Positions 1 through 64,000 of a stretch of DNA of 64,000 bases are shown here, piece by piece. Position numbers and translations under genes: made by a program. This DNA is from Proales similis (Eukaryota > Rotifera > Eurotatoria > Ploima > Proalidae). Every line of letters begins with the position of its first letter. Within the stretch, counting starts at the first letter, position 1. Below the pieces are notes generated by a model. It was given only the letters and a program-made list of their open reading frames with translations. It was not told the origin of the DNA and did no database searches. The stretch is taken from NCBI GenBank assembly GCA_019059635.1, contig JAGVRJ010000007.1, positions 868,001-932,000 of the forward strand, in the 5' to 3' direction.

Positions 1-1694
1 AACTCTCTGTGTTTGCTCAAGGTAAATAAGGAAAGTAGAAGTTGCGCAAGATTACTTAAACAACAAGCCATCTCCACCCATTTCTACTAATCTGCTCTTA
101 TTTATTGACCTCGTTTGGACCACGGGCTTGACGGCGATAAATTGCTACCTGAAGCTTCGAGTAAACATCTCGTGCCTTTCTCGAAAAAAGTGATTCAAAG
201 GCAACTAGCACGTAGGCCTCGTTTGGCCACTTGTGCTCAACTTGTCTTGCCAACCTGACTCGGCAGACAACGCCCATTATTTGGTTTCGTTTACACGCCA
301 AGACAAACGCCGACATGTGCTGCTCGAGAGCATGCACAGACGTTTGGCGATCTGCGTCCAAGATAAACGCAGCCAAGCAAATAATCGTTGCTTAATGAAT
401 TATCGAAATTTAATTAAGCCAGGAAGGGCTGCCTCCGACTGGCCTAATAGAAAGCCACCGGTCTTTGATCGCTTCTCTATTTCTCTTGCGAATTGCTGTT
501 TATGCCAAGCTGACGCGCTCGTGTTTATTGCTTGCGTTTATTAAATGATTAATCTTTTTGAAGAAATTGACAGCCGCGTTTATTCACTCATAACTCACAA
601 CGCCGCTGGCTTTCATCTCGCTTCGTTTTTTGCCTCATTCCTGAACACATTGCAGTTGTTTATCTTTGATCAAATTGTTTCTTATTGACATTCAAGACTC
701 GTCAAGTCTGTCGTCCTTAAACGATTTCGTTTCTTCGTTCCCCCCTTTTTTTTCTACTGCCAAATCTTTTACCCCATATCTCGCTCTTTTGTTCTTCGTT
801 TTCTGTAATACACCGCTCAGTCTTCTGTGAACCATTCAACCGCGTATTCGGTCGTCTTAGAACGGTTTAACTTGTGATATAGAACAGCTGCACATGAGTC
901 GGTTTATTTTCATCAAATGAAGCCAAGCGTCGATTGTTAATCAATCGTCCACATGTTCTACCTCTCGGCCACGCTTTTCAAATCAGACCAGCAGTTCGAA
1001 ATGGCCGGCACCGATTGGCTGAGTTGAGCAGGCGCTCTACCAGATCTTTTATCAATTCCAAGGCCCCTTAGCACTTTCCGTTCTATTCGATTGCTCGAAT
1101 GGCCAACTCTAAGCTTCTGCCCTTCGAGCTTTATCGGCCAGAAATCTTCTAATTTATACAAACAATCAGCTCGGGACTTGATCAATTTTCCGGCCATAAA
1201 CAATTCAATTGATTTCGTTCTCAGTCGATTGCGTCAGATTTCGGCATTTACAGTTCAGTCAGTTCCGCTTCATCTCAGCGCCTCGAAGCTGCTGTTTACT
1301 CAATCCAAACAGTCTGGACAATCTTATTAGATTTGAATTTATGGCTTATTCCTCTCTTATCAAATTTCTGATCACTTCCATCCAAATTGTTTATGAGCGG
1401 CCGAAGCCTTTTAAGACTTGCGCAACGATTCATTAATTCAGTCGTCCGTCTCTCACAGGACCTCCGCTTTTGTATTTTTTTTGAGCAAGCGGACTCATGA
1501 CTCTTGGGCTAAACTCATGTTCTCAGCAGCTTGGCCCCTTTCTTCAATCGCGCATCTAAATGCTCAAATTTTTATTCAGACGAGAATCGTTAGTCATGTT
1601 GCAAAAATCATTTGGAAGAATTGGAACGGAAAACTGAATAGAATTGAAAATTGAAAAGAAAGCAACAAATCAAGTGGAAATTGTTCATGTTGTT
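1..1694. other. No gene recognised at left edge
   Basis: About 1.7 kb, AT-rich. The longest open frames on either strand are 75-103 codons, none resembles a known family, and none has convincing splice partners. The stretch lies downstream of the minus-strand EGF-Hog gene, so part of it is probably that gene's 3' UTR and then intergenic DNA. Confidence 0.5.
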
Positions 1695-3815
1695 CTAATT
1701 GACGTTTAAGAGAAGATTTGTAAGCTTTAGCGACGATACAATCGTGTATAGGAACCGAGAGTAGCTCTCGTACATGTCTGGAGTGATGGTCACGTAAGCG
1801 CTCAGGTAATTTAAAACGCTGAAAAGCAGCTGGGCCAACTGGTGGCTTTTGATAACGGCAAAACAGGAGGTGTGAACGCTGTCCACTATGATGGTGCCTG
1901 TCTCGGTCAATGGCGTGTACAGACCCATCTGCTGGCTTTTCTCACTTGTTTCAACTCTCACCCAGTCGGTCTCTGCTTTCATTGCATCCACGTAGAGTAT
2001 CAAGTCTCCGATTTTAGCCTCCGCAGCCGACACATATTCAGGCTCACTTGACTCATCTGTTTTCAAGTAGATCAAGTGACGAGCTGTGAGCTGAATTTGT
2101 CTTGTCTGGCTTTTAGCATTGAAGCCCAGCTTGACGAAATCGCCTGTCTCGTTCTCTGCCCGATGCAGGAAGCTAAGAACTCTGCTGGTTTTACTCGAGC
2201 CATTGTCCACGCTGACTGCAACTTCGTCATCGACTCTCAACTCGTCCAGTCTCTTTTCGACAAGCTTGCCTCCAATTTGCACAAACACTTTGCCACTTGC
2301 CGGAAAGCATTCTGAATTTGTTCAATTCAACGGTCTAGAACAAGGCGATTGAGAGCCAACTTACCAAACCATGGCCAGTAAATATTACGAGGCTGAGCCG
2401 AATCCAACTCTTCTCTGTCTCTGAGTTTGTTGAAAGTGAACACAGGCACGTAATCTTCACGGTCGAATACTTTCACAGGTTTTTCCTCAGCCAAATTGGA
2501 GTCCGCAAGCTTGGTTGTCTCAATTGTTGTGGTTCTTGATCGCTTAGAAGAGAAGACCGTCGTTTCGGTTGATTCGGCGCTCGTGCTCGAACTACTCTCG
2601 ACTTGTTCAATCTCGTCCTCAATTTCACTTGACTTTACTTGGCCAGTCTTATTAAATTGAGGCTCAGTTTGACATCGATCACCACTGAAACCATTCAGAC
2701 AAATACATATGCCGTCAATTAGCAGTCCATCATTTTCACATTCGATGTCCTTCTTCCCTTGTGATGTAATAGACTCGGTTGTTGACACGATGGTCGTATC
2801 AACTAACTCAGTTGTTGACTGAGTCGTTCTTGCTGAACTTGAATGAGGCTCTTTCCTTTTATCGCATAACTCGCCCTCGAAACCTTGATCGCAAACGCAT
2901 CCTTTGTCAGTGAAGCATTTACCGTTCTGGCACTTGATCAGGGCACATTCGTCGATTCGATCGCAGAATTTGCCAACTGCCGGTGGTACGCACTCACAAG
3001 TGCCATTCTTGAGGCATTTGCCCATCTGGCATGTATTGTAAGTGCAGCGTTCAATCGTGTTCTCGCTCTTTGGAATAAAAGTGTTCGGCGTGTATATGAG
3101 TCGAACTGGATCCATCAATTGGCCAAGCTCTTCAGCACGAAGAGCAGGAGGCTTCTTTGATATTTTTATTTCAGCTAGAGATTTTGCTTTCTCAGTGCTT
3201 TTTCTCGGCGTCGTCGTCGTCGTCGCCGTCGTTGGGCTAGTTGTCGCTTCAGAGGTTAAAACTTGGCTGGTGAAAGTGTTGGTGGATTGAGTCGTTTCTG
3301 ATTCAATAGACTCATCGGGCTGTTGCTTTAGAGCGCAGTATTTGCCTCTAAACGAGCCGATACAGATACAACGGAAGCCCGAGCGAGCGTTCTGTACGCA
3401 AACTCCGGAGTTCCAGCACGGATTCGACGAGCAGACATCGCTCGGATTTGGAGCCGCTCTGTCACATCGCTTGCCCATAATATACTAAGAAATGAAAAGT
3501 TCAATTAGAGCCGATCGAGGTGGTTTAAGCATCTTCTCAACCTTATCGCAGTGACAAACGAATTCGGTTCCGTTCTTGACGTTTTCACAACGACCATAGC
3601 GGCAATTCCTTTCGTGTAGTCGCGAATTTTTCTGCTGTGCACAGGCCTGGTCGTAATCGCCGTCGGGCGTGAGCTCGTCGATGCCTTGACGATTTCATAT
3701 TAAAACGCTTTCATCCTCTCTCTGTTTGACAAACTCAATTCTTACCCAGAATGAACGAAGAGGATGGAAAATTAAAGCACAAAAAAATGCATAAAAGTGC
3801 GCATTTCCATTGCAT
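1695..3815 (-). CDS. Secreted multi-EGF protein with C-terminal Hedgehog-type Hint (Hog) domain
   Basis: Four exons fit by splice sites and phase: 3746-3815, 3542-3684, 2365-3484 and 1695-2311, giving about 649 aa. The start at 3815 opens a hydrophobic signal peptide (MQWKCALLCIFLCFNF). About five EGF-like modules follow, each with six-cysteine spacing (for example ending GKRC, GKYC, GKFC, GELC, GDRC), separated by Thr/Ser-rich linkers. The last exon codes for a Hint domain: it opens with CFPASGKVFV, has the TARH block (Hedgehog TxxH) and the closing block GTIIVDSVHTSCFAVIKSHQ. In Hedgehog this domain cleaves itself before the Cys and attaches sterol to the N-terminal part. No Hedgehog signalling (Hedge) domain is present, so this is a Hog relative, not Hedgehog. 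An intron lies one base-step before the Hint Cys. Autoprocessing is inferred; the residue before Cys is Glu, not Gly. Confidence 0.85.
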
Positions 3816-5427
3816 TTTGAAGTTGGTTTCTTCAAGCTAATATCGAATCTAAATGTTTAGAAAATTCCTACTCTTCTTTTGGACTCGTTGACCGATGTAA
3901 CTTAGAGACCAACGGCCAACGTGAATCGGCCAGAATATCAGTGAAACAAGCAAACAAAAAAAAAAACGCAGCTGCTTGGCAAACAGGTGGCGTTTAATCG
4001 GAATCAAAATAAAAAAATAAAAAGAAAAGACCCATCCGATCAGAGTATGCTCCAAACATGCCAACTAAGAAGCAGTGTAGGCACGTGTCTGTCTTAAATA
4101 TGCGTCTTATTTAAATCTCATAAACGTATTAATTACGAATACTTTCTCCGTTTTTATATTTTCAATGCGTGCCTTAATCGGATGGAAGATTAGGCGTGCA
4201 GCAAAGAGAGTCTACGCGCTTAGCAAAAGAGATTAAAAAAAAATTGCGAATAAAAAATCGAGGTGGACATTTGCTCGCGGAGAGCAGAAAATCGCATTTT
4301 CTTCTCTTCGTTCTTAACAGCCGGCGACTACTCTCTTATTTGAGGCAACTTAGCAGCGAGGGTGCAGCCACGAGCCGGCGCGTTCTCTTTCCAAAGTAAC
4401 CGACACGCTATGGCTAAAGCCGCTTTTCGGTCATCTTAAACCATCGGCGACGCATAGGCGAAATTTGAGAGTGAACTGGACTCGAATCGAATTCGGTGCG
4501 TATAAATAGATTTTAGACGAGCGACTAGTGAACAAATAGCGCGCATCTTGACGGTGCTGTTGTTTTCTACCTTCGTGCCGTCCGCCTTGCTAATTAACGA
4601 TGACTATGGCGAGGTAAAACAAGATCATAGGCAGAAAGAAAACTTCTCAATGTTGATCTTGTGTGGACATGTAAATTGCCACCATTCAGCAAAGCAAATG
4701 TTTACCCGTGAGCCTAACGCTCGAATGAATGCGCGCCAATGTAAGAATTTAGGCAGAACGGGTCGAAGCGACTTCGTGCGCATAAATAAGACATCACTCC
4801 TTATGATCGGTGCTTGTTGTCAATGATGCTTTGGTTTGTTTATTCGTAGCCTACGTGACAAAACAGCTCATCGTTTATCGATCACGTTAGCTTGTTTGCC
4901 AAAAGGCGACATGCCGCCTAAATGATCACAGCCTCAATATTGTCCCATTAACCTATTAAAAGAAATAAAAAGCCCAGCAAACACGGCCAATTCGGTGGAA
5001 TGGAGTTGTAGTGCACGTTCGATGAACTTATGCCGTCCGAGCCCATCTCATTAGATCTTTATTACACTCGAAAGAATGCAAGTCTACCTAGTTTCCCATC
5101 TTATCACATTTAACAGGCAATAATCCGTCCGCTCGTCCCCTTCTCTTCTTCCTCCTCCTCGTATTTCCCACTCTATCCTTAGCATCGTTTTTTCTATCTG
5201 TTCCGCTCAAGTAGTCAAATATTCGCACTGTAGCTCGGTTCATCTGCTCGTTTTACCTTAAGCCCTAATCATTTCCATTCTTTGTTCTCTATCTCTTTGG
5301 ACCTCAACTGGACCTAAAAAAAGTTGCGATTTAGATAGGACCGATCGTTATATTTTATTTACAAATTCTCAATTAACTTAAACAGCTTGTAAGACGCAAA
5401 ACTACAAGCGAATTGCAAACGAAGCAT
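3816..5427. other. Intergenic, no gene recognised
   Basis: About 1.6 kb between two minus-strand genes. A TATAAATA on the plus strand at about 4501 is followed by a hydrophobic frame (about 4548-4617) that ends at a GT donor-like site but has no ATG. I do not call it a gene. Part of the left side should be the promoter of the EGF-Hog gene. Confidence 0.4.
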
Positions 5428-6114
5428 TCAAACATGCAAGCTGATTCGGTCGTAGGCACTTGGATACTCGCCGATTCGAACAAAATTGGGCTCGAATTGT
5501 TCGATTGACGACTGCTCATGATTGAAGTTGGTTGAGGTTCGGCGAGATATGCTCAACACGTTCGATTTGGAAGTGGCGCTCCAGTGTTGGTCACGAGCAT
5601 AGCGGTTGCGTCTGTTTTGTTTGTAAATTTCAATTCTTCTCTGCTCTTCTTCCTCGTCGCTGAGCTCATTTTCCCATCTAAGACTCGAATTGTTGCGAAG
5701 GTCATCAATGCGACTCTTGAAATTGCCCGATACAGACATGAATGACTTTTTGCCTGCGTCTCCGCTCTGGTCGCCTTCGCCGATGCGCATGGCATTTGAT
5801 TTCTTGCCTTTTGAATTGATTTTTTTCGATTTCTTGCGTTCGACTACGTTTGCCATGCTGTTCTCGTTTAGCGAGCTCAACGTTGGAATCTTGGGCAACT
5901 GGGCCGTTTGTTTGCTCGCCATTTTTTTACTTGGCGCTCGCTTTTTCCCATTCTTCTCTTTCCTCGTTGCCTTAGTAGCTTGCTCGTTAAGCAATGCTGC
6001 CGAATCGTTGTTAATCATTGGCAGCGGAGCGCATTTGCTAGTCCCACCATCTGTCTCATGATGAGCTTGCTCGTCTGATGGCAACGGCTCGCTTATTATC
6101 GGCGGTAAATTCAT
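5428..6114 (-). CDS. LIAT1-like protein (ligand of arginyltransferase ATE1)
   Basis: Single-exon frame of 228 aa, start at 6114. The first two thirds are low-complexity and Lys-rich (several KK/RK clusters, typical of a nuclear or nucleolar disordered tail). The conserved block is near residues 160-190: SLRWENELSDEEEEQRRIEI, followed by YKQNRRNRY. From memory this matches the LIAT1 signature (LRW, acidic stretch, then YKxNRRKRY), the region reported to bind ATE1. The C-terminal 35 residues are unrecognised. The function is inferred from that one block. No introns are needed. It is the last gene before the 1 kb gap upstream of CCT5. Confidence 0.55.
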   Translation of the reverse strand: MNLPPIISEPLPSDEQAHHETDGGTSKCAPLPMINNDSAALLNEQATKATRKEKNGKKRAPSKKMASKQTAQLPKIPTLSSLNENSMANVVERKKSKKINSKGKKSNAMRIGEGDQSGDAGKKSFMSVSGNFKSRIDDLRNNSSLRWENELSDEEEEQRRIEIYKQNRRNRYARDQHWSATSKSNVLSISRRTSTNFNHEQSSIEQFEPNFVRIGEYPSAYDRISLHV

Positions 6115-7099
6115 ATCTGCCGTTCAGAGACCACTTTTAAAGCTCATGCCCAAAATTCACTTGTGAGTAGGCAGGCACGCTCTGAACTTTCGTCAGTTGT
6201 GATTAGCCGTTATTGTTTGTTACACTTGTTTCTTTTAAACAACTCTCCTACCGCGATAGTGATGCATTAAAACAATAGGAACGATGGAAAATTTCAGTTT
6301 ATGCAAACGGAGAAATTCTGCAAATTTTAAACTCAGTTATTTTAATTAGACAGGAGAACCAGAGAAAGAGAAAGGCGAAAAAAAAGAACGCGCGAGCGAG
6401 TGAGCAAATTTCGCCTCCAACTCAATTTGATGCGAAACGTAATCGCATAAAGCCAGACCGAGAAGCCGATAAAGCGATAATGAATAGAGATGCATTTACT
6501 CTGCGTCTCGTCTTTATTGAATTGTTCAGGCGCTGCAAGCGTCTTGACAGGAAAACAGCGCCTATCGACGCCGCTGCTTGCTGATGTTGCCGGTGCCAGC
6601 GCCGCGAGCTCTTTGCAACCATAGTTTGAGCGCGCAAGGTGAAATTCATAATTTAGGTTTTAGAAGAAATTTTCACTTCTTTCGAGTCAACTTTGGTTTT
6701 TCGCCGTGGCTTCACTTTCCCTCCATTGTTCTAAACGCCTCCAACTCAAACAAAATACGCGCTAGCAAAAATAAACTTTTGCTCTTTTCCTCTTGATCAA
6801 ACTTACTCTGCGAACGAACTGAAGCTAGCAAAAGCAAGTCTGAAAGTAGACAATCAACGATAGTCAGAGTGCTAGAAAAGAAATCGCTGCATTGAATTAA
6901 TTGACTTTTCAACTTTTTTTTTTTTTTGGTTGGGTTTCAATCGATATTTTTATTAGATGAGTATGAGATGGTTGATAAATAGTAAACGAAAGTGAGCAAA
7001 GGCAGAGTGAAAATAGTTGCAACTCCAATTTTGAATTTTTTTTTGCGGGCGGTTGTTTGTTATTGTGCAATGCGCTGCTGGCGCTGGCCTCTCGCATGT
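6115..7099. other. Intergenic, no gene recognised
   Basis: About 1 kb. Only short frames, an AT-rich region and poly-T/poly-A runs near 6910-6930 and 7034-7043. It should contain the LIAT1-like promoter on the left and the CCT5 3' UTR on the right. Confidence 0.4.
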
Positions 7100-8971
7100 C
7101 TAGTCCATGGATTCACCAGGCATGCGAATGTCATCGATCTTGAGTATCATTCTGACAAGTTGTGTTGCCAAATAGATCTGCTGCTTCTTGCCGATCAAAG
7201 TCTCAATCACTCCCTGAGTTTTCATATCTAAAGGAAAGGGCAGCCATTTGCTTATTAATGAGAAGAGTGTAATCGCAGCATCAAAAGAGGCATACCATTG
7301 TTGCCAGTGTGAAGACAGTCCACTCCAAGGCGAGGATTGTTCTCAGTTACCTGCCGTGACTTGATATCAGTCAATGTTTCGATCGGCGCAAGTCCACTAT
7401 TCTCGGCCAAAGCCAACGGAGTTGACTCGAGAGCATCGCCGAACGCTCTCATCGCGTATTGCTCTAGCGAAGCGACTTTGTTCGCTGCCTCGGAGACGGC
7501 CAGAGAACAGGAGATCTCGGCCGCTCCACCGCCGTAAACCACTCGGTTGTCGCGAATCAAATTCCTAACCACACAGAGAGCGTCGTGGAGGGCTCGTTTG
7601 GCTTCTTCAATAATCATTTTGTTTCCACCTCGAATAAAAATGGTGACTGCACGCGAGTTCTTGCACTCCTCAATAACAAGCATATGGTCCCTGGTAGTTC
7701 CAAACGAGAGCTCACGGACGATGCCAGCGCTGCCCAATTTCTCTGCTCTCAGCTCGCTGAACCGGGGCACAATTCGGCCGCCGGTGGCTATCGCAATCAG
7801 TTCAATCTCGGGGCCTCCTACCCATCGAACAGCCGGCAACTCATGTTGAAGCAGCAAGTGATTGGCCTCGTCGTCGAAACCCCACTGGCAGATGACAAGG
7901 TTGCATCCGGTCTCTTTGACCTTTTTGAACCAACTGCTGAATCTGAGCAACCAAACTAACTGAGGACACGTTTGCATACCTGTCGAATCATTTCCTCAAA
8001 TTTGTTCTTTTCATATTCGCGCAACTTGCGATAGTCCTCGACCGAGGTCACATCAAGCTTATGCTTGGTCTTGGGCTTAGGCGGCTCAAACGGACAAGTG
8101 AGGATTGCAATCTTGGCATCTTTGACCTGCTTGGGCATTTGCGGATGGGAAAAGTCTTTGTCGACCACCACTCCTTTGACCAAGACCGTGTCCTCCAGCT
8201 TTCCGCCTACTTTGCCTTCCACTTTGATCAGCTCAAAGTCGACATCCTTTCGCTCCATATCGGCCACTGCCAAGATGGCGTTCACCGCAATCTCAGCCAT
8301 TTGTCGATGGCATCGGTTAATGCTTTGAATTGAAATCAAATTTAGTTGCCGATTGTTGGAAGGCTTTAAATTTCTTACATCTTGGAGCCGAGGGTGGTCA
8401 TGGCAGTTTTGATAAGCGGCTCAAGGTTGTTCAAATCGACCGGATAGCTCTCAGCTATTTTATCGAGCTGCTGAGCAGCTACTTTGGCGGCCATCTCATA
8501 GCCGTCAGCAATACGGATCGGATGGATTCCTTTGTCAAGCAAGCCTTCAGCTTGTTCAAGAAGAGCTCCAGCGAGTACAACAACACCGGTGGTTCCGTCT
8601 CCGATCTCGTCGTCTTGAGATTTAGCCAGCTGCACAAGGAGCTTGGCAATTTCATTGTCGACATCCATCTGGTTAAGAATGGTTGCGCCGTCGTTGGTTA
8701 CGGTCACATCGCCATCGGCAGAGACCATCATCTTGTCTAAGCCTTTCGGTCCGAGAGACGTTTTCAAAGTGCTCGCAATCGACCTAGCGGCCAGAATATG
8801 TGACTAAAATGAAAACGGTTACAACCAGAAACCGAGCGAGCTTTGAGAGCTGCTTGTTACCTTGTGGGCCTCGATTCCGCTCAATCGGCTTTTTGAGTCC
8901 TGATCTTTGATTATAATGAACGGACGGCCGTACTCGTCAAAAGCCAATTGTCCTGGAGTTGCAGACGGCAT
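7100..8971 (-). CDS. CCT5: T-complex protein 1 subunit epsilon (CCT5)
   Basis: Subunit of the cytosolic TRiC/CCT chaperonin that folds actin, tubulin and other proteins using ATP. Five exons join in frame: 8861-8971, 8379-8803, 7980-8322, 7296-7920 and 7100-7227, giving 543 aa, close to the usual 541. The start at 8971 gives [18 protein letters not shown], matching epsilon ([17 protein letters not shown]). The ATP-binding signatures [21 protein letters not shown] and [20 protein letters not shown] are intact, as are the epsilon-typical [19 protein letters not shown] and the C-terminal MPGESMD. It starts about 410 bp from the divergent LRR gene, so the two may share a promoter region. Confidence 0.96.
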
Positions 8972-9381
8972 TTTTCTTCCTTGCAAACTGGATGTAAATT
9001 GAATCTAAATGACGCCAAATATGCATGAAATACCGCGACCACAATCGACAAAGTTCAATAGGACTGGCCGCTTTCGAAAAAAAGAATAGAAGTGAGAGAG
9101 AGAGTAAAACACTACATGCGGTTGCCATCGAACTAATGGCCAGGCATGCAGAATAAAATTCATTCTTGTTCATATTCATAAAAATACTCTAATGTACATT
9201 ATCGGTTACTAGACTACACAAATCAGTGTTTGATATGAGAGACTGGCGGCCGAATGTGCACGAGTGTGCGCGCTCCACTTCTAGATTTTGTTTTTTCAAC
9301 AAGCAAAGAGAGTCGGTTTATTTTGACTGATTTATGGCACATAAATGTCTACTCAGGCTAAGCGCTTAAAACAAAAGAAAA
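8972..9381. promoter_or_regulatory. Divergent promoter interval between CCT5 and LRR gene
   Basis: About 410 bp between two start codons that face away from each other. No clear TATA box close to either start. It includes a short GA repeat near 9095-9105. The regulatory role is inferred from position only. Confidence 0.35.
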
Positions 9382-10119
9382 ATGGAGAAGAAATACGAAA
9401 TAGCGCTTTACGATGACGAGCTCTATGGGCCCAGATCAAAGTTCAAGCTCAAACAAGGCGTGACCAACGTGTACAAGCCTCTGCCCGACAATGTGTACCA
9501 ATGCGGCCATAGGATAAAAGTGCTTGATTTGAGTTCAGATCGTAAGACTGTTCTCCATGCCAATCGACTGCAGCAAATTCCCTCAAAGATTTGCACACGC
9601 TTGCTCAATTTGCGGGAGCTCAATTTGGACTGGAACAATCTGGAGCTCATACCCGAGAGCATTTCGAATTTGAAATTACTGGAGCGCATCACCCTGGCCA
9701 ATAATCGTCTCGAGCGTCTGCCAGAAACGATGCTTAAACTTGAAAAGCTCAAGAGCGTGCATTTGGCTAAAAATCGCTTTAAACTATTTCCACTGGTCGT
9801 TTGCTACCTGAAGCAGTTAAGATTTCTGGATCTGACCGACAATTCGATTGATTCGATTCCAGATCAAATTCGACTCCTATCGACCACGCTCACATGCCTT
9901 CTACTAACGAACAATCAAATTGACGAAGTGCCGGACGCTCTGTGTGACTGCGTTCATTTGAACACTCTCTGGCTGAGTTCAAACAAGATTAGAAAATGGC
10001 CGGACAGGATGGCAGAATTGACCGATATCGGTTGGAATGAGCATGCGTCTCTTTCAAGTTGTTTTGAATCCAACCCGCTGAGGCCACCGATAGACCGCAT
10101 TGACTCGAAGCATTTTTAA
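9382..10119 (+). CDS. Leucine-rich-repeat protein, intracellular
   Basis: Single exon, 245 aa, no signal peptide. At least six LRRs run from about residue 45 to 215 with the pattern LxxLxLxxNxLxxIP (for example LRELNLDWNNLELIPESISN, LERITLANNRLERLPETMLK). The repeats are the 23-residue Shoc2/RSU1-like type (LPxx). The start is the first ATG in frame, and the downstream stop is 80 bp from the end of the convergent polymerase gene. LRR proteins of this size usually bind other proteins; the partner cannot be read from sequence. It could be an LRRC57/LRRC20-like gene, but I do not claim orthology. Confidence 0.8.
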   Translation: MEKKYEIALYDDELYGPRSKFKLKQGVTNVYKPLPDNVYQCGHRIKVLDLSSDRKTVLHANRLQQIPSKICTRLLNLRELNLDWNNLELIPESISNLKLLERITLANNRLERLPETMLKLEKLKSVHLAKNRFKLFPLVVCYLKQLRFLDLTDNSIDSIPDQIRLLSTTLTCLLLTNNQIDEVPDALCDCVHLNTLWLSSNKIRKWPDRMAELTDIGWNEHASLSSCFESNPLRPPIDRIDSKHF

Positions 10120-10200
10120 ATTATGAAAATTAGTTTATTTATTGCAGCAGTCAACAACAGTGAATGTTTGATAATTTACGCTCAATTTTTAAGCCAATTT

Positions 10201-11708
10201 TTAGAAATTTCTCTCCTCTGGTTGGTAATAGGGCATTCCCAGATGCTCGAATATGTCTCTCTCAGAGTGAACCGGCAGCTGCTTTCCTTCTTCGCCTTTT
10301 TTTTAAAACACTTTTGAATAAAGCGCTTTTCAAATGCTCATCACCATGAATCTTTACCAGACTCGTCTACTTCTCTTAGACCGTACTGACTCAGTTTGAG
10401 ACCTTTTGATTTGGCGATGTGCGAAATTTCTTGCAGAAACTCCTCATTTCCAGTCATATAAAGCAGGCCGCAATAGTAGTGGTCTTTGGGCACAATTCTG
10501 GAGACAAGTGTCAGCTGGAACTTTTTAAAATAGAAAATGAATCACGCATACTTGAATTCGATCTTGTGCGAAGTTGAACCTGGCCTCAGCTGGAATGTTC
10601 CCTTTTAAAATGAAAATTTATTAATTACAGTAGTCAACGGCTCCGATCAATTGGTGATTGGTGCTTACAACGAAATCTATACTGCCCTGAGAGATCTTGT
10701 CATTTATGTAGCCAGCGTCTGTGAGGCGATCAATGAGCGCTTCGAGCAGAAATCCTGGATCGCTTTTATTTTTAACACTGGACTCTTCGTCATCGTCGGG
10801 CAGCGAGCTGCTCGTCAGCTCGTCGTCATCCGACACGAACAAGTCATGAGTTAAAAGTACTTGAATAAAGTCAATCTCCTGAGCACCTCGGCGATAACTG
10901 CCGCACACTTTGACTGTGAATCGAGGATCAACCTCTTCGGCTTCGGATTTAATCAATTCCTTCGAAAGGCTTTTAACAAGCACTAAACTCGTAGAATTTG
11001 TTTCAAACTGACTTCAATTTCGGCCACTTCTTCTCTTTGAATTGTTGTCTCAAGCTCTCCCAAGTGTCTTTGTGAGAATTCTAAATAAGCTTCGAGCTTG
11101 CTTAATTAAGAATGAAACGGCTACCCCAAGCCGACTTTTTGCCCATGAGTCAGTTTCTCAGGTGACTTTTTCAGGTCAGAAACGCTTTTGATTCCTTCTT
11201 TGATCAACTTGTGCGCCGTTTTGGGTCTATTGGAATTGTTGATTTTGAAAACGGCAACGATTAATTGCAAAGCGTTACCCGATTCCCGGGACTCTTTCTA
11301 AATCTCTGATCGAAGCGACTTCTTCAGGGTCTTCATCCTTCTTTGTTTTGATCGGATTCGGCAAGGCACTTTCGAAAGACTGAAATTTACCTGGTCGTGT
11401 GTTTTCCCGGTTTGGAGTATCTCATCAATACGCTCCGAGATGCCTTTGCCAATGCCGGGCTGTTAAAATGAGTCGAAATGCATATTGAGCTCCATTGAAA
11501 AAAGATAGAGAGCAACTACCAGCTCTTGGGCCTCTTTGCCCGTACTGATCGGCTTGTCGATTGAAACTAGAGTCCTAGCGGCTCTTTCATACGCCCGGTA
11601 CTTGTATGGCTCACCGCTTACGTCGCGCTCGTAGTAGGCAAGCTCGAGAAGTTTATTGGCCAAATAGCTGTTGGGATATTTATTCGGATAGAGTTGCGTT
11701 TTAGGCAT
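10201..11708 (-). CDS. DNA polymerase beta-like paralogue lacking catalytic residues
   Basis: Complete X-family polymerase architecture, about nine short exons (introns 50-70 nt), aligned by phase to polymerase beta from MPKTQLYPNK to LGMPYYQPEERNF. It has the 8-kDa domain, both helix-hairpin-helix motifs (GIGKGISERIDE, VPGIGPKTAHKL), CGSYRRG and a PKDHYYCGLLYMTG thumb. The key residues differ. The catalytic block, normally GDMDVLLTH, reads DFIQVLLTH, so both Asp (human D190, D192) are Phe and Gln. The third Asp (D256) is Glu. In the lyase site the Schiff-base Lys (K72) is Arg and K68 is Gly. The frame is otherwise open throughout, so this is not a broken pseudogene. I infer a non-catalytic DNA-binding or regulatory paralogue. 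It lies 340 bp downstream of the intact copy, in the same orientation. Confidence 0.85.
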
Positions 11709-12050
11709 TTTGGTTCAGGAAAGTATTCGACTCAAATAGTATCAAAGCAACAATTATTTTGATCTACACTCTAATTTAAAATAGAACTGACTGGTTCTTT
11801 GCGACTATTTATAGCTAACTCGACAAGCTGTCTTGCAACGCTCAGCTGTAGTTTAAAGCAAACGGGATTGGTCACTCAAATCATAAATTTTAAAAAGGAA
11901 AAACCAGCGATTTAATTATGCTGGGTAAATTTTTTTATTCAACTTTTGTTGGATGTTTGAATTATGCACAACTATTCAACTATCAGTTTAAGAATACAAA
12001 ACAAATTGAACTCTTGGCGTTCAAGAGCTAGAGAACGCAGCTTGCAAGAC

Positions 12051-13579
12051 CTAAAGTGAACGCTGGCTCGGCTCTTTGAAATCCATGTCCAAGTATCTAA
12101 AAATGTCCTCTTCTGAATTGGCCTCGAGCGGCTCGCCAGGCACACCTTGAGAATTCCAGATGCGCCGACAATTCGGGCGAATATAAACAGACAAAATTTG
12201 GCCAAATTTATTTACCCGATGCGCCCATTTTTCTTATTGAATATTCGTTCAGGATGTATCCCTTCTCTTGGGCGATTCGTCGCATTTCTCGGTTGAATAA
12301 ATCACTTCCGGTGAAATAAAGCACGCCAAAATAAAACTGGTCGTGCGGCAGCAGTCTTAATTGCATTTGTTAATTCAACATGAACTGAATCTCCACTGGT
12401 CTTAATTATTTGCATCTGGCACTATTTACCTTATGTCTATTCGTCGAGCGACCTTAAAATCAGGTAAACGACACACTCCCTTATGAGAGGTGTTGTTAGC
12501 TCAATCAAAATACTACTCAAGAATGGCAGAGCTTTTTTACTGCAAATTTGGTCTCTCCATGCGAGATTATGTCAATCACGAAATTGAAATCCTGCAGCTC
12601 TTTTACAACTTTGTCTAAAAGTGGCTTCGGGCTCTTCTCAGACTGAATAATAAGCTTCTCGTCGAGTTTTCGTTTCTTCGCCTTAGCCATCTTGCTAGAC
12701 GAGCTCGACACAAATGTCGGATGAGTGAGAAGCAAGTCAATATCACCGCTAGACTCTGTTCCTCTACGATAGCTTCCGCAGATTTCCGCTCGATATTGGC
12801 CACCATCAATCAGGGCAATTTTTTTCTTAATTAAATCCTACGATGATTGTTATTTGGATGAATTTGACACTGGGCGAGAGGCAAGAAATGCGGATTCAAT
12901 CAGCTTACGCTCATCAGGTTCATTTCGTCGCGAGGTATTCGCTGTTCAAAATCCTCAACATACCTACGCAAAATCGCAGTTCAAGTCACAACTCGCCAGA
13001 AACTGCCGCATAATAGACATTAAAATACTTACTTGAGCCCAATCTTTTGATGGTGATTAAGCCCACTCGGATCTTTTTTAAGATCATCAAGGCTACGAAT
13101 GCCCTCACTAACAAACTTTTGTGCGGCTGCTGGCCTATGCACAGCAACGGTTGAAGGTCAGGCATTCTATGCTATGCTTGCTTGACTGCAATTACCCAAT
13201 TCCAGTCACTCGCACCAATTCTTTGATTGCTGCTGCATCGTCGTTGTTTCTCACTTTTTCCAATTTACTGATTTTTCCGCTGGCCAGGAATTCTTCGATT
13301 TTTTTGCCGATTTTGTCGCCAACGCCGGCCTTTAGGCATTCGAAATGAAGCCAAGCAAAGAGATTAGCATTCGCTCACCAGACTTTTAATATCCTGAGCC
13401 GATTTGATAGCGGTCGGGTGTTCGATAACCGACCTCGCCGCCTTTCTGTACGCGTTGTACTTGTGAATTTGCCGATTTACGTTTCTTTCATAGTCGGCCA
13501 GTTCCGATAGCATGTTGGCCAGTTCATAGTTTGGTTTGTCACTTTGTAATTTCGCCTTTTTGGCTGCTGGCGTTGCCAT
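12051..13579 (-). CDS. POLB: DNA polymerase beta (base-excision repair)
   Basis: Gap-filling polymerase and 5'-deoxyribose phosphate lyase of base-excision repair. Start at 13579; the first exon (13379-13579) codes for [20 protein letters not shown], the polymerase beta lyase-domain hallmark. Later exons, joined by phase across introns of about 50-70 nt, give [13 protein letters not shown] (lyase lysines K68 and K72 kept), [42 protein letters not shown] (both catalytic Asp kept), RRIDIR (third Asp kept), [12 protein letters not shown] and a C-terminus ending EPSQRSL. All catalytic residues known for the family are present. A Lys/Ser-rich insert follows the LLLTH block. It is the upstream member of a tandem pair. 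Confidence 0.93.
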
Positions 13580-14414
13580 ATTGTTTTGACTTTTTCAAAT
13601 AGAAACTCAGGCTCCAGCTTCAAATAGAAACTCACTCTGAAAACCTACTTTAGTACTCGTAGTCGCGAATTCTACGCCGCATAATTTAACCTGCATGTCA
13701 GAGCATGATCACAACTTATTAATTATTCTTGTTCAATTTTAAATAAGCATTCAAGATCTGTCAGCATTCAAACGACCAAGGGTTGTTAACCAATCAGCAA
13801 AACTGGGGTCTATTTTTAAGTGGGCGGATAGTGTTTTATTTCTATGATCAGTTTCATGACCTTCAGGCTATTTGGGAATAGTCAAGATTCGGCAAAAATT
13901 CCAACGATCCATTTTCACGAAAACCTCCCACTTGATAAGGATAATTGGCGAATAAAGCAGAACATCAGACACATCTGTGTTAGTCTTTCCTCCCTCATCA
14001 ATGATAACATGCCGAATGAAACGATCGGTGGGAAATAATTCAAGGAAATCAGTGATTAGAAACTGGTTCTCGGCCATAAACGGATTCAAGAAGCATGCTT
14101 TCTTATTGATTTTTGATTGATGATGATTGCTTGAGTTTAATTGAACCAAGCCGAAGAGATTGATGCGTGAAATTCAAGACAGAACATGTAGTAATTGAAG
14201 CCAAATTGTCGAGCGTTAACAATAAGTATTAGAACTGCTCGGCTACCTGTCTCTTGAGCAGAGTCAATAAATCCGGCTTATTAGATTTATGGATGCACCG
14301 CTAATCAGGCGGCATTTTACCATGCAAATAATACAAAAGGGGCAATTTATTACTAAGCTCATTAGGGCTTCTTGCTTCAATAATACCCACGACCATTACA
14401 CCGGCCTCATCGAA

Positions 14415-14437
14415 CGCACACACACACACGCACACAG
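14415..14437. repeat. (CA)n microsatellite
   Basis: Imperfect CA/CG dinucleotide run in intergenic DNA upstream of the protocadherin gene. Confidence 0.85.
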
Positions 14438-15334
14438 AAAGACGCCAACACGCACGCAACCTCACACTCTTCTCTTTCGCTTTCACTCAAATAATCGCAT
14501 GCTCACCAGACCATCCAATTGGAAGAGTCTTAAGTGCTGGGATTGTTAGCTGAGCTAACATTGAGCGCTCATATGCTTGCGAAAGGATCGATTGGAAAGT
14601 CCTTTATATTTCTCATTTCCTACTTCAACTCAATGAGGTTTCAATAGTGTCAGAGCAGGAAAAAAGTCCAAAGCTTGGCCAATTATGAGCGTGCACAAGT
14701 TAACCAATTTTCCCACTCGTTTTTTCTCTCAATTTCTTAACTCATTTTCAACTTTCTTTTTTTGTTCTCTTCTATTTGCTTTTTGCTGCTGAGATAGAGG
14801 CCAAATTAGAAACTGGGCGACAAATCGATTAAGTTTCATGCAATTAATATCCAGTATTCATGCACTTGTGCGAGTGTGTTTGACTTGACTCTTATGGCTA
14901 TTGTGACCGCTTCAACCGCCAGCTTGTAACACGCTGCTCGATTTGCAATTTCTAATCTTATCCAGCCGCTATTTATTCGTTGATGAAGACCAATTGTTTG
15001 CTCGTTACATTTTGTTGCGGGAACCAATTGTGACCGCAAATTGAACGCGCTAATTCTGCCCACTTCTTTTTTGGCGACTTTTCCTCGCTCTCCCGTTGTA
15101 TTTGTGCTATTTATTAATATGTTGTTAAGCATCGAATTTCGCGCCACCTTATGGGTTCGGACCGTTCACATACTAAATTTGGTCATTCGATACAATCGCT
15201 TGCTGGCCTCAAGTCAAATGATTGCTGTTTGCTCGTGATTAATTTTTATGTTTTGTAAATATTTGTTTTATAAATATTGACGAGAACAAATTAAACAAGT
15301 TCACATCATTCGAGCAACAGAGCAAGCCTATCAG

Positions 15335-15350
15335 CATCATCATCATCATC
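15335..15350. repeat. (CAT)n microsatellite
   Basis: Five CAT units about 155 bp upstream of the protocadherin start codon, probably in its 5' UTR or promoter. Confidence 0.8.
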
Positions 15351-15503
15351 AAACGTACAAGTTTACGAAACACTTGACGCGCAACTTACTGTTGATGCCT
15401 TTTGACGAGCAATTTCTTCAGCAGATTTTAAACCAATGCCAAAATTTAGATTCAAAATCGCTCGAAGAACACAAAAGTCTTGACCTGAAGCCGGTTTTCA
15501 AAG

Positions 15504-18500
15504 ATGCGGTGCATAAGCTTCACCGTCATCAGGATTCTCTTGCTCCTTAAAACTTGTTCGGTCAATTCGATGATTCCGACTAGCTTCTACCACTCCAAAC
15601 CTGTCGTTTGTCAGACGGCACTTGTAAAGGAGCATTCAAGCTCAAGCTTAAATCGTGCTAATTATTCGACCGTGCCACCGATTATTGAGCACGCTTCAGT
15701 TTTCATAACAGACCTGAGGCTCTGCTCAAATACGCTTGCCAGTCAGGATTGGAAATTTCTCAGACATTTGTCCACCGAAGTAGAACGCGAGCTGTTCGAG
15801 CAGTTTTTCCATTTGACCGAGACGGGCCTCATTTACAGCAAAAGCGAGTTGGACAGAGAAGAGGTGTGTTGGACACTTTCACGCATCAAAGAGAGTAGAC
15901 CGAAAGGCATAAGCGATGGCACAATGTGTGACTGTAGATCAGTCGATTGTGAGCTGGATTTCGACTTTTTAGCGGTGCCAGAATGGGCCTCGAGTCAATC
16001 GCCAGCAATGCCGTTCCGCTTTAATTCTCGGCCCTCGTATGTGAAGATAAAGCAGAAAATTTCAATTCAGGACATTGACGACAATCCGCCATATTTCAAA
16101 GAGCAATATTTGATCCTGAACGTGACCGAAATCTACGGAGTTCGACGAGAGCCCGAGTTTGTCGATTCGACCAGCTTGAATTGTGCCAGAATTGAGCGAA
16201 CATTCAATCAAGAGCTGTTTGACATTTACGAAAAGCTTCTGCCTCTGCAGAACGCCCACGACGATGACGCGAGACCGAATCGAAACAACGCCTATTCACT
16301 TTATTTATTACGAAACGCAACGATTGAATACTTGAACGAGCTGAGGGCATTTGGTTCGATCGAGCTGAGCAAATTCTGGACAGAAAATTGGACAACAATG
16401 GCCGAGCCGTGCTCGGATAGATTCGGTCTACTCGATAGTTCGATAGAAGCGAATGAAAACGAAGACGACGACATTGACGAGGATCGATTTCTATTTCTGG
16501 TGGTCAAGTCAGCTTTGGATCGAGAAGAAAGAGAAGCTTACAATTTGATCTTGTTTGTCACCGAGTCGGAGAATACAAGTTTGACTAGAATTCCCAATCA
16601 AATCAATCAAACTCGGCCACATCGGCCAAATTATCAGTTTATTCGTCTAGCTATTGAGGACTTGAATGACAATCCGCCTGTGTTCGAGCAGGCCAATTAC
16701 AAGTTTAGTGTGCCCGAACCAGCCAGCTTTTCTAGCGGTCGCATCCATCAAGCGAAAGAAATAGCTGCCGATGATTATTCAGCTTCGCTTCAGAATATTT
16801 GCAGCCGGTTAAACAGAACACTGAAGGTGAAAGCGCACGACGTCGATAAAAGCCAAAATGGACAAGTGAGCTACAGAATTTTGAGACAGCTGAACCGTGC
16901 CTCTGTCAGCTCCTTTTTGGCGTCTACGTTGAACGCAAACAGAGAGAAACGTCACTCTGTCGACTCGTATTTTGTAATTGACTCGAACACAGGACAGTTG
17001 TCAGTTCAAGCCTGTGCCAAGGATTTGAGCAGTCAACACTTGAATCGGAGCGAGCTTCTCAGACTTCTGACGCCTATGGACAGAGAGACGTTCAGCAGTC
17101 ATTTGCTCGTGATCGAAGCCAGTGACATGAACGAACTTACGCCGCTTAAAAGTTTGACCACGGTCGAAATTAGCATCAAAGATCTAGACGACCACCAGCC
17201 GCGAATAATTCAAGTGCAAGCAAACTGCTTCCAAAGCGATAGACTAGAATCAGATGAGCTGAAGCATGGTCGAAGCGATTTGCAGCTAAAAATAACCGAT
17301 AAGCTTGTGGCCGGTTTTTCACTTGACTCTATGGTTGTGCTTGGCAACATTTCAGAAAACTCGTCGCCTGGAACCTGTCTGGGCCATTTGCTTGTGCAGG
17401 ATTTAGACATTGATCGAACCAATCTAAATCTGGAGCCGTTGCTGTTCGACGAGTATCGACGCCCGAGCACCGACTTTGTGTTTTCCGTGTCGAGCTCGTT
17501 CGAGTTTTTGAAAAAAAGCGAAACTCACCATTCAAACGTGTGGAGGCTGAATGTCTATTTAAACTTTACGCCGGACGCTGAGTCTCAACGCGTTCACAAC
17601 TACAAGTTCTACTTGAACGACCCGTCTGTGTGGAAATGCACCGAATACTCGCTGACTGTGTTTGTCCGCGACGAGAACGACAATCGACCCGAGTTCGAAG
17701 CAGACTCGTATCATTTTCAAGCGAACGTGTCATCTACTTCGCCAGAGCCAAGCAGCCTGATCGGCTTAATCAGAGCGTTTGATCGCGACTGTACTGACGT
17801 CAACTCAGTGGTCGCTTATCGCTTCGAGAATGGCGCCTCCACTTCGTTCGAACTCGAGGCTACAACAGGTCGTCTTTTCTACAAGTACACGCCTCAGCTG
17901 AGCAGAAACATCACCACCGTGATGAACGCAATCGCATTCAATCCGATGGCTGGTATCGCGCAACTGCCCAATCTGGAGACAATCGTATCGATTCGAGTCG
18001 ATATAAATCTATTCGCTGATAAGAGGACAATCAAATTCTTGCAGAGAGAGTACAATTTCTATGTTAACGAACATGACGACAAATTAATAAACTCGATGAG
18101 TTTTGACTCGCGAAAAAGCCACGAGCAAGTGAACACCGACCATGCTGTGGGCAATTTGAATGTTCACGGCTTCGGTCGTCGAAACAGAATTCAACTCGAA
18201 GCTTGCAGCGACCAGTATCCTTGCCGCATTGAACTGACCGCCAAACGATTTGGTCAAAGCACCGACCCGAGCAAATTGGGCATTTTCTACTTGAAAGATC
18301 TCTACTCGAACGTTCACAATCACACATTTAATCTTCAAGGCAGCAAAGTGTTTCTCAATCTCAACCAGATTGCCAATTTAGTCAAAATCGATCAATCAAA
18401 TGGCACCGTTTACTTGCTGAAGCCTTTGGACCGAGAAAGGATCAGCTCGATTACATTTTACGCAACCCTCCTCGAGTCAAATGAGCAAAAGCTGGACACG

Positions 18501-20471
18501 GCCAAAGTTCACATCGAAATTCTTGACATAAACGACTGTAAGCCAGTGTGCGTGTCGACGCTCTCTTGGAGGCCTGCTACTGATTTTGGCCTTTTGGATG
18601 CGTTTTCGGTCACAACTTCGATCACAGACTTTGAGTCGTTCGGTGTCTACAAGCTTCACTGCTACGACGAGGATCAGAATCAAAACTCGCTGCTAAGATT
18701 CAAACTCGATCTCATCATGGAAGCCGAATGGCACCAGTGCCTAGAAGATTGCGACTATAAACTATCCACTTTGGATCGGTTTGCGATCAAAGAAGACGGA
18801 AGTCTTGTCATTTTCAACGAACGCTCTTTAAAAGTGAAAACACTCGAGCGAATCTATCTGATTCGATTGATTGTGACCGACAACGGCTTGATCAAGCAAG
18901 AGAGTGTTTTCTATTTGTTGATTATGTGGTGCGGCAATAACAGCTCCAAAGCTGAATGTCTGGCTGACAGTGGACGCGGAGAAAACCTGAGCCTAAAGCA
19001 TCATCGAATCGAAAACCCAGCGTGGATCTTCAATCTCTTTTCTAGATCGATTCTAAATCACATTAGCAAATATTCGGCCACTTCGTCCCTTTCCGACTCG
19101 GCAACTCCGAGTCGAGCGAAATCGATTCAATCAAATTCTCTCTTGTACTTAACTCTTGTCTTTTTCTTCGTCTGAATCACATTTACTCTTTTCCTTATCC
19201 AAATGACCGGTTTGTACTCAGAGTTTTCTCACTAAATTCTAGCGCCCTTGTTTTCCGATTGCTCTCAATTTGTTTTAGGAAAATCGAATAAACGCTCGAG
19301 AGAAAGAAGTGAGATTTGATCTATCAAAAAGTGCCCAACTCCTCTACTTTTCTCTTTATCGCGCCTTCTATTGACTCTGATGTTTAAGCCTTCTTCTGAA
19401 TTATGCGTTTTGTCTATCCTGCGATTCAAATTATATTTTCAAGTGATTATTACCGTCAACTGGCCTTGAAGAGACTGAAGAATCACTGACGCATTTAACT
19501 CTTTCTCATAATTACTCGAATTTTATTCATTTGAAAGCATTGAACAGAATTTAATTGAGGTTGAGACCAGGCAACAAAACCCAATAGAGTGTGCGCTCAC
19601 GTAAGAAAAAGAAAAGAAGAAAGAATCAGAAATAGAGACAGAGCGTAAAAAAGCAAAGAAAACTGGCTAGGTGAAGAGAAGCTATCAGTCGGCCAAAATA
19701 GAGTTTCATCGTCGAAAATCACGCTCAGAATTAAAATGTTATGTAACTATTATCCAGACGGTCTGCAAAACCAGACTTATCAAACCAAGTGAGAAAACCG
19801 ACCCAATCATGCAAGTTTTCTAATTTTATTCGTTCTGGCCGGACATAGCTGTGATGCGTGCTGTTCGGGAAGACCGCAAACAGCTGCTGAGGCTTGCTGT
19901 AACCGTTCAATAGTGCTTCGTCTTGGATGGGCTTTACCGTATGATTGTCTAATATAGACACAATTTTTCTCACAATTCACTTTTCTCAGATCTATTCAAC
20001 TGATTGTTTCAACTGATCTAGGTTCATATTGTTGATGTTCTTGTTCGTCTGTTTTCTCATTTCTGTCATATTCTATGCGCTGGTAATTAAGCGAGGAAAG
20101 CTGGCATTTCTGAATCGAGCCCGCGGCAACCAAAGAGGTAAATATTTCAAAAATCAATTCAATTTAGATCGATTTCTATCGTTCGACCAGATCAGAGCAG
20201 CAGTCAATTTGTTTTCTCAACCAATTTCGATCGCAATGATCAACGGCCCAATTCGATGTTTTACAACTCGGAGCTCAAGCCCGAAGAGCTAGATGCCAAC
20301 AAACTGCCAAGTTATGCCGAGGTTTCGAGCATAAAAACTGAATCGTTGCCAACCTATGGATCGCTTCCAGCCCGCAGGAGCAATAGCAGCGGAAATATGA
20401 GCACGAATGACCGAGGCTCTCTTAACAATCAATTAAGCCTTCAGTCGGATCTGAGAACGGTCAACGAATAA
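15504..20471 (+). CDS. Protocadherin-like cell-adhesion protein
   Basis: Calcium-dependent adhesion receptor. The signal peptide (ISFTVIRILLLLKTC) and about six cadherin repeats are coded in one 3.6 kb exon. Calcium-linker motifs: DIDDNPPYF (about residue 190), DLNDNPPVF (about 386), DLDDHQPRI (about 560), DENDNRPEF (about 723) and DINDCKP (about 1008), with LDRE-type motifs between. The spliced form I propose joins 15504-19144, 20022-20137 and 20191-20471 (phases 2 and 1), giving about 1345 aa: a transmembrane helix FILLMFLFVCFLISVIFYAL, a basic stop-transfer KRGK and a roughly 110 aa cytoplasmic tail without catenin-binding features I recognise. If the 877 nt intron is retained, the frame instead ends at 19175 with a short hydrophobic C-terminus. 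The first exon is certain. The TM join rests on phase and a weak donor (TT|GTACTT). Confidence 0.85.
19287..19292 (+). terminator. Poly(A) signal inside the protocadherin intron
   Basis: AATAAA about 110 nt after the intronic stop at 19175, placed correctly to end a short protocadherin transcript before the transmembrane exon. AATAAA also occurs at 20467 (overlapping the long-form stop) and at 20504. Confidence 0.45.
19731..19973 (-). other. Orphan coding-like frame antisense within protocadherin intron
   Basis: 80 codons on the minus strand inside the proposed protocadherin intron, more GC-rich than its surroundings. An acceptor-like TTAG precedes DNHTVKPIQDEALLNGY, so it may be a terminal exon, but I find no upstream exon. 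No family recognised (contains LHDWVGFLTWFDKSGF). It could be a nested gene, a gene remnant or chance. Confidence 0.25.
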
Positions 20472-20801
20472 AGCTTGAGTCACGATTTGTTGAAATGTTT
20501 TCGAATAAAAACTCTCAATTTTTGCAATTTACTCTTGTCTCTTGAAACTTAGTCTCTTGAAAATGGCCAAAACGCGCAAAATACGATACTAGCTGGGTAG
20601 TTGACAACACGATACGGTGCTGCCGCTTGAGCAAGAATGAATTGCTACAATTTTGCTCAAGCTCCATCCCTCTGTTCTTGTTAATTTATGTTTATTATTG
20701 TAGGAAACATTCAGTTCGCTTTGCTTTCATGGTTGTTGGCAGACTGGACGAATAATTTATGCAGCTTAAATAAGTGAGTATATAAGTGAGCATTAAAAAT
20801 T
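20472..20801. other. Short intergenic interval
   Basis: About 330 bp between the protocadherin stop and the first usable ATG of the MAST gene. It includes the protocadherin poly(A) signal at 20504 and presumably the MAST promoter. Nothing else seen. Confidence 0.4.
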
Positions 20802-23800
20802 GTGGCAATTTTATGCATTTTATGTGTACAGCTAAATGCATGCCAGGCCGATGAGAAATCCCAAAGTATGAACGAGGACGAGGAACACGGCGCCAAAGGT
20901 CTTCTTCTCAAAGACAACGGGAAGGCCGGGTTTGACAAGCAGTTGGGCCATGATCGTCTAGGCGGTCATAAGTTTAGCCTCATGCTGAACAGAACTCTGA
21001 GCGACTCAATTCTGAACAAACGATCATCTGGTCAGTCATCATCTGTTTGGAAGGTAAATCCAAATTTCACCCTTCATCCAGTCTTATCTCCTCCATTCAA
21101 ATATTCGATCCAAAGCGTGAAAATCGCCTTTGCCGTATGAACAGGTTCGTCTATCCGACTTGGGTTTTCATCAGATCACGATTGAATTGTTTTAAAATTG
21201 ACGTTTTTTTTTAGCTCGAGTGCACACCGTCGCTCAATATATCGACCCAAGAACACATCTTTCCAATCGACTGCTAGTCTCCTGCCTCGAAACTTGATTC
21301 CATCTTCGTCTGGCACACCGTCGCCAGTCTTGTTTCGTTCGCGATTGGCGCCCAAAGATGGCCGCGAACGAGTGAAAACCTGGGCACATCACCGAAGCAG
21401 CTGCTGCTTTCAAAACAGCTCCGAATGTGATTCAAATCAATTCGACAGTTTAACAAACGATTTTAGCCGCGCCAGTCTGCAAGGTCGAATGCCAAACAAT
21501 GACGATTGTTCGTCATTGATTTCCTCACACTCTCCGTCGCCTATAACCATCATGAGCGCGCAGTTTCCGCAGATATTCACTCCTCCATCAACCTACATAT
21601 CGAACATGCTTCACTCGGACGACTTGGGCTCATCAAATAGCGCACAGGCAGATTTGACCATTGAGTCAAAAGGTTGGAATTTCACTCTTCTAGACGATCG
21701 AATGCTCGGACAGGAATTAATCAATTTCCCTGCAAATAGGGCTCCTGCATCCAAATCTTCAGCAGCAACAATTTTTATCGGTATCGAGCAAACAGCTCGA
21801 TGCCCGTCGATGGTCGTTTGCATCCATGCACTCATCCTCTGGCTACGGCACAAACACGCCTCCGAATCATTTTGCCGACGTTCAATCCAACCAGTCGTCG
21901 CTCTATTCTTCGAACGAAAAGCTCAAGTTTGCTCGTAATGCCAAGTCGAATCAATGCGGACCGAGAACGATCGCAGCCCGACCGTCTCTTTGTGGAAATG
22001 CAAACTGTCAGAATTGCACGCAGTCAGAATGCTTCAACAAAAAGCTCGAGGCGAACATGTCCATGATTGAAGGGCGAAGTCGAGTAAGCAGCTCAAATGA
22101 AAGCTTCCAGCTGGACGACTCTTGCGACATTGGCTCGCCGTCTTCTGGCTCATTTCACCATCGACAGCGAGCGCGTAGCCTCAGCCTAAGTCCTTCAAGG
22201 GCTCTAAACGACTCTGAGATCATGCCAATACACAACGAGCGGTTCAAGCAGAACTTTCAGACCGCTTGCGATCAAATGAACCAGGCACTGCAAAAGTTCG
22301 TTCAATCGCACGAAGACATGAGCAACCGAGAGCAATTTCAACTTGAGCCAGCCGCTCGATTCGTAACCAATCAAATTGTTGAAATGGCCAAACTGTGTCT
22401 GGAAAAGTCGAAAAAAGTCGAGCTCTCATGCGCTTACTTTGACGAAGTGACCAACTCGGTCGAGAAGCTGCTAACTGAGGCGAGAGAAAAGTGCGTGATG
22501 GCCGAAGGCTCGATGGAAAATATTCGAAAACATGTGAAGCGTTTTTTGCTCATTGTTTCTCGCGTAGCTCGTCTTCTTGAGTGCATAGAATTCGATCCGC
22601 TTGAGTTTTGCCATCTGCTCGACGAGGCGGAAGAACAAGCGAAACCTCTGATCAAGACAGATCTGCCCAAATACATAATTTCAAAGCTCGGTCTGGACAG
22701 AGATCCAATCGAACAGCTCAATCCGGCCGATTGCCAAGAGAACAAAACGGTGATAAGGATCCCGCAGGCAATCAATCAGCCAGGATTTCGGCCGCCATCT
22801 GAACACGACTTTCAGGAAATCAAATTGATCAGCAACGGGGCCTACGGGTAAACGCCTTCTTGACAATCTTGGTAAAATGAGGCCTATTTCTAACCATCAT
22901 GCTTTTCCCTTTCGCAGAGAGGTCATTCTTGTCAGGCATTTACTCACAGGTGGTCGTTTCGCGATGAAAAAAATCAAAAAACACAATCTAGTTCTACGCA
23001 ATCAACTGCAGCAAGTGTTCACCGAACGTGATATAATGACATTTACCGACAATCCGTTCGTGGTGGCCTTGATCTGCACTTTCGAGACCAAGAGACATTT
23101 GTGTCTGGTGATGGAATATGTCGAGGGAGGCGACGTGGCCACTCTACTCAAAAACATCGGCCCGCTGCCTATTGACATGGCCAAGAACTATTTTGCGGAA
23201 ACCACCTTGGCGGTGGAATACTTGCACAACTACGGAATAATTCATCGCGATCTCAAGCCCGACAATCTGCTCATTACCTCTTTGGGTCATATAAAACTAA
23301 CAGACTTCGGACTGTCCAAAGTCGGCCTCATGAATTTGACCACAAACTTCTACGAAAAGAGCATCGACCAAGAGCATTACTGTAAAGAGTTCGACGACAA
23401 GCAAGTGTGCGGCACACCTCAGTACTTGGCACCCGAAGTGATTCTCCGACAGCCGTACGGCAAAGCGGTCGACTGGTGGTCGATGGGGGTGATTCTCTAC
23501 GAATTCCTTACGAGCGTTCTACCATTCACAGGTGACACTCCCGAGGAGCTGTTCGCCAACGTGATAAATGGCGAGATCGAGTGGCCAGAGGAAGACGACG
23601 AAATGATTCACATTCCGGACGAGGCCAAAGATTTGATTCTGAGCCTCATGCAGCATGACTCTCCCAAACGACTGGGCACTCATGGCGCCTACGAAATAAA
23701 AGAGCATCAGTTCTTCAACAATCTAGACTGGAACAATCTGCTAAGAATAAAGGCCGACTTTATTCCGCGTTTGGAAGGGCCTGACGACACTAGCTACTTT

Positions 23801-25807
23801 GACACAAGAGTCGAACGGTACAATCACGAGTCAAAGTCTCCGCCCAAATCAGAAGATTTGAACACTCTGCCTCGAACGAGCCCGGATAATTTGACGATTG
23901 ACAGCAAGAGTCAGCAGCAGTATCAAGTTACAGAGAACAGCACCGATGAGACAGACAATGAACTGTTTGCCAGCTTCTCATCATGCTCGTCTCGATTTCG
24001 AATGAGCTCATGCTCAGCGACCAACTCGCCGATTTTCATGCTCGAAAATAACCGCCTGAGCATGAACAGTCTAGATAGCTCAATGAACGGACTTAGACTT
24101 GAACAGCAGCGATCGAGTGAGCATGAGAAAATCGAAGAGGAAAAGGCAACTTTTCAAAACGAACAAACGAGCGAAACAAATTCTCTTTCCGGATCCAAAC
24201 AGGCGGACGATGAGCTCAGTCTAGACGAGCTTATAATTTGCATGTCTGAGCAGAGCAATGCAAAAGAGCAAAAGAAAGACAAGGAGAAAGAAGAGAGCCG
24301 CAAAGAGGATACTAAAGAAAGTGGCAAATCTTTCAAGCATTTATTCAACCCATTCTCGTCGTTGAAATCGACTTCGTCGTCAAAAGCTAGCGCAAACGCC
24401 GAGAAAAAGTCATCTGCCTCAAAAGTTTCCGGTGTTTTAGACTTCAAGAAATTCACGGGCAAAGATTCGGCCGGCAATGGCAAAGAGCAAAAGAAAAAAG
24501 TCAACGATGCTCCTAAACAGAGCACAAATAACCGGCTGAATCGATGCTTGTCTGACATCGGCACGCCATCTGGCGCGGCGGTCAAGAGTCTTAAAGAAAC
24601 CAAAAACGAAGAGCAGTCCGGTGCACTAAGAAATGGATCGCCCTCTTTCAAGGCTATCAATAAAACACCAAACAGTGGCAACTTTTTAAAGCCGATCGGC
24701 ATTCAAAATTCGTACTCGGCATCCAAGCTTCAAGTTTTCAATCCAATCAAATCACCTCACCAAAAGCTAGACTTCAAGTGCCGAAATTTGTCTGCGTCCA
24801 GCTGCAATCTTCAAGCCAGAGAGCGTAACGGCGCCAACTGGAGCAACTGCATGCCGCAGAGAAGCGAGCATCAACAGCAAAACAAGCGGTTCAACGAGAA
24901 CTTGTGCTACAAGCCAAGAGCCGAATGCGCCATAACGCCCCAAATAGCCCATATGATTGAAATAGCCGAGAAAAAATCGCCCATTTCGATCAGAAGAGGT
25001 CCTCGTGGATTTGGATTTACGCTGAGAGCGATCAAGGTTTTCTACGGAGACTCTGACTATTATTCTATTCAGCATCTGGTCATAAACGTTGATCCAAACG
25101 GACCGGCGTGTGCTGCCGGTCTCCATGTAGACGATGTAATTACTCATGTGAACGAGCAAATTGTGTGTGGCAAAATGCATCATGAAATTGTTAAACTTAT
25201 TCACTCGAGCGTAAATCGGCCGCTTGATTTAAGAACTGTGAACATAAACGAGTCGAATATAAAAACAGGCGGCCGAAAACGCATTACTCGAGATGGAAGC
25301 GAAAGCGGCCTCAATCAGAATCTAAATGGTCAAGAGCACTTGGGCCCGATCGGCGCCATGGATAGCCAGTTCGGAGTTCTCATGCAGCCTGATCAGTTTT
25401 TTCAAGCAAGACTAGGACAAGGTCTGCTCAGGTATCCGCTATACCCGGCAGCCGCGATCCAATACCAGAGACCACCAGGCTTAATGCTACGAGCGTATCA
25501 AGCCGACCCTCGAGCGTTCAGGGCGGCCGACACATACGTGCCACATCCTTTGTACTATTCTCATCCATCAAGTCATAGTCCGGTATTCTTTAATCCGACT
25601 CTGATACCTAGCGATCAGCCTTTCTTATCCAACGGCTTGAATATCCCTCAAGCCGCGGCCAGTTCAACTCGATTAGGTTCCAATCAAATGTTCGAGCGCT
25701 CTTCACCGTCAAGCTACGGGCATGAGAGAAAGAAGAAAACCACCTTGTTGAGAAAACTGAGCGAGAAGAGAGCGCAGAGATATGAGAATATAAACAACGG
25801 CGTCTGA
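20802..25807 (+). CDS. Microtubule-associated Ser/Thr kinase (MAST family) with PDZ domain
   Basis: AGC-type kinase. The N-terminal disordered part (from about 20802, and the exon from about 21218) leads into RRWSFASMHSSSGYGTNTP, the MAST signature. The MAST pre-kinase helical domain follows (NQIVEMAKLCLEKSKK to LPKYIISKLGLDRDP). The kinase is split by an intron (exon ends 22847, next exon 22918-25807) inside the glycine loop ISNGAYGEV. Catalytic elements are intact: FAMKK, HRDLKPDN, TDFGLSK and CGTPQYLAPE. A Ser-rich linker and then a PDZ domain (PISIRRGPRGFGFTLRAI to LHVDDVITHVNEQ) follow, then a Pro/Tyr-rich tail. An intron at about 21670-21737 joins the N-terminal exon in frame. The exon or exons between about 21055 and 21218 are not resolved (phases do not match), so the first methionine is uncertain. 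Confidence 0.92.
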
Positions 25808-26330
25808 TTTTCTTCAACAGAGAGAACTGATTGTCGCTCATTGACTTATTCTCCGCCAAAATAAATTATCTGCTAAGACTTGATGCTTGATACTTGAATA
25901 AAAATATTGGATCTTTTAAGAGGCTCAATAGACAATTTCGAATTAGTTAAGGGACTAAAGAAAAACTGGAATAAAATCTTGGTTTGTGCTTGGTTCTCTT
26001 TGAACCCGACTCTGAACGGAAGAAAGTGGAGGCATCTAGTGAATTCGAAATGAACGCAAACACCAACTCCTCCTCTTCCTTCATGACTAAAAATAGCATG
26101 CGCATCACTGGCCAATAGCAGTCGGATTTTTGAGCTCTTTTGCTGAGGGCTTGTCCGGTCAAGCCCTTTTCGAGAACGAAATCATGCATCACGCTTCTAG
26201 ATCTATCCTCTTGAATTACTATTTAAACATGCTCCTCAGAGCAGTCGAGCTCGTTAAGAAAAAAATCTCAAACATTGAAAACTAAATAATTAAGCAAGGA
26301 ATCGAGAGGTTCAGAAATCCGACATTACAA
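25808..26330. other. Intergenic, no gene recognised
   Basis: About 520 bp. AATAAA near 25860 and 25897 likely serve as the MAST poly(A) signals. No coding frame with a recognisable product. Confidence 0.4.
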
Positions 26331-26594
26331 ATGGCGTCTTCAATTGCGCAAAAAAATGACATCAACGCACAGACGAGTGTTCAAACTCAAAAAGTCATAT
26401 TCCATGAAGCGACCGACATGTTCGATCCGTTTGATGATTCGCTCGTATTTTGCTATCAATCGATGAAGAAAATTCAAACAGATTCTCCAGCGACGGACAG
26501 CAATGTTTCAAAAAAGACTGATTCAAGAAAAATAAACAAGAACAAAGAGAACTTCTGGGACACGCATCCTTATGATCCCAACCAGGATGGCTGA
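26331..26594 (+). CDS. Small acidic protein, unknown
   Basis: 87 codons, single exon, ATG at 26331, AATAAA about 85 nt after the stop (near 26677). Hydrophilic, no signal peptide or membrane segment. Two conserved-looking patches: FDPFDDSLVFCYQSMKKIQ (residues about 31-49) and WDTHPYDPN at the C-terminus. The first patch loosely resembles the Gemin2-binding helix at the N-terminus of SMN (WDDSxLxxxY), but there is no Tudor domain or YG box, so I make no functional call. The clean start, stop and poly(A) arrangement argue for a real gene. Confidence 0.5.
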   Translation: MASSIAQKNDINAQTSVQTQKVIFHEATDMFDPFDDSLVFCYQSMKKIQTDSPATDSNVSKKTDSRKINKNKENFWDTHPYDPNQDG

Positions 26595-27134
26595 AATTTG
26601 CATGCAGCTTTCAATTTTTAAATCAGCTCTCAGAGATTTTAGTTCAGCCAAACCAGTCCAATCATGTAAAACTGAATAAAATATGTGAAAGTATATTGGT
26701 TTTAACTGTGTGTATGAGCTCTCAAACCCGGGCGCCTTTACTGAGACGATCTGTTCTGTTCCACTATTAAGTTTGTTTTATCAGGAAATTCTTATCATCA
26801 CAGGCGACTTATTCCAAAAAATGAAATTCATCTCACGTCCAATCAAAGACGCCGTCATAATTTTCAAGGAAAATTGATTATTTCAATTGCGATTACATGC
26901 ATGCATTTACTGTGCCTGTGTCGCCGCCTCTCTGTACCCCTCCCTCCCTCTCTCCAGTCCTTTCCTCCTCTAATTTCGCCCTAAAATTATGCTCAGAGCA
27001 TTTGCCGATATTCTTTTCACTTTTGAACGCATTGACGCACAGCCGTCTCTTTTCATAAGAAACTTTATGAGATAGGGCTTAATCCCGGCGTTGTTCTACT
27101 TCTATACTGAGCAGTCTACACAAGCGCGGAGAAA
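26595..27134. other. Intergenic, promoter of synaptojanin
   Basis: About 540 bp. It includes a pyrimidine-rich CCCTCCCTCTCTCC tract near 26938-26960. No coding frame recognised. The right part is presumed to be the synaptojanin promoter and 5' UTR. Confidence 0.4.
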
Positions 27135-30100
27135 ATGCTCACCTACGAGAAGCGGTCGCTGCAAGTACACGCATTGAGGGACTGCTTTGTACTCAGTGCA
27201 CGGCAAATCAGAGACGAGAGGCTTCAAGTGAACTGTGTCAATTCGAGAGTGAGCGTAAATCGCCTGTCGGCCGAAGATTGGTCCAGCGGCAATTTCGATC
27301 GCTTGCCAAGCTCTCTCCTGCTCGACTGCTATGGCTGCTTGGGCCTCTTGAGTCTTACTGGACAGCCCTCGTCAAACACTGCTTCGTCGTTTTACGCTGC
27401 CCAGGCAATACAGGCCAACAAACGCTACTCTGCGTCTGAGCCAGTTCAGTTTCACTACCTCGTCCTTGTCAAAGAGGTCAATTCGATCAATACGATCGGA
27501 AGAAATGAAATTCTACGCATCGCCGACGTTTACATGTTGCCGCTGGACACCAGCGAGCCAACGCCTGCGGCTGTTGCGCAGACCCTAAACGATATCAAAA
27601 AGCTTCTAACCTCAGGTGTTTTCTACTTTGCATACTCGCCCGACTTGTCGGCTCCGTTCGATCTAACACTGCGCGCCGAGGCCAGAAGCCAAGGGCTTTC
27701 AAGCGAGCGCCGATTCTTTTGGAATAACCATCTAACTCTACCGCTACGACGACTGAACGTTGACGTCGATCGCTGGTGTCTCAAATGCATCAGCGGCTTC
27801 GTCGATATTAAAAACGTATTCGCATCCGGTCAAACCTACAAAGCTTGTTTGATATCTCGTCTCAGCCATGACCGAGTCGGCACACGATTTCAATGCCGTG
27901 GAATGGATGACGATGGCCACTGCGCCAATTTTGTCGAGACCGAGCAACTTGTGATCAAAGTAAACGAAGAAGAGCCTGACAAATACGAACAAGTCTCGTT
28001 TGTGCAACTTAGAGGCTCTGTGCCGGTATTTTTCGAGCAGACAGGCATCCAAGTCGGCTCCCACAAAATAAAACTCTCGCGAAGTACGCACGCCTGTCAG
28101 CCTGCATTTGAGCGGCATTTTCACTCGCTGCTCTCAGTCTATGGACATCGGGCCAGTTTCCTGATACTGAACTTGCTCGGCGTGAAGGGCGATGAGAGCC
28201 TACTTACGCAGTTCTACGATTTCTTGTGCAAAATATCGCCGTTGAGCATGCGCTTGCAACTGGCCAATCTGAACTTTGACTATCATTCAGAAATGAAAGT
28301 TAACAAAGCAGCACTGAGCCAACGCTTGTGGCCACAACTTCAAAAGCTACTTCAATCAGAAGAGGGTCTCTTCTTTTCGCAGACAGCCAACTGTTACCAA
28401 AATCAAGCCAAGTTCATTCGAACCAATTGCATGGACTGTTTGGATCGAACGAACAATGTGCAGCAGTTCGTTGCCATCGAGTTGTTGACGAGTCAGTTGC
28501 GAGGATTTGTCGGATTTGAGATTAACCGATTCGTAGACTGTTTTAGACAGATGTGGATTCTGAACGGTGACCAGATTAGCCGAATGTATGCGGGCACAGG
28601 CGCCATTCAGGGTCGTTCTGTAACCCAGGACATTTCACGTTCACTTACTCGTGCCATTCAAAACAACTTTCTGGACAACAGTAAACAGGACTTGATCGAA
28701 AGCTATTTGAACGGATGTTGGCGGGGCCAACTTGGACACATTCAGGATCGACTGCGCACTTCAATTCCTTTTCCGGCCTTTACACGGCTGCCTTGCGCAG
28801 TGATTGGTGAACTGCTTCGGGCGAAAAGCGAATACATGCAGCCTGGCAACTGTCGAGTAGGTCTAGCAACCTGGAACATCAACGGAGGTCTGAGTGCCTA
28901 CGACATGAGACAGCTTGAACTCGATTCTTGGCTGATGCAGGGCCCAGCTCATACAGCCGAGGGAGGCTTTGGTTATGTCGATCCAACTGCCGCGTTTGAT
29001 CAGCCGGTGGACATCATAGCAGTCGGATTCGAGGAAATAGTCGACCTGACCGCGCAGAATATTGTCAGTGCCAGCGTGGACAACGCCATTATTTGGCAGC
29101 GAAAAATCAAAGAATGCCTAAGATCATACGGCGACTACGTGCCACTGCTCGGCGAGAATCTTCAGCTTGTCGGCGTTTGCATCCTAGTGTTTGTTCTTCG
29201 TCGACACCTGCCTTACATACGAGACGTGTGCACGGCCAAAACCAAGACAGGCCTGGGCGGTGCGGCCGGAAACAAAGGAGGAGTTCTTGTTCGCTTTAAC
29301 TTTTACAACAGTTCCATGTGCTTCGTCTGCTCGCACTTTGCAGCCCACCAGAAAGAGATCAAGCAGCGTAATGACGACTTTCGTCAAATCTATGAGCAGT
29401 CAGAGTTTGTCGGCCAGGCAAGCTGCTCGGCTGCTCGCGTTGAGGTGCGCAATCATGATTTCATATTCTGGTGCGGCGATCTCAACTACCGCATTGACAT
29501 GCCGAACGACACTTGCCGACAATTAATCAGCGAACGTAATTGGAACACCCTGCTCGAGCATGACCAGCTGACCCTACAAAGGCGCTATCAGAATGTATTC
29601 AACGGCTTCAATGAGGCGCCTATTCTATTCCCGCCGACGTACAAATATAATCTTCACGAGGACACGTACGACCGGTCGGAAAAGTGCCGAGTGCCGGCCT
29701 GGACCGATCGCATTCTATGGCGCGGTATTGAATCTAAAACGAGCGAGCTGGCTGCTGGCAAATGTATTTACTACGGACGAGCAGACATTCAGTACTCGGA
29801 CCACAGGCCTGTGTCGGCTTTTATTGACATTGAATATGAGCGGTTAAACTGCCGCCGTTTGGTCGAAGTTCTCCACCATTCATTTAGAGCGTCGCACAGT
29901 TCATTCCAGTTGATTTTAATGGTCTACGCCGACTCGCAGCAAATGAACGAACGAATTGAACAAAGCATTTTGGACTTGTTCCGACAACAAGTCAGACCCT
30001 TCAGTTTGGCAAGACGCTCGAGCAATTTCATATTTCTGACCTACGCCAACGGCGACGATGGATACGAAGCGTTCGGCCAGTTGAACAATCATTACTTGGA

Positions 30101-31112
30101 AGACTTGGGAATAAGCGTCCAGATCCGCATTGCGGACGAGGACGCACTAGAGAGAATTGTCGAGCATGAAGTATCCGACTGTTTGATCGGCATGCAAGCA
30201 ATACTCGAACTGGAGGAAACAGACGAGTTTGGGTTGAAAAACGAAACAAACGAGGAGAGGTTGCTTGGCGACGAACTAGACGAAGTTCAGCCAGATTTGG
30301 AAAGCCAAACTTCTGTAAATAGTTTGTCAACTGCAGGTCTATTGAGAAATCGCTCCAGCAACAGGTCCGAAAACCTTAGGGGCAAAATAAGTTCTTTCAA
30401 CGATTTAATTGCCTACAGTGACTCACAAAGCAGCGAGGCAGATCGCGCCTCGTCGGTCGCCTGCTTGGTCGATCTATCCGATTCAGGGTCTTCGACCGCT
30501 TCACGCCCGCCTGAGCGACCGCCTCCTCCCCCGCCATCTACTTCGAATATGGAGGCTCTTCTAAGTCTTCAGCCAGAAGCGTCAGTTCAGCAGCCAGTCG
30601 TGGCCAACGAAGTTACAGCTCCTTTCTCGTTCGATGATGATTTCAGCACTTTGAGTTTGAGAGAATTTAGCAAGCCGTTGGGACAAGCGCCGCCAGTGTT
30701 CGGCCTAGAACCGGACGAAAGAGAGCCGTTTAAGCCAAGTCAGACCGGCGGTCGATTGCCTCCGCCGCTCCCACCCCTACCTCAGGAACTGCAAGCCAAA
30801 CCAATTCCCAACATAACTCCTCGGCCGCCACCTTTGCCACCGATGCCAGCAAATCTTATCAACACCAATATAGAGCAAAATGAAGTGAGAAACCCGCCCC
30901 CGATTCCTCCTCCGAGACCCAAAGCACCTGCAAGACCTCCGCCCCCACCTCCGGCATCTGTCTCATCATCAAGTCAAATCTCATCGGTGAGAACAGCATT
31001 AGCGCCCATGCAAAGTGAGAATCTATTCAATGTTATAAAGGACCCTTTTCAACCGAGCGAATTAAAAGAAAGCGACAAGAAATTCGACGATCCATTTTCT
31101 TTATTCAATTAA
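27135..31112 (+). CDS. SYNJ: Synaptojanin, dual phosphoinositide phosphatase
   Basis: Removes phosphates from PI(4,5)P2 to uncoat endocytic vesicles. 1325 aa in one uninterrupted frame. The N-terminal Sac domain has the CX5R site within RTNCMDCLDRTNNVQQF (about residue 432). The inositol 5-phosphatase domain (about 575-905) has CGDLNYRID, PAWTDRILW and SDHRPVSA. An RRM-like domain follows (about 915-1010). The tail is proline-rich with several PPPPPP runs that would bind SH3 proteins such as endophilin and amphiphysin, and DPF/DDPF motifs near the end that resemble AP-2-binding sites. It has no introns, although several neighbouring genes are finely split. Start at 27135 is the first ATG and aligns well with the family. 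Confidence 0.97.
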   Translation: MLTYEKRSLQVHALRDCFVLSARQIRDERLQVNCVNSRVSVNRLSAEDWSSGNFDRLPSSLLLDCYGCLGLLSLTGQPSSNTASSFYAAQAIQANKRYSASEPVQFHYLVLVKEVNSINTIGRNEILRIADVYMLPLDTSEPTPAAVAQTLNDIKKLLTSGVFYFAYSPDLSAPFDLTLRAEARSQGLSSERRFFWNNHLTLPLRRLNVDVDRWCLKCISGFVDIKNVFASGQTYKACLISRLSHDRVGTRFQCRGMDDDGHCANFVETEQLVIKVNEEEPDKYEQVSFVQLRGSVPVFFEQTGIQVGSHKIKLSRSTHACQPAFERHFHSLLSVYGHRASFLILNLLGVKGDESLLTQFYDFLCKISPLSMRLQLANLNFDYHSEMKVNKAALSQRLWPQLQKLLQSEEGLFFSQTANCYQNQAKFIRTNCMDCLDRTNNVQQFVAIELLTSQLRGFVGFEINRFVDCFRQMWILNGDQISRMYAGTGAIQGRSVTQDISRSLTRAIQNNFLDNSKQDLIESYLNGCWRGQLGHIQDRLRTSIPFPAFTRLPCAVIGELLRAKSEYMQPGNCRVGLATWNINGGLSAYDMRQLELDSWLMQGPAHTAEGGFGYVDPTAAFDQPVDIIAVGFEEIVDLTAQNIVSASVDNAIIWQRKIKECLRSYGDYVPLLGENLQLVGVCILVFVLRRHLPYIRDVCTAKTKTGLGGAAGNKGGVLVRFNFYNSSMCFVCSHFAAHQKEIKQRNDDFRQIYEQSEFVGQASCSAARVEVRNHDFIFWCGDLNYRIDMPNDTCRQLISERNWNTLLEHDQLTLQRRYQNVFNGFNEAPILFPPTYKYNLHEDTYDRSEKCRVPAWTDRILWRGIESKTSELAAGKCIYYGRADIQYSDHRPVSAFIDIEYERLNCRRLVEVLHHSFRASHSSFQLILMVYADSQQMNERIEQSILDLFRQQVRPFSLARRSSNFIFLTYANGDDGYEAFGQLNNHYLEDLGISVQIRIADEDALERIVEHEVSDCLIGMQAILELEETDEFGLKNETNEERLLGDELDEVQPDLESQTSVNSLSTAGLLRNRSSNRSENLRGKISSFNDLIAYSDSQSSEADRASSVACLVDLSDSGSSTASRPPERPPPPPPSTSNMEALLSLQPEASVQQPVVANEVTAPFSFDDDFSTLSLREFSKPLGQAPPVFGLEPDEREPFKPSQTGGRLPPPLPPLPQELQAKPIPNITPRPPPLPPMPANLINTNIEQNEVRNPPPIPPPRPKAPARPPPPPPASVSSSSQISSVRTALAPMQSENLFNVIKDPFQPSELKESDKKFDDPFSLFN

Positions 31113-31282
31113 TTTCCATTTTAGTCAAGCAATTCTCCAGTAAATTTTCCCTTTTTCTTCTTCTTATTTTTATCACATGCTAGTCAGAGCCCAGTGTCCC
31201 TAATTTTAAATTTAAAAACGTGTGTTCAAATTTGTTTTACACACGTGTATGTCGAATAAAAAATTTCATTAAAGGGGCTTAT

Positions 31283-31930
31283 TTATGAGCAAAAGCAAGC
31301 GTTTCCTTGTGACTCAAGGTAAAAAGAGCAGCCGATCTCCAGAGTTATGTTGGTCAATTTACTGCTTAATTGAATGCAGCCTTGAATATACGGACAAATA
31401 GAAGCCGAGAAAGCACTCACTTTCATGATTATGATTACCTGTTTGAAAATAAAGACCACTGAACATGTCCAGACAGCATGAAGTCAGACACGACTCCAAA
31501 CTTTTATCACACGCCTTCTTTTCGCGATTGCAGGTGCCGTAGCATTTGTCATGAGAATTACAGCATTTCTCGAAGCAGTTCATTCCGAATTGAGTAAAAT
31601 TTATGTTCCATTCTTTTATTCCACACCCGTTAGATGGCGGCGAATAGTTGGGCCGAGGCTGAGGTCTGGCTAAAATTAAAAATTGGTGAAAACAGGCCAA
31701 AGATAATCAAAAGTCACTGCCCACTCACAACCACTTGGGCAAGTATATGTGCACGGTCTAGTAGACCAGCTGCCAGGCAAGATAATCAATGAGACAATCT
31801 GGCTCAAGCCTTGATTTAAGTGTCTCAGAACTGACCATAATCCGGCTGAATCTAATCCGAGCAACAAACAGTCGGCTTCGGAAGACAGTAGTAGAAGAGA
31901 AATCAACACAAATATGACCTTTAGTTTCAT
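31283..31930 (-). CDS. Secreted group XII phospholipase A2-like protein (copy A)
   Basis: Signal peptide MKLKVIFVLISLLLLSS. Exons: 31729-31930, then from 31669, then a final exon ending 31283. The joined exons read CPSGSRPQPRPNYSPPSNGC, matching the group XII pattern CPYG...PRPGY...PPNGCG. The catalytic block is CCNSHDKCYGTC with the His-Asp pair present. The C-terminal exon has a Cys pattern (EIGCSFYLESQGNACFC) like PLA2G12A/B. Group XII enzymes have weak lipase activity and some members (XIIB) are inactive and bind lipoproteins, so catalysis is not assured. First of three related genes within 4.2 kb. Confidence 0.88.
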
Positions 31931-32128
31931 CTTTCTCGTCTTGACTTAGATACAGCTGTTTTTAAATAAACGCATTTACACCCAACCCGAATAATACTTG
32001 AGAAGAGTGTCTATTTTAAAGTTTCAAACTTTTTTTGTCACATTTTTGCTCAAGTTATTTAATAAATTTTATTTATAAGATGAAACAAGACCGCATAGAC
32101 ACGCTGAGCTTTGAAAGATATTCATTCG

Positions 32129-33659
32129 TTACATGTCCTCTATGCTCCATTTGTATGCCTCTTGTTGTCGTGCGTCGCGTTTGGCAATACTTTCGAAGTA
32201 ACGCCGTTCGAAGCCGTTTGAGCGGTCTACTCCATCCCAGCGCGGGCCGGGCTTTAAATTGTAGCGATTGGGCGGAGCAGGCGGCCCTCTGTAAACCGCT
32301 TTTGATGTCTTTGCCTCTCCTGCGAGCTCTTCATCTTCATTTCGTTTAGAACGAATATATGCCAGCATTGGGTCGTCTAGAGCGCATCGAGTCAATCAAG
32401 TGAACTGCACCAGATTTTGAAGTGCATTTCCAGTCACCTTCGCGTTCAATCTGCTTGAGCTTTGACTCCAGATCAACGTCACCGGCGTAACGAGCCAGAG
32501 GCTTGTCAGCTTCGGCCAAATCTTCACGCAGCCTGTTCTCTCTCTGCTTCTTCTGCGCCAGTCCTCGACTCCACTCTTTGTACTTTTCAAGCTTTTCCTG
32601 GTCCCTCTCTACGCAAAATCATCGAAATGAATAATCAGCGGCAGGAAATGAACTCGAGCTCAGTAGTTTTACTTTTCTTCTCCTCCTCTTGCCTGGTTGG
32701 CTTGCGGACCCTCACTTTAGTCTCGTCCACTTCTTCATCTTCCTCTGATTTGTTTCTCCTGCGAACTTGAGAAGAATAAACCTGCTCATGCATCGAGTGA
32801 CAAATTAAATCTCAAGATACCAGGAGAGAGGTCTTGTTGCGGAGACAGAGACGGCGGAGAGACCTGTTCCTGTTTAACTCTTGCTCTTTCTAAATTAAGA
32901 ACGAGATCAGAAATTCAGTCTGAGAATAATTATCTAATCGGAACAATTAACCTACGAGGTGAGAGGTCGTCGTCTTCGTACTTTACAGGTGCTCGTCTTC
33001 TAACTTGACTCATACTAAACAGACTTTGAACTGAGAAACCTGAGTTGAGTAGTTACCTGGAGAGATATCAGTGTCTTGATTGCTTTCTGCTCTACGCCGG
33101 GGCAGCTCGTCCAAATCTGAATCATCCTCTTCTTGCTGCTTTTGATTGGCTTTTTCATGGCCTTTTCGATAAATACTCACGATTACAGAATATGAGAGAT
33201 TGAGTTTAAAAATTGCTCGAAACCGTGTCGCTTTTTAAACAATGAGAGGTCTGAGCTCATTTGCCGGTCACTTGAGTCCTGATCACATTCTAGACTCACC
33301 CACTGATCAGCTGTGAACTGCTTGGAGTGGTCTTTTGGTCTGCTCGGCTCTTTATAGTCTGTCATCTGCGTATGGAAAGCTTGAATCATAAACGAAGTCT
33401 TTCCTTAATGCTGCTACCTTCTACGACAACTGGTCCTTCGGGATCATATAAATCAGCGAGCGCTTCCTGCTCCTCGTCGGCCTCTATTTGATTAATGCCA
33501 ATATCGTCGTCGATGATACGAAAACTAGCATTTTTCTCGAGTGCTTGTTTAAATTTCCCATCAAATAAACGCCTACTTTCTGATTGGCTTTTTTTTCACC
33601 GTGGCCTCATCTTGCCCTTTTTTGGATCGCTTTGCTTTCTTTTGTACATAGTCCGACAT
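32129..33659 (-). CDS. BUD13: BUD13 homologue, RES complex splicing factor
   Basis: Nuclear pre-mRNA retention and splicing (RES) complex subunit. Start at 33659 (MSDYVQKKAKRSKKG). The second exon carries FRIIDDDIG, the BUD13 N-terminal motif (RIVDDDV). The C-terminal exon reads PPAPPNRYNLKPGPRWDGVD then RSNGFERRYF and ends YKWSIEDM; human BUD13 ends YKWSVEDM. The penultimate exon codes for WSRGLAQKKQRE and KPLARY, also conserved. At least six short introns; those in the middle acidic, Arg/Ser-rich part were not all resolved. It sits between phospholipase copies A and B. Shorter than the vertebrate protein, which has a long RS-like repeat. Confidence 0.92.
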
Positions 33660-33828
33660 TCGGGCAAAATCAGATTTTTTTTATTCTTTTAACTTTGCCG
33701 ATTCAAAAAGTTACATTTGAATCTCTGTCTGCGTTCACTTGACCACATTGAAATTCATTGCCAACCCGACAAAGGCTTAGTTCTCAGAGCCGTCAATTTA
33801 CAAAAAAAAACAAGAGAATCTCTCAATT

Positions 33829-34512
33829 TTATTTATATTTTGAACAAGTGCATGCGCTCTTCTGGGACCAGCTATACGGACCACAACCGAAGCCATCCAC
33901 TATTTTATACATAAAGTAGGACGTTTTTTGACAAACTTGAGAGGAGGACAAAGTAGAAAAAAATTCAAGCGAGGCACTGATTGTGCAACTTACATCGAAT
34001 AAAAGAGACACTAGTCTCTGTATTTGTGTTCAGCAAGTTCCTGCAACTTGTCAACAGGCAATTGAAAAATTCAAGGTCACAGTTTCTTTTGTCATTATTG
34101 CACGTTTCGTAGCAGAAATCGTGCAAATTACAACACTGATTGAAGCCGGTTAGTTTAAAGTTGGAGTCAAAATCGAACACGATGTTGTAGGAGCCACAGC
34201 CGTTGCAAGTTTTGGTATAATTTCTTCTGGGCGTCGGCAGTTCTTAATCTTTGATTTAAAGAAATTCCAGCCAATAGACAACCCGCGTGACTTACCTGCT
34301 CGGGAGCATTTCGCTCCACATTGGCCTTCACCAAACCAGCCGCCGAATAAGCGAGCCACAGGGGTTGGATGGATGAATATCTTCTTCAAAGCGTTGAAGT
34401 ACTCTTGATCTGCCTTGCTGATTGCTAGTTGTTCTTGGGCGTAAGCGATGCCGTTTAAGACCCCTATTAAAGCACCGAGCTGAATGAAACTAAGAAAAAT
34501 CGGCCCTTTCAT
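33829..34512 (-). CDS. Secreted group XII phospholipase A2-like protein (copy B)
   Basis: Start at 34512 with signal peptide (PIFLSFIQLGALIGVLNGIA), then a roughly 50 aa pro-region. The core exon reads CNGCGSYNIVFDFDSN and CCNLHDFCYETC (His-Asp present). The final exon (joined after FIR by a GTAAGT donor, phase 1) gives GFGCGPYSWSQKSACTC, the group XII C-terminal Cys pattern. Three or more exons with short introns. It lacks the long Pro-rich linker seen in copy A. Confidence 0.85.
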
Positions 34513-34744
34513 GTTTCACTTGCTGTTTCTCCTCTTTATTTTTTAATAAATTCAAGCGCCCAGATTAATTTGAAACATTAAATGACAAACGCTACAACAA
34601 CAACAACAGCAAATGAACGGCGAGAAGATGGAGAAAATTTGAATATCAGATTGAAACAGTGCCGCAGGTGTGTGAGTTTGGCTCTTGTTTGCGACGTTCG
34701 TTGCTTTGCCACTTGCTTGACTATTTCAACGATCGCAGGTGCGG

Positions 34745-35412
34745 CTAACACACACATGCGTCGCGTTGGGAGCTGCCATAGGCCGGGCATCCGAATCGGT
34801 CGACCAGCTTGAAAAATAGCTCGGCCGCCTCCATGCAAACTGTTTGCAAAGTGAATTAAATTAGAATAGAAAAGTAGCGTAATAATGCGAAAAATAGTCA
34901 GAAATGAGGGATAGAAAAATGATTAGACGAAAATCAAACGTGCCTTGTTCTAACGCAGGCAGCCTCTCGGGTTCTTTGCATTTTTGCTTGAGGCATTTGG
35001 CAAACTGTTGATCACAGGTGTGCTTAAGATGATTGCACGTGCCGTAGCACATGTCGTGCTCCATGCAGCAGTCGTTTAGTTCGGTCAGGTTCACTCGACT
35101 GAAATCAAAATGGAGCCGGTATGCACCACATCCGTTTGGACGCACAACATGCAGTGGGTTTCTCACAGGCGTTCCTTTTTCGCTCTAAGTTAGCCCCATG
35201 CTTGTGAATTGTGCGGTGAAAAATCTCTCACTTCCGGACTCGCAGAAGAAATTGCACGGATTCGGCTCGGTAGACTCAACAAGGCGACGCAGCAAACCTC
35301 CGGAACCAGGCAGCCAAGTGTCCATCACACCAAATAGCGCTTCGGTCAATAGAGATCCGGTGGCAGCCTTTGTCCCCAAGAAGAAGAAAACAAGGAGAAA
35401 ACTCGATCGCAT
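34745..35412 (-). CDS. Secreted group XII phospholipase A2-like protein (copy C)
   Basis: Start at 35412 with signal peptide (SFLLVFFFLGTKAATG). Exon 2 reads RPNGCGAYRLHFDFSR and CCMEHDMCYGTC (His-Asp present). The last exon reads FGCPAYGSSQRDACVC and then stops at 34745-34747. Same exon order as copies A and B, so the three arose by duplication. The gene ends with the last conserved Cys, so there is no C-terminal extension. Confidence 0.85.
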
Positions 35413-35561
35413 TCCATCAAATTTCTATTCCGCCTCCAAGTCCAAATATTCGATGGCCTCTTGTTCTTTTCTTAGCTCACGTCGAACTCAAAGTGTCTTT
35501 GCTCAGCAATCACGAACGATTTTTATTAAAAACGCAAATGAGCATCTTTTGTTTGCCCAAG

Positions 35562-36112
35562 CTAAAAGCATTTACTAGAAAGCATTGAGCAAAGTTGTTC
35601 GAGTTTAATCTGATCCACGTTGTCAAAGTGGGCCAAATGCTCACTATCTACGTCGAGCACGGCCACCACCTCATTATTCTGGGCGTTGATTATAGGAACT
35701 ACGATTTCAGAACGAGAGCTGCTGCTGCAGGCTATGTGACCTGGAAACTGGTCAACATCTTCAACAATGATCGTTGCCTTTCGTTCCCAGGCTGTTCCAC
35801 AAACTCCTTTTCCAAAGCGAATTCTTGTGCATGCAACTGGCCCCTTCAAGTTCTTGAAAATTTTCGACTGTGAGATTTGAAATAAAAAAATGTTCAGACT
35901 TGAAATGGCCCGAGGACGAGCTGCTCGCCTTCGACTAAGTAAAAGCCAGTCCACCAGAATCTAAACACTTGATTGAGGGCCGCGGTAACGTTTGCTAGGT
36001 TGGCAACCAAATTCCGTTCGCCGTCAACTAGCGCTTCAATTTGGGGCAGGAGTTGATCGTACTTGTCTCCTTTGCTCAAATTCTCGTTCACGCATATGCT
36101 CTCGCTCGGCAT
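35562..36112 (-). CDS. Free methionine-(R)-sulfoxide reductase (GAF domain)
   Basis: Reduces free Met-R-sulfoxide using thioredoxin. Exons 35900-36112 and 35562-35843 join in phase 0 at GPFQ|GPVACTR, giving 164 aa, the usual length. The three family cysteines are present at about residues 76 (VACTR), 86 (GVCGT) and 110 (HIACSS), with the same spacing (10 and 24) as E. coli C84, C94 and C118. Other conserved blocks: FWWTGFYLVEG, VDQFPGHIAC, SEIVVPI and LDVDSE. The donor is GTCTGA, weaker than its neighbours. The family is common in bacteria, fungi and protists and absent from mammals. The intron and flanking genes show that this is a resident nuclear gene. Confidence 0.93.
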
Positions 36113-36823
36113 TTTGGCTCTGCACCGTACGACTTAACCCAAATCTCGAGCTTTGAATTTATATTTTCATTTTTCATTATCAATTTTGTTCATCTTAGTT
36201 TTGCTGTACGCTCGTAGTCGGAGCATACAAGAGTATGCGTTGTTATCTCTAAATCGTCGCGCGGCAGTATAAACTGTGAGCATCGACTACGACCTCGGTC
36301 ATAAGCTGCGTAGCTCACAATTTCAAGGGCTTTTCACTCTCTGGGCATAGATTTATAATTCATCAACTCAGAGGAGAGTTCGACTGCAGGCGTGTGTGGA
36401 GCTTATGACTTTTATGTAATGTACAAATGAACATGCAGGCGGCGAGTGATCGATTTGATCATAGTGCAGTTAAGTATTCAAAACGTCGACCGATGCAAGA
36501 GAAGCGGCCGGAAGGTGAATGCATAGCGAAATGAAATTCGCCGAGTGTTCGAGAGAATTCAGGCGACCAACAATAGTCAATTGCATCATATTTGCCGAAT
36601 TGAAATTGATCCACTGTTTTATTGCGCATCTTAATTTTCTCATTGAAAACTCTAACCGCAGTTTTCATTTAGATTTGACACACTTGTCAAAGCGTTAGGA
36701 CTCAAACTAAAGCATTCTGTCATCTGTGTTGAAGCGCGCGCGCACACAGTTACTTAAATTTGGCAAAAAACTGCGCAATTGAAAGAGAAGAAAATCGAAA
36801 ATAAACAGCCAAGTTCGCTCACC
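36113..36823. promoter_or_regulatory. Divergent interval between methionine sulfoxide reductase and cyclin, with inverted repeats
   Basis: About 710 bp between two divergent starts. A TATAAA lies at about 36268 on the plus strand. Between 36213 and 36319 are a perfect six-pair hairpin (GCATAC-AAGA-GTATGC, 36223-36238), an inverted repeat CGTAGTCG/CGACTACG (36213/36284) and TGTGAGC/GCTCACA (36275/36313). A CG/CA-rich tract (GCGCGCGCACACA) lies near 36735. No recognised gene. Confidence 0.35.
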
Positions 36824-37864
36824 ATGCACAAGCTCCGTAGGCTAAGCCTAAATCAGCTAATGGACATGCTGCGTACTGCTTGTATGCGAGAGAACGCCGG
36901 ATGTTCAGAGAAACGTCGATCAAGTGCTGATGACGACGAACTTGTAAAACCAAGCGAGCGGGACGAGGTTGTCGCCTTTCTGCTAGAAGTGAGCGAACGC
37001 GAGCAAGTATCATTCGGCGCCGACACGTTCTCACTATTCGTCTCGTTGCTCGACCGTTTCCTCAACAATTTCAAAGTCAAGTCCAGATATTTGGAGTGCT
37101 TGGCCGCTGCGTGTCTTTACATCGCCGCCAAAGTAAAAGAGGACGACGACAATCTGGCAATTACGCGCGAGTTCCTCGAGGACTGCGAGTGCAAATGTAC
37201 TCTGCCCGAGCTGCTTCGAATGGAGATTTTGGTGCTCACCAAATTTGACTGGGACGTTAGCCTCACAACTGCGCTTGATTTCATCTACATTTACCACTCA
37301 ATGCTTGTGCGCAACTTTGAGGATAGCGACTACAGGCGGCAGCAGGTCGCCGGCTTCAATGCATGGAACATGTCAACAGCCAATGCATTGCCAGAGCTTG
37401 ACAACTACGCAAACTATCCGCCCGCCGAGCTCGATTTCCTTCACGAATTAGAAGTCCAACTAAAGAAGTGTCTCTGCTCGAGCGAGCTCACCGGCAAGTA
37501 TCGGCCCTCAGAGATCGCGTTCAGTCTGGTCAAAAATCGTCTCGCTCGACTTGTTCAGCTGGAGAGCTCGTGCATATCATTGTGGGACTTTCTCGAGCAC
37601 TTGAGAGAGCGCTCACGCCTTCAGATGGAAGTCATAGACAAATGCAGCGTTCAAATCGAGGAGTACTTGCGCAACACCGAGCGAGAGGATCTGTTATTCA
37701 AGCGCTACATAAATGACTACTGCGGTCGAGTGGTGGCGCGAAATCGCACTCGAGCTACATTCACCGCGCCTTCCTCGTTCATGCAGTCCAATCTGGCTGT
37801 TATAGAAGAGCAAGACGAATGCGAGATGGCTGAGCAGAGCGGCTCGTTTGGCGCCAGGTTTTAA
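36824..37864 (+). CDS. Cyclin, G/I type
   Basis: Single exon, ATG at 36824, about 346 aa. The cyclin box runs from about residue 35 to 160: ERDEVVAFLLEV, FSLFVSLLDRFLNNFKVKSR, YLECLAAACLYIAAKVKEDD, LLRMEILVLTKFDWDVSLTT and ALDFIYIYHSML. This matches cyclins G and I (QRDEV, LLDRFL, ILRMERIIL, NWDL, PLDFLHIFHA) better than cyclin D; I see no LxCxE Rb-binding motif at the N-terminus. A second, weaker cyclin fold and an acidic C-terminus follow. Cyclin G/I proteins act in stress and CDK5 pathways more than in the core cell cycle. Orthology between G and I is left open. Confidence 0.85.
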   Translation: MHKLRRLSLNQLMDMLRTACMRENAGCSEKRRSSADDDELVKPSERDEVVAFLLEVSEREQVSFGADTFSLFVSLLDRFLNNFKVKSRYLECLAAACLYIAAKVKEDDDNLAITREFLEDCECKCTLPELLRMEILVLTKFDWDVSLTTALDFIYIYHSMLVRNFEDSDYRRQQVAGFNAWNMSTANALPELDNYANYPPAELDFLHELEVQLKKCLCSSELTGKYRPSEIAFSLVKNRLARLVQLESSCISLWDFLEHLRERSRLQMEVIDKCSVQIEEYLRNTEREDLLFKRYINDYCGRVVARNRTRATFTAPSSFMQSNLAVIEEQDECEMAEQSGSFGARF

Positions 37865-38407
37865 TGTAAATATCAACCCCAAACTGCGTCGCTTCTTCAA
37901 AAGATTGTTGTTACCATTTACCCACAAAATGCCTCCCGGGCCCTGCCCGAAAAAAACAAAAAATTAAAAAAATTGCGTTGAAACCCGTTATCCAGCTTAT
38001 TGAAGCAACTATTTTCAAATCATGATTGTTGGACTATTGTTCACCTGCTGTTCGATTTTCCTTTATTTTGTTGATCATGTTGATCCTTCTCTTCGGTCTC
38101 TTTTTTTTTTTTATTTTAGTTTTAGCTTATTTATAAAGAAGTTGGACTAAAGCCAAAAACAAAACAAAAATAAATTTAATTGACCAAGTCACTTTCATAA
38201 TATGCGATGCCAGTTTGACTTATTCAAACCGAACCAAAATCTAATTGGACAGTAGGAGAGGGAGATCGACCGTCAACCGATTAGTACTCAGATTCTTGGT
38301 CTTTCAAATGTCTAATACTTGATACACGCCCCTTTTTTGAATTGAAATCGAAAAGCGATTCACTGTGTCATAAGAGCTTTATTTTTAGACTAAAAGCGCT
38401 CTTCAAC
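37865..38407. other. Intergenic between convergent genes
   Basis: About 540 bp of 3' UTR-type sequence between the cyclin and QARS stops. Poly-T and poly-A runs; AATAAA near 38169 (+) fits cyclin 3' end formation. No gene seen. Confidence 0.4.
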
Positions 38408-41116
38408 TCATTTGGCTTTGTCAGTATCCTCTCTGAGTGAGACGGTGCGGTTGAAGACCAGCTTTGTAAAGTTAATCTTAAGAGCTGTTTCATTTCGCAT
38501 TAAAGTTGGCCTGCTTACCAGATCTTCAGTGCTGTCAGGATCGACGCTGAAGTAGCCGATACGTTCAAACTGGAATTTTTGAAAGGCCGGAGAGTTGAGA
38601 ACCGACGTATCTACATAGGCGCCCTGAATGACCTGAAGTGAGTTGGGATTTATGTCTGTCATCCAGCCACCGGGCACTTCTTTAGGATCTTCAGGGTTTT
38701 CGTGCATGAACAAGCGATCGAAGAGACGAATTTCGCAAACGACCGGCTGCGACACCCATTGGATAAAACCTTTGGGCTTGTTGGCCTCGTCACTTCGTGA
38801 GCAGACGCAAATGAGCTCAGATGGTGACCCGTCTGATGCGCGAATCACTTGTTTGACTGCGATCTGGTAGCCACTGTAGCGAAGGCCTACTGGTTGAGAT
38901 AGACTCAGTCTCTTGTAGGACTTGTCGGTGGGCGCCTCTTGGAAGTCACAAGCGTCAATATAAACGACTCGGTCTAGCACGATCTTGTGCGAGCCCTTTG
39001 ACTCGTCATTCGGAAAGTCAGGCACAGTCAGATCGATTGGCTGGTCGTTCGGAAAGTTTTCGATGGTCACTTTTAGAGGCTTCATAACAGCCATGCAGCG
39101 GGGCGCAGTCAGATTTAATACTGTTCGAACACAAGATTCGAGCAGAGACAGGTCCGTTGTGGTCTGGGCCATTGTTACTCCAATCTTTTCAATTTCGCCT
39201 TATTCTCTGCTTGCAAGGGCTGAGACATAAAAGAAAAATACCTTGGCACAGAACATGTTTACGGCCTCTGGTGGGTAGCCGCGGCGGCGAAGAGCAGTCA
39301 GCGTGTAGAGTCGAGGGTCGTCCCAATCACTAAGCAGCAGATGATTTTGAGGGCATCGGCACGGGTGAGTGAAAAAGACTGTGTCTTACTTGACAACTCC
39401 TTCCTGGATGAGGCGCATAAGCTTTCGCTTCGACACAACAGTGTAGTTCAGATTCAGACGACCGTACTCCCACTGAACCGGGCAGTAGACATCGAGGGCA
39501 TTGCAAAGCCAGTAATATGCCGAGCGTCGCGACTGGAACTCTTTGGTGCAGAGCGAGTGCGTAATATTCTCGAGCGAGTCGTTGAGGCAGTGAGTGAAGT
39601 CGTATGTAGGATAGATGCACCATTTGTCGCCGGATCGAGCGTGATGCGCGTACTTGATCCTGTAAGCGACTGGGTCCTGTTTACCATCCTCCATCGTGTA
39701 TTTCATGCGTAGAGTAACTTCGCCTTCGTCGAACTTGCCCTTTCTCATGTCCTGCGCCAAATCGGCCATTTAACGACTTATGCAGCAAGCGATGAGCAAT
39801 TTGCGTTTACCTCAAAAAGCTGCAGAGATTCTTCAATCGGCCTGTTTCTCCAAGGCGACGGCGGCGGGTTATGGCCCTTGAGTTCTTCACTCTTCTGATG
39901 ACACACGTATGCCTTGTCTCTCCTGATGAGCTCTTTGGCCAGCTCGTACAGATTGTCAAACTGATCAGATGCGTGCGTTATTTTGTACGGCTTGTAGCCA
40001 AGCCATTGTACCATCTCTATTATGCCCTGGAAGTACTTCTCCTCCTCTTTTTCTGGGTTCGTGTCGTCGAAGCGAAGGTAACAGATGCCGTTGTGATGTT
40101 TGGCGTAGCCGAAGTTGAAATTGATCGCTTTCGCGTGTCCGATGTGAAGGATTCCGTTGGGCTCGGGCGGAAATCTTGTCACAACTTTGCCTCCAGTTTC
40201 TTTCAAATGCTTGCTTATCAACTCCATTGTCTTGTCTGTGATCACGTAGCCGTCGGTTTTGTAATTTTCTCCCGGCTTGTGAAAGTTAAGTGCTTCACCA
40301 GCAAGTTCCATGAACGAGTGGATTCTCTCTTCGGCTGCTGGTTTCGATTTTTTAGTAACCTAAGCTCTAATCGCTAAATAATCCAAGGTTTTAGCTCACC
40401 CTTCTTAGGGACTTCCTTGACTTCTTGTTTGGGAGCTGCAGCCTTTGGAGTAGGCGCAGGCTGCTGAGATTTGTCACCAATCTCCTTCAGTAGCTGAGCA
40501 TCCACTTCCTCTTTGACTATTTTACCATCGGCCCATTTGAGCGGCTTTTTCAATTGACCTTCAAAGTGCTCTCGTATTGTGTTTGTAAGTTTGCGTCCGT
40601 ATTGCAATCGTTACCCATCAGCTGGCCATAGAAGCGATATCGCTTTTCCTCTAGCTCGGCTTTGTTTGCTTGAATCACCTCGCGAACTTTGGCGCTGATT
40701 TGCTCTCGAGTGAAAGAGACACCAACACCGCACTCTTGGTCGAAGCTTTTCTCGTCAATTTCACCCACCAGGTTTGAGAGGCAGAATTCAAGAGCAGCTA
40801 ATCAGATTGGCTGGTTTATTCTCAGTCGCTTATTGATGCACTCGAGTTACTGACCTGTCAGCTGTAGCTCAGTCTGAAGCCGTTTGGTCATAATTGCGCC
40901 AATGAGAAAAGGAAGACGGGCTGCGATTTGTGACTTGATTTTGGTGGCCAAGTGATAGAGAAGAATGCCAGTGCTCTTCTCAATTTGGCCCTTCTGCTCG
41001 GCAATTTGGACAATCTCAAAGAGCTGCTTTGACAACGCTTCATTTTTGAGTGTTTCGGCGATCTTTTGCTCGCTCAGACCCAAACGACCGAATGCTTGCT
41101 CTCGCTCGGCGCTCAT
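38408..41116 (-). CDS. QARS1: Glutaminyl-tRNA synthetase, cytoplasmic
   Basis: Charges tRNA-Gln. Start at 41116 ([18 protein letters not shown]). The eukaryotic N-terminal helical domain (about residues 1-200) is present, then a Lys/Pro/Ala-rich hinge. The class I catalytic core has the HIGH motif in [20 protein letters not shown] and the KMSKS equivalent [10 protein letters not shown], with [15 protein letters not shown] and [19 protein letters not shown] between. The C-terminal anticodon-binding beta barrels end at [14 protein letters not shown]. At least seven exons with introns of about 44-90 nt, for example a 44 nt intron after FYGQLMG. It starts 383 bp from the divergent RPL21 gene. Confidence 0.95.
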
Positions 41117-41499
41117 TGTTTCAGATGTTAGAAATACAAACAGAAACGGTTCAGAATACCTTAAAATGAGGGAAAATAGAGAAGAAGCGAGATAACGAGC
41201 AATCGATCAGAAATTGAGATTTAATCGCAATTAGCAGTCAGCCGCCCTTGACAGGTTATTTAAATTGTGTTGGATGATTAACCAACGAGGAGCAATCGTT
41301 GCGTCAGCCGTCAGTTTTGTTCAGAGACTGATGCGTGCATGTACACACACTGAGTGCTAACTGCAGCCATATGGTTGAGAGCTCGCGATCGTGTGCTCTC
41401 TCACTCGGATTTGTCGGCGCGGTTGCTCGCAATGCGCTTATACGTTCGCATATAGGTCTTGGCTCTGCTCGTCACTAATCGTTGCGATTGCGATCTAGA
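41117..41499. promoter_or_regulatory. Divergent promoter of QARS and RPL21
   Basis: 383 bp between the start codons of two highly expressed translation genes. A pyrimidine stretch GCTCTCTCACTC near 41394-41405, about 100 nt before the RPL21 ATG, could be the 5' terminal oligopyrimidine (TOP) start of the RPL21 mRNA. No TATA box noted. The shared-promoter role is inferred. Confidence 0.4.
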
Positions 41500-42171
41500 A
41501 TGACCAATCCGAAGGGCTACCGACGCGGCACCCGCCACTTGTTTGCGCGCAAGTTCCGCACCCATGGTCATATTCACTTGTCCAAGTATATGACCATCTA
41601 CCGCCGTGGTGACATTGTCGACATCAAGGGCGACGGTGCCGTCCAAAAGGGCATGCCGCACAAGTTCTACCACGGCAAGACTGGACGCGTTTTCAACGTG
41701 ACTCAGCACGCGCTTGGCATCATCGTCAACAAACAAGTCCGCAACCGTATTGTGGAGAAGCGCGTCAACATCCGCATTGAGCACGTGAAGCACTCAAGCT
41801 CTCGTCTTGACTTTTTGAAGCGTGTCAAGAGGATCGAGGCATTGAAGCGAGAGGCCAAGGAGAAGAACATTAAACTCGAACCTAACCAGCTCAAGCGTCA
41901 GGTAATTGCCCCAAACAAGCAACCAAGGCCGGCAATTAGATGCAGTTGCCCTGATGACAACGTGGACATTTGTCTGACTCTTGATGTCAATGTCCATCAG
42001 CCTTCCGTAGTCTGAGCGATTGCCTAGTTCCCGGCCATTAGCGCTTCAAAAACTCAAATTTAATCTCTGTTTTCTCTTTAGCCAAAGGGTCCCATTCCGG
42101 CTCATTTCGTTAGCACCCGCAACAACCAGCCGCAGTTGGTCGAACCCATCCCGTACGAGTTCATCGCCTAA
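41500..42171 (+). CDS. RPL21: 60S ribosomal protein L21 (eL21)
   Basis: Large-subunit ribosomal protein. Exon 1 is 41500-41901 and exon 2 is 42082-42171, 163 aa (human 160). It starts [20 protein letters not shown] and ends [16 protein letters not shown], both diagnostic. The single intron interrupts between KRQ and PKGPIPAHF, phase 0. The intron is 180 nt, far longer than most here, and holds a C/D box snoRNA candidate. If unspliced, translation would add 38 codons before a stop, overlapping the snoRNA. Confidence 0.97.
41941..42024 (+). ncRNA. C/D box snoRNA in the RPL21 intron
   Basis: All four boxes are in order: C (CTGATGA, 41951-41957), D' (CTGA, 41974-41977), C' (TGATGT, 41982-41987) and D (CTGA, 42012-42015). 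Just outside C and D, 41942-41949 (GCAGTTGC) pairs with 42016-42023 (GCGATTGC) in eight base pairs including two G-U, the kink-turn closing stem of this class. The stretch before D (CAGCCTTCCGTAGT) is the likely guide. The stretch before D' can pair internally (TGGACATT with AATGTCCA), so it may not guide. Ribosomal protein introns, including human RPL21 introns, often host snoRNAs. The rRNA target was not identified. Confidence 0.7.
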
Positions 42172-42719
42172 GTGGCCCTTTTGCTTAGTCGCTTCGGTAC
42201 ATAAAAATAAATTTAAAAAAATCAGAAGCCTTTTTTCTTTGCTCGTCAGGTTTTGAAAATCGATCCAATAATAGAAAAAGACACGATCGAGCGAACGACT
42301 TGAGACAACTTCCAGCTCGGCATCAAGAAACACGCTACAATGACAAAGACAAACTGATGCGCCTCACGATCTGTATTGAATTCGATTTACCTTAGCCTGT
42401 TAAACTGCAGCTTCAAGTATTTGCTATTTATTAAGCGCGAGTTAAAGAGGCAAACTCGTTAGCTTATTGTCTCATTTCAAGTTTGCATCGTTTTCATGTT
42501 CGATTAAGAAAATTCGCGAGCGTCAGTGATGAAAAGATGGATGCTTTTAAAGCGTGACTTAGATTTCATGATGAGTCTGATCCATTTGCCTTCCGTAGAT
42601 GTCTGAAGGCGCTCAGCGAGCATTATTTGCCTTTATTTATTTTTATCTTTTACTTTAAAATTTCTCTTTTTCTTCATTTATTTGGTCCGTTGAAGTGTCG
42701 AATTAAGCAAATAAAAGCG
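42172..42719. other. Intergenic between convergent genes
   Basis: About 550 bp after RPL21. AATAAA near 42206 fits the RPL21 poly(A) signal. No coding frame recognised. Confidence 0.4.
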
Positions 42720-43474
42720 TCAATAGGCACCATTAAGCCAGTAGGGCGAGCAAGCCGGTACAATTCCTTTTGATGCAATTTGGTGTTTGATATTTGCACC
42801 GTAGCGTGTCGGCGATGGCAGTAGGCTCTCGTATGAGAACGGATTGTTGAACGGGGTCGGCGCAAATGCCTCGAGACGTGCCCGCTTTTGACCCGTTGAG
42901 CATGAATTTGCCGAGCTATTCATGCGCTCCTGTTCATATTTCAGCTTGAGCTCGACATTGTTCACATAGTCGCTTGCATAGGTCGATTTCATTTGCCTTG
43001 CAATCATCAAGCGCACGAGCTTTTCGCTCAATGGCTGTGACCATGCTCCGCTTCCTTGTGCAATACTTTTGGGAGCAGGTCCGAATCGATAGACCATAAA
43101 CTCCTGAGACACGCATTCAAAACGGATTGATTATTATGCGTGCAGTAGTGTGTTGGAAAATTTCCTCTTACCCGAGAAGGATGCGGTTTGTTGTTTCGAA
43201 CTCCACTTGCAGTGGCGGTACGTATCGGCTCTGGACGAACCTCTTGGGGCCAAGGTTTGAAAGTATCTTGGTAATGAGTGTTGCCGATCGGATCACCGAG
43301 ATAAAATGGCGCTCGAAAAGCATTTGAGGTCATCGGTCTTGCGTTTTTTAGACATTTCTTAGCCAAAGAAACTAGGTTCTGACTCGAACATTTTCTACCT
43401 GGTGGCAGCGAGAGTGCATTCGATTTCTGGTTGTTGACATTGGCCAACGTCTGATGATGGAAGCTTGTTGCCAT
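42720..43474 (-). CDS. Unrecognised 230-aa protein, possibly microtubule or sperm associated
   Basis: Two exons: the first starts at 43474 (MATSFHHQTLANVNNQK) and ends PHPSR at a GTAAGA donor; the second resumes EFMVYRFGPAP in phase 0 and ends SPYWLNGAY. No signal peptide or membrane segment. Short Pro/Gly/Tyr-rich motifs (YLGDPIGNTHYQDTFKPWP, KSTYASDYVNN, PTRYGANIKHQ) look like those of sperm-axoneme microtubule inner proteins, but no specific family is recognised. If the intron is not removed, the first frame closes after 148 codons. Function not assigned. Confidence 0.7.
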
Positions 43475-43957
43475 ATAAGCTTGGATGGGCCGATTTCGCC
43501 CGGAGCCGCATTTGCAGCCCTTTATGGTGAGTGTCGTGTTGAGCCGGCGCTTCCATGGAGTTTGTGTTTGTTGGCGTTCGCTTTCAGCTCGCTAATGAAC
43601 TAAAGCAGTGTCGCAGGCCTATTTAAACCGGGTCACATAATTCGCAGTCGCAGTTAGATGGCAGCTTGTCAACTAGGTAACAAGTTAGTAAAGTTGTTTA
43701 CCAGCTAAATAATGCAGGAAACTCCTCATCAACCCTGCGGCTTTTTTTAGTCTTCGCCTGAAAAATTATTCAGCCAAGCGACTCTGATAAGTCCTACGCC
43801 TCTGACTTGAATGAGCTTGACCTAATCTAAACTGCTTGTTCTAAATCTCTCATTTCTGTTGTTATGCGATTTAAAGAGTCGGAGATTTTCGAATTAGAAA
43901 GCATTTATTTATTCATGGAATTTGATTTATGAGCTCGGTGTTGTCATTTGAAGCCTC
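43475..43957. other. Intergenic, no gene recognised
   Basis: About 480 bp. Only short frames. It should contain the promoter of the minus-strand gene on the left and the 3' UTR of the four-TM gene on the right. Confidence 0.4.
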
Positions 43958-44740
43958 TCAACGAATATAATTTGTGGCCACAATTTTTCCACGAGCTCCA
44001 ATCGGCTCGACATAAGGAGGCTTGCGCTCTTCAAGGTGCAGTCCTTTGGGAGAGCATCCACGAATACCAATGAAGCTTATGAGAAAGCCGAGGGCGCCCA
44101 GGATAACCAACGCACAGCTGACCGCCAAATTGGTGCCCATCAGGCCCCAAGTAGTGTTCATGGTTGCTGCTCGATTTGATCCCAAGTTTAGGCCGCTTTC
44201 AATATAATAGTTGACCAATACTGCGTAATAGCCGACGAGAAACCCACTGAGAAGTGAAGTTAGAAGGCTTAGGCTCAGAAAGAGGAAGAGACTCGAATAG
44301 GAGCGTCGATAAGCCGAAACGACGCCTGTTACTCCCGCGAATATTGCAACCAGGCCAAATAGATTGGCTGCGTAGGACCAGGGCCAGTAATGAAATTTCT
44401 CAACCCTCCTGGCGAACGGGTTGTTTCCGACCTGCCACAGATTACTGTCGTGTTTTACTGTAAACGCCGGATTGTTGGCCTCATTGTAGTTGCCTTTGGG
44501 AAAAAAGTTTCTCAAACGATCGAAGCGTGATTCTTAGTCAACTTGAAGCAACTTACTGATTCCTCGATTGGTTACACCGTAAATAATTCTCACTATTTCA
44601 GTGATGCTTATGAACAGGCCGAGAAAGGCAATCAGACCGCCAACAATTCCTTCTTTGATTCCCCACTGTTCCCAGCAGCTGTTGCGGAATTTAGGCTGCA
44701 CTATCTCTCGGAGACGTGGTCTTGGCACGTAATAAGGCAT
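43958..44740 (-). CDS. Four-transmembrane protein, unknown family
   Basis: Exons 44557-44740 and 43958-44532 give 252 aa. Start at 44740 (MPYYVPRPRLREIVQP); the open frame extends upstream without an ATG. TM1 is about residues 30-52 (EGIVGGLIAFLGLFISITEI). TM2-TM4 lie in exon 2 (YAANLFGLVAIFAGVTGVVS, LFLFLSLSLLTSLLSGFLVG, TNLAVSCALVILGALGFLIS). A polar loop of about 50 aa separates TM1 and TM2. The topology resembles MS4A/TMEM-type tetraspans, but there is no tetraspanin CCG motif or claudin W-GLW-C-C. The intron between the exons is only 24 nt by this model. Confidence 0.7.
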
Positions 44741-45197
44741 CTTACCCAATAGCTCTCGTTTGATTGTCTCCTCGTCAACGTTTGGCCAGGTTTCAATCGA
44801 GCCAAGAATTAAATAGCTCGGTCAATTTATGCCCAGCCATCGCAAAGCCGCCGGTTCGACCAGCTAAATTAGACCGAACCGATGCACATTCTCATTAGAT
44901 GTGATTTTTGTTCTCATCGACACGCATGGTCGGCGGCAAACACTAATTCGCTTTTAGAGATGGCAAAACACAGCCATTTAGTGAGGTCGCTTTTTGATCA
45001 CCAATCGCTTAGGCTTTAAATTAAATTCGCGTCGAATAAAGTAGTAAAAAAGCTATGCTCGACCAGCTCGACCCGAGTGATGGCCTAAACAAGAATTTTA
45101 TTTATGTTTTATGGAAGACGAGAGAAAAGAACGAGAGACGGAGTAAAAGAGAATGAAAACAATTCTGCAACTGGCTTCGTTATTACGTTTTCGTTAA
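44741..45197. other. Intergenic, no gene recognised
   Basis: About 460 bp between two minus-strand genes, AT-rich, no recognised gene. It should hold the four-TM gene promoter and the carrier gene 3' UTR. Confidence 0.4.
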
Positions 45198-46241
45198 TTA
45201 GGGTGCGGGCGAATTCAGAAATTTAAGAAGGTTTTCATAAACCACAAACGTAAGACTGGCTGCCGGCACTACTCTTAGCAGGCAGGGCAGCAGTCCCTTG
45301 TAAAATCCGTAGAAACCCTCGTGAATCGCTGTTTCTTTGACCACATCAAAAGCGCCTCGGTAGTTTTGATGTTGATCTTGAAGACGAGCTCGAACTTTTC
45401 GTTAATTCTTAGTTTACGAGACTACCGACGAGAAATAAACAAGCGAACACTTACTCAATTGAAATGGATAGGTGACTGTGACACTCAGGATTTTGGACAG
45501 GCCGCTAAAGGTTGAGTAGTGAAATGTGTCAAGTTGGACTGTCTCTGAGTCTTGTGCAAAGTGTTCTAGCCAAGCACGCTTCATTAGATCGTATGTGACC
45601 ATTTGAATTGTGCCATTCAAAGTTCCGAATAATCCTGGCACGAAGCCTTTGTAGAGACCAAGCAGTCCGTCGGCTTTTATCAGAGCTCGAAACGCTTCTG
45701 GCGAGTTGCGGTAGAACACATGTCGCCCGCCTGCGTCCACTTGCCCGTACTGCAAGCACATTCGGGTTTTAATCAGAAAAAGAGGATTGGTGATAAATAT
45801 TGTGATCACACCGGCGATTGTTGCATCGAATGTATAATTTGCTACACTGAGAGATTTGCTTTGGCCATCGGTCTGCTCAATCCTCATTTTGTGATGTCTG
45901 TTTTTCAAGCCGTTGTACAAGAGGAAATAAGTGCCCCATGCAGTGCCGCTAGCAAACGTGTTGATGCCTATGCCGCGATAGAGCCCTTTAAGGCCACTCT
46001 CGCTCGAGTGGATGTGTCTGAGCGTGTCGAGCATGCTCTGGTAACGCGGCCGGTACTTGGGAGCATGCAATCCATCGTTCACTTTCGCTTGGGCACTGCG
46101 CCTTAATGTTGCTGCCTCGTACACTTGCCATCGTACTTTGATTAGCTCAAGCGGATGGAAGACAGCCGTCGCCGACACGCCGGCCACGGTGCCCGCCACA
46201 AAGTTCTTCCAATCGATATGGTCCCACATGTAGCTAGGCAC
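45198..46241 (-). CDS. Mitochondrial carrier, SLC25A32-like (folate/FAD transporter)
   Basis: Inner mitochondrial membrane carrier. Exons 45455-46241 and 45198-45394 give 327 aa, joined at [12 protein letters not shown] (phase 1). Three repeats with the PX(D/E)XX(K/R) signature: [23 protein letters not shown] and [13 protein letters not shown]. Other blocks shared with SLC25A32 are [35 protein letters not shown] and [13 protein letters not shown]. Repeat 2 has NPLFLIKTR, like NPLWVTKTR of folate carriers. The family exchanges folate or FAD into mitochondria. Substrate is inferred from similarity only. An insert after the first signature (about residues 43-62) lengthens the first matrix loop. 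Confidence 0.88.
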
Positions 46242-47037
46242 ACTGAACGCGGCCTCGGTTACACAATCTCGTTTAGATCATTCCGCTTAATTTTAGACCA
46301 CGTAGCCAATCCAAGTTCAGTTTTGTGCCGACGCATATCTAGTCATAGCTACCTCGTCGTGTTTTCATTTGCCAACACTGGTTCGCATGCTTAGCGAATG
46401 AGGCCTTTTAAATGAGAGAATTTTGCCAAACCAAATCTCTCACAGCCTACCAAAGGACAAAGGCGTGTTGAGTTGATCCAAGCATAAGCGAAGATTCGTG
46501 ATGGGCCTTTGCTGGGTTTTTGGAGTGTTGGGCATTTTAAACCGGCTCTATCACCGAGAAATGAGCAGTCGGTAGAGATGAAACAGCAGCCGTCATTGAA
46601 TTCATGTGGCAGCTTGTTCCTCTGTCGCCACGATCTCAAATAAAATCATAATGGTACTTGGCAGAAAGTGAGCTGTGTATTGCGAGTCGCAGCAGTGCAG
46701 GCTTGTCCGGTGTTTTTTATCGCTGATTGACCCGTCGTAAAGCGAGCCCGAATAATCGTGTCAGCAGGTTGCCCCTATGAGGTATGTAGCTTGCTCGTAA
46801 ATGCATCTTATCAATCTACCGCGTCAATTAGGGTCGGCTTGATAAGAGTTGAAATAAAAAAAAGAAAAAAAAAAAAAGAAATATATTTATGCGCATGCGT
46901 TATAGCGGAGAGATTGGCGACGTTGCTGGTGAAATTAGTCATCGTTGATCTACAAGAGCGCGTTTTTTGTCAAGCCCGTTTTTGGCTGCGAAAAAGCTAA
47001 AAAAAAAAAGGACATTGAGATTCACACACATGAATTG
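46242..47037. other. Intergenic with oligo-A tracts
   Basis: About 800 bp between divergent genes. Long A-rich tract near 46856-46880. An 82-codon minus-strand frame (46391-46639) has no recognisable family. No gene called. Confidence 0.4.
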
Positions 47038-48204
47038 ATGAATTCTAACGTAAATCAGCCTCAATTGAATCAGCCTGAACAGCGATTGGCTAATTCCTTC
47101 GCAATGGCTCTTAACAATCAAACGAAAGAAAGTCTCCAAGAGTCGGCCAATGGCCCGGTTGATGATATGGACCCAAATCAACGTCTATGGGCAAAAATGA
47201 ACGACGGCGATTTAGAGAACGATGAACAGTATTACTTCCAGACAAGACTTCATAACACTGGCTACTGGGGAAAAGTGAGACCCAGACGCGGCACTATAAT
47301 GGTGATCATTGGTCTTGGCATCTTGCCAATAGCGCTCACAATCATTTCAGTGTTTTGGCACTTTTGGTACGGTCCGGCCGTAAACATACCGTGCAGAGTG
47401 CTTGGCATTACTCTGCTCTGTGTGAGCGTGGTTCTAGTTGTATTGGGCCTTGTTTCAAATCTGCTCATGTACTCGGATCCAGTTTACAAGCAGTTCGTAG
47501 GCTCGCCCAAACTGCGATGGAGCACTTGGGTCCTACTGTTCTCGACACTGGGCGTAGCAATTGCGTCCATGCTCATCATAGTCTATTACAACTACTGGCA
47601 CAACCGATTCGTCAACACGCCAATGATTATCATTGCACTAACTTTCTATTTTTTCGGCACATTTGGCTTCTTCATTGCAATTTACATCAATTTTTCAAGA
47701 TTGCTACGCTCTATTCGTCGCAAGCGAGGCATCCCAGAGAAAACCAAACCAGCTCCGGGTGAGATTATATCCGAGCCGTTTGACTTAAAAAAAGAGTCCG
47801 TGCCTCCTCTAACTGCCAGTATGCAGGCCATACCAAATGAAATGGTCGAACAGGAGCGCAAGAGTTTCAGAAAGAAGAAAACAAAACTGACGCCTCGAGT
47901 CCTCAGAGCTTATAACAACTCGATATTGGGCGCTTTTGTGTCTAAAGAAACTCCGGAGCCGAAAAAAGAGGATGCCGCCGCCCAACCACTAGAACCCGAA
48001 GAAACAAAAGCGGCTCAAACTGCTGCTGTAGAGGCTGAAAAGGCTCAGAATCAGGAAGAAACTAGACCAACTGGCATCCAGGCAGCGATCAAGACCCAGC
48101 CGATTCAGAAAGAACCAGTTGTACCAAGTTCCGTAGTAACTCAATCCCGCAACTTTCGCACCCAGGGTCTTGTGATCAAACCAAGAAATGCGTCTCAAAC
48201 ATGA
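47038..48204 (+). CDS. Four-transmembrane protein with long charged C-terminal tail, unknown
   Basis: About 389 aa from the ATG at 47038; the open frame begins earlier but without ATG, and a second ATG lies at 47104. The N-terminal 80 residues are hydrophilic. Four hydrophobic segments follow (about residues 85-220: GTIMVIIGLGILPIALTIIS, VLGITLLCVSVVLVVLGLVS, STWVLLFSTLGVAIASMLII, PMIIIALTFYFFGTFGFFIA) with short loops, then a basic RRKRG patch and a roughly 150 aa Lys/Glu/Ala-rich tail. Both ends are probably cytoplasmic. No sequence similarity that I can see to the four-TM gene at 44 kb. Single exon. Confidence 0.75.
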   Translation: MNSNVNQPQLNQPEQRLANSFAMALNNQTKESLQESANGPVDDMDPNQRLWAKMNDGDLENDEQYYFQTRLHNTGYWGKVRPRRGTIMVIIGLGILPIALTIISVFWHFWYGPAVNIPCRVLGITLLCVSVVLVVLGLVSNLLMYSDPVYKQFVGSPKLRWSTWVLLFSTLGVAIASMLIIVYYNYWHNRFVNTPMIIIALTFYFFGTFGFFIAIYINFSRLLRSIRRKRGIPEKTKPAPGEIISEPFDLKKESVPPLTASMQAIPNEMVEQERKSFRKKKTKLTPRVLRAYNNSILGAFVSKETPEPKKEDAAAQPLEPEETKAAQTAAVEAEKAQNQEETRPTGIQAAIKTQPIQKEPVVPSSVVTQSRNFRTQGLVIKPRNASQT

Positions 48205-48522
48205 ACAGGCCTCCAGAGCAACAATGAGCAGTTACAATAAGCTATCAATTGCCGTACTTCCAGCAGTTTCTTTAAAAAAAAAGTTTTTTTTTCTTTTTTT
48301 TCTTTCAGTTTCGTTATTCTTCTTTTGCTTGTATAACTATGATGAATATGTTAGACCGTACAGATTCAAATATTTCGATTGAGTTGGTTTTTGTTTGTTC
48401 AGATGAAAAATAAAATTTGATTAGGAGAAATTTTATCTAGAAAAGAAGCAGGAACAAAAACCTGAAGAAAAATGAAAAGCTTACGAGTCAGCATCTACTG
48501 GTCGTTATGATTAAAGAACCTT
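48205..48522. other. Short interval between convergent genes
   Basis: About 320 bp with poly-A/poly-T runs near 48272-48302 and AATAAA near 48410 (+), likely the 3' end of the four-TM gene. No gene seen. Confidence 0.4.
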
Positions 48523-51500
48523 TCAGTCAGATAGATCACTGTTGGACAGGTTTCGTTGTCGCACTTTGTTGCTCTTGCCCGAATAATAGTCATTGGCGTC
48601 GATAACTGGCGTCGATCGTCTCTCTTCTTTAGTTGAACTGCTCTTTGTGTGGACTGGTTCCTCATAAGCTTCTGAATCGTGTCTAAAGAACTTGCAGGCG
48701 TCCTCGTAATAATCGCGTGCAATCCAATAGCAGTCGTCCGGCTTTATTCCGTCGTCCCTTTTTTGTAGAAAATTTTTATGAACGTCGTCTGTGGTGCGAA
48801 AATATTTCCAAGACAAGCCTACTTTTTTCCGTCGACGAATCTGACGCGTAAAAAGCTTCCGCGCTTTCCAATCACTCTGGCGGGCAAGAAGATCGTCTCG
48901 TTGGGCGCTAGGATATAGTCGTTCTCCTCGATCGAGTGCGGCCTAGTGAACCGGCCAAATATGTGGTTGGCGTTTTGTATAGACTGCTTGCCACTTGACC
49001 ACTCAATTGTGTACTGTCTACCATTTCCAACTCGCTCAATTACTCTTCCTATGATTAATTGAACTCGTTTTTAGATAAAGTTAGAATCAAAGGCAGAAAA
49101 TGAAGCCCAACCTAATTCATAGACGTTTGTGTAGTTGTTACGCGCCACGACCACCTCACCAACCCATCGCTTTTCAAGCTCGACTATTTGATTTACATCG
49201 GTTTGGAATTTGATTCTCGGCAGGAGATAGACCTCGGGCCTCGGCACCACACTCTCAACATAGTCATAAAACCGAACCAAGATTTGGCTAGCATCGTTCG
49301 ATAGGCTAACTATTTGGCCAGGAGCATAGCTGAACTCGTAGTTTGGATGGAGAGCCACGACGGGATCGCCCACTTCAAGGTTCATCGACGCGTCTTGCTT
49401 GTCCGAAATAATATGCTCGCGGCTGATCACTTCACGATCCTTAATACTGTCTTCGACTTCGTACTTAAAATCTCCCGCATAGCTCTTGACGATGCTCCTT
49501 TAAGAAAACAGACTCGGTCAGGGTCCTTGTTTACGATTTATTTTGATCATCAACTTACCTGTAATACCAGCCATCGTCCGGCCATTTGGCCAGCACCTCT
49601 TCGCCCATATCCAGCTTGGGCAGCTCTTTGCGGAGTTTGCTCATTCTGTCCTCTGGCTGCTCGGCCGATTTGCGTCTGCTCTTCTCGTAAAGCACATTTG
49701 GCTTGATCGATTCCGAATGCTTGTGATCGCGAGTAGTATGATGATCGGCGCCATGTTTTTCTTGGACATAAACAAATTTGTTCGGATCGGGTAAAAGCAC
49801 CGGTCCGTCTTGCACTTTCCATTCTTCAAAGTCGTTGCGTAAGGTTTTGAAGCGACCCTCCAAGTCGGTTTTTAGATGCTTTTGCTTTTGTCGAATGGTC
49901 AGAAGCTCTTTGAACATGTTTTGGTATTTGTCATCGAGACGCACTTTAAAAGCACAAGTGTAAGCAAAATTGAAGCCAAAAAGGACCAAAGTTAAAATGA
50001 GAGTGGAAAAATTACAAGAGTCAAAGTGGACTTTGATTTCGCCAATTATTTCGTCCCTAAGCTGATCCAAGTCGGGCGGAGTAAGTGGACGCGGCACATT
50101 GGGTGCTCGTTCTTGAATTTGAACATGAAAGGCTTTCATGTCCGGCCTAAAAATTAAAGCCAGAGTTAAGAAAAATGAACACCCAGAGCGTAGATTTGAC
50201 TATAGGTAGTCGAGAATCGTCGAGGCGAATAAAATTGAGTAAAAGTTGCTCACTTGAGCCCGAGACGAGATCGAATGTAGTTGACAATAAAGCCATAAGT
50301 ACTCTTGTTGATTTTAATTAGCTCTTGTCGCGAGTTGACTCCTTCCTGGCCGTTGAAAAAGAGTATGGCGAAGAGTTTTGGAAAAGAATGCTGATCAATT
50401 GACTGTACAACCCCGGGCACCCAGCAAGATTGCTCGAACTCGTTTATAACCAGCGCCATCACATAGTCGCCCAGCTAGAGGCCCCAACAAAGCAACTTGG
50501 TAGAGAATCTAATTTCTTTTTGGAGGAGGAGCAGTTCTTACGCATAAATACGGTGTAGTGCCACTCAGCCTGATCATGTTGCGAACCGAGGCCGCTTTTT
50601 GCAACGGACCTTTTTCGAATTTGATGTCTGCATGGCGTGAATCAACCATTTTCTTCACCTTGGCCGGATAGTAGTAGCCAAGGAGATCGTTGCGAGCTAT
50701 CACTCGGTCGCCTCGGGTCCATCTTTCTTCTTTACGCGCGGCGCTTTTCATCATTTCTTCCCTTTGCAGCTTGATTGTCAATCGTGGCTTGACATGAACA
50801 GACAGTTCTTAGTTCAATCCCTTAAAACTGAGAGCAACTCACTTACTTGAGTTTGTTCACTTTCGCTTGACGAATGTTGATTAAGCTTTTGTGCAATACG
50901 TAGATATGTTTGAGCGAGTCTAATTTGTTCTTCGACCGCTTCAATGTCTGAGAGCTTCAGAGGCCAGTTGCAGTAAGCGAGACTCTTTAGAACCTGATCT
51001 CGATTTTGGCCGTCAAATTCAAATGGCGAATTAATTTTATCCGCTTGAATTAATCGCTTCTCTGTGTCACTGAGAACGTTCCAGACCTGAGCGGATAAGA
51101 AACTAAAAATTCGAGTAGTAATAATAAAATCAGAATATTAGATCAAATTTGGCCAGCTTGAGGGGACTGAGTTGTTGGGGAGGCGAGCTGAGATGTTTAT
51201 TCGCTTTCTGCTAAAATCGACATTCAGCTCTGTTGCTATGCAAAAAACAGATTATGCAATCGGCATGGCTTGCCGGCAGCATGTCAACTCAATGTGTTTG
51301 TGTATATGTTTATGATTACCGTTTATAGGTGGAAATTTGTGCCTCTAGTTGAGTCTCGTAGTCCTTGCTGAGAGACACGTTGGCTGCATTTACAAAGCTG
51401 AGCTGTTGCACATTCGCAGTTGCCTTTGCTCCGTCCTCGATCTGCTCGAATCACAATAGAGAAGAAAACGCCAAGAGAAAAAAAAGAGGGCTTGAACAAT

Positions 51501-54500
51501 CGCTCTGCTTGCTCGTTAGCAAAATCGTTATATTTCTTTCTTTTCTTCGACTTCTTAATTGTTTGTCGTTGTTACGGCATTTTCACATATCCTCAGCACG
51601 GCTCGATTGCATTCAGTCGTTTTTTTCTCTCTCTCTCTCTCTTACTCGTCTATTATTATTATTTTTTGCCTTTCGGTACCCTGCCTGCTATTTCTTGACG
51701 CTCTCTCTCTCTCTCTTCCTTGCCATCGTAAACGCAAGGAAGTTGGGCGCTTGCAGCAAATGAGTGTGAAATGAAACCACTCTCTCAGTCACGCAAGGCT
51801 GCTCACCTCGGCGTTCGAGCATTAGGTCTTGAGATCGCATGGTGCACTTGGCTTTGGGTTTAGGTCATCATTTATGAATTAAATTTGGGAAGCCTTTGGA
51901 GATCAATTCAATCAACGCTTCTCTGAGCCTGGCTAGAACAAAAATTTCATCTCTCGTTCAAGTGGGCGGATTGTTTCAGTCCTAAAATCAACAATAAAAT
52001 AATTTTTGCTCTCACCGATTTCCACTCATCCACCGTGAATAAATCAGTCAGAATAATGACCTCCCTATTTGAGCTCTGATCGATCTTGTTCTGTTTGAGC
52101 TGCCGGTCTAAAGCAAGCCCGAGCGCGTCTAGGCTATTCTTGTTCAGCCAGCTTTTAATTCTTGAAAAACTTGACGGCCCTGGCCAGCTTTTTATGAGTC
52201 TTTTACAACGACCACTTGAATTCGTCGTTTTTTGGATTGGTTCCCGATAACTTGACGTTTCTTCTGCAACATTAGTCGGTTAGATGCAAAATTCAGATAA
52301 TAAGCGCAGATTCATTTGAAAATAAAGTCAAGTTAGCAAGCAAGGTTTAACTGAAGAAAAAATGCCGCAAAGTTTCTGATGTTGTTTTTTCTCGGCCAGC
52401 GTCTAATAGACCGGAAACTAAAATTTTCTCTTACGTTCCGATCTGTTGGGGATTGTATCATCCAGCTGGTGTTGGAGATACTTCTTGGTTTCAGGTAGCA
52501 TCCATTGAAGTGATTTTAAATCGTGCAGAGTATTTAAAACGCTTGTTGTCTCCGTCATCGATGAAACACCTTTAATTTGTAATTTAGCTATTTGATCTTC
52601 GCTTGGCAAAAGTCAAACATGAACCTTTTTGAACTATCTTGCCTGAGCGGCTGCTTGCCGCAAAAGATTTGCTTTTTTTCAAACTAGGCAACTTCAGCTC
52701 GCTTGTTGAGTTCTATTTGAGCGATGAGTGGACAATACCGTGGCGGAAAATTGCTCACCTTGTATTTGATTCGGCCACCCGCCGCACTGAAATGCGGGCA
52801 CATTCTTCTCTAAGAATGCTCATCTGTCGAAGAAATAGCTGACCCTTGGCGATCTCTTCTTTGAGCAGACTTATGTCTTCACTCTACGACGATCATTTGG
52901 TTTTTCTCAAAAAATGTTAAAATTGAAACAAAGACGCTGACTCAAACCTGATAAGGGATCGGACCCGTCGGATCGGCATTCCACCCGCTTTCATTGAAAT
53001 AATGATACCGACCGCCGGTCTCTTTAGCCAAACGGCTCAAGAACTGATTCGCTTCAAAATCGTTGCAATTGAATGATATGCAGTGAACAGGAACTTTGGT
53101 CTTCAAGTTAACTTGAGATAATATTTGACGAGCAGGCTTTCAGTCGAGCGCTTCAATCAAGTGGACCAGAGATAAACGATCAGATTGTTCTTACTTGATC
53201 TGGTCGGCCATCACACAGCAGATAAATTGCCTGGGTTTTGAAATCGGACAGAGCGTAGCGGAGTGCTCCAAGAAGATTCGTGCTTCCCTCGGCATTCAGT
53301 CCATTGACCCATTCAATGGCACTGTTAATGTTGTGCTCGTCGATTTCGACGAGCCGATCACGCCAAGGCAACACTTTATTGTTGAAGGCTACCAGGTTGA
53401 ATCTTTGCTTCGCTTTAAGCTGCTCCTGAATTTGCAGAGAAAAAATAAATTGTGTCGCAATCTTGCTGCTTTCTCAAGGTCGAATTCAACTAACGTGCAT
53501 TAGGAGCTCAAGTTTTCGCTTGACAAAATCCAGACTGAGCTGCATTGAGCCAGAAGTGTCAATCAAAAAGCAAATGCTCTCTTCGACAACCGTGCCGAAT
53601 AGCTCGCGGCTTCCTCGACTCAGCCAGTCGATTCGTTTCTGAAACTGCTCGAGTGCAGTCAACAGCTTGGTCTCAAATGTCCGATACAATTCTGAGGTGA
53701 TCTTAATTCAAATTAGAAAAGTGTTCAAATTAAAAGCCATTTGAGCACCTACATGAACGTGCATGATTCCTCCATCTTTCCACAAGACATGTGCGAACTG
53801 GTCGCAGTATTTTGCATTCACCAATTTCAGCTCCTCAATCTACCGGTGTGGAGCAGTGAATCAACGCTATCAACTCAAGCTTTTGTTGCTGGGCTCCAAC
53901 TTACAGAATCGCCTTGGAAATACTTTTTGCCGTTCGGGCTAAGAATGTAAGCGCGACCTGTGCTTGGCTCTTTGTGTAAGTTGAAGACGGCGTCGCAGTG
54001 GCGAAAGCAGTGGTTCTGAAGCACTTGGAATAAATCGAGACTTCGTGCCGATAGTCCGTGCTTGACGAGCCAATCGCGAGAGCTGAAGAAGTCTTCGTCT
54101 AGCGTTTTATTCGTTTCTACTTTGATCGGCTCTTTGACTGTCTCGTTGACTTTTTTAAACGAAGTGATCAATTCTTGCAAGTAGCTGAACGTTTCTTTGG
54201 CGTTTTCCAACTCTTCGAAGATGAGCATGATATCGCGCTGCACTCCTGAGCCGGGCGGTATGCCCCCGAACTCTCGCTTATTTACAATTACTTGCGATTT
54301 GGTCGGATTTACGTCAATATAGCCCGCTTTTAGATCGTCAAATTGTTTCAACAGACAATACGCGTGGAACCGCCCGGGACCGAACGAGTTTTCGGCCGTT
54401 CGTCTCAAATAGCCAAGTGACTCTTCATTGAGGCAATCGAAAGCAACTATGGTGCTTTTAATTCGCCTTTCATTTGACCGTTTGCAGATCAGATCAAATA

Positions 54501-55529
54501 GAAGTTCACGTGAGCTGTCCGCTGATTTGCCGGCGCTGATTATACAAATTCCGTCCACCTTTGGAAAGAGGAAACAGTGAGACTGGCTCTTAATGAACAA
54601 ACAAAAGGCGTTTTTACTGATGAATCGTCAAACGCCAGCGATACGCTCTCAGATGCAGCCGTGACATGTCGCCGATGACCGCGCTTCTCAATCGACCAGT
54701 CATTAATCCAAATGATCGCATCCTCCACTGACTGGTTTGTCACTGTGACTGCTTTGGGTCGGAACTTTTCAATTTCACCGTTATGGCATCTATGATGAGA
54801 CTCCAAGTTTGAGACTCCAATTTGAAACAGCACCTCTTGATTTTGGTCATTTACCGAATTATGTTAAAGTTGGAAATGTTGATTATTTGCTCTTGAAGTA
54901 GCTTGAGGAAGCATTTCTTAAATTGACTAAAGCGTTCTTCTTCAACTTGGTAATCAGAGAGAAGAACGAAAGCTACGCCTGGCTCAGTAATGACACCGAA
55001 TATTCTTCTCGAATCGGTTCGCAGCCAGTTCAGACGGCATTCGTAAGTATCGATTGCGTTGCGGAGACGTTCGGCCAGCGCCTCGAGACGCTCCACGCTT
55101 ACAGTAATCTAGCAGGCGTAGTTCAAAGCAAAAGAGAGCCAGCAGTAATCTTTCAAGCAATCTTACGTTGTAAACGTTTCCGTCAAATGTCTGTGTCTGT
55201 AAAAACAGACCCTTGCCGTACTTGGAGGGAATAAATCTGTTGAACTGTTTTAGATAATCTGATTTTGTAATTAACTTTCAGTGAGGAGAGACGAGACGAG
55301 AGACTGAGATTTAACCAAGACCTGATTTTTGCTTGAAGCCTATGCCGCTGGTTATCGCGCTCATAGTCAGCTTATTGGCTTCAAGTCCATATTTGCGGAG
55401 CCAATCGGTCGAGCTGATCATCTCTCGAGCGACTGGCGACCATTGCGACCAAGCTTGAACTGGACGCTCGGATTCATACAAGACATTAAGACCAGGCACT
55501 AGAGTGCATGGCTCAATTGACTTAATCAT
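48523..55529 (-). CDS. von Willebrand factor A domain protein, VWA3A/VWA3B-like
   Basis: Large intracellular protein with many short exons, start at 55529 (MIKSIEPCTLVPGLNVLYES). The order shows internal repeats: SSTDWLRKYGLEANKLT, then LKQFNRFIPSKYGKGLF, then NWLRTDSRRIFGV-type linker and VWA 1; then SSRDWLVKHGLSARSLDLFQ and linker WLSRGSRELFGTV and VWA 2; and a third W-L repeat (SWLNKNSLDALGLALDR) near 52.1 kb. VWA 2 has an intact MIDAS (FLIDTSGSM, near 53550). VWA 1 lacks it (AFVLLSDYQ). The C-terminal third has Tudor/DUF4537-like sheets (LEVGDPVVALHPNYEFSYAP, VGEVVVARNNYTNVYELG), as I recall for VWA3B. VWA3 genes are enriched in ciliated cells and testis. Exon joins were only partly resolved, so a split into two genes is possible. 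Confidence 0.75.
51627..51642. repeat. (CT)n microsatellite
   Basis: CT run inside the VWA3-like gene region, probably intronic. A second run lies at 51701-51716. Confidence 0.8.
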
Positions 55530-56439
55530 AATTTGTTAATTCTTGAACACTCGAAGAAGAATAACGCGACCGAGATTCAAGTGTTCGTCTATTCTGGTTG
55601 TCATGGAACATTAACTTGCCTTGCCGGCGTTATGCAATCAACATACGGAGGGATCAGAAAAGAGAGAGGGCGAGCAAGAGCAAGCAAGTGTTTGACTAAT
55701 AAACTTACGCATATCGAACACTTTGTAGCAGTATTTCGGGCAGACGAGCTAACTCTGCAGGTTGGTCCCTGCGTGGTCTCTAAGCCCCGAGCAACCTACA
55801 ATGGCTTCACTCTCATCGCAATTGTCGAACCCATTACAATACATACTGCCTCATCGCCATTCCCACGAGTATTCCTTTGAGTTGCTTTCATTTGGCCCAG
55901 CATAAAGAAGAAAAATAAAATAAAAGGGAAAAAAAGAAGCGGCAGGCTTCTCGTCGCCACTCTTAAATATTGAACGTTGAGTCACCATTACAATAATAAT
56001 CAGATTGCCGTCCAGTTGGCCCAAACGACCCACCAGTTCAACCAATTAGGGCAATTTTCACTTGCAAAGAAAACAAATTTATTTACTAACGCTTTGCTTT
56101 ATTGCACAAATTCTATTTAGGTCTGAGTGGCAGGGTCTGAGTAGCATAAGGAAATCAAGGGACCGCCTAGTGCGCCCCGCCCTTAGATAAAAATAAAAAT
56201 TCACCTATGCGAGATAAATACCCTGATAAGACTTTTCAAGCGGCAATGGCCTTGAAAATTGCCGAGATTGCGAAAGTGGAAGAAAGTAAATTTTCAAAGT
56301 TTGGTTGGAAGTGCAACAATTTCACAAAGCAAACTGCTGACAATTCCATAGCAACTTGATATTTCTTCAATTAGGACACCCTCACGCAACGCTTATTTGT
56401 TTCTCTGAATGGATACTTGAAAGGCTGCTTTACGAAAAG
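55530..56439. promoter_or_regulatory. Divergent interval between VWA3-like and FAM227-like genes
   Basis: About 910 bp between two divergent starts. A 115-codon plus-strand frame (55533-55880) has no recognisable family. No clear motif seen. Sharing of regulatory sites by the two probable ciliary genes is inferred from arrangement only. Confidence 0.35.
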
Positions 56440-57797
56440 ATGAGTGAGACGCCCGGTACAGAAGTGCATGGTCAGCTCATGGAGAAGATTTCAAGAATGA
56501 GCATTCAATTCGAGCAGGAATACGATCGAATCGTGGACGATAACTCAACAGATTCTCTGTCAACCGATTCATCGGTGGCCGCAGCCATCAAACCGGCGAA
56601 TCGTCTATTTTGTGGAATATATTCTTTTAAATCATCATCTTATGAGCCGAGCATACGACCAAGCAGACTTATTAAAGTAAGAGCATTCATTTAAGCGTCT
56701 GGCAAATTCAACTCTCGAATAACTGAGTCAATGGAATCCAACAGAATTCGGCAGATAAAAAAAGCAGCGATAATAGCCTGCGACTTGTTGAGCTCTATCA
56801 GTTTCCTGGTCTTGGTGGCACATCGCAACTTCCGTACGGTGTTCAGCTTGAAGATGTCATGTCTCAGGTTTTCGATCTGACTGTGCGTCCTAGCACTCGT
56901 GTAATCTTCTATTTGAAAAATCCTCAAAAGCTTCAAATTTTCTACTCTCTTCTACCCCGTTTTAAGAATAGGCAACACATCCGCACTCTTTATATGAAAT
57001 GTGCGGCCATGCTGCAGGTTCTTAAAAAACCAAAGGTTCGATCATAAATCGTTTTCTAATTGCCTTTTTAAACTGCAAGGACGGATTTTGGTGGACATTT
57101 CTGGACAAATTCAGCGTCAAGCCGGCGAAATCCATAAAGAACCAGCTTTTTGATCGAGCATCCAACCAATACGCGCTCGTCTTACTCACCACTGAACCAT
57201 TTGTTCGATCGCGTGAACATTTCCTCCAAATCTATCCGAAGCTGTTTTCAGCGACCATAAAGAAAATCTACTGCCAGTGCTTTCCCGATTCAGAGAGAAG
57301 CCATTTCACGCCCAATTTTGATGATTATCTTACCAAGCTTTGCTTCAAATGGGTTTCAGGTAATCACACGCTATTATTTTTTCACCCCATACTCTAGTCA
57401 AGCAGCTTTTGCCTCTTGAACAGGATTGGACACGTTAATTGTTGCTGACTGCAAAAAGCCCAGCCAGAAACCGACTAGCACACTTAATGTGAATGAGCCG
57501 ATCGAATCGCGAACTGAGAAAAATCCCTCGTCTTTCAGTAAATCTACACTCACTAGTAACAAGTCGAGTCAATTCTTCCGAGGCAGTCGGTTTGCAGTTA
57601 AAGCAAAAGAGAAGCAAAATGAAAATCTGATCGAGCTGGCAGATCAAGATGAAAATTTCACCAAACTTGAATCGGCTCAGTTTAACATTTACGGATCAAG
57701 TCCTTTGATTTCGTCGTTTTTAAAAAATCGAAATGCCAAGATCGCAAAGCCCACCAGTCTGGTGCGGCATTTGACTTCAATTTCACCCACAAAGTAA
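56440..57797 (+). CDS. FAM227-like protein (FWWh domain)
   Basis: ATG at 56440 (MSETPGTEVHGQLMEKISRM). Exons: 56440-56676, one beginning near 56744 (NSADKKSSDNSLRLVELYQF), one beginning DGFWWTFLDKF near 57080, and a last one from about 57424 to the stop at 57797. The FWWT block followed by KNQLFDRASNQYALVLL, FLQIYPKLFSATIKKIYCQC and FPDSERSHF matches the FWWh domain of FAM227A/B as I remember it. Human FAM227 genes are poorly characterised and expressed in testis and ciliated tissue. The C-terminal 120 residues are Ser/Lys-rich and unrecognised. It is divergent from the VWA3-like gene. Confidence 0.8.
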
Positions 57798-58301
57798 AAT
57801 AAAAAAAAAACAACTCCTTTTCAAATTGGACGCTTTTTTCGGGGGGAGTTTTCAATCACTCTAGCATTAAGTAATTTATTTGGTTGGTTGTTGCACGAAA
57901 TAATGGTGGATTGGTTAAAGCTAGTCTACTCGATAAGACAAATTCTCTTCTAATGCAGGTCGCCATTGGGATTGTCGGCGCTCACTCCACTTTCATAAGA
58001 TGACGAACTCAATTAAGAGCTTTGAAGTGGGTGCGTGCGTGCCTTGGTAGATAAGAAGAAAACAAGTATTTTGTACAAAAACAACAATCATCATCATGCA
58101 TGCATGCATGTTGAATGTGCCTTTCACTCTGAGCCACTTGATTTCGCCTACTCGCGAAACAGAGCCCCCCTTAAAACTTGCTCTGTACTCTCAAGTGCTG
58201 CTCTACCCTCGACCCATTTATATATCCGTCATTTGACGCTTTGATTCTAATAAAGAACTAAAACACTTTTCCTAAGAGCGGCCGATCAACATTTATCAAA
58301 A
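57798..58301. other. Intergenic with ATGC repeat
   Basis: About 500 bp. AATAAA near 57798 fits the FAM227-like 3' end. A short ATGC tetranucleotide repeat lies at 58096-58110. The TATATA near 58218 is about 80 nt upstream of the PVF-like start and may be its core promoter. Confidence 0.4.
58096..58110. repeat. (ATGC)n short repeat
   Basis: Self-complementary ATGC units, about 200 bp upstream of the PDGF/VEGF-like start codon. Confidence 0.7.
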
Positions 58302-59299
58302 ATGAAGCTGATTCTGTTCTGCCTCACTTTGGCCGGTCTCCAGTTTGCTTGCGCAAACAAGGTAAGGTGACCGTCTTAGATGCCAAATAGCCAAACATTG
58401 TTCAATTTTCTAAAGAACAAAAATCTCAAAAAAAATTGGGAGAAAGAGCTCTTTCAAATTAATGATATCACTGATTTGCACAAGGCAGGCGTGAGCTTGC
58501 AGTTTGTGCCTCGTAAGATATATTACACGGAATGCAGTATTATGCGTCATGAATGAACGGGCGTTATGAATTAAAGGCACAATGATTGGACGTTCTGGAC
58601 TTGCGCCGGGCAAGACGGCAGCTCTGACAAGCGCTGAGGCTCAGGACGCAACGCCGGGAAGATGCGATCCAAAGCTCGTTTGCGTTGCCAATCCGTTGAC
58701 AATAAGCATGAGCCCCAACCAGATTGTATGGCCTCCTTGCATCAACATCCATCGGTGAATGCCAGACTCAAAATCCGGCGGCGAAATTCTCTCTTAACGC
58801 CTGATTTAAAAAGCTGCGAAGGCTGTTGCCCTAAAAACGAGAAATGCGTGGCCACCGGCGTGCAGGAGATAAAGTTGCAAAAAGTGGGCATCATTAGCTT
58901 TGAGCAAAATCAGCCTCCACTATTCCAAGAGCAAATAACTACGGTGCAGAACCACACCGAATGCATGTGCAAATGTCAATGGGAATCGGACGAGGACTGT
59001 CAAAAAGTGAACAAGAATTTCATCAAAAACCCGTACACTTGCGAATGTGAATGTCCAGAGCAGCTCAACTGCGATGCGTTTCACGAGTTCGATCGCGAGA
59101 CTTGTAGCTGCACATGCAAAGCGTCGCATTTCTTGCGGCTGCGAAAAATTTGCATCGAAAGAAACTTTCAATGGAACGACGACTTGTGCAGGTGAGCCAA
59201 TGAAAATAAGATTTCTTTCAAATACGTTCAGGAATACTCTTTAGATGCGAATTTCTGACCCGAACTGTATCCCACTCGCAGGTCAACATAAAACCCTAA
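58302..59299 (+). CDS. PDGF/VEGF-like secreted growth factor (PVF)
   Basis: Ligand for receptor tyrosine kinases of the PDGFR/VEGFR type. Five exons join in phase: 58302-58361, 58416-58512, 58577-58754, 58814-59191 and 59245-59299, 255 aa. The signal peptide is MKLILFCLTLAGLQFACA. The cystine-knot domain reads CDPKLVCV, WPPCINIHRCEGCCPKNEKC and HTECMCKC, the full eight-Cys PDGF/VEGF pattern with the PPC...RCxGCC core split by an intron at R|C. After the knot, a Cys-rich tail (CECECPEQLNC, CSCTCK, DDLCRCEF) resembles the C-terminal CxCxC repeats of VEGF-C/D. AATAAA lies near 59352. Receptor not in this window. Confidence 0.92.
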
Positions 59300-59548
59300 T
59301 CAACCCTAGACCCTGGTGTTTAGCTCTTTGAAACTTTGAAAATTGTAAACTTAATAAATCGTGCTTGAATTCTAACCGTTGCCTGACCATAATCGGCGGG
59401 CAGAATTTCAAAAGTTGAAAATAAAATCTTTGCTCTTTGGTCAATAGGCTGTATAACAGTCAAGTTGAAAACTAAAAGAAGTCAACGCTTTTTAGTTAAA
59501 TTGGAAACAAAACAAAAAAGTGCTTTACAATAATGGTGAGTAAAAAAG

Positions 59549-62500
59549 TTAGGCCAGCTGCCATACTATAAGGTGAGTGCGATCGATTTTAGAGCTCGGT
59601 TTGTAGGTCAGATCTTCTTTGACGCTGGCAGAGTCGCCTGATTGAGTTGTGCTATCTCCGATTCGGAAATCGATGTATCCTTGTCCTCCTGACAAGATCA
59701 AGAACGACTCCTTGGAGAGGCATTCGTCACCAGCTGACTTGGCACGACTGGTGGCTAATTCGCTTGGCACGGAGAATAGGAATTTGATCGCCTCTCTGTG
59801 TCCATGAAAGCTAAACTGGGCATCCGCAATATCACAGTAGGGCACATCGGCTGGTGCATCACTGGCTAATTCGCTTGCGGGCACCAGTGTGCCCGGTACT
59901 GTATCGTTGGCCGAGGTTTCATTCGAACGGTTTGTAGAATCTTGAACATAAGAAGAAACAAGTGAAAATTTCCGCTCGTGGAAGCGAGATGTATAAGAAG
60001 GCTTACTTTCGTTGAACGGAATCGATAGAATCACCCCGTTGCCAGTTCCAACCCAGAGGCGATTCTGTTGAACGAGAAGAGCGCTAATACGAATAAGCGA
60101 CATTCCCAGATTGCTTTTGCCTAATTTTAATTGTTTACTCCAATCGGCAGGGACAACTTTTTTTTCCGAAAATCTCCTACCCAGCATTCTGGTTATAAAC
60201 GGCTCAATGTCCAAATATTGAAGCAGCTGCTGTGTCCGAGAATGATACAGCCTTAATGTGCTATCCAGTCTTATAGAGACCCAAACACCTTGGCCTTTGC
60301 TTTGTATGTGTCGCACTTGATTTTCCTTTCTCGGATGGGCTTCGATTACATTCTGAAAATGCCCAAATTAGGACGAGAATTCCAAAATTCAATTCGACCG
60401 ATTCGACTTACTTTTATTCTGAGCTCTTTGGCGTCCATTATGAAGATTTTATTGCGACAGCCGGCCCATAAGCTACAATCCTCAACGACATGAATACATC
60501 GTAGCGAATGATGAGGGCGGTCTAAGCTTATAAGCAAGTGGTCTTCAAGATCCCACTGGTCTGAGTTGTCTGCGCGCCCAAAGACAGCCATTGAGCCGTC
60601 GGCAAGACCCACAAACACTTGATCACATGCGTACCTTGAGTAAAAAATGAAACGAAAAGTCATTTGAAAAATCATAGACCGCTTGTTGTAACTTTCAGAC
60701 TTACCTGATGCAGAGTATCGCGTCGTTTAGCTTGATGGCACTTTTCCTTGGCAGGTTCACTCCAGTCGACTCGTAGACCAAAAGCCTAAGGTCAAACGAA
60801 TATGATTGAAGGCAGATGAATTGGAGCACACAAACCACTTACATTCCCTCTTGACTGCCGAGCCACATTGTTTGCTGCGAGACGCGCTGTTGGCCTGTAC
60901 TCGATTCCTCTTCAAGCGAATTAGGAAGGAGAGCGCCTCTAGCTCTTCGTATGTTCGGAAATCCTTCCTCGCTGAATGTGATTGCCTTGGAAAGCTCTGA
61001 GTCAGACCAGTGTCGCCAAACGGCTCCAGTCCGACCATTCGGAATGCTCTCCATGCAATAAATCTTCATTGCCTTCAAAGTGCTCTGCTCGATAATTTTG
61101 TCTGGCTTGTTTATATCCAGTACTGCCAAGTGTGTATCGTGATTCGACAGATTGCATATCCAAGTCCTGGTAGGGGTGCTTTGGATCGAAGCAGCACAGC
61201 TCAGACTCAAATTTAGATCTTCTTCGAACAATGGACGACAATAGACCGGCACTGGCACAGATAAAGTTCCCTCGCGCTTAGGAAGACTCCAGCCATACGC
61301 TTGAAAGCGACCTTCTTCAGACGGTCGTTTGCCGATCGGTTTTTCGGTGGCGAACTCATAAGTCTTGGCCACTTTCTCTTCTACTGGCCTGGTGGGGACG
61401 ATCTGTTCATTTGGAACTTTTGCTGCCACTTTGGATGGCGAGCTGGTCTGCGAGTTGCTGCCGCTGGCAGATGATCCGAATAGATCAGAGAAGCTGTTTA
61501 AAGAACAAAAAGCATTTGAGAACAGCGAATATTAATGAAATGGACACCAACTCACAAGCTGCCTAGCTGTGACGATGTGTCCGCTAGGTCTTTTCTTATT
61601 TCGTTGACCGGCACTCCCAGAATATTCGTGGGAATCAGGCCAGAGAGAAGCGAAACGCCACGTCGTCTATTACCCTCTAGCTTCTAGCACCAACGTTGGT
61701 TACATTATCAAATGAATCGGCGCGGTGTTAGTCACTAAGCGGGTTAGACGGCGCGGCCAACGCAAACTTTTGCTCACTCACTCGTTCGACAGACGAGAAA
61801 TTATTTAAAAAATAGACTCACAATCTCCACACATTGCTTCGCTTCTTTTGATGCTCTTCTTCGCTCTCGGCCGTTACAGGTTTATTGGCGCGCATCATTT
61901 CGGTCCATCGCACAGCCTCCTGCAAATCCATTAACCTTTCTTTGTACTGATTTCGCTCCATCAAGACTCTTGCCATTTCGGCGCGAGTGAAACGCTTTCT
62001 CTGCGAGAGCGGCACTTTCTCCTTACATTCGCTCGCTTAGTTAGCCATTCCGCAAAATTTGAGATGGGCGGCCGCGCCCTAAGTTAGTCGGAGCTAAATA
62101 TACCTCATCCTGTTCGGCACGGGCCTTTTGCTCGAGCTCGTCCCGAGCCTTTTTTACCTCTTCCTCGAGCTCGGTGACGCGAAGCTGTAAATATGCCTTC
62201 ACAGATTGAAGTGTTTGAATCTCTTCGCGTAGAATGGCCATCTCGTTGGTGAATTGATCGAGTCGGCTGATCAGGTCGTCTTTGAGCACGTTCAATGCGT
62301 GCCTGTGAATTAGTAAATTATAAACTTGATGGACAGGAAAAAGTCGAAAATGAACTCGTTTACTTTGTTTGGAGTAGTTCACTGTTCTCTTTGATCAGAT
62401 TGGCCACCTCTCTTGTCATGCCTTTGATCGATTGAATTTCGGTTAGCATTTTCGAATAAAATGGCACATTAACTAACAACTAGCAGACTAGAAATAAACT

Positions 62501-64000
62501 ATTTAAAGACACCAGTACACACAAGCATGCTTCTTGCCTCTGGCCTGAAGGCAGTCGAATAAGAAATAAATCAAAGAAATCAACACACAATACAACTCCT
62601 AAGAAATCGAGCTAATCAATCGCCTTTCTAAAGGCACAACATCTCAATCCTTTCTTACCAAATAAATGACCTTTGACTGTGAATTGTGGATTGCGAATTT
62701 TCGATAAAAGTGTGGCAAATTTCAGCTCTTGATACAAAACACAAGCAACTACCTGAAAGATCGGCTGCGTCGTCGAGATCGTCTTTGGAAAACTCGTTGT
62801 AAATGTCGCTCCTCGTGAGTCTGAGTTGGTTGGAAAATTGTCAGTTTAAACCAACACAAAAAGGCAAATTAGATGAACTTACGCGTCGTCTTCTTGCTCT
62901 TCTTCTCCATTTGATTTTATTGTGCCTTTTCGTCGTTCATTTACAGTTGAGTTCTAAATCGTCCTTGAGAATGCTCACCTAGAACAGCCTCCTCGAGTTC
63001 CATGTCTCCTGGCCCAGTGAAATGCTCGTCGAAATTTTCAGCGCTCTCCATGGGCTGGGCAACAATTTGATCGACCATACTCGGCTCACTTTCGTATCGC
63101 TCGAGATGCTCGTCGTCCTGCAAAACAGTATTCAGCGCTGAGTTTATGTCCGAGCGTGAGTTTGCTTTTAATGCATTGATCAGCTCGGTTCGATCGATGT
63201 TTGCCGAGCTTCTCAACAGCTCTAACAGGCGCTCCTTGTTGTCTTTGCCTGAATTGACGGCTCGAGACGGCTCTGACCCGTACCAGATTTTAGCTCGTTC
63301 CATATAGTCGCAATGAGTTTTGAAAAGCTTTCATCGAATGCTTCATTATATTCATCTCGAAGGTCGAATTTGAATAAATTGAATCTACCTCCGTGTAGCG
63401 TTCGTGCAGCTTGTTGTACTCTCGCTTCAGCTCTCCCTCTTTTTCCTCGAGCCTCGATACTATTGAAAAATGCGGCTAGTAAGCGAGAGCCAGCTTGTGA
63501 CACTTTCATTCTAATTGACTCACCGTGATCGGTAGCGTTTTTTGATTTGAGTTCAATCATTCTTACGATCGATTCCAAACTCTTTATCTTCTCCTCGTGT
63601 TCGCGTCTCTGTTCAGCGGCCGAATCTTCGCTTTGGAATAGTTTCTATTCGCAAACACTCACGTTAAACTAAAATGAAGAAATGCTCTCAAGTCGCAAGT
63701 TGCGTACCATTTCCGCGTCTTTTCTCGTTTGCTTTTCCTTCTCATACTGGTTCATGAGGTTGTCATAGTCGTCTTTCATCAATTCGAACTCAATCTCGAT
63801 CTCTTCTTTTTCTTGATAGGAGTTGTCAAGCGCCTCTATTTTGCGTGCGTCCGTTCGTGTAAATCAAGGGCTAGTTGATGTTGCCAAGATACTTGAACCT
63901 ACCCAAAATATTGACCACTATGGGCATGAGCTCCTTGACGGCCTCTTGGCCAAACGTTTTGACCATTTTCTCTAGTTCGGCGTAGACCGAACCGGCCAGC
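59549..64000 (-). CDS. MAPK8IP3: JNK-interacting scaffold JIP3/JIP4 (Sunday driver), 5' end outside window
   Basis: Links kinesin-1 and dynein to cargo and scaffolds JNK kinases. The N-terminal end runs past 64000. Visible from there: the RH1 helix region ([20 protein letters not shown]), long coiled coils, the RH2/leucine-zipper block ([20 protein letters not shown]), then [20 protein letters not shown] and [16 protein letters not shown], which are near-identical to JIP3/JIP4. Then FQAYGWSLP and PVPVYCRPL. The C-terminal WD40-like beta propeller contains [66 protein letters not shown] and the final HLIVWQLA. More than ten short introns, not all resolved. One gene seems to represent both vertebrate JIP3 and JIP4; symbol given by similarity. 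Confidence 0.93.

What the first reader, a model, noticed from the sequence alone, without database searches (positions are those of the whole stretch)
1695..3815. EGF-repeat protein fused to a Hedgehog-type Hint (Hog) domain, without a Hedge signalling domain
Seen: signal peptide, about five EGF-like modules, Thr-rich linkers, then a domain starting CFPASGKVFV with the TARH and SCFAVIKSHQLAQ blocks of Hedgehog autoprocessing domains. Known: Hog domains occur in Hedgehog, nematode Hedgehog-related proteins and lophotrochozoan Lophohog. I do not recall an EGF-array-Hog protein as a described class. Inferred: a self-cleaving, possibly lipid-modified EGF ligand or matrix protein.
Basis: partly seen in the sequence, partly recalled or inferred. 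Interest (0 to 1): 0.8.

Follow-up and report, generated by a model that had tools for sequence, protein, structure and literature searches.

The report
EGF-array Hedgehog-type self-cleaving rotifer protein
A rotifer gene joins five EGF modules to the self-cutting, sterol-attaching tail known from Hedgehog, in an animal where we found no Hedgehog signal itself, so this tail seems to have been reused to release and perhaps fat-tag quite different secreted proteins.

Summary
Window 3815-1695 (minus) is a four-exon gene model for a 649-aa protein: signal peptide, five EGF modules, Thr/Ser-rich linkers, Hint domain (124 bits) and an SRR-like tail. The assembly matches Proales similis, a rotifer. 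The fusion is conserved: Brachionus plicatilis has the same protein (34% identity, 95% coverage, labelled 'desert hedgehog'), with the pre-cleavage block WPWF-E|C split here by an intron. The genome has five Hint genes, none with a recognised Hedge domain: two EGF-Hogs (the second also in Brachionus, labelled 'Notch'), one trypsin-Hog model and two with a small Cys-rich N-domain. The window Hint keeps Cys1, Thr, His and Cys, but Hedgehog's general base Asp46 is His, as in seven of eight Hints aligned; the laboratory D46H mutant stays active and accepts more sterols. Dispatched was found; Hedge, and a clear Patched or Smoothened, were not. Best reading: a self-cleaving EGF protein, probably sterol-tagged, in a lineage that reuses the Hog module on new partners. 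Cleavage and lipid are inferred. The papers searched do not describe EGF-Hog as far as I saw. New variant of a known kind.

The parts
1695..3815 (-). EGF-Hog1 gene, 4 exons (3815-3746, 3684-3542, 3484-2365, 2311-1695), 649 aa
   Evidence: hand-spliced model, GT-AG introns, open frame; orthologue P0001
3746..3815 (-). exon 1: Met and signal peptide (MQWKCALLCIFLCFNF...)
   Evidence: judged by eye, no signal-peptide program was run
3464..3613 (-). EGF1 (aa 48-78, interrupted by the 57-nt intron); 71% identical to Brachionus
3335..3439 (-). EGF2 (aa 87-121), with an O-glucosylation-type site C-x-S-x-P-C, also present in Brachionus
   Evidence: the meaning of the motif is recalled
2963..3052 (-). 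EGF3 (aa 216-245)
   Evidence: within an EGF_TEN match under its cut-off
2864..2962 (-). EGF4 (aa 246-278)
   Evidence: (EGF_2)
2672..2749 (-). EGF5 (aa 317-342)
   Evidence: within an EGF_TEN match under its cut-off
3053..3334 (-). Thr/Ser-rich linker A (about aa 122-214), 5% identical to Brachionus; linkers B (aa 279-316) and C (aa 343-438) are 18% and 16% identical
2310..2383 (-). conserved pre-cleavage block IYWPWF-E (aa 439-445), split by the phase-1 intron 2364-2312; -1 residue is Glu, not Gly
1698..2309 (-). Hog domain (Hint + SRR-like tail), aa 446-649; Cys1 codon 2309-2307, His in the place of Asp46 2165-2163, TARH Thr 2087-2085 and His 2078-2076, SCF Cys 1865-1863
   Evidence: codon positions worked out and checked on the letters
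1698..1829 (-). SRR-like C-terminal tail (aa 606-649), two helices predicted at low confidence; no full HWY motif

Best explanation
The gene encodes a secreted Hedgehog-related precursor in which five EGF modules on Thr/Ser-rich spacers replace the Hedge signal. In the ER the Hint domain makes a thioester at Glu445-Cys446 (N-S acyl shift by Cys446, helped by Thr520 and His523). A membrane sterol brought in by the SRR-like tail, activated by His494 in the place of Hedgehog's Asp46, then displaces the thioester. The products are a free Hog fragment and an EGF array with a sterol ester on its C-terminal ...WPWFE, which would stay on the cell membrane or matrix or be released by the Dispatched that this genome keeps. 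Shown here: architecture, conservation, catalytic residues, predicted fold, presence of a Dispatched gene. Inferred: cleavage (about 0.8), sterol attachment instead of plain hydrolysis (about 0.55), Dispatched-dependent release (about 0.4), role as a short-range or matrix-bound EGF ligand (about 0.4).
For: Hint 124-128 bits. Best solved-structure fold match of the predicted window Hog is Drosophila Hedgehog D46H (6tyy, E 1.3e-11, TM 0.90 by target and 0.66 by query), then wild type 1at0 (E 4.5e-11) (AF2 mean pLDDT 81.1). Cys1, TxxH and SC Cys intact; His at position 46. D303H (= D46H) in Drosophila Hh keeps structure and activity and widens the sterol range (PMC9163320, section 11 read). [quoted passage not shown] Orthologue in another family (Brachionidae against Proalidae): P0001 34% identity over 95%, EGFs 37-71%, IYWPWFE 7 of 7, Hint 38%, tail 41%, linkers 5-18%. 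Dispatched: 328 bits to 'Protein dispatched homolog 1' (7rph).
Against: The -1 residue is Glu in the three Hints of this clade, not the Gly of Hedgehog, and its effect on acyl shift is untested. The tail lacks the full HWY motif that the second EGF-Hog keeps, and pLDDT there is 51-67 in ten-residue means and 38 at the end, so sterol capture is less sure than cleavage. No transcript, protein or sterol data. The Brachionus partner is itself a gene prediction; P0003 and P0004 contain no Hint in their models. Whether His46 is special to rotifers or common in Hogs elsewhere was not tested.
Confidence: 0.68

Rival explanations
1. The Hint domain cuts but attaches no sterol: the thioester is hydrolysed, so Hog only acts as a built-in maturation protease that frees a soluble EGF protein.
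For: The SRR-like tail lacks the full HWY motif and is weakly predicted; a Hint without SRR still makes the thioester and is cleaved by water (PMC4695875, passages); spontaneous hydrolytic processing is reported for vertebrate domains (PMC13060885, passages).
Against: The tail is as conserved as the Hint (41% against 38% identity to P0001), and a residue able to act as general base is kept at position 46, which matters for the sterol step and not for acyl shift (Asp303 to Ala, PMC4695875, passage).
Confidence: 0.25
2. The Hog domain is a catalytically idle relic or structural cap, and the uncut protein is a matrix protein.
For: Glu at -1 instead of Gly; no activity data.
Against: Cys1, Thr, His and the second Cys are kept in the three members of the clade; the copy in this genome that looks decayed is different (L010 lacks the second Cys).
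Confidence: 0.1
3. The EGF and Hint exons belong to two genes and were joined wrongly.
For: No RNA-seq was available; without splicing, the EGF exon reads WPWF and then 12 codons to a stop.
Against: Same order, phase-compatible junction and conserved WPWF-EC peptide in Brachionus P0001 and in P0002; no Met for a separate complete Hint; a paralogous EGF-Hog with the same phase-1 intron one codon before Cys1 and its own Brachionus orthologue.
Confidence: 0.03

Closest known systems
Hedgehog (Hh/SHH/DHH), Hedge + Hog
   Same: C-terminal Hint + SRR-like region, Cys1, TxxH, SC Cys, predicted fold of 1at0/6tyy
   Different: No Hedge domain; Glu instead of Gly before Cys1; His instead of Asp at position 46; EGF array as cargo
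Nematode Hh-related proteins (warthog, groundhog, quahog)
   Same: Secreted unrelated N-part + Hog in an animal where no Hh was found
   Different: No Wart or Ground hit; lacks the two extra central cysteines given as typical of nematode Hogs (PMC2362128, passage): the window Hog has only Cys1 and the SC Cys
Lophohog (mollusc and annelid Hh-related)
   Same: Spiralian Hog with a non-Hedge N-terminus (PMC5103448 and PMC9695228, passages)
   Different: Lophohog is said to have a unique N-terminal domain, not called EGF in the passages seen; no Lophohog sequence was available to compare
Hoglet (choanoflagellate) and GmGIN1 (fungus)
   Same: Hog fused to a different known domain
   Different: Cellulose-binding-like and GTPase-like N-parts; in its discussion of lower eukaryotes the 2008 survey names only these two as having distinct other N-terminal domains (PMC2362128, passages)
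Drosophila Hh D303H (D46H) laboratory mutant, PDB 6tyy
   Same: Best fold match; same His at the general-base position
   Different: A laboratory change; here it is natural and found in 7 of 8 Hints aligned

Membership tests
Hint/Hog autoprocessing domain (PF01079) | Profile score over the curated cut-off | tested here: met
   124.1 bits against 29.7
Hint/Hog autoprocessing domain (PF01079) | Cys1, TxxH, downstream SC Cys | tested here: met
   C, TARH, SCF
Hint/Hog autoprocessing domain (PF01079) | Hint fold | tested here: met
   AF2 model, best PDB hits 6tyy and 1at0; a prediction, not a solved structure
Hint/Hog autoprocessing domain (PF01079) | Cysteine-dependent self-cleavage | not testable with these tools
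   needs expression
Hedgehog | N-terminal Hedge (HH_signal) domain | tested here: not met
   no such Pfam hit in the protein at E<=0.1; no PF01085 match in the whole genome, a search without positive control; typed SHH-N found nothing, likewise without control
Hedgehog | Gly-Cys-Phe cleavage site | tested here: not met
   Glu-Cys-Phe
Hedgehog | Asp46 general base | tested here: not met
   His
Hedgehog | SRR after Hint | tested here: inconclusive
   44-aa helical tail, conserved with Brachionus, no full HWY
Nematode Hh-related | Wart or Ground N-domain | tested here: not met
   no such Pfam hit at E<=0.1
Nematode Hh-related | two extra central Cys in Hog | tested here: not met
   only two Cys in the window Hog (sequence)
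Lophohog | Lophohog-specific N-domain | not tested
   no Lophohog sequence at hand
EGF-repeat secreted protein | EGF profile over cut-off, signal peptide | tested here: met
   EGF_2 27.8 against 22.1 over the whole protein; EGF 26.6 against 21.5 on the long exon alone, but 20.6 on the full protein; five modules by Cys pattern; signal peptide by eye only
EGF-Hog1 orthologue group | 5 EGF + WPWFEC + Hint in a second rotifer family | tested here: met
   P0001; Hint clade of window, P0001 and P0002 supported 99/96

The most novel reading that the evidence does not exclude
Monogonont rotifers have lost the Hedgehog signal with Patched and Smoothened but kept the Hog module as a portable sterol-tagging device, and have put it on EGF arrays, on a trypsin-type protease and on small Cys-rich proteins. 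His in place of Asp46 gives it a wide sterol range, and the kept Dispatched releases the tagged cargo. That would be a family of sterol-modified secreted proteins, including a sterol-anchored protease, outside Hedgehog signalling.
Probability: 0.3. Interest if true: 0.85.

Novelty: new variant of a known kind. Interest (0 to 1): 0.64.

Why it matters
An abstract calls Hedgehog proteins singular for their covalent ligation to cholesterol (PMC7242414, start of abstract in the listing). A conserved EGF-Hog, plus a trypsin-Hog model, would show the Hog module working as an exchangeable C-terminal device on ordinary extracellular domains. It would offer natural Hints with the His46 general base studied as a laboratory mutant, and a natural test of what Dispatched does in an animal where no Hedge domain was found. 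It also shows two misleading public labels ('desert hedgehog' and 'Neurogenic locus Notch' in Brachionus).

Tried and rejected
Rejected: a true Hedgehog (no Hedge domain recognised in any of the five Hint genes); a nematode-type Hog (with the two-Cys feature); a wrong join of two genes.

Led nowhere: a protein search with the trypsin-Hog Hint found 0 hits at E<=0.001 among 475 candidates, so trypsin-Hog rests on one genome and on my model. If its last intron is not removed, the trypsin frame ends at a stop 7 codons further on (...WIESKGNLINDL*, letters); against that, the Hint exon frame has no Met before Cys1. An O-fucose-type match in EGF3 of the window protein lies between the wrong cysteines and was discarded; no Ca-binding EGF consensus was found. 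The idea that rotifers must take sterols from food and so need a lax Hog was not pursued: the genome has an oxidosqualene/hopene cyclase-type match (194.9 bits). L016, a weak Patched-profile hit, was translated and does not look like Patched (by eye). MBOAT matches exist (14), but I identified none as HHAT.

Full report
ORGANISM. The window is G000:C7:868001-932000 of an assembly of 32,716,893 bases in 15 contigs. A 2025 paper lists Proales similis with 15 scaffolds, largest 3,837,811, N50 2,428,301, total 32,722,929 (PMC11954553, passages seen); contigs C1 and C6 here have exactly those two lengths. So the genome is almost surely Proales similis, a monogonont rotifer of the family Proalidae; the total differs by about 6 kb.

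OBSERVATION. The spliced model (exons 3815-3746, 3684-3542, 3484-2365, 2311-1695, minus strand) is 649 aa with three GT-AG introns of 61, 57 and 53 nt. Pfam: Hint 124.1 bits and EGF_2 27.8 bits are over their cut-offs (EGF_2 as a sum, no single stretch passing alone); EGF 20.6 against 21.5 is just under on the full protein but 26.6 on the long exon alone; EGF_TEN 48.7 against 65 is under. By Cys pattern there are five EGF modules. The last intron is phase 1 and lies one codon before Cys1 (TTT G|AA TGC), so the -1 residue is Glu. The Hint exon frame has no Met before Cys1.

RELATIVES. A search of about 5.8 billion proteins (only the 7990 candidates sharing most words were scored) gave 4 hits at E<=0.001. 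P0001, Brachionus plicatilis 'desert hedgehog', 676 aa, E 1.5e-104, 34% identity over 95%, has the same five EGFs and the Hint. P0002 (no name) has EGF5, a Thr-rich stretch and the Hint. P0003 and P0004 (no name) are partial models with EGFs and without Hint; P0004 reads WPWF and then runs on where the intron is here. Identity to P0001 by segment: N-terminal stretch 26, EGF1 71, EGF2 37, EGF3 53, EGF4 64, EGF5 62, IYWPWFE 100 (7 of 7), Hint 38, tail 41 percent; linkers 5, 18, 16. Brachionus belongs to another family of the same order.

THE GENOME'S HOG SET. PF01079 matches six stretches, which are five genes (L005 and L006 are two exons of one). A search with the window Hint found the same five. 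N-termini were read from 9-9.5 kb around the other four. L008 (C2): signal peptide, EGF array and Hint, 513 aa, seven EGFs by Cys pattern after dropping one pattern match inside the signal peptide, and the same phase-1 intron one codon before Cys1. L009 (C7): signal peptide, trypsin domain (203.8 bits, profile 1-220 of 220), Thr-rich linker and Hint (124.6 bits), 538 aa. L007 and L010: a small Cys-rich N-domain without a Pfam hit and a Hint; a search for the L007 N-domain found only these two genes (L010 at 30% identity). The L008 Hint found one hit among 1515 candidates: P0005, Brachionus 'Neurogenic locus Notch', 462 aa, EGFs + Hint, 44% identity. So two EGF-Hog families are each conserved between two rotifer families. 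In a tree of ten Hints, EGF-Hog1 (window, P0001, P0002) has support 99/96, EGF-Hog2 + trypsin-Hog 99/98 and the EGF-Hog2 pair 84/84; deeper branches are weak and the root is a midpoint. That places a trypsin-Hog next to an EGF-Hog, which suggests an exchange of the N-terminal partner (inference).

ACTIVE SITE. Against Drosophila and human Hints (stretches read), the window protein keeps Cys1, Thr69, His72 and Cys143 (Hedgehog numbering) and has His at position 46. Of the eight Hints aligned (five from this genome, P0001, P0002, P0005; P0003 and P0004 have none), seven have His46 and one, L010, has Asp; four have Thr and four Ser at position 69 (Ser in L008, P0005, L009, L010); L010 alone lacks the second Cys (Ser) and may be inactive. 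The -1 residues are Glu (EGF-Hog1, three of three), Val (EGF-Hog2, two of two), Ser (trypsin-Hog) and Arg (L007 and L010); none is Gly. AF2 on the window Hog (mean pLDDT 81.1, 7 sequences) has 6tyy (D46H) and then 1at0 as best PDB matches. In the laboratory D303H (D46H) keeps activity, structure and pKa and is over 200-fold and over 300-fold better on coprostanol and epicoprostanol (PMC9163320, section 11 read). Asp303 to Ala blocks the sterol step and not acyl shift (PMC4695875, passages), so an intact alternative base suggests that the second step is kept (inference). I did not compare nematode or other spiralian Hogs at this position.

PATHWAY. PF01085 (Hedge): 0 matches, without a positive control; typed SHH-N: 0, likewise. 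That all five Hint genes have other N-termini is the stronger argument. Dispatched is present (L015, 328 bits to 'Protein dispatched homolog 1'). Of the six Patched-profile matches, L015 is Dispatched; L011 scores best to NPC1 (151.9 bits; Patched 114.7); L012, L013 and L014 look to me like NPC1, NPC1 and SCAP from their letters (not searched further); L016 does not look like Patched (by eye). The sterol-sensing profile found five matches, at the places of L011-L015. Both PF01534 genes match Frizzled far better than Smoothened (523 against 151 bits; 482 against 133). A partial SUFU match exists (48.8 bits). So Hedge, and a clear Patched or Smoothened, were not found and Dispatched was; absence is not proven, and Gli was not searched.

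LITERATURE. Searches on the class: 3 papers; 31, 25 listed; 2; 441, 15 listed; 18, 15 listed; 4; 11; some searches were for other points. Of the 3 papers, passages of two were seen: PMC2362128 and PMC7765530, where the EGF mentions are unrelated; the third, PMC1636047, was seen only in listings. Passages of PMC5103448 and PMC9695228 on Lophohog were seen. [quoted passage not shown] None of the listings or passages I saw describes EGF-Hog or trypsin-Hog; subscription papers and preprints outside the library were not searched.

VERDICT. A real, conserved, mislabelled Hog class: EGF-Hog. It works, most likely, like Hedgehog's own tail on a new cargo. It is not a Hedgehog. What is shown: gene model, orthologues, paralogues, catalytic residues, predicted fold. 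What is inferred: cleavage, sterol, release, role.

Noticed in passing
L009 3056-4978 (G000:C7, about 1,419,000): Trypsin domain spliced in my model to a Hint domain, with signal peptide and Thr-rich linker: a possible self-releasing, sterol-tagged serine protease.
   Followed up: partly
L008 4951-6728 (G000:C2, about 2,944,000): Second EGF-Hog (seven EGFs) with O-glucose- and O-fucose-type motifs (meaning recalled), also in Brachionus as 'Neurogenic locus Notch' (P0005).
   Followed up: partly
L007 2846-3854 and L010 2298-3431: Two Hogs with a small unnamed Cys-rich N-domain; L010 lacks the second catalytic Cys (Ser) and may be inactive.
   Followed up: partly
G000:C15 844949-848149 (L015): Clear Dispatched in a genome where Hedge, and a clear Patched or Smoothened, were not found.
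   Followed up: partly
G000:C3:2934875-2935854: Oxidosqualene/hopene cyclase-type match (194.9 bits); whether it makes sterols or came from bacteria was not examined.
   Followed up: no
G000:C1:3384675-3384926: Partial SUFU match (48.8 bits) although upstream Hedgehog parts were not found.
   Followed up: no
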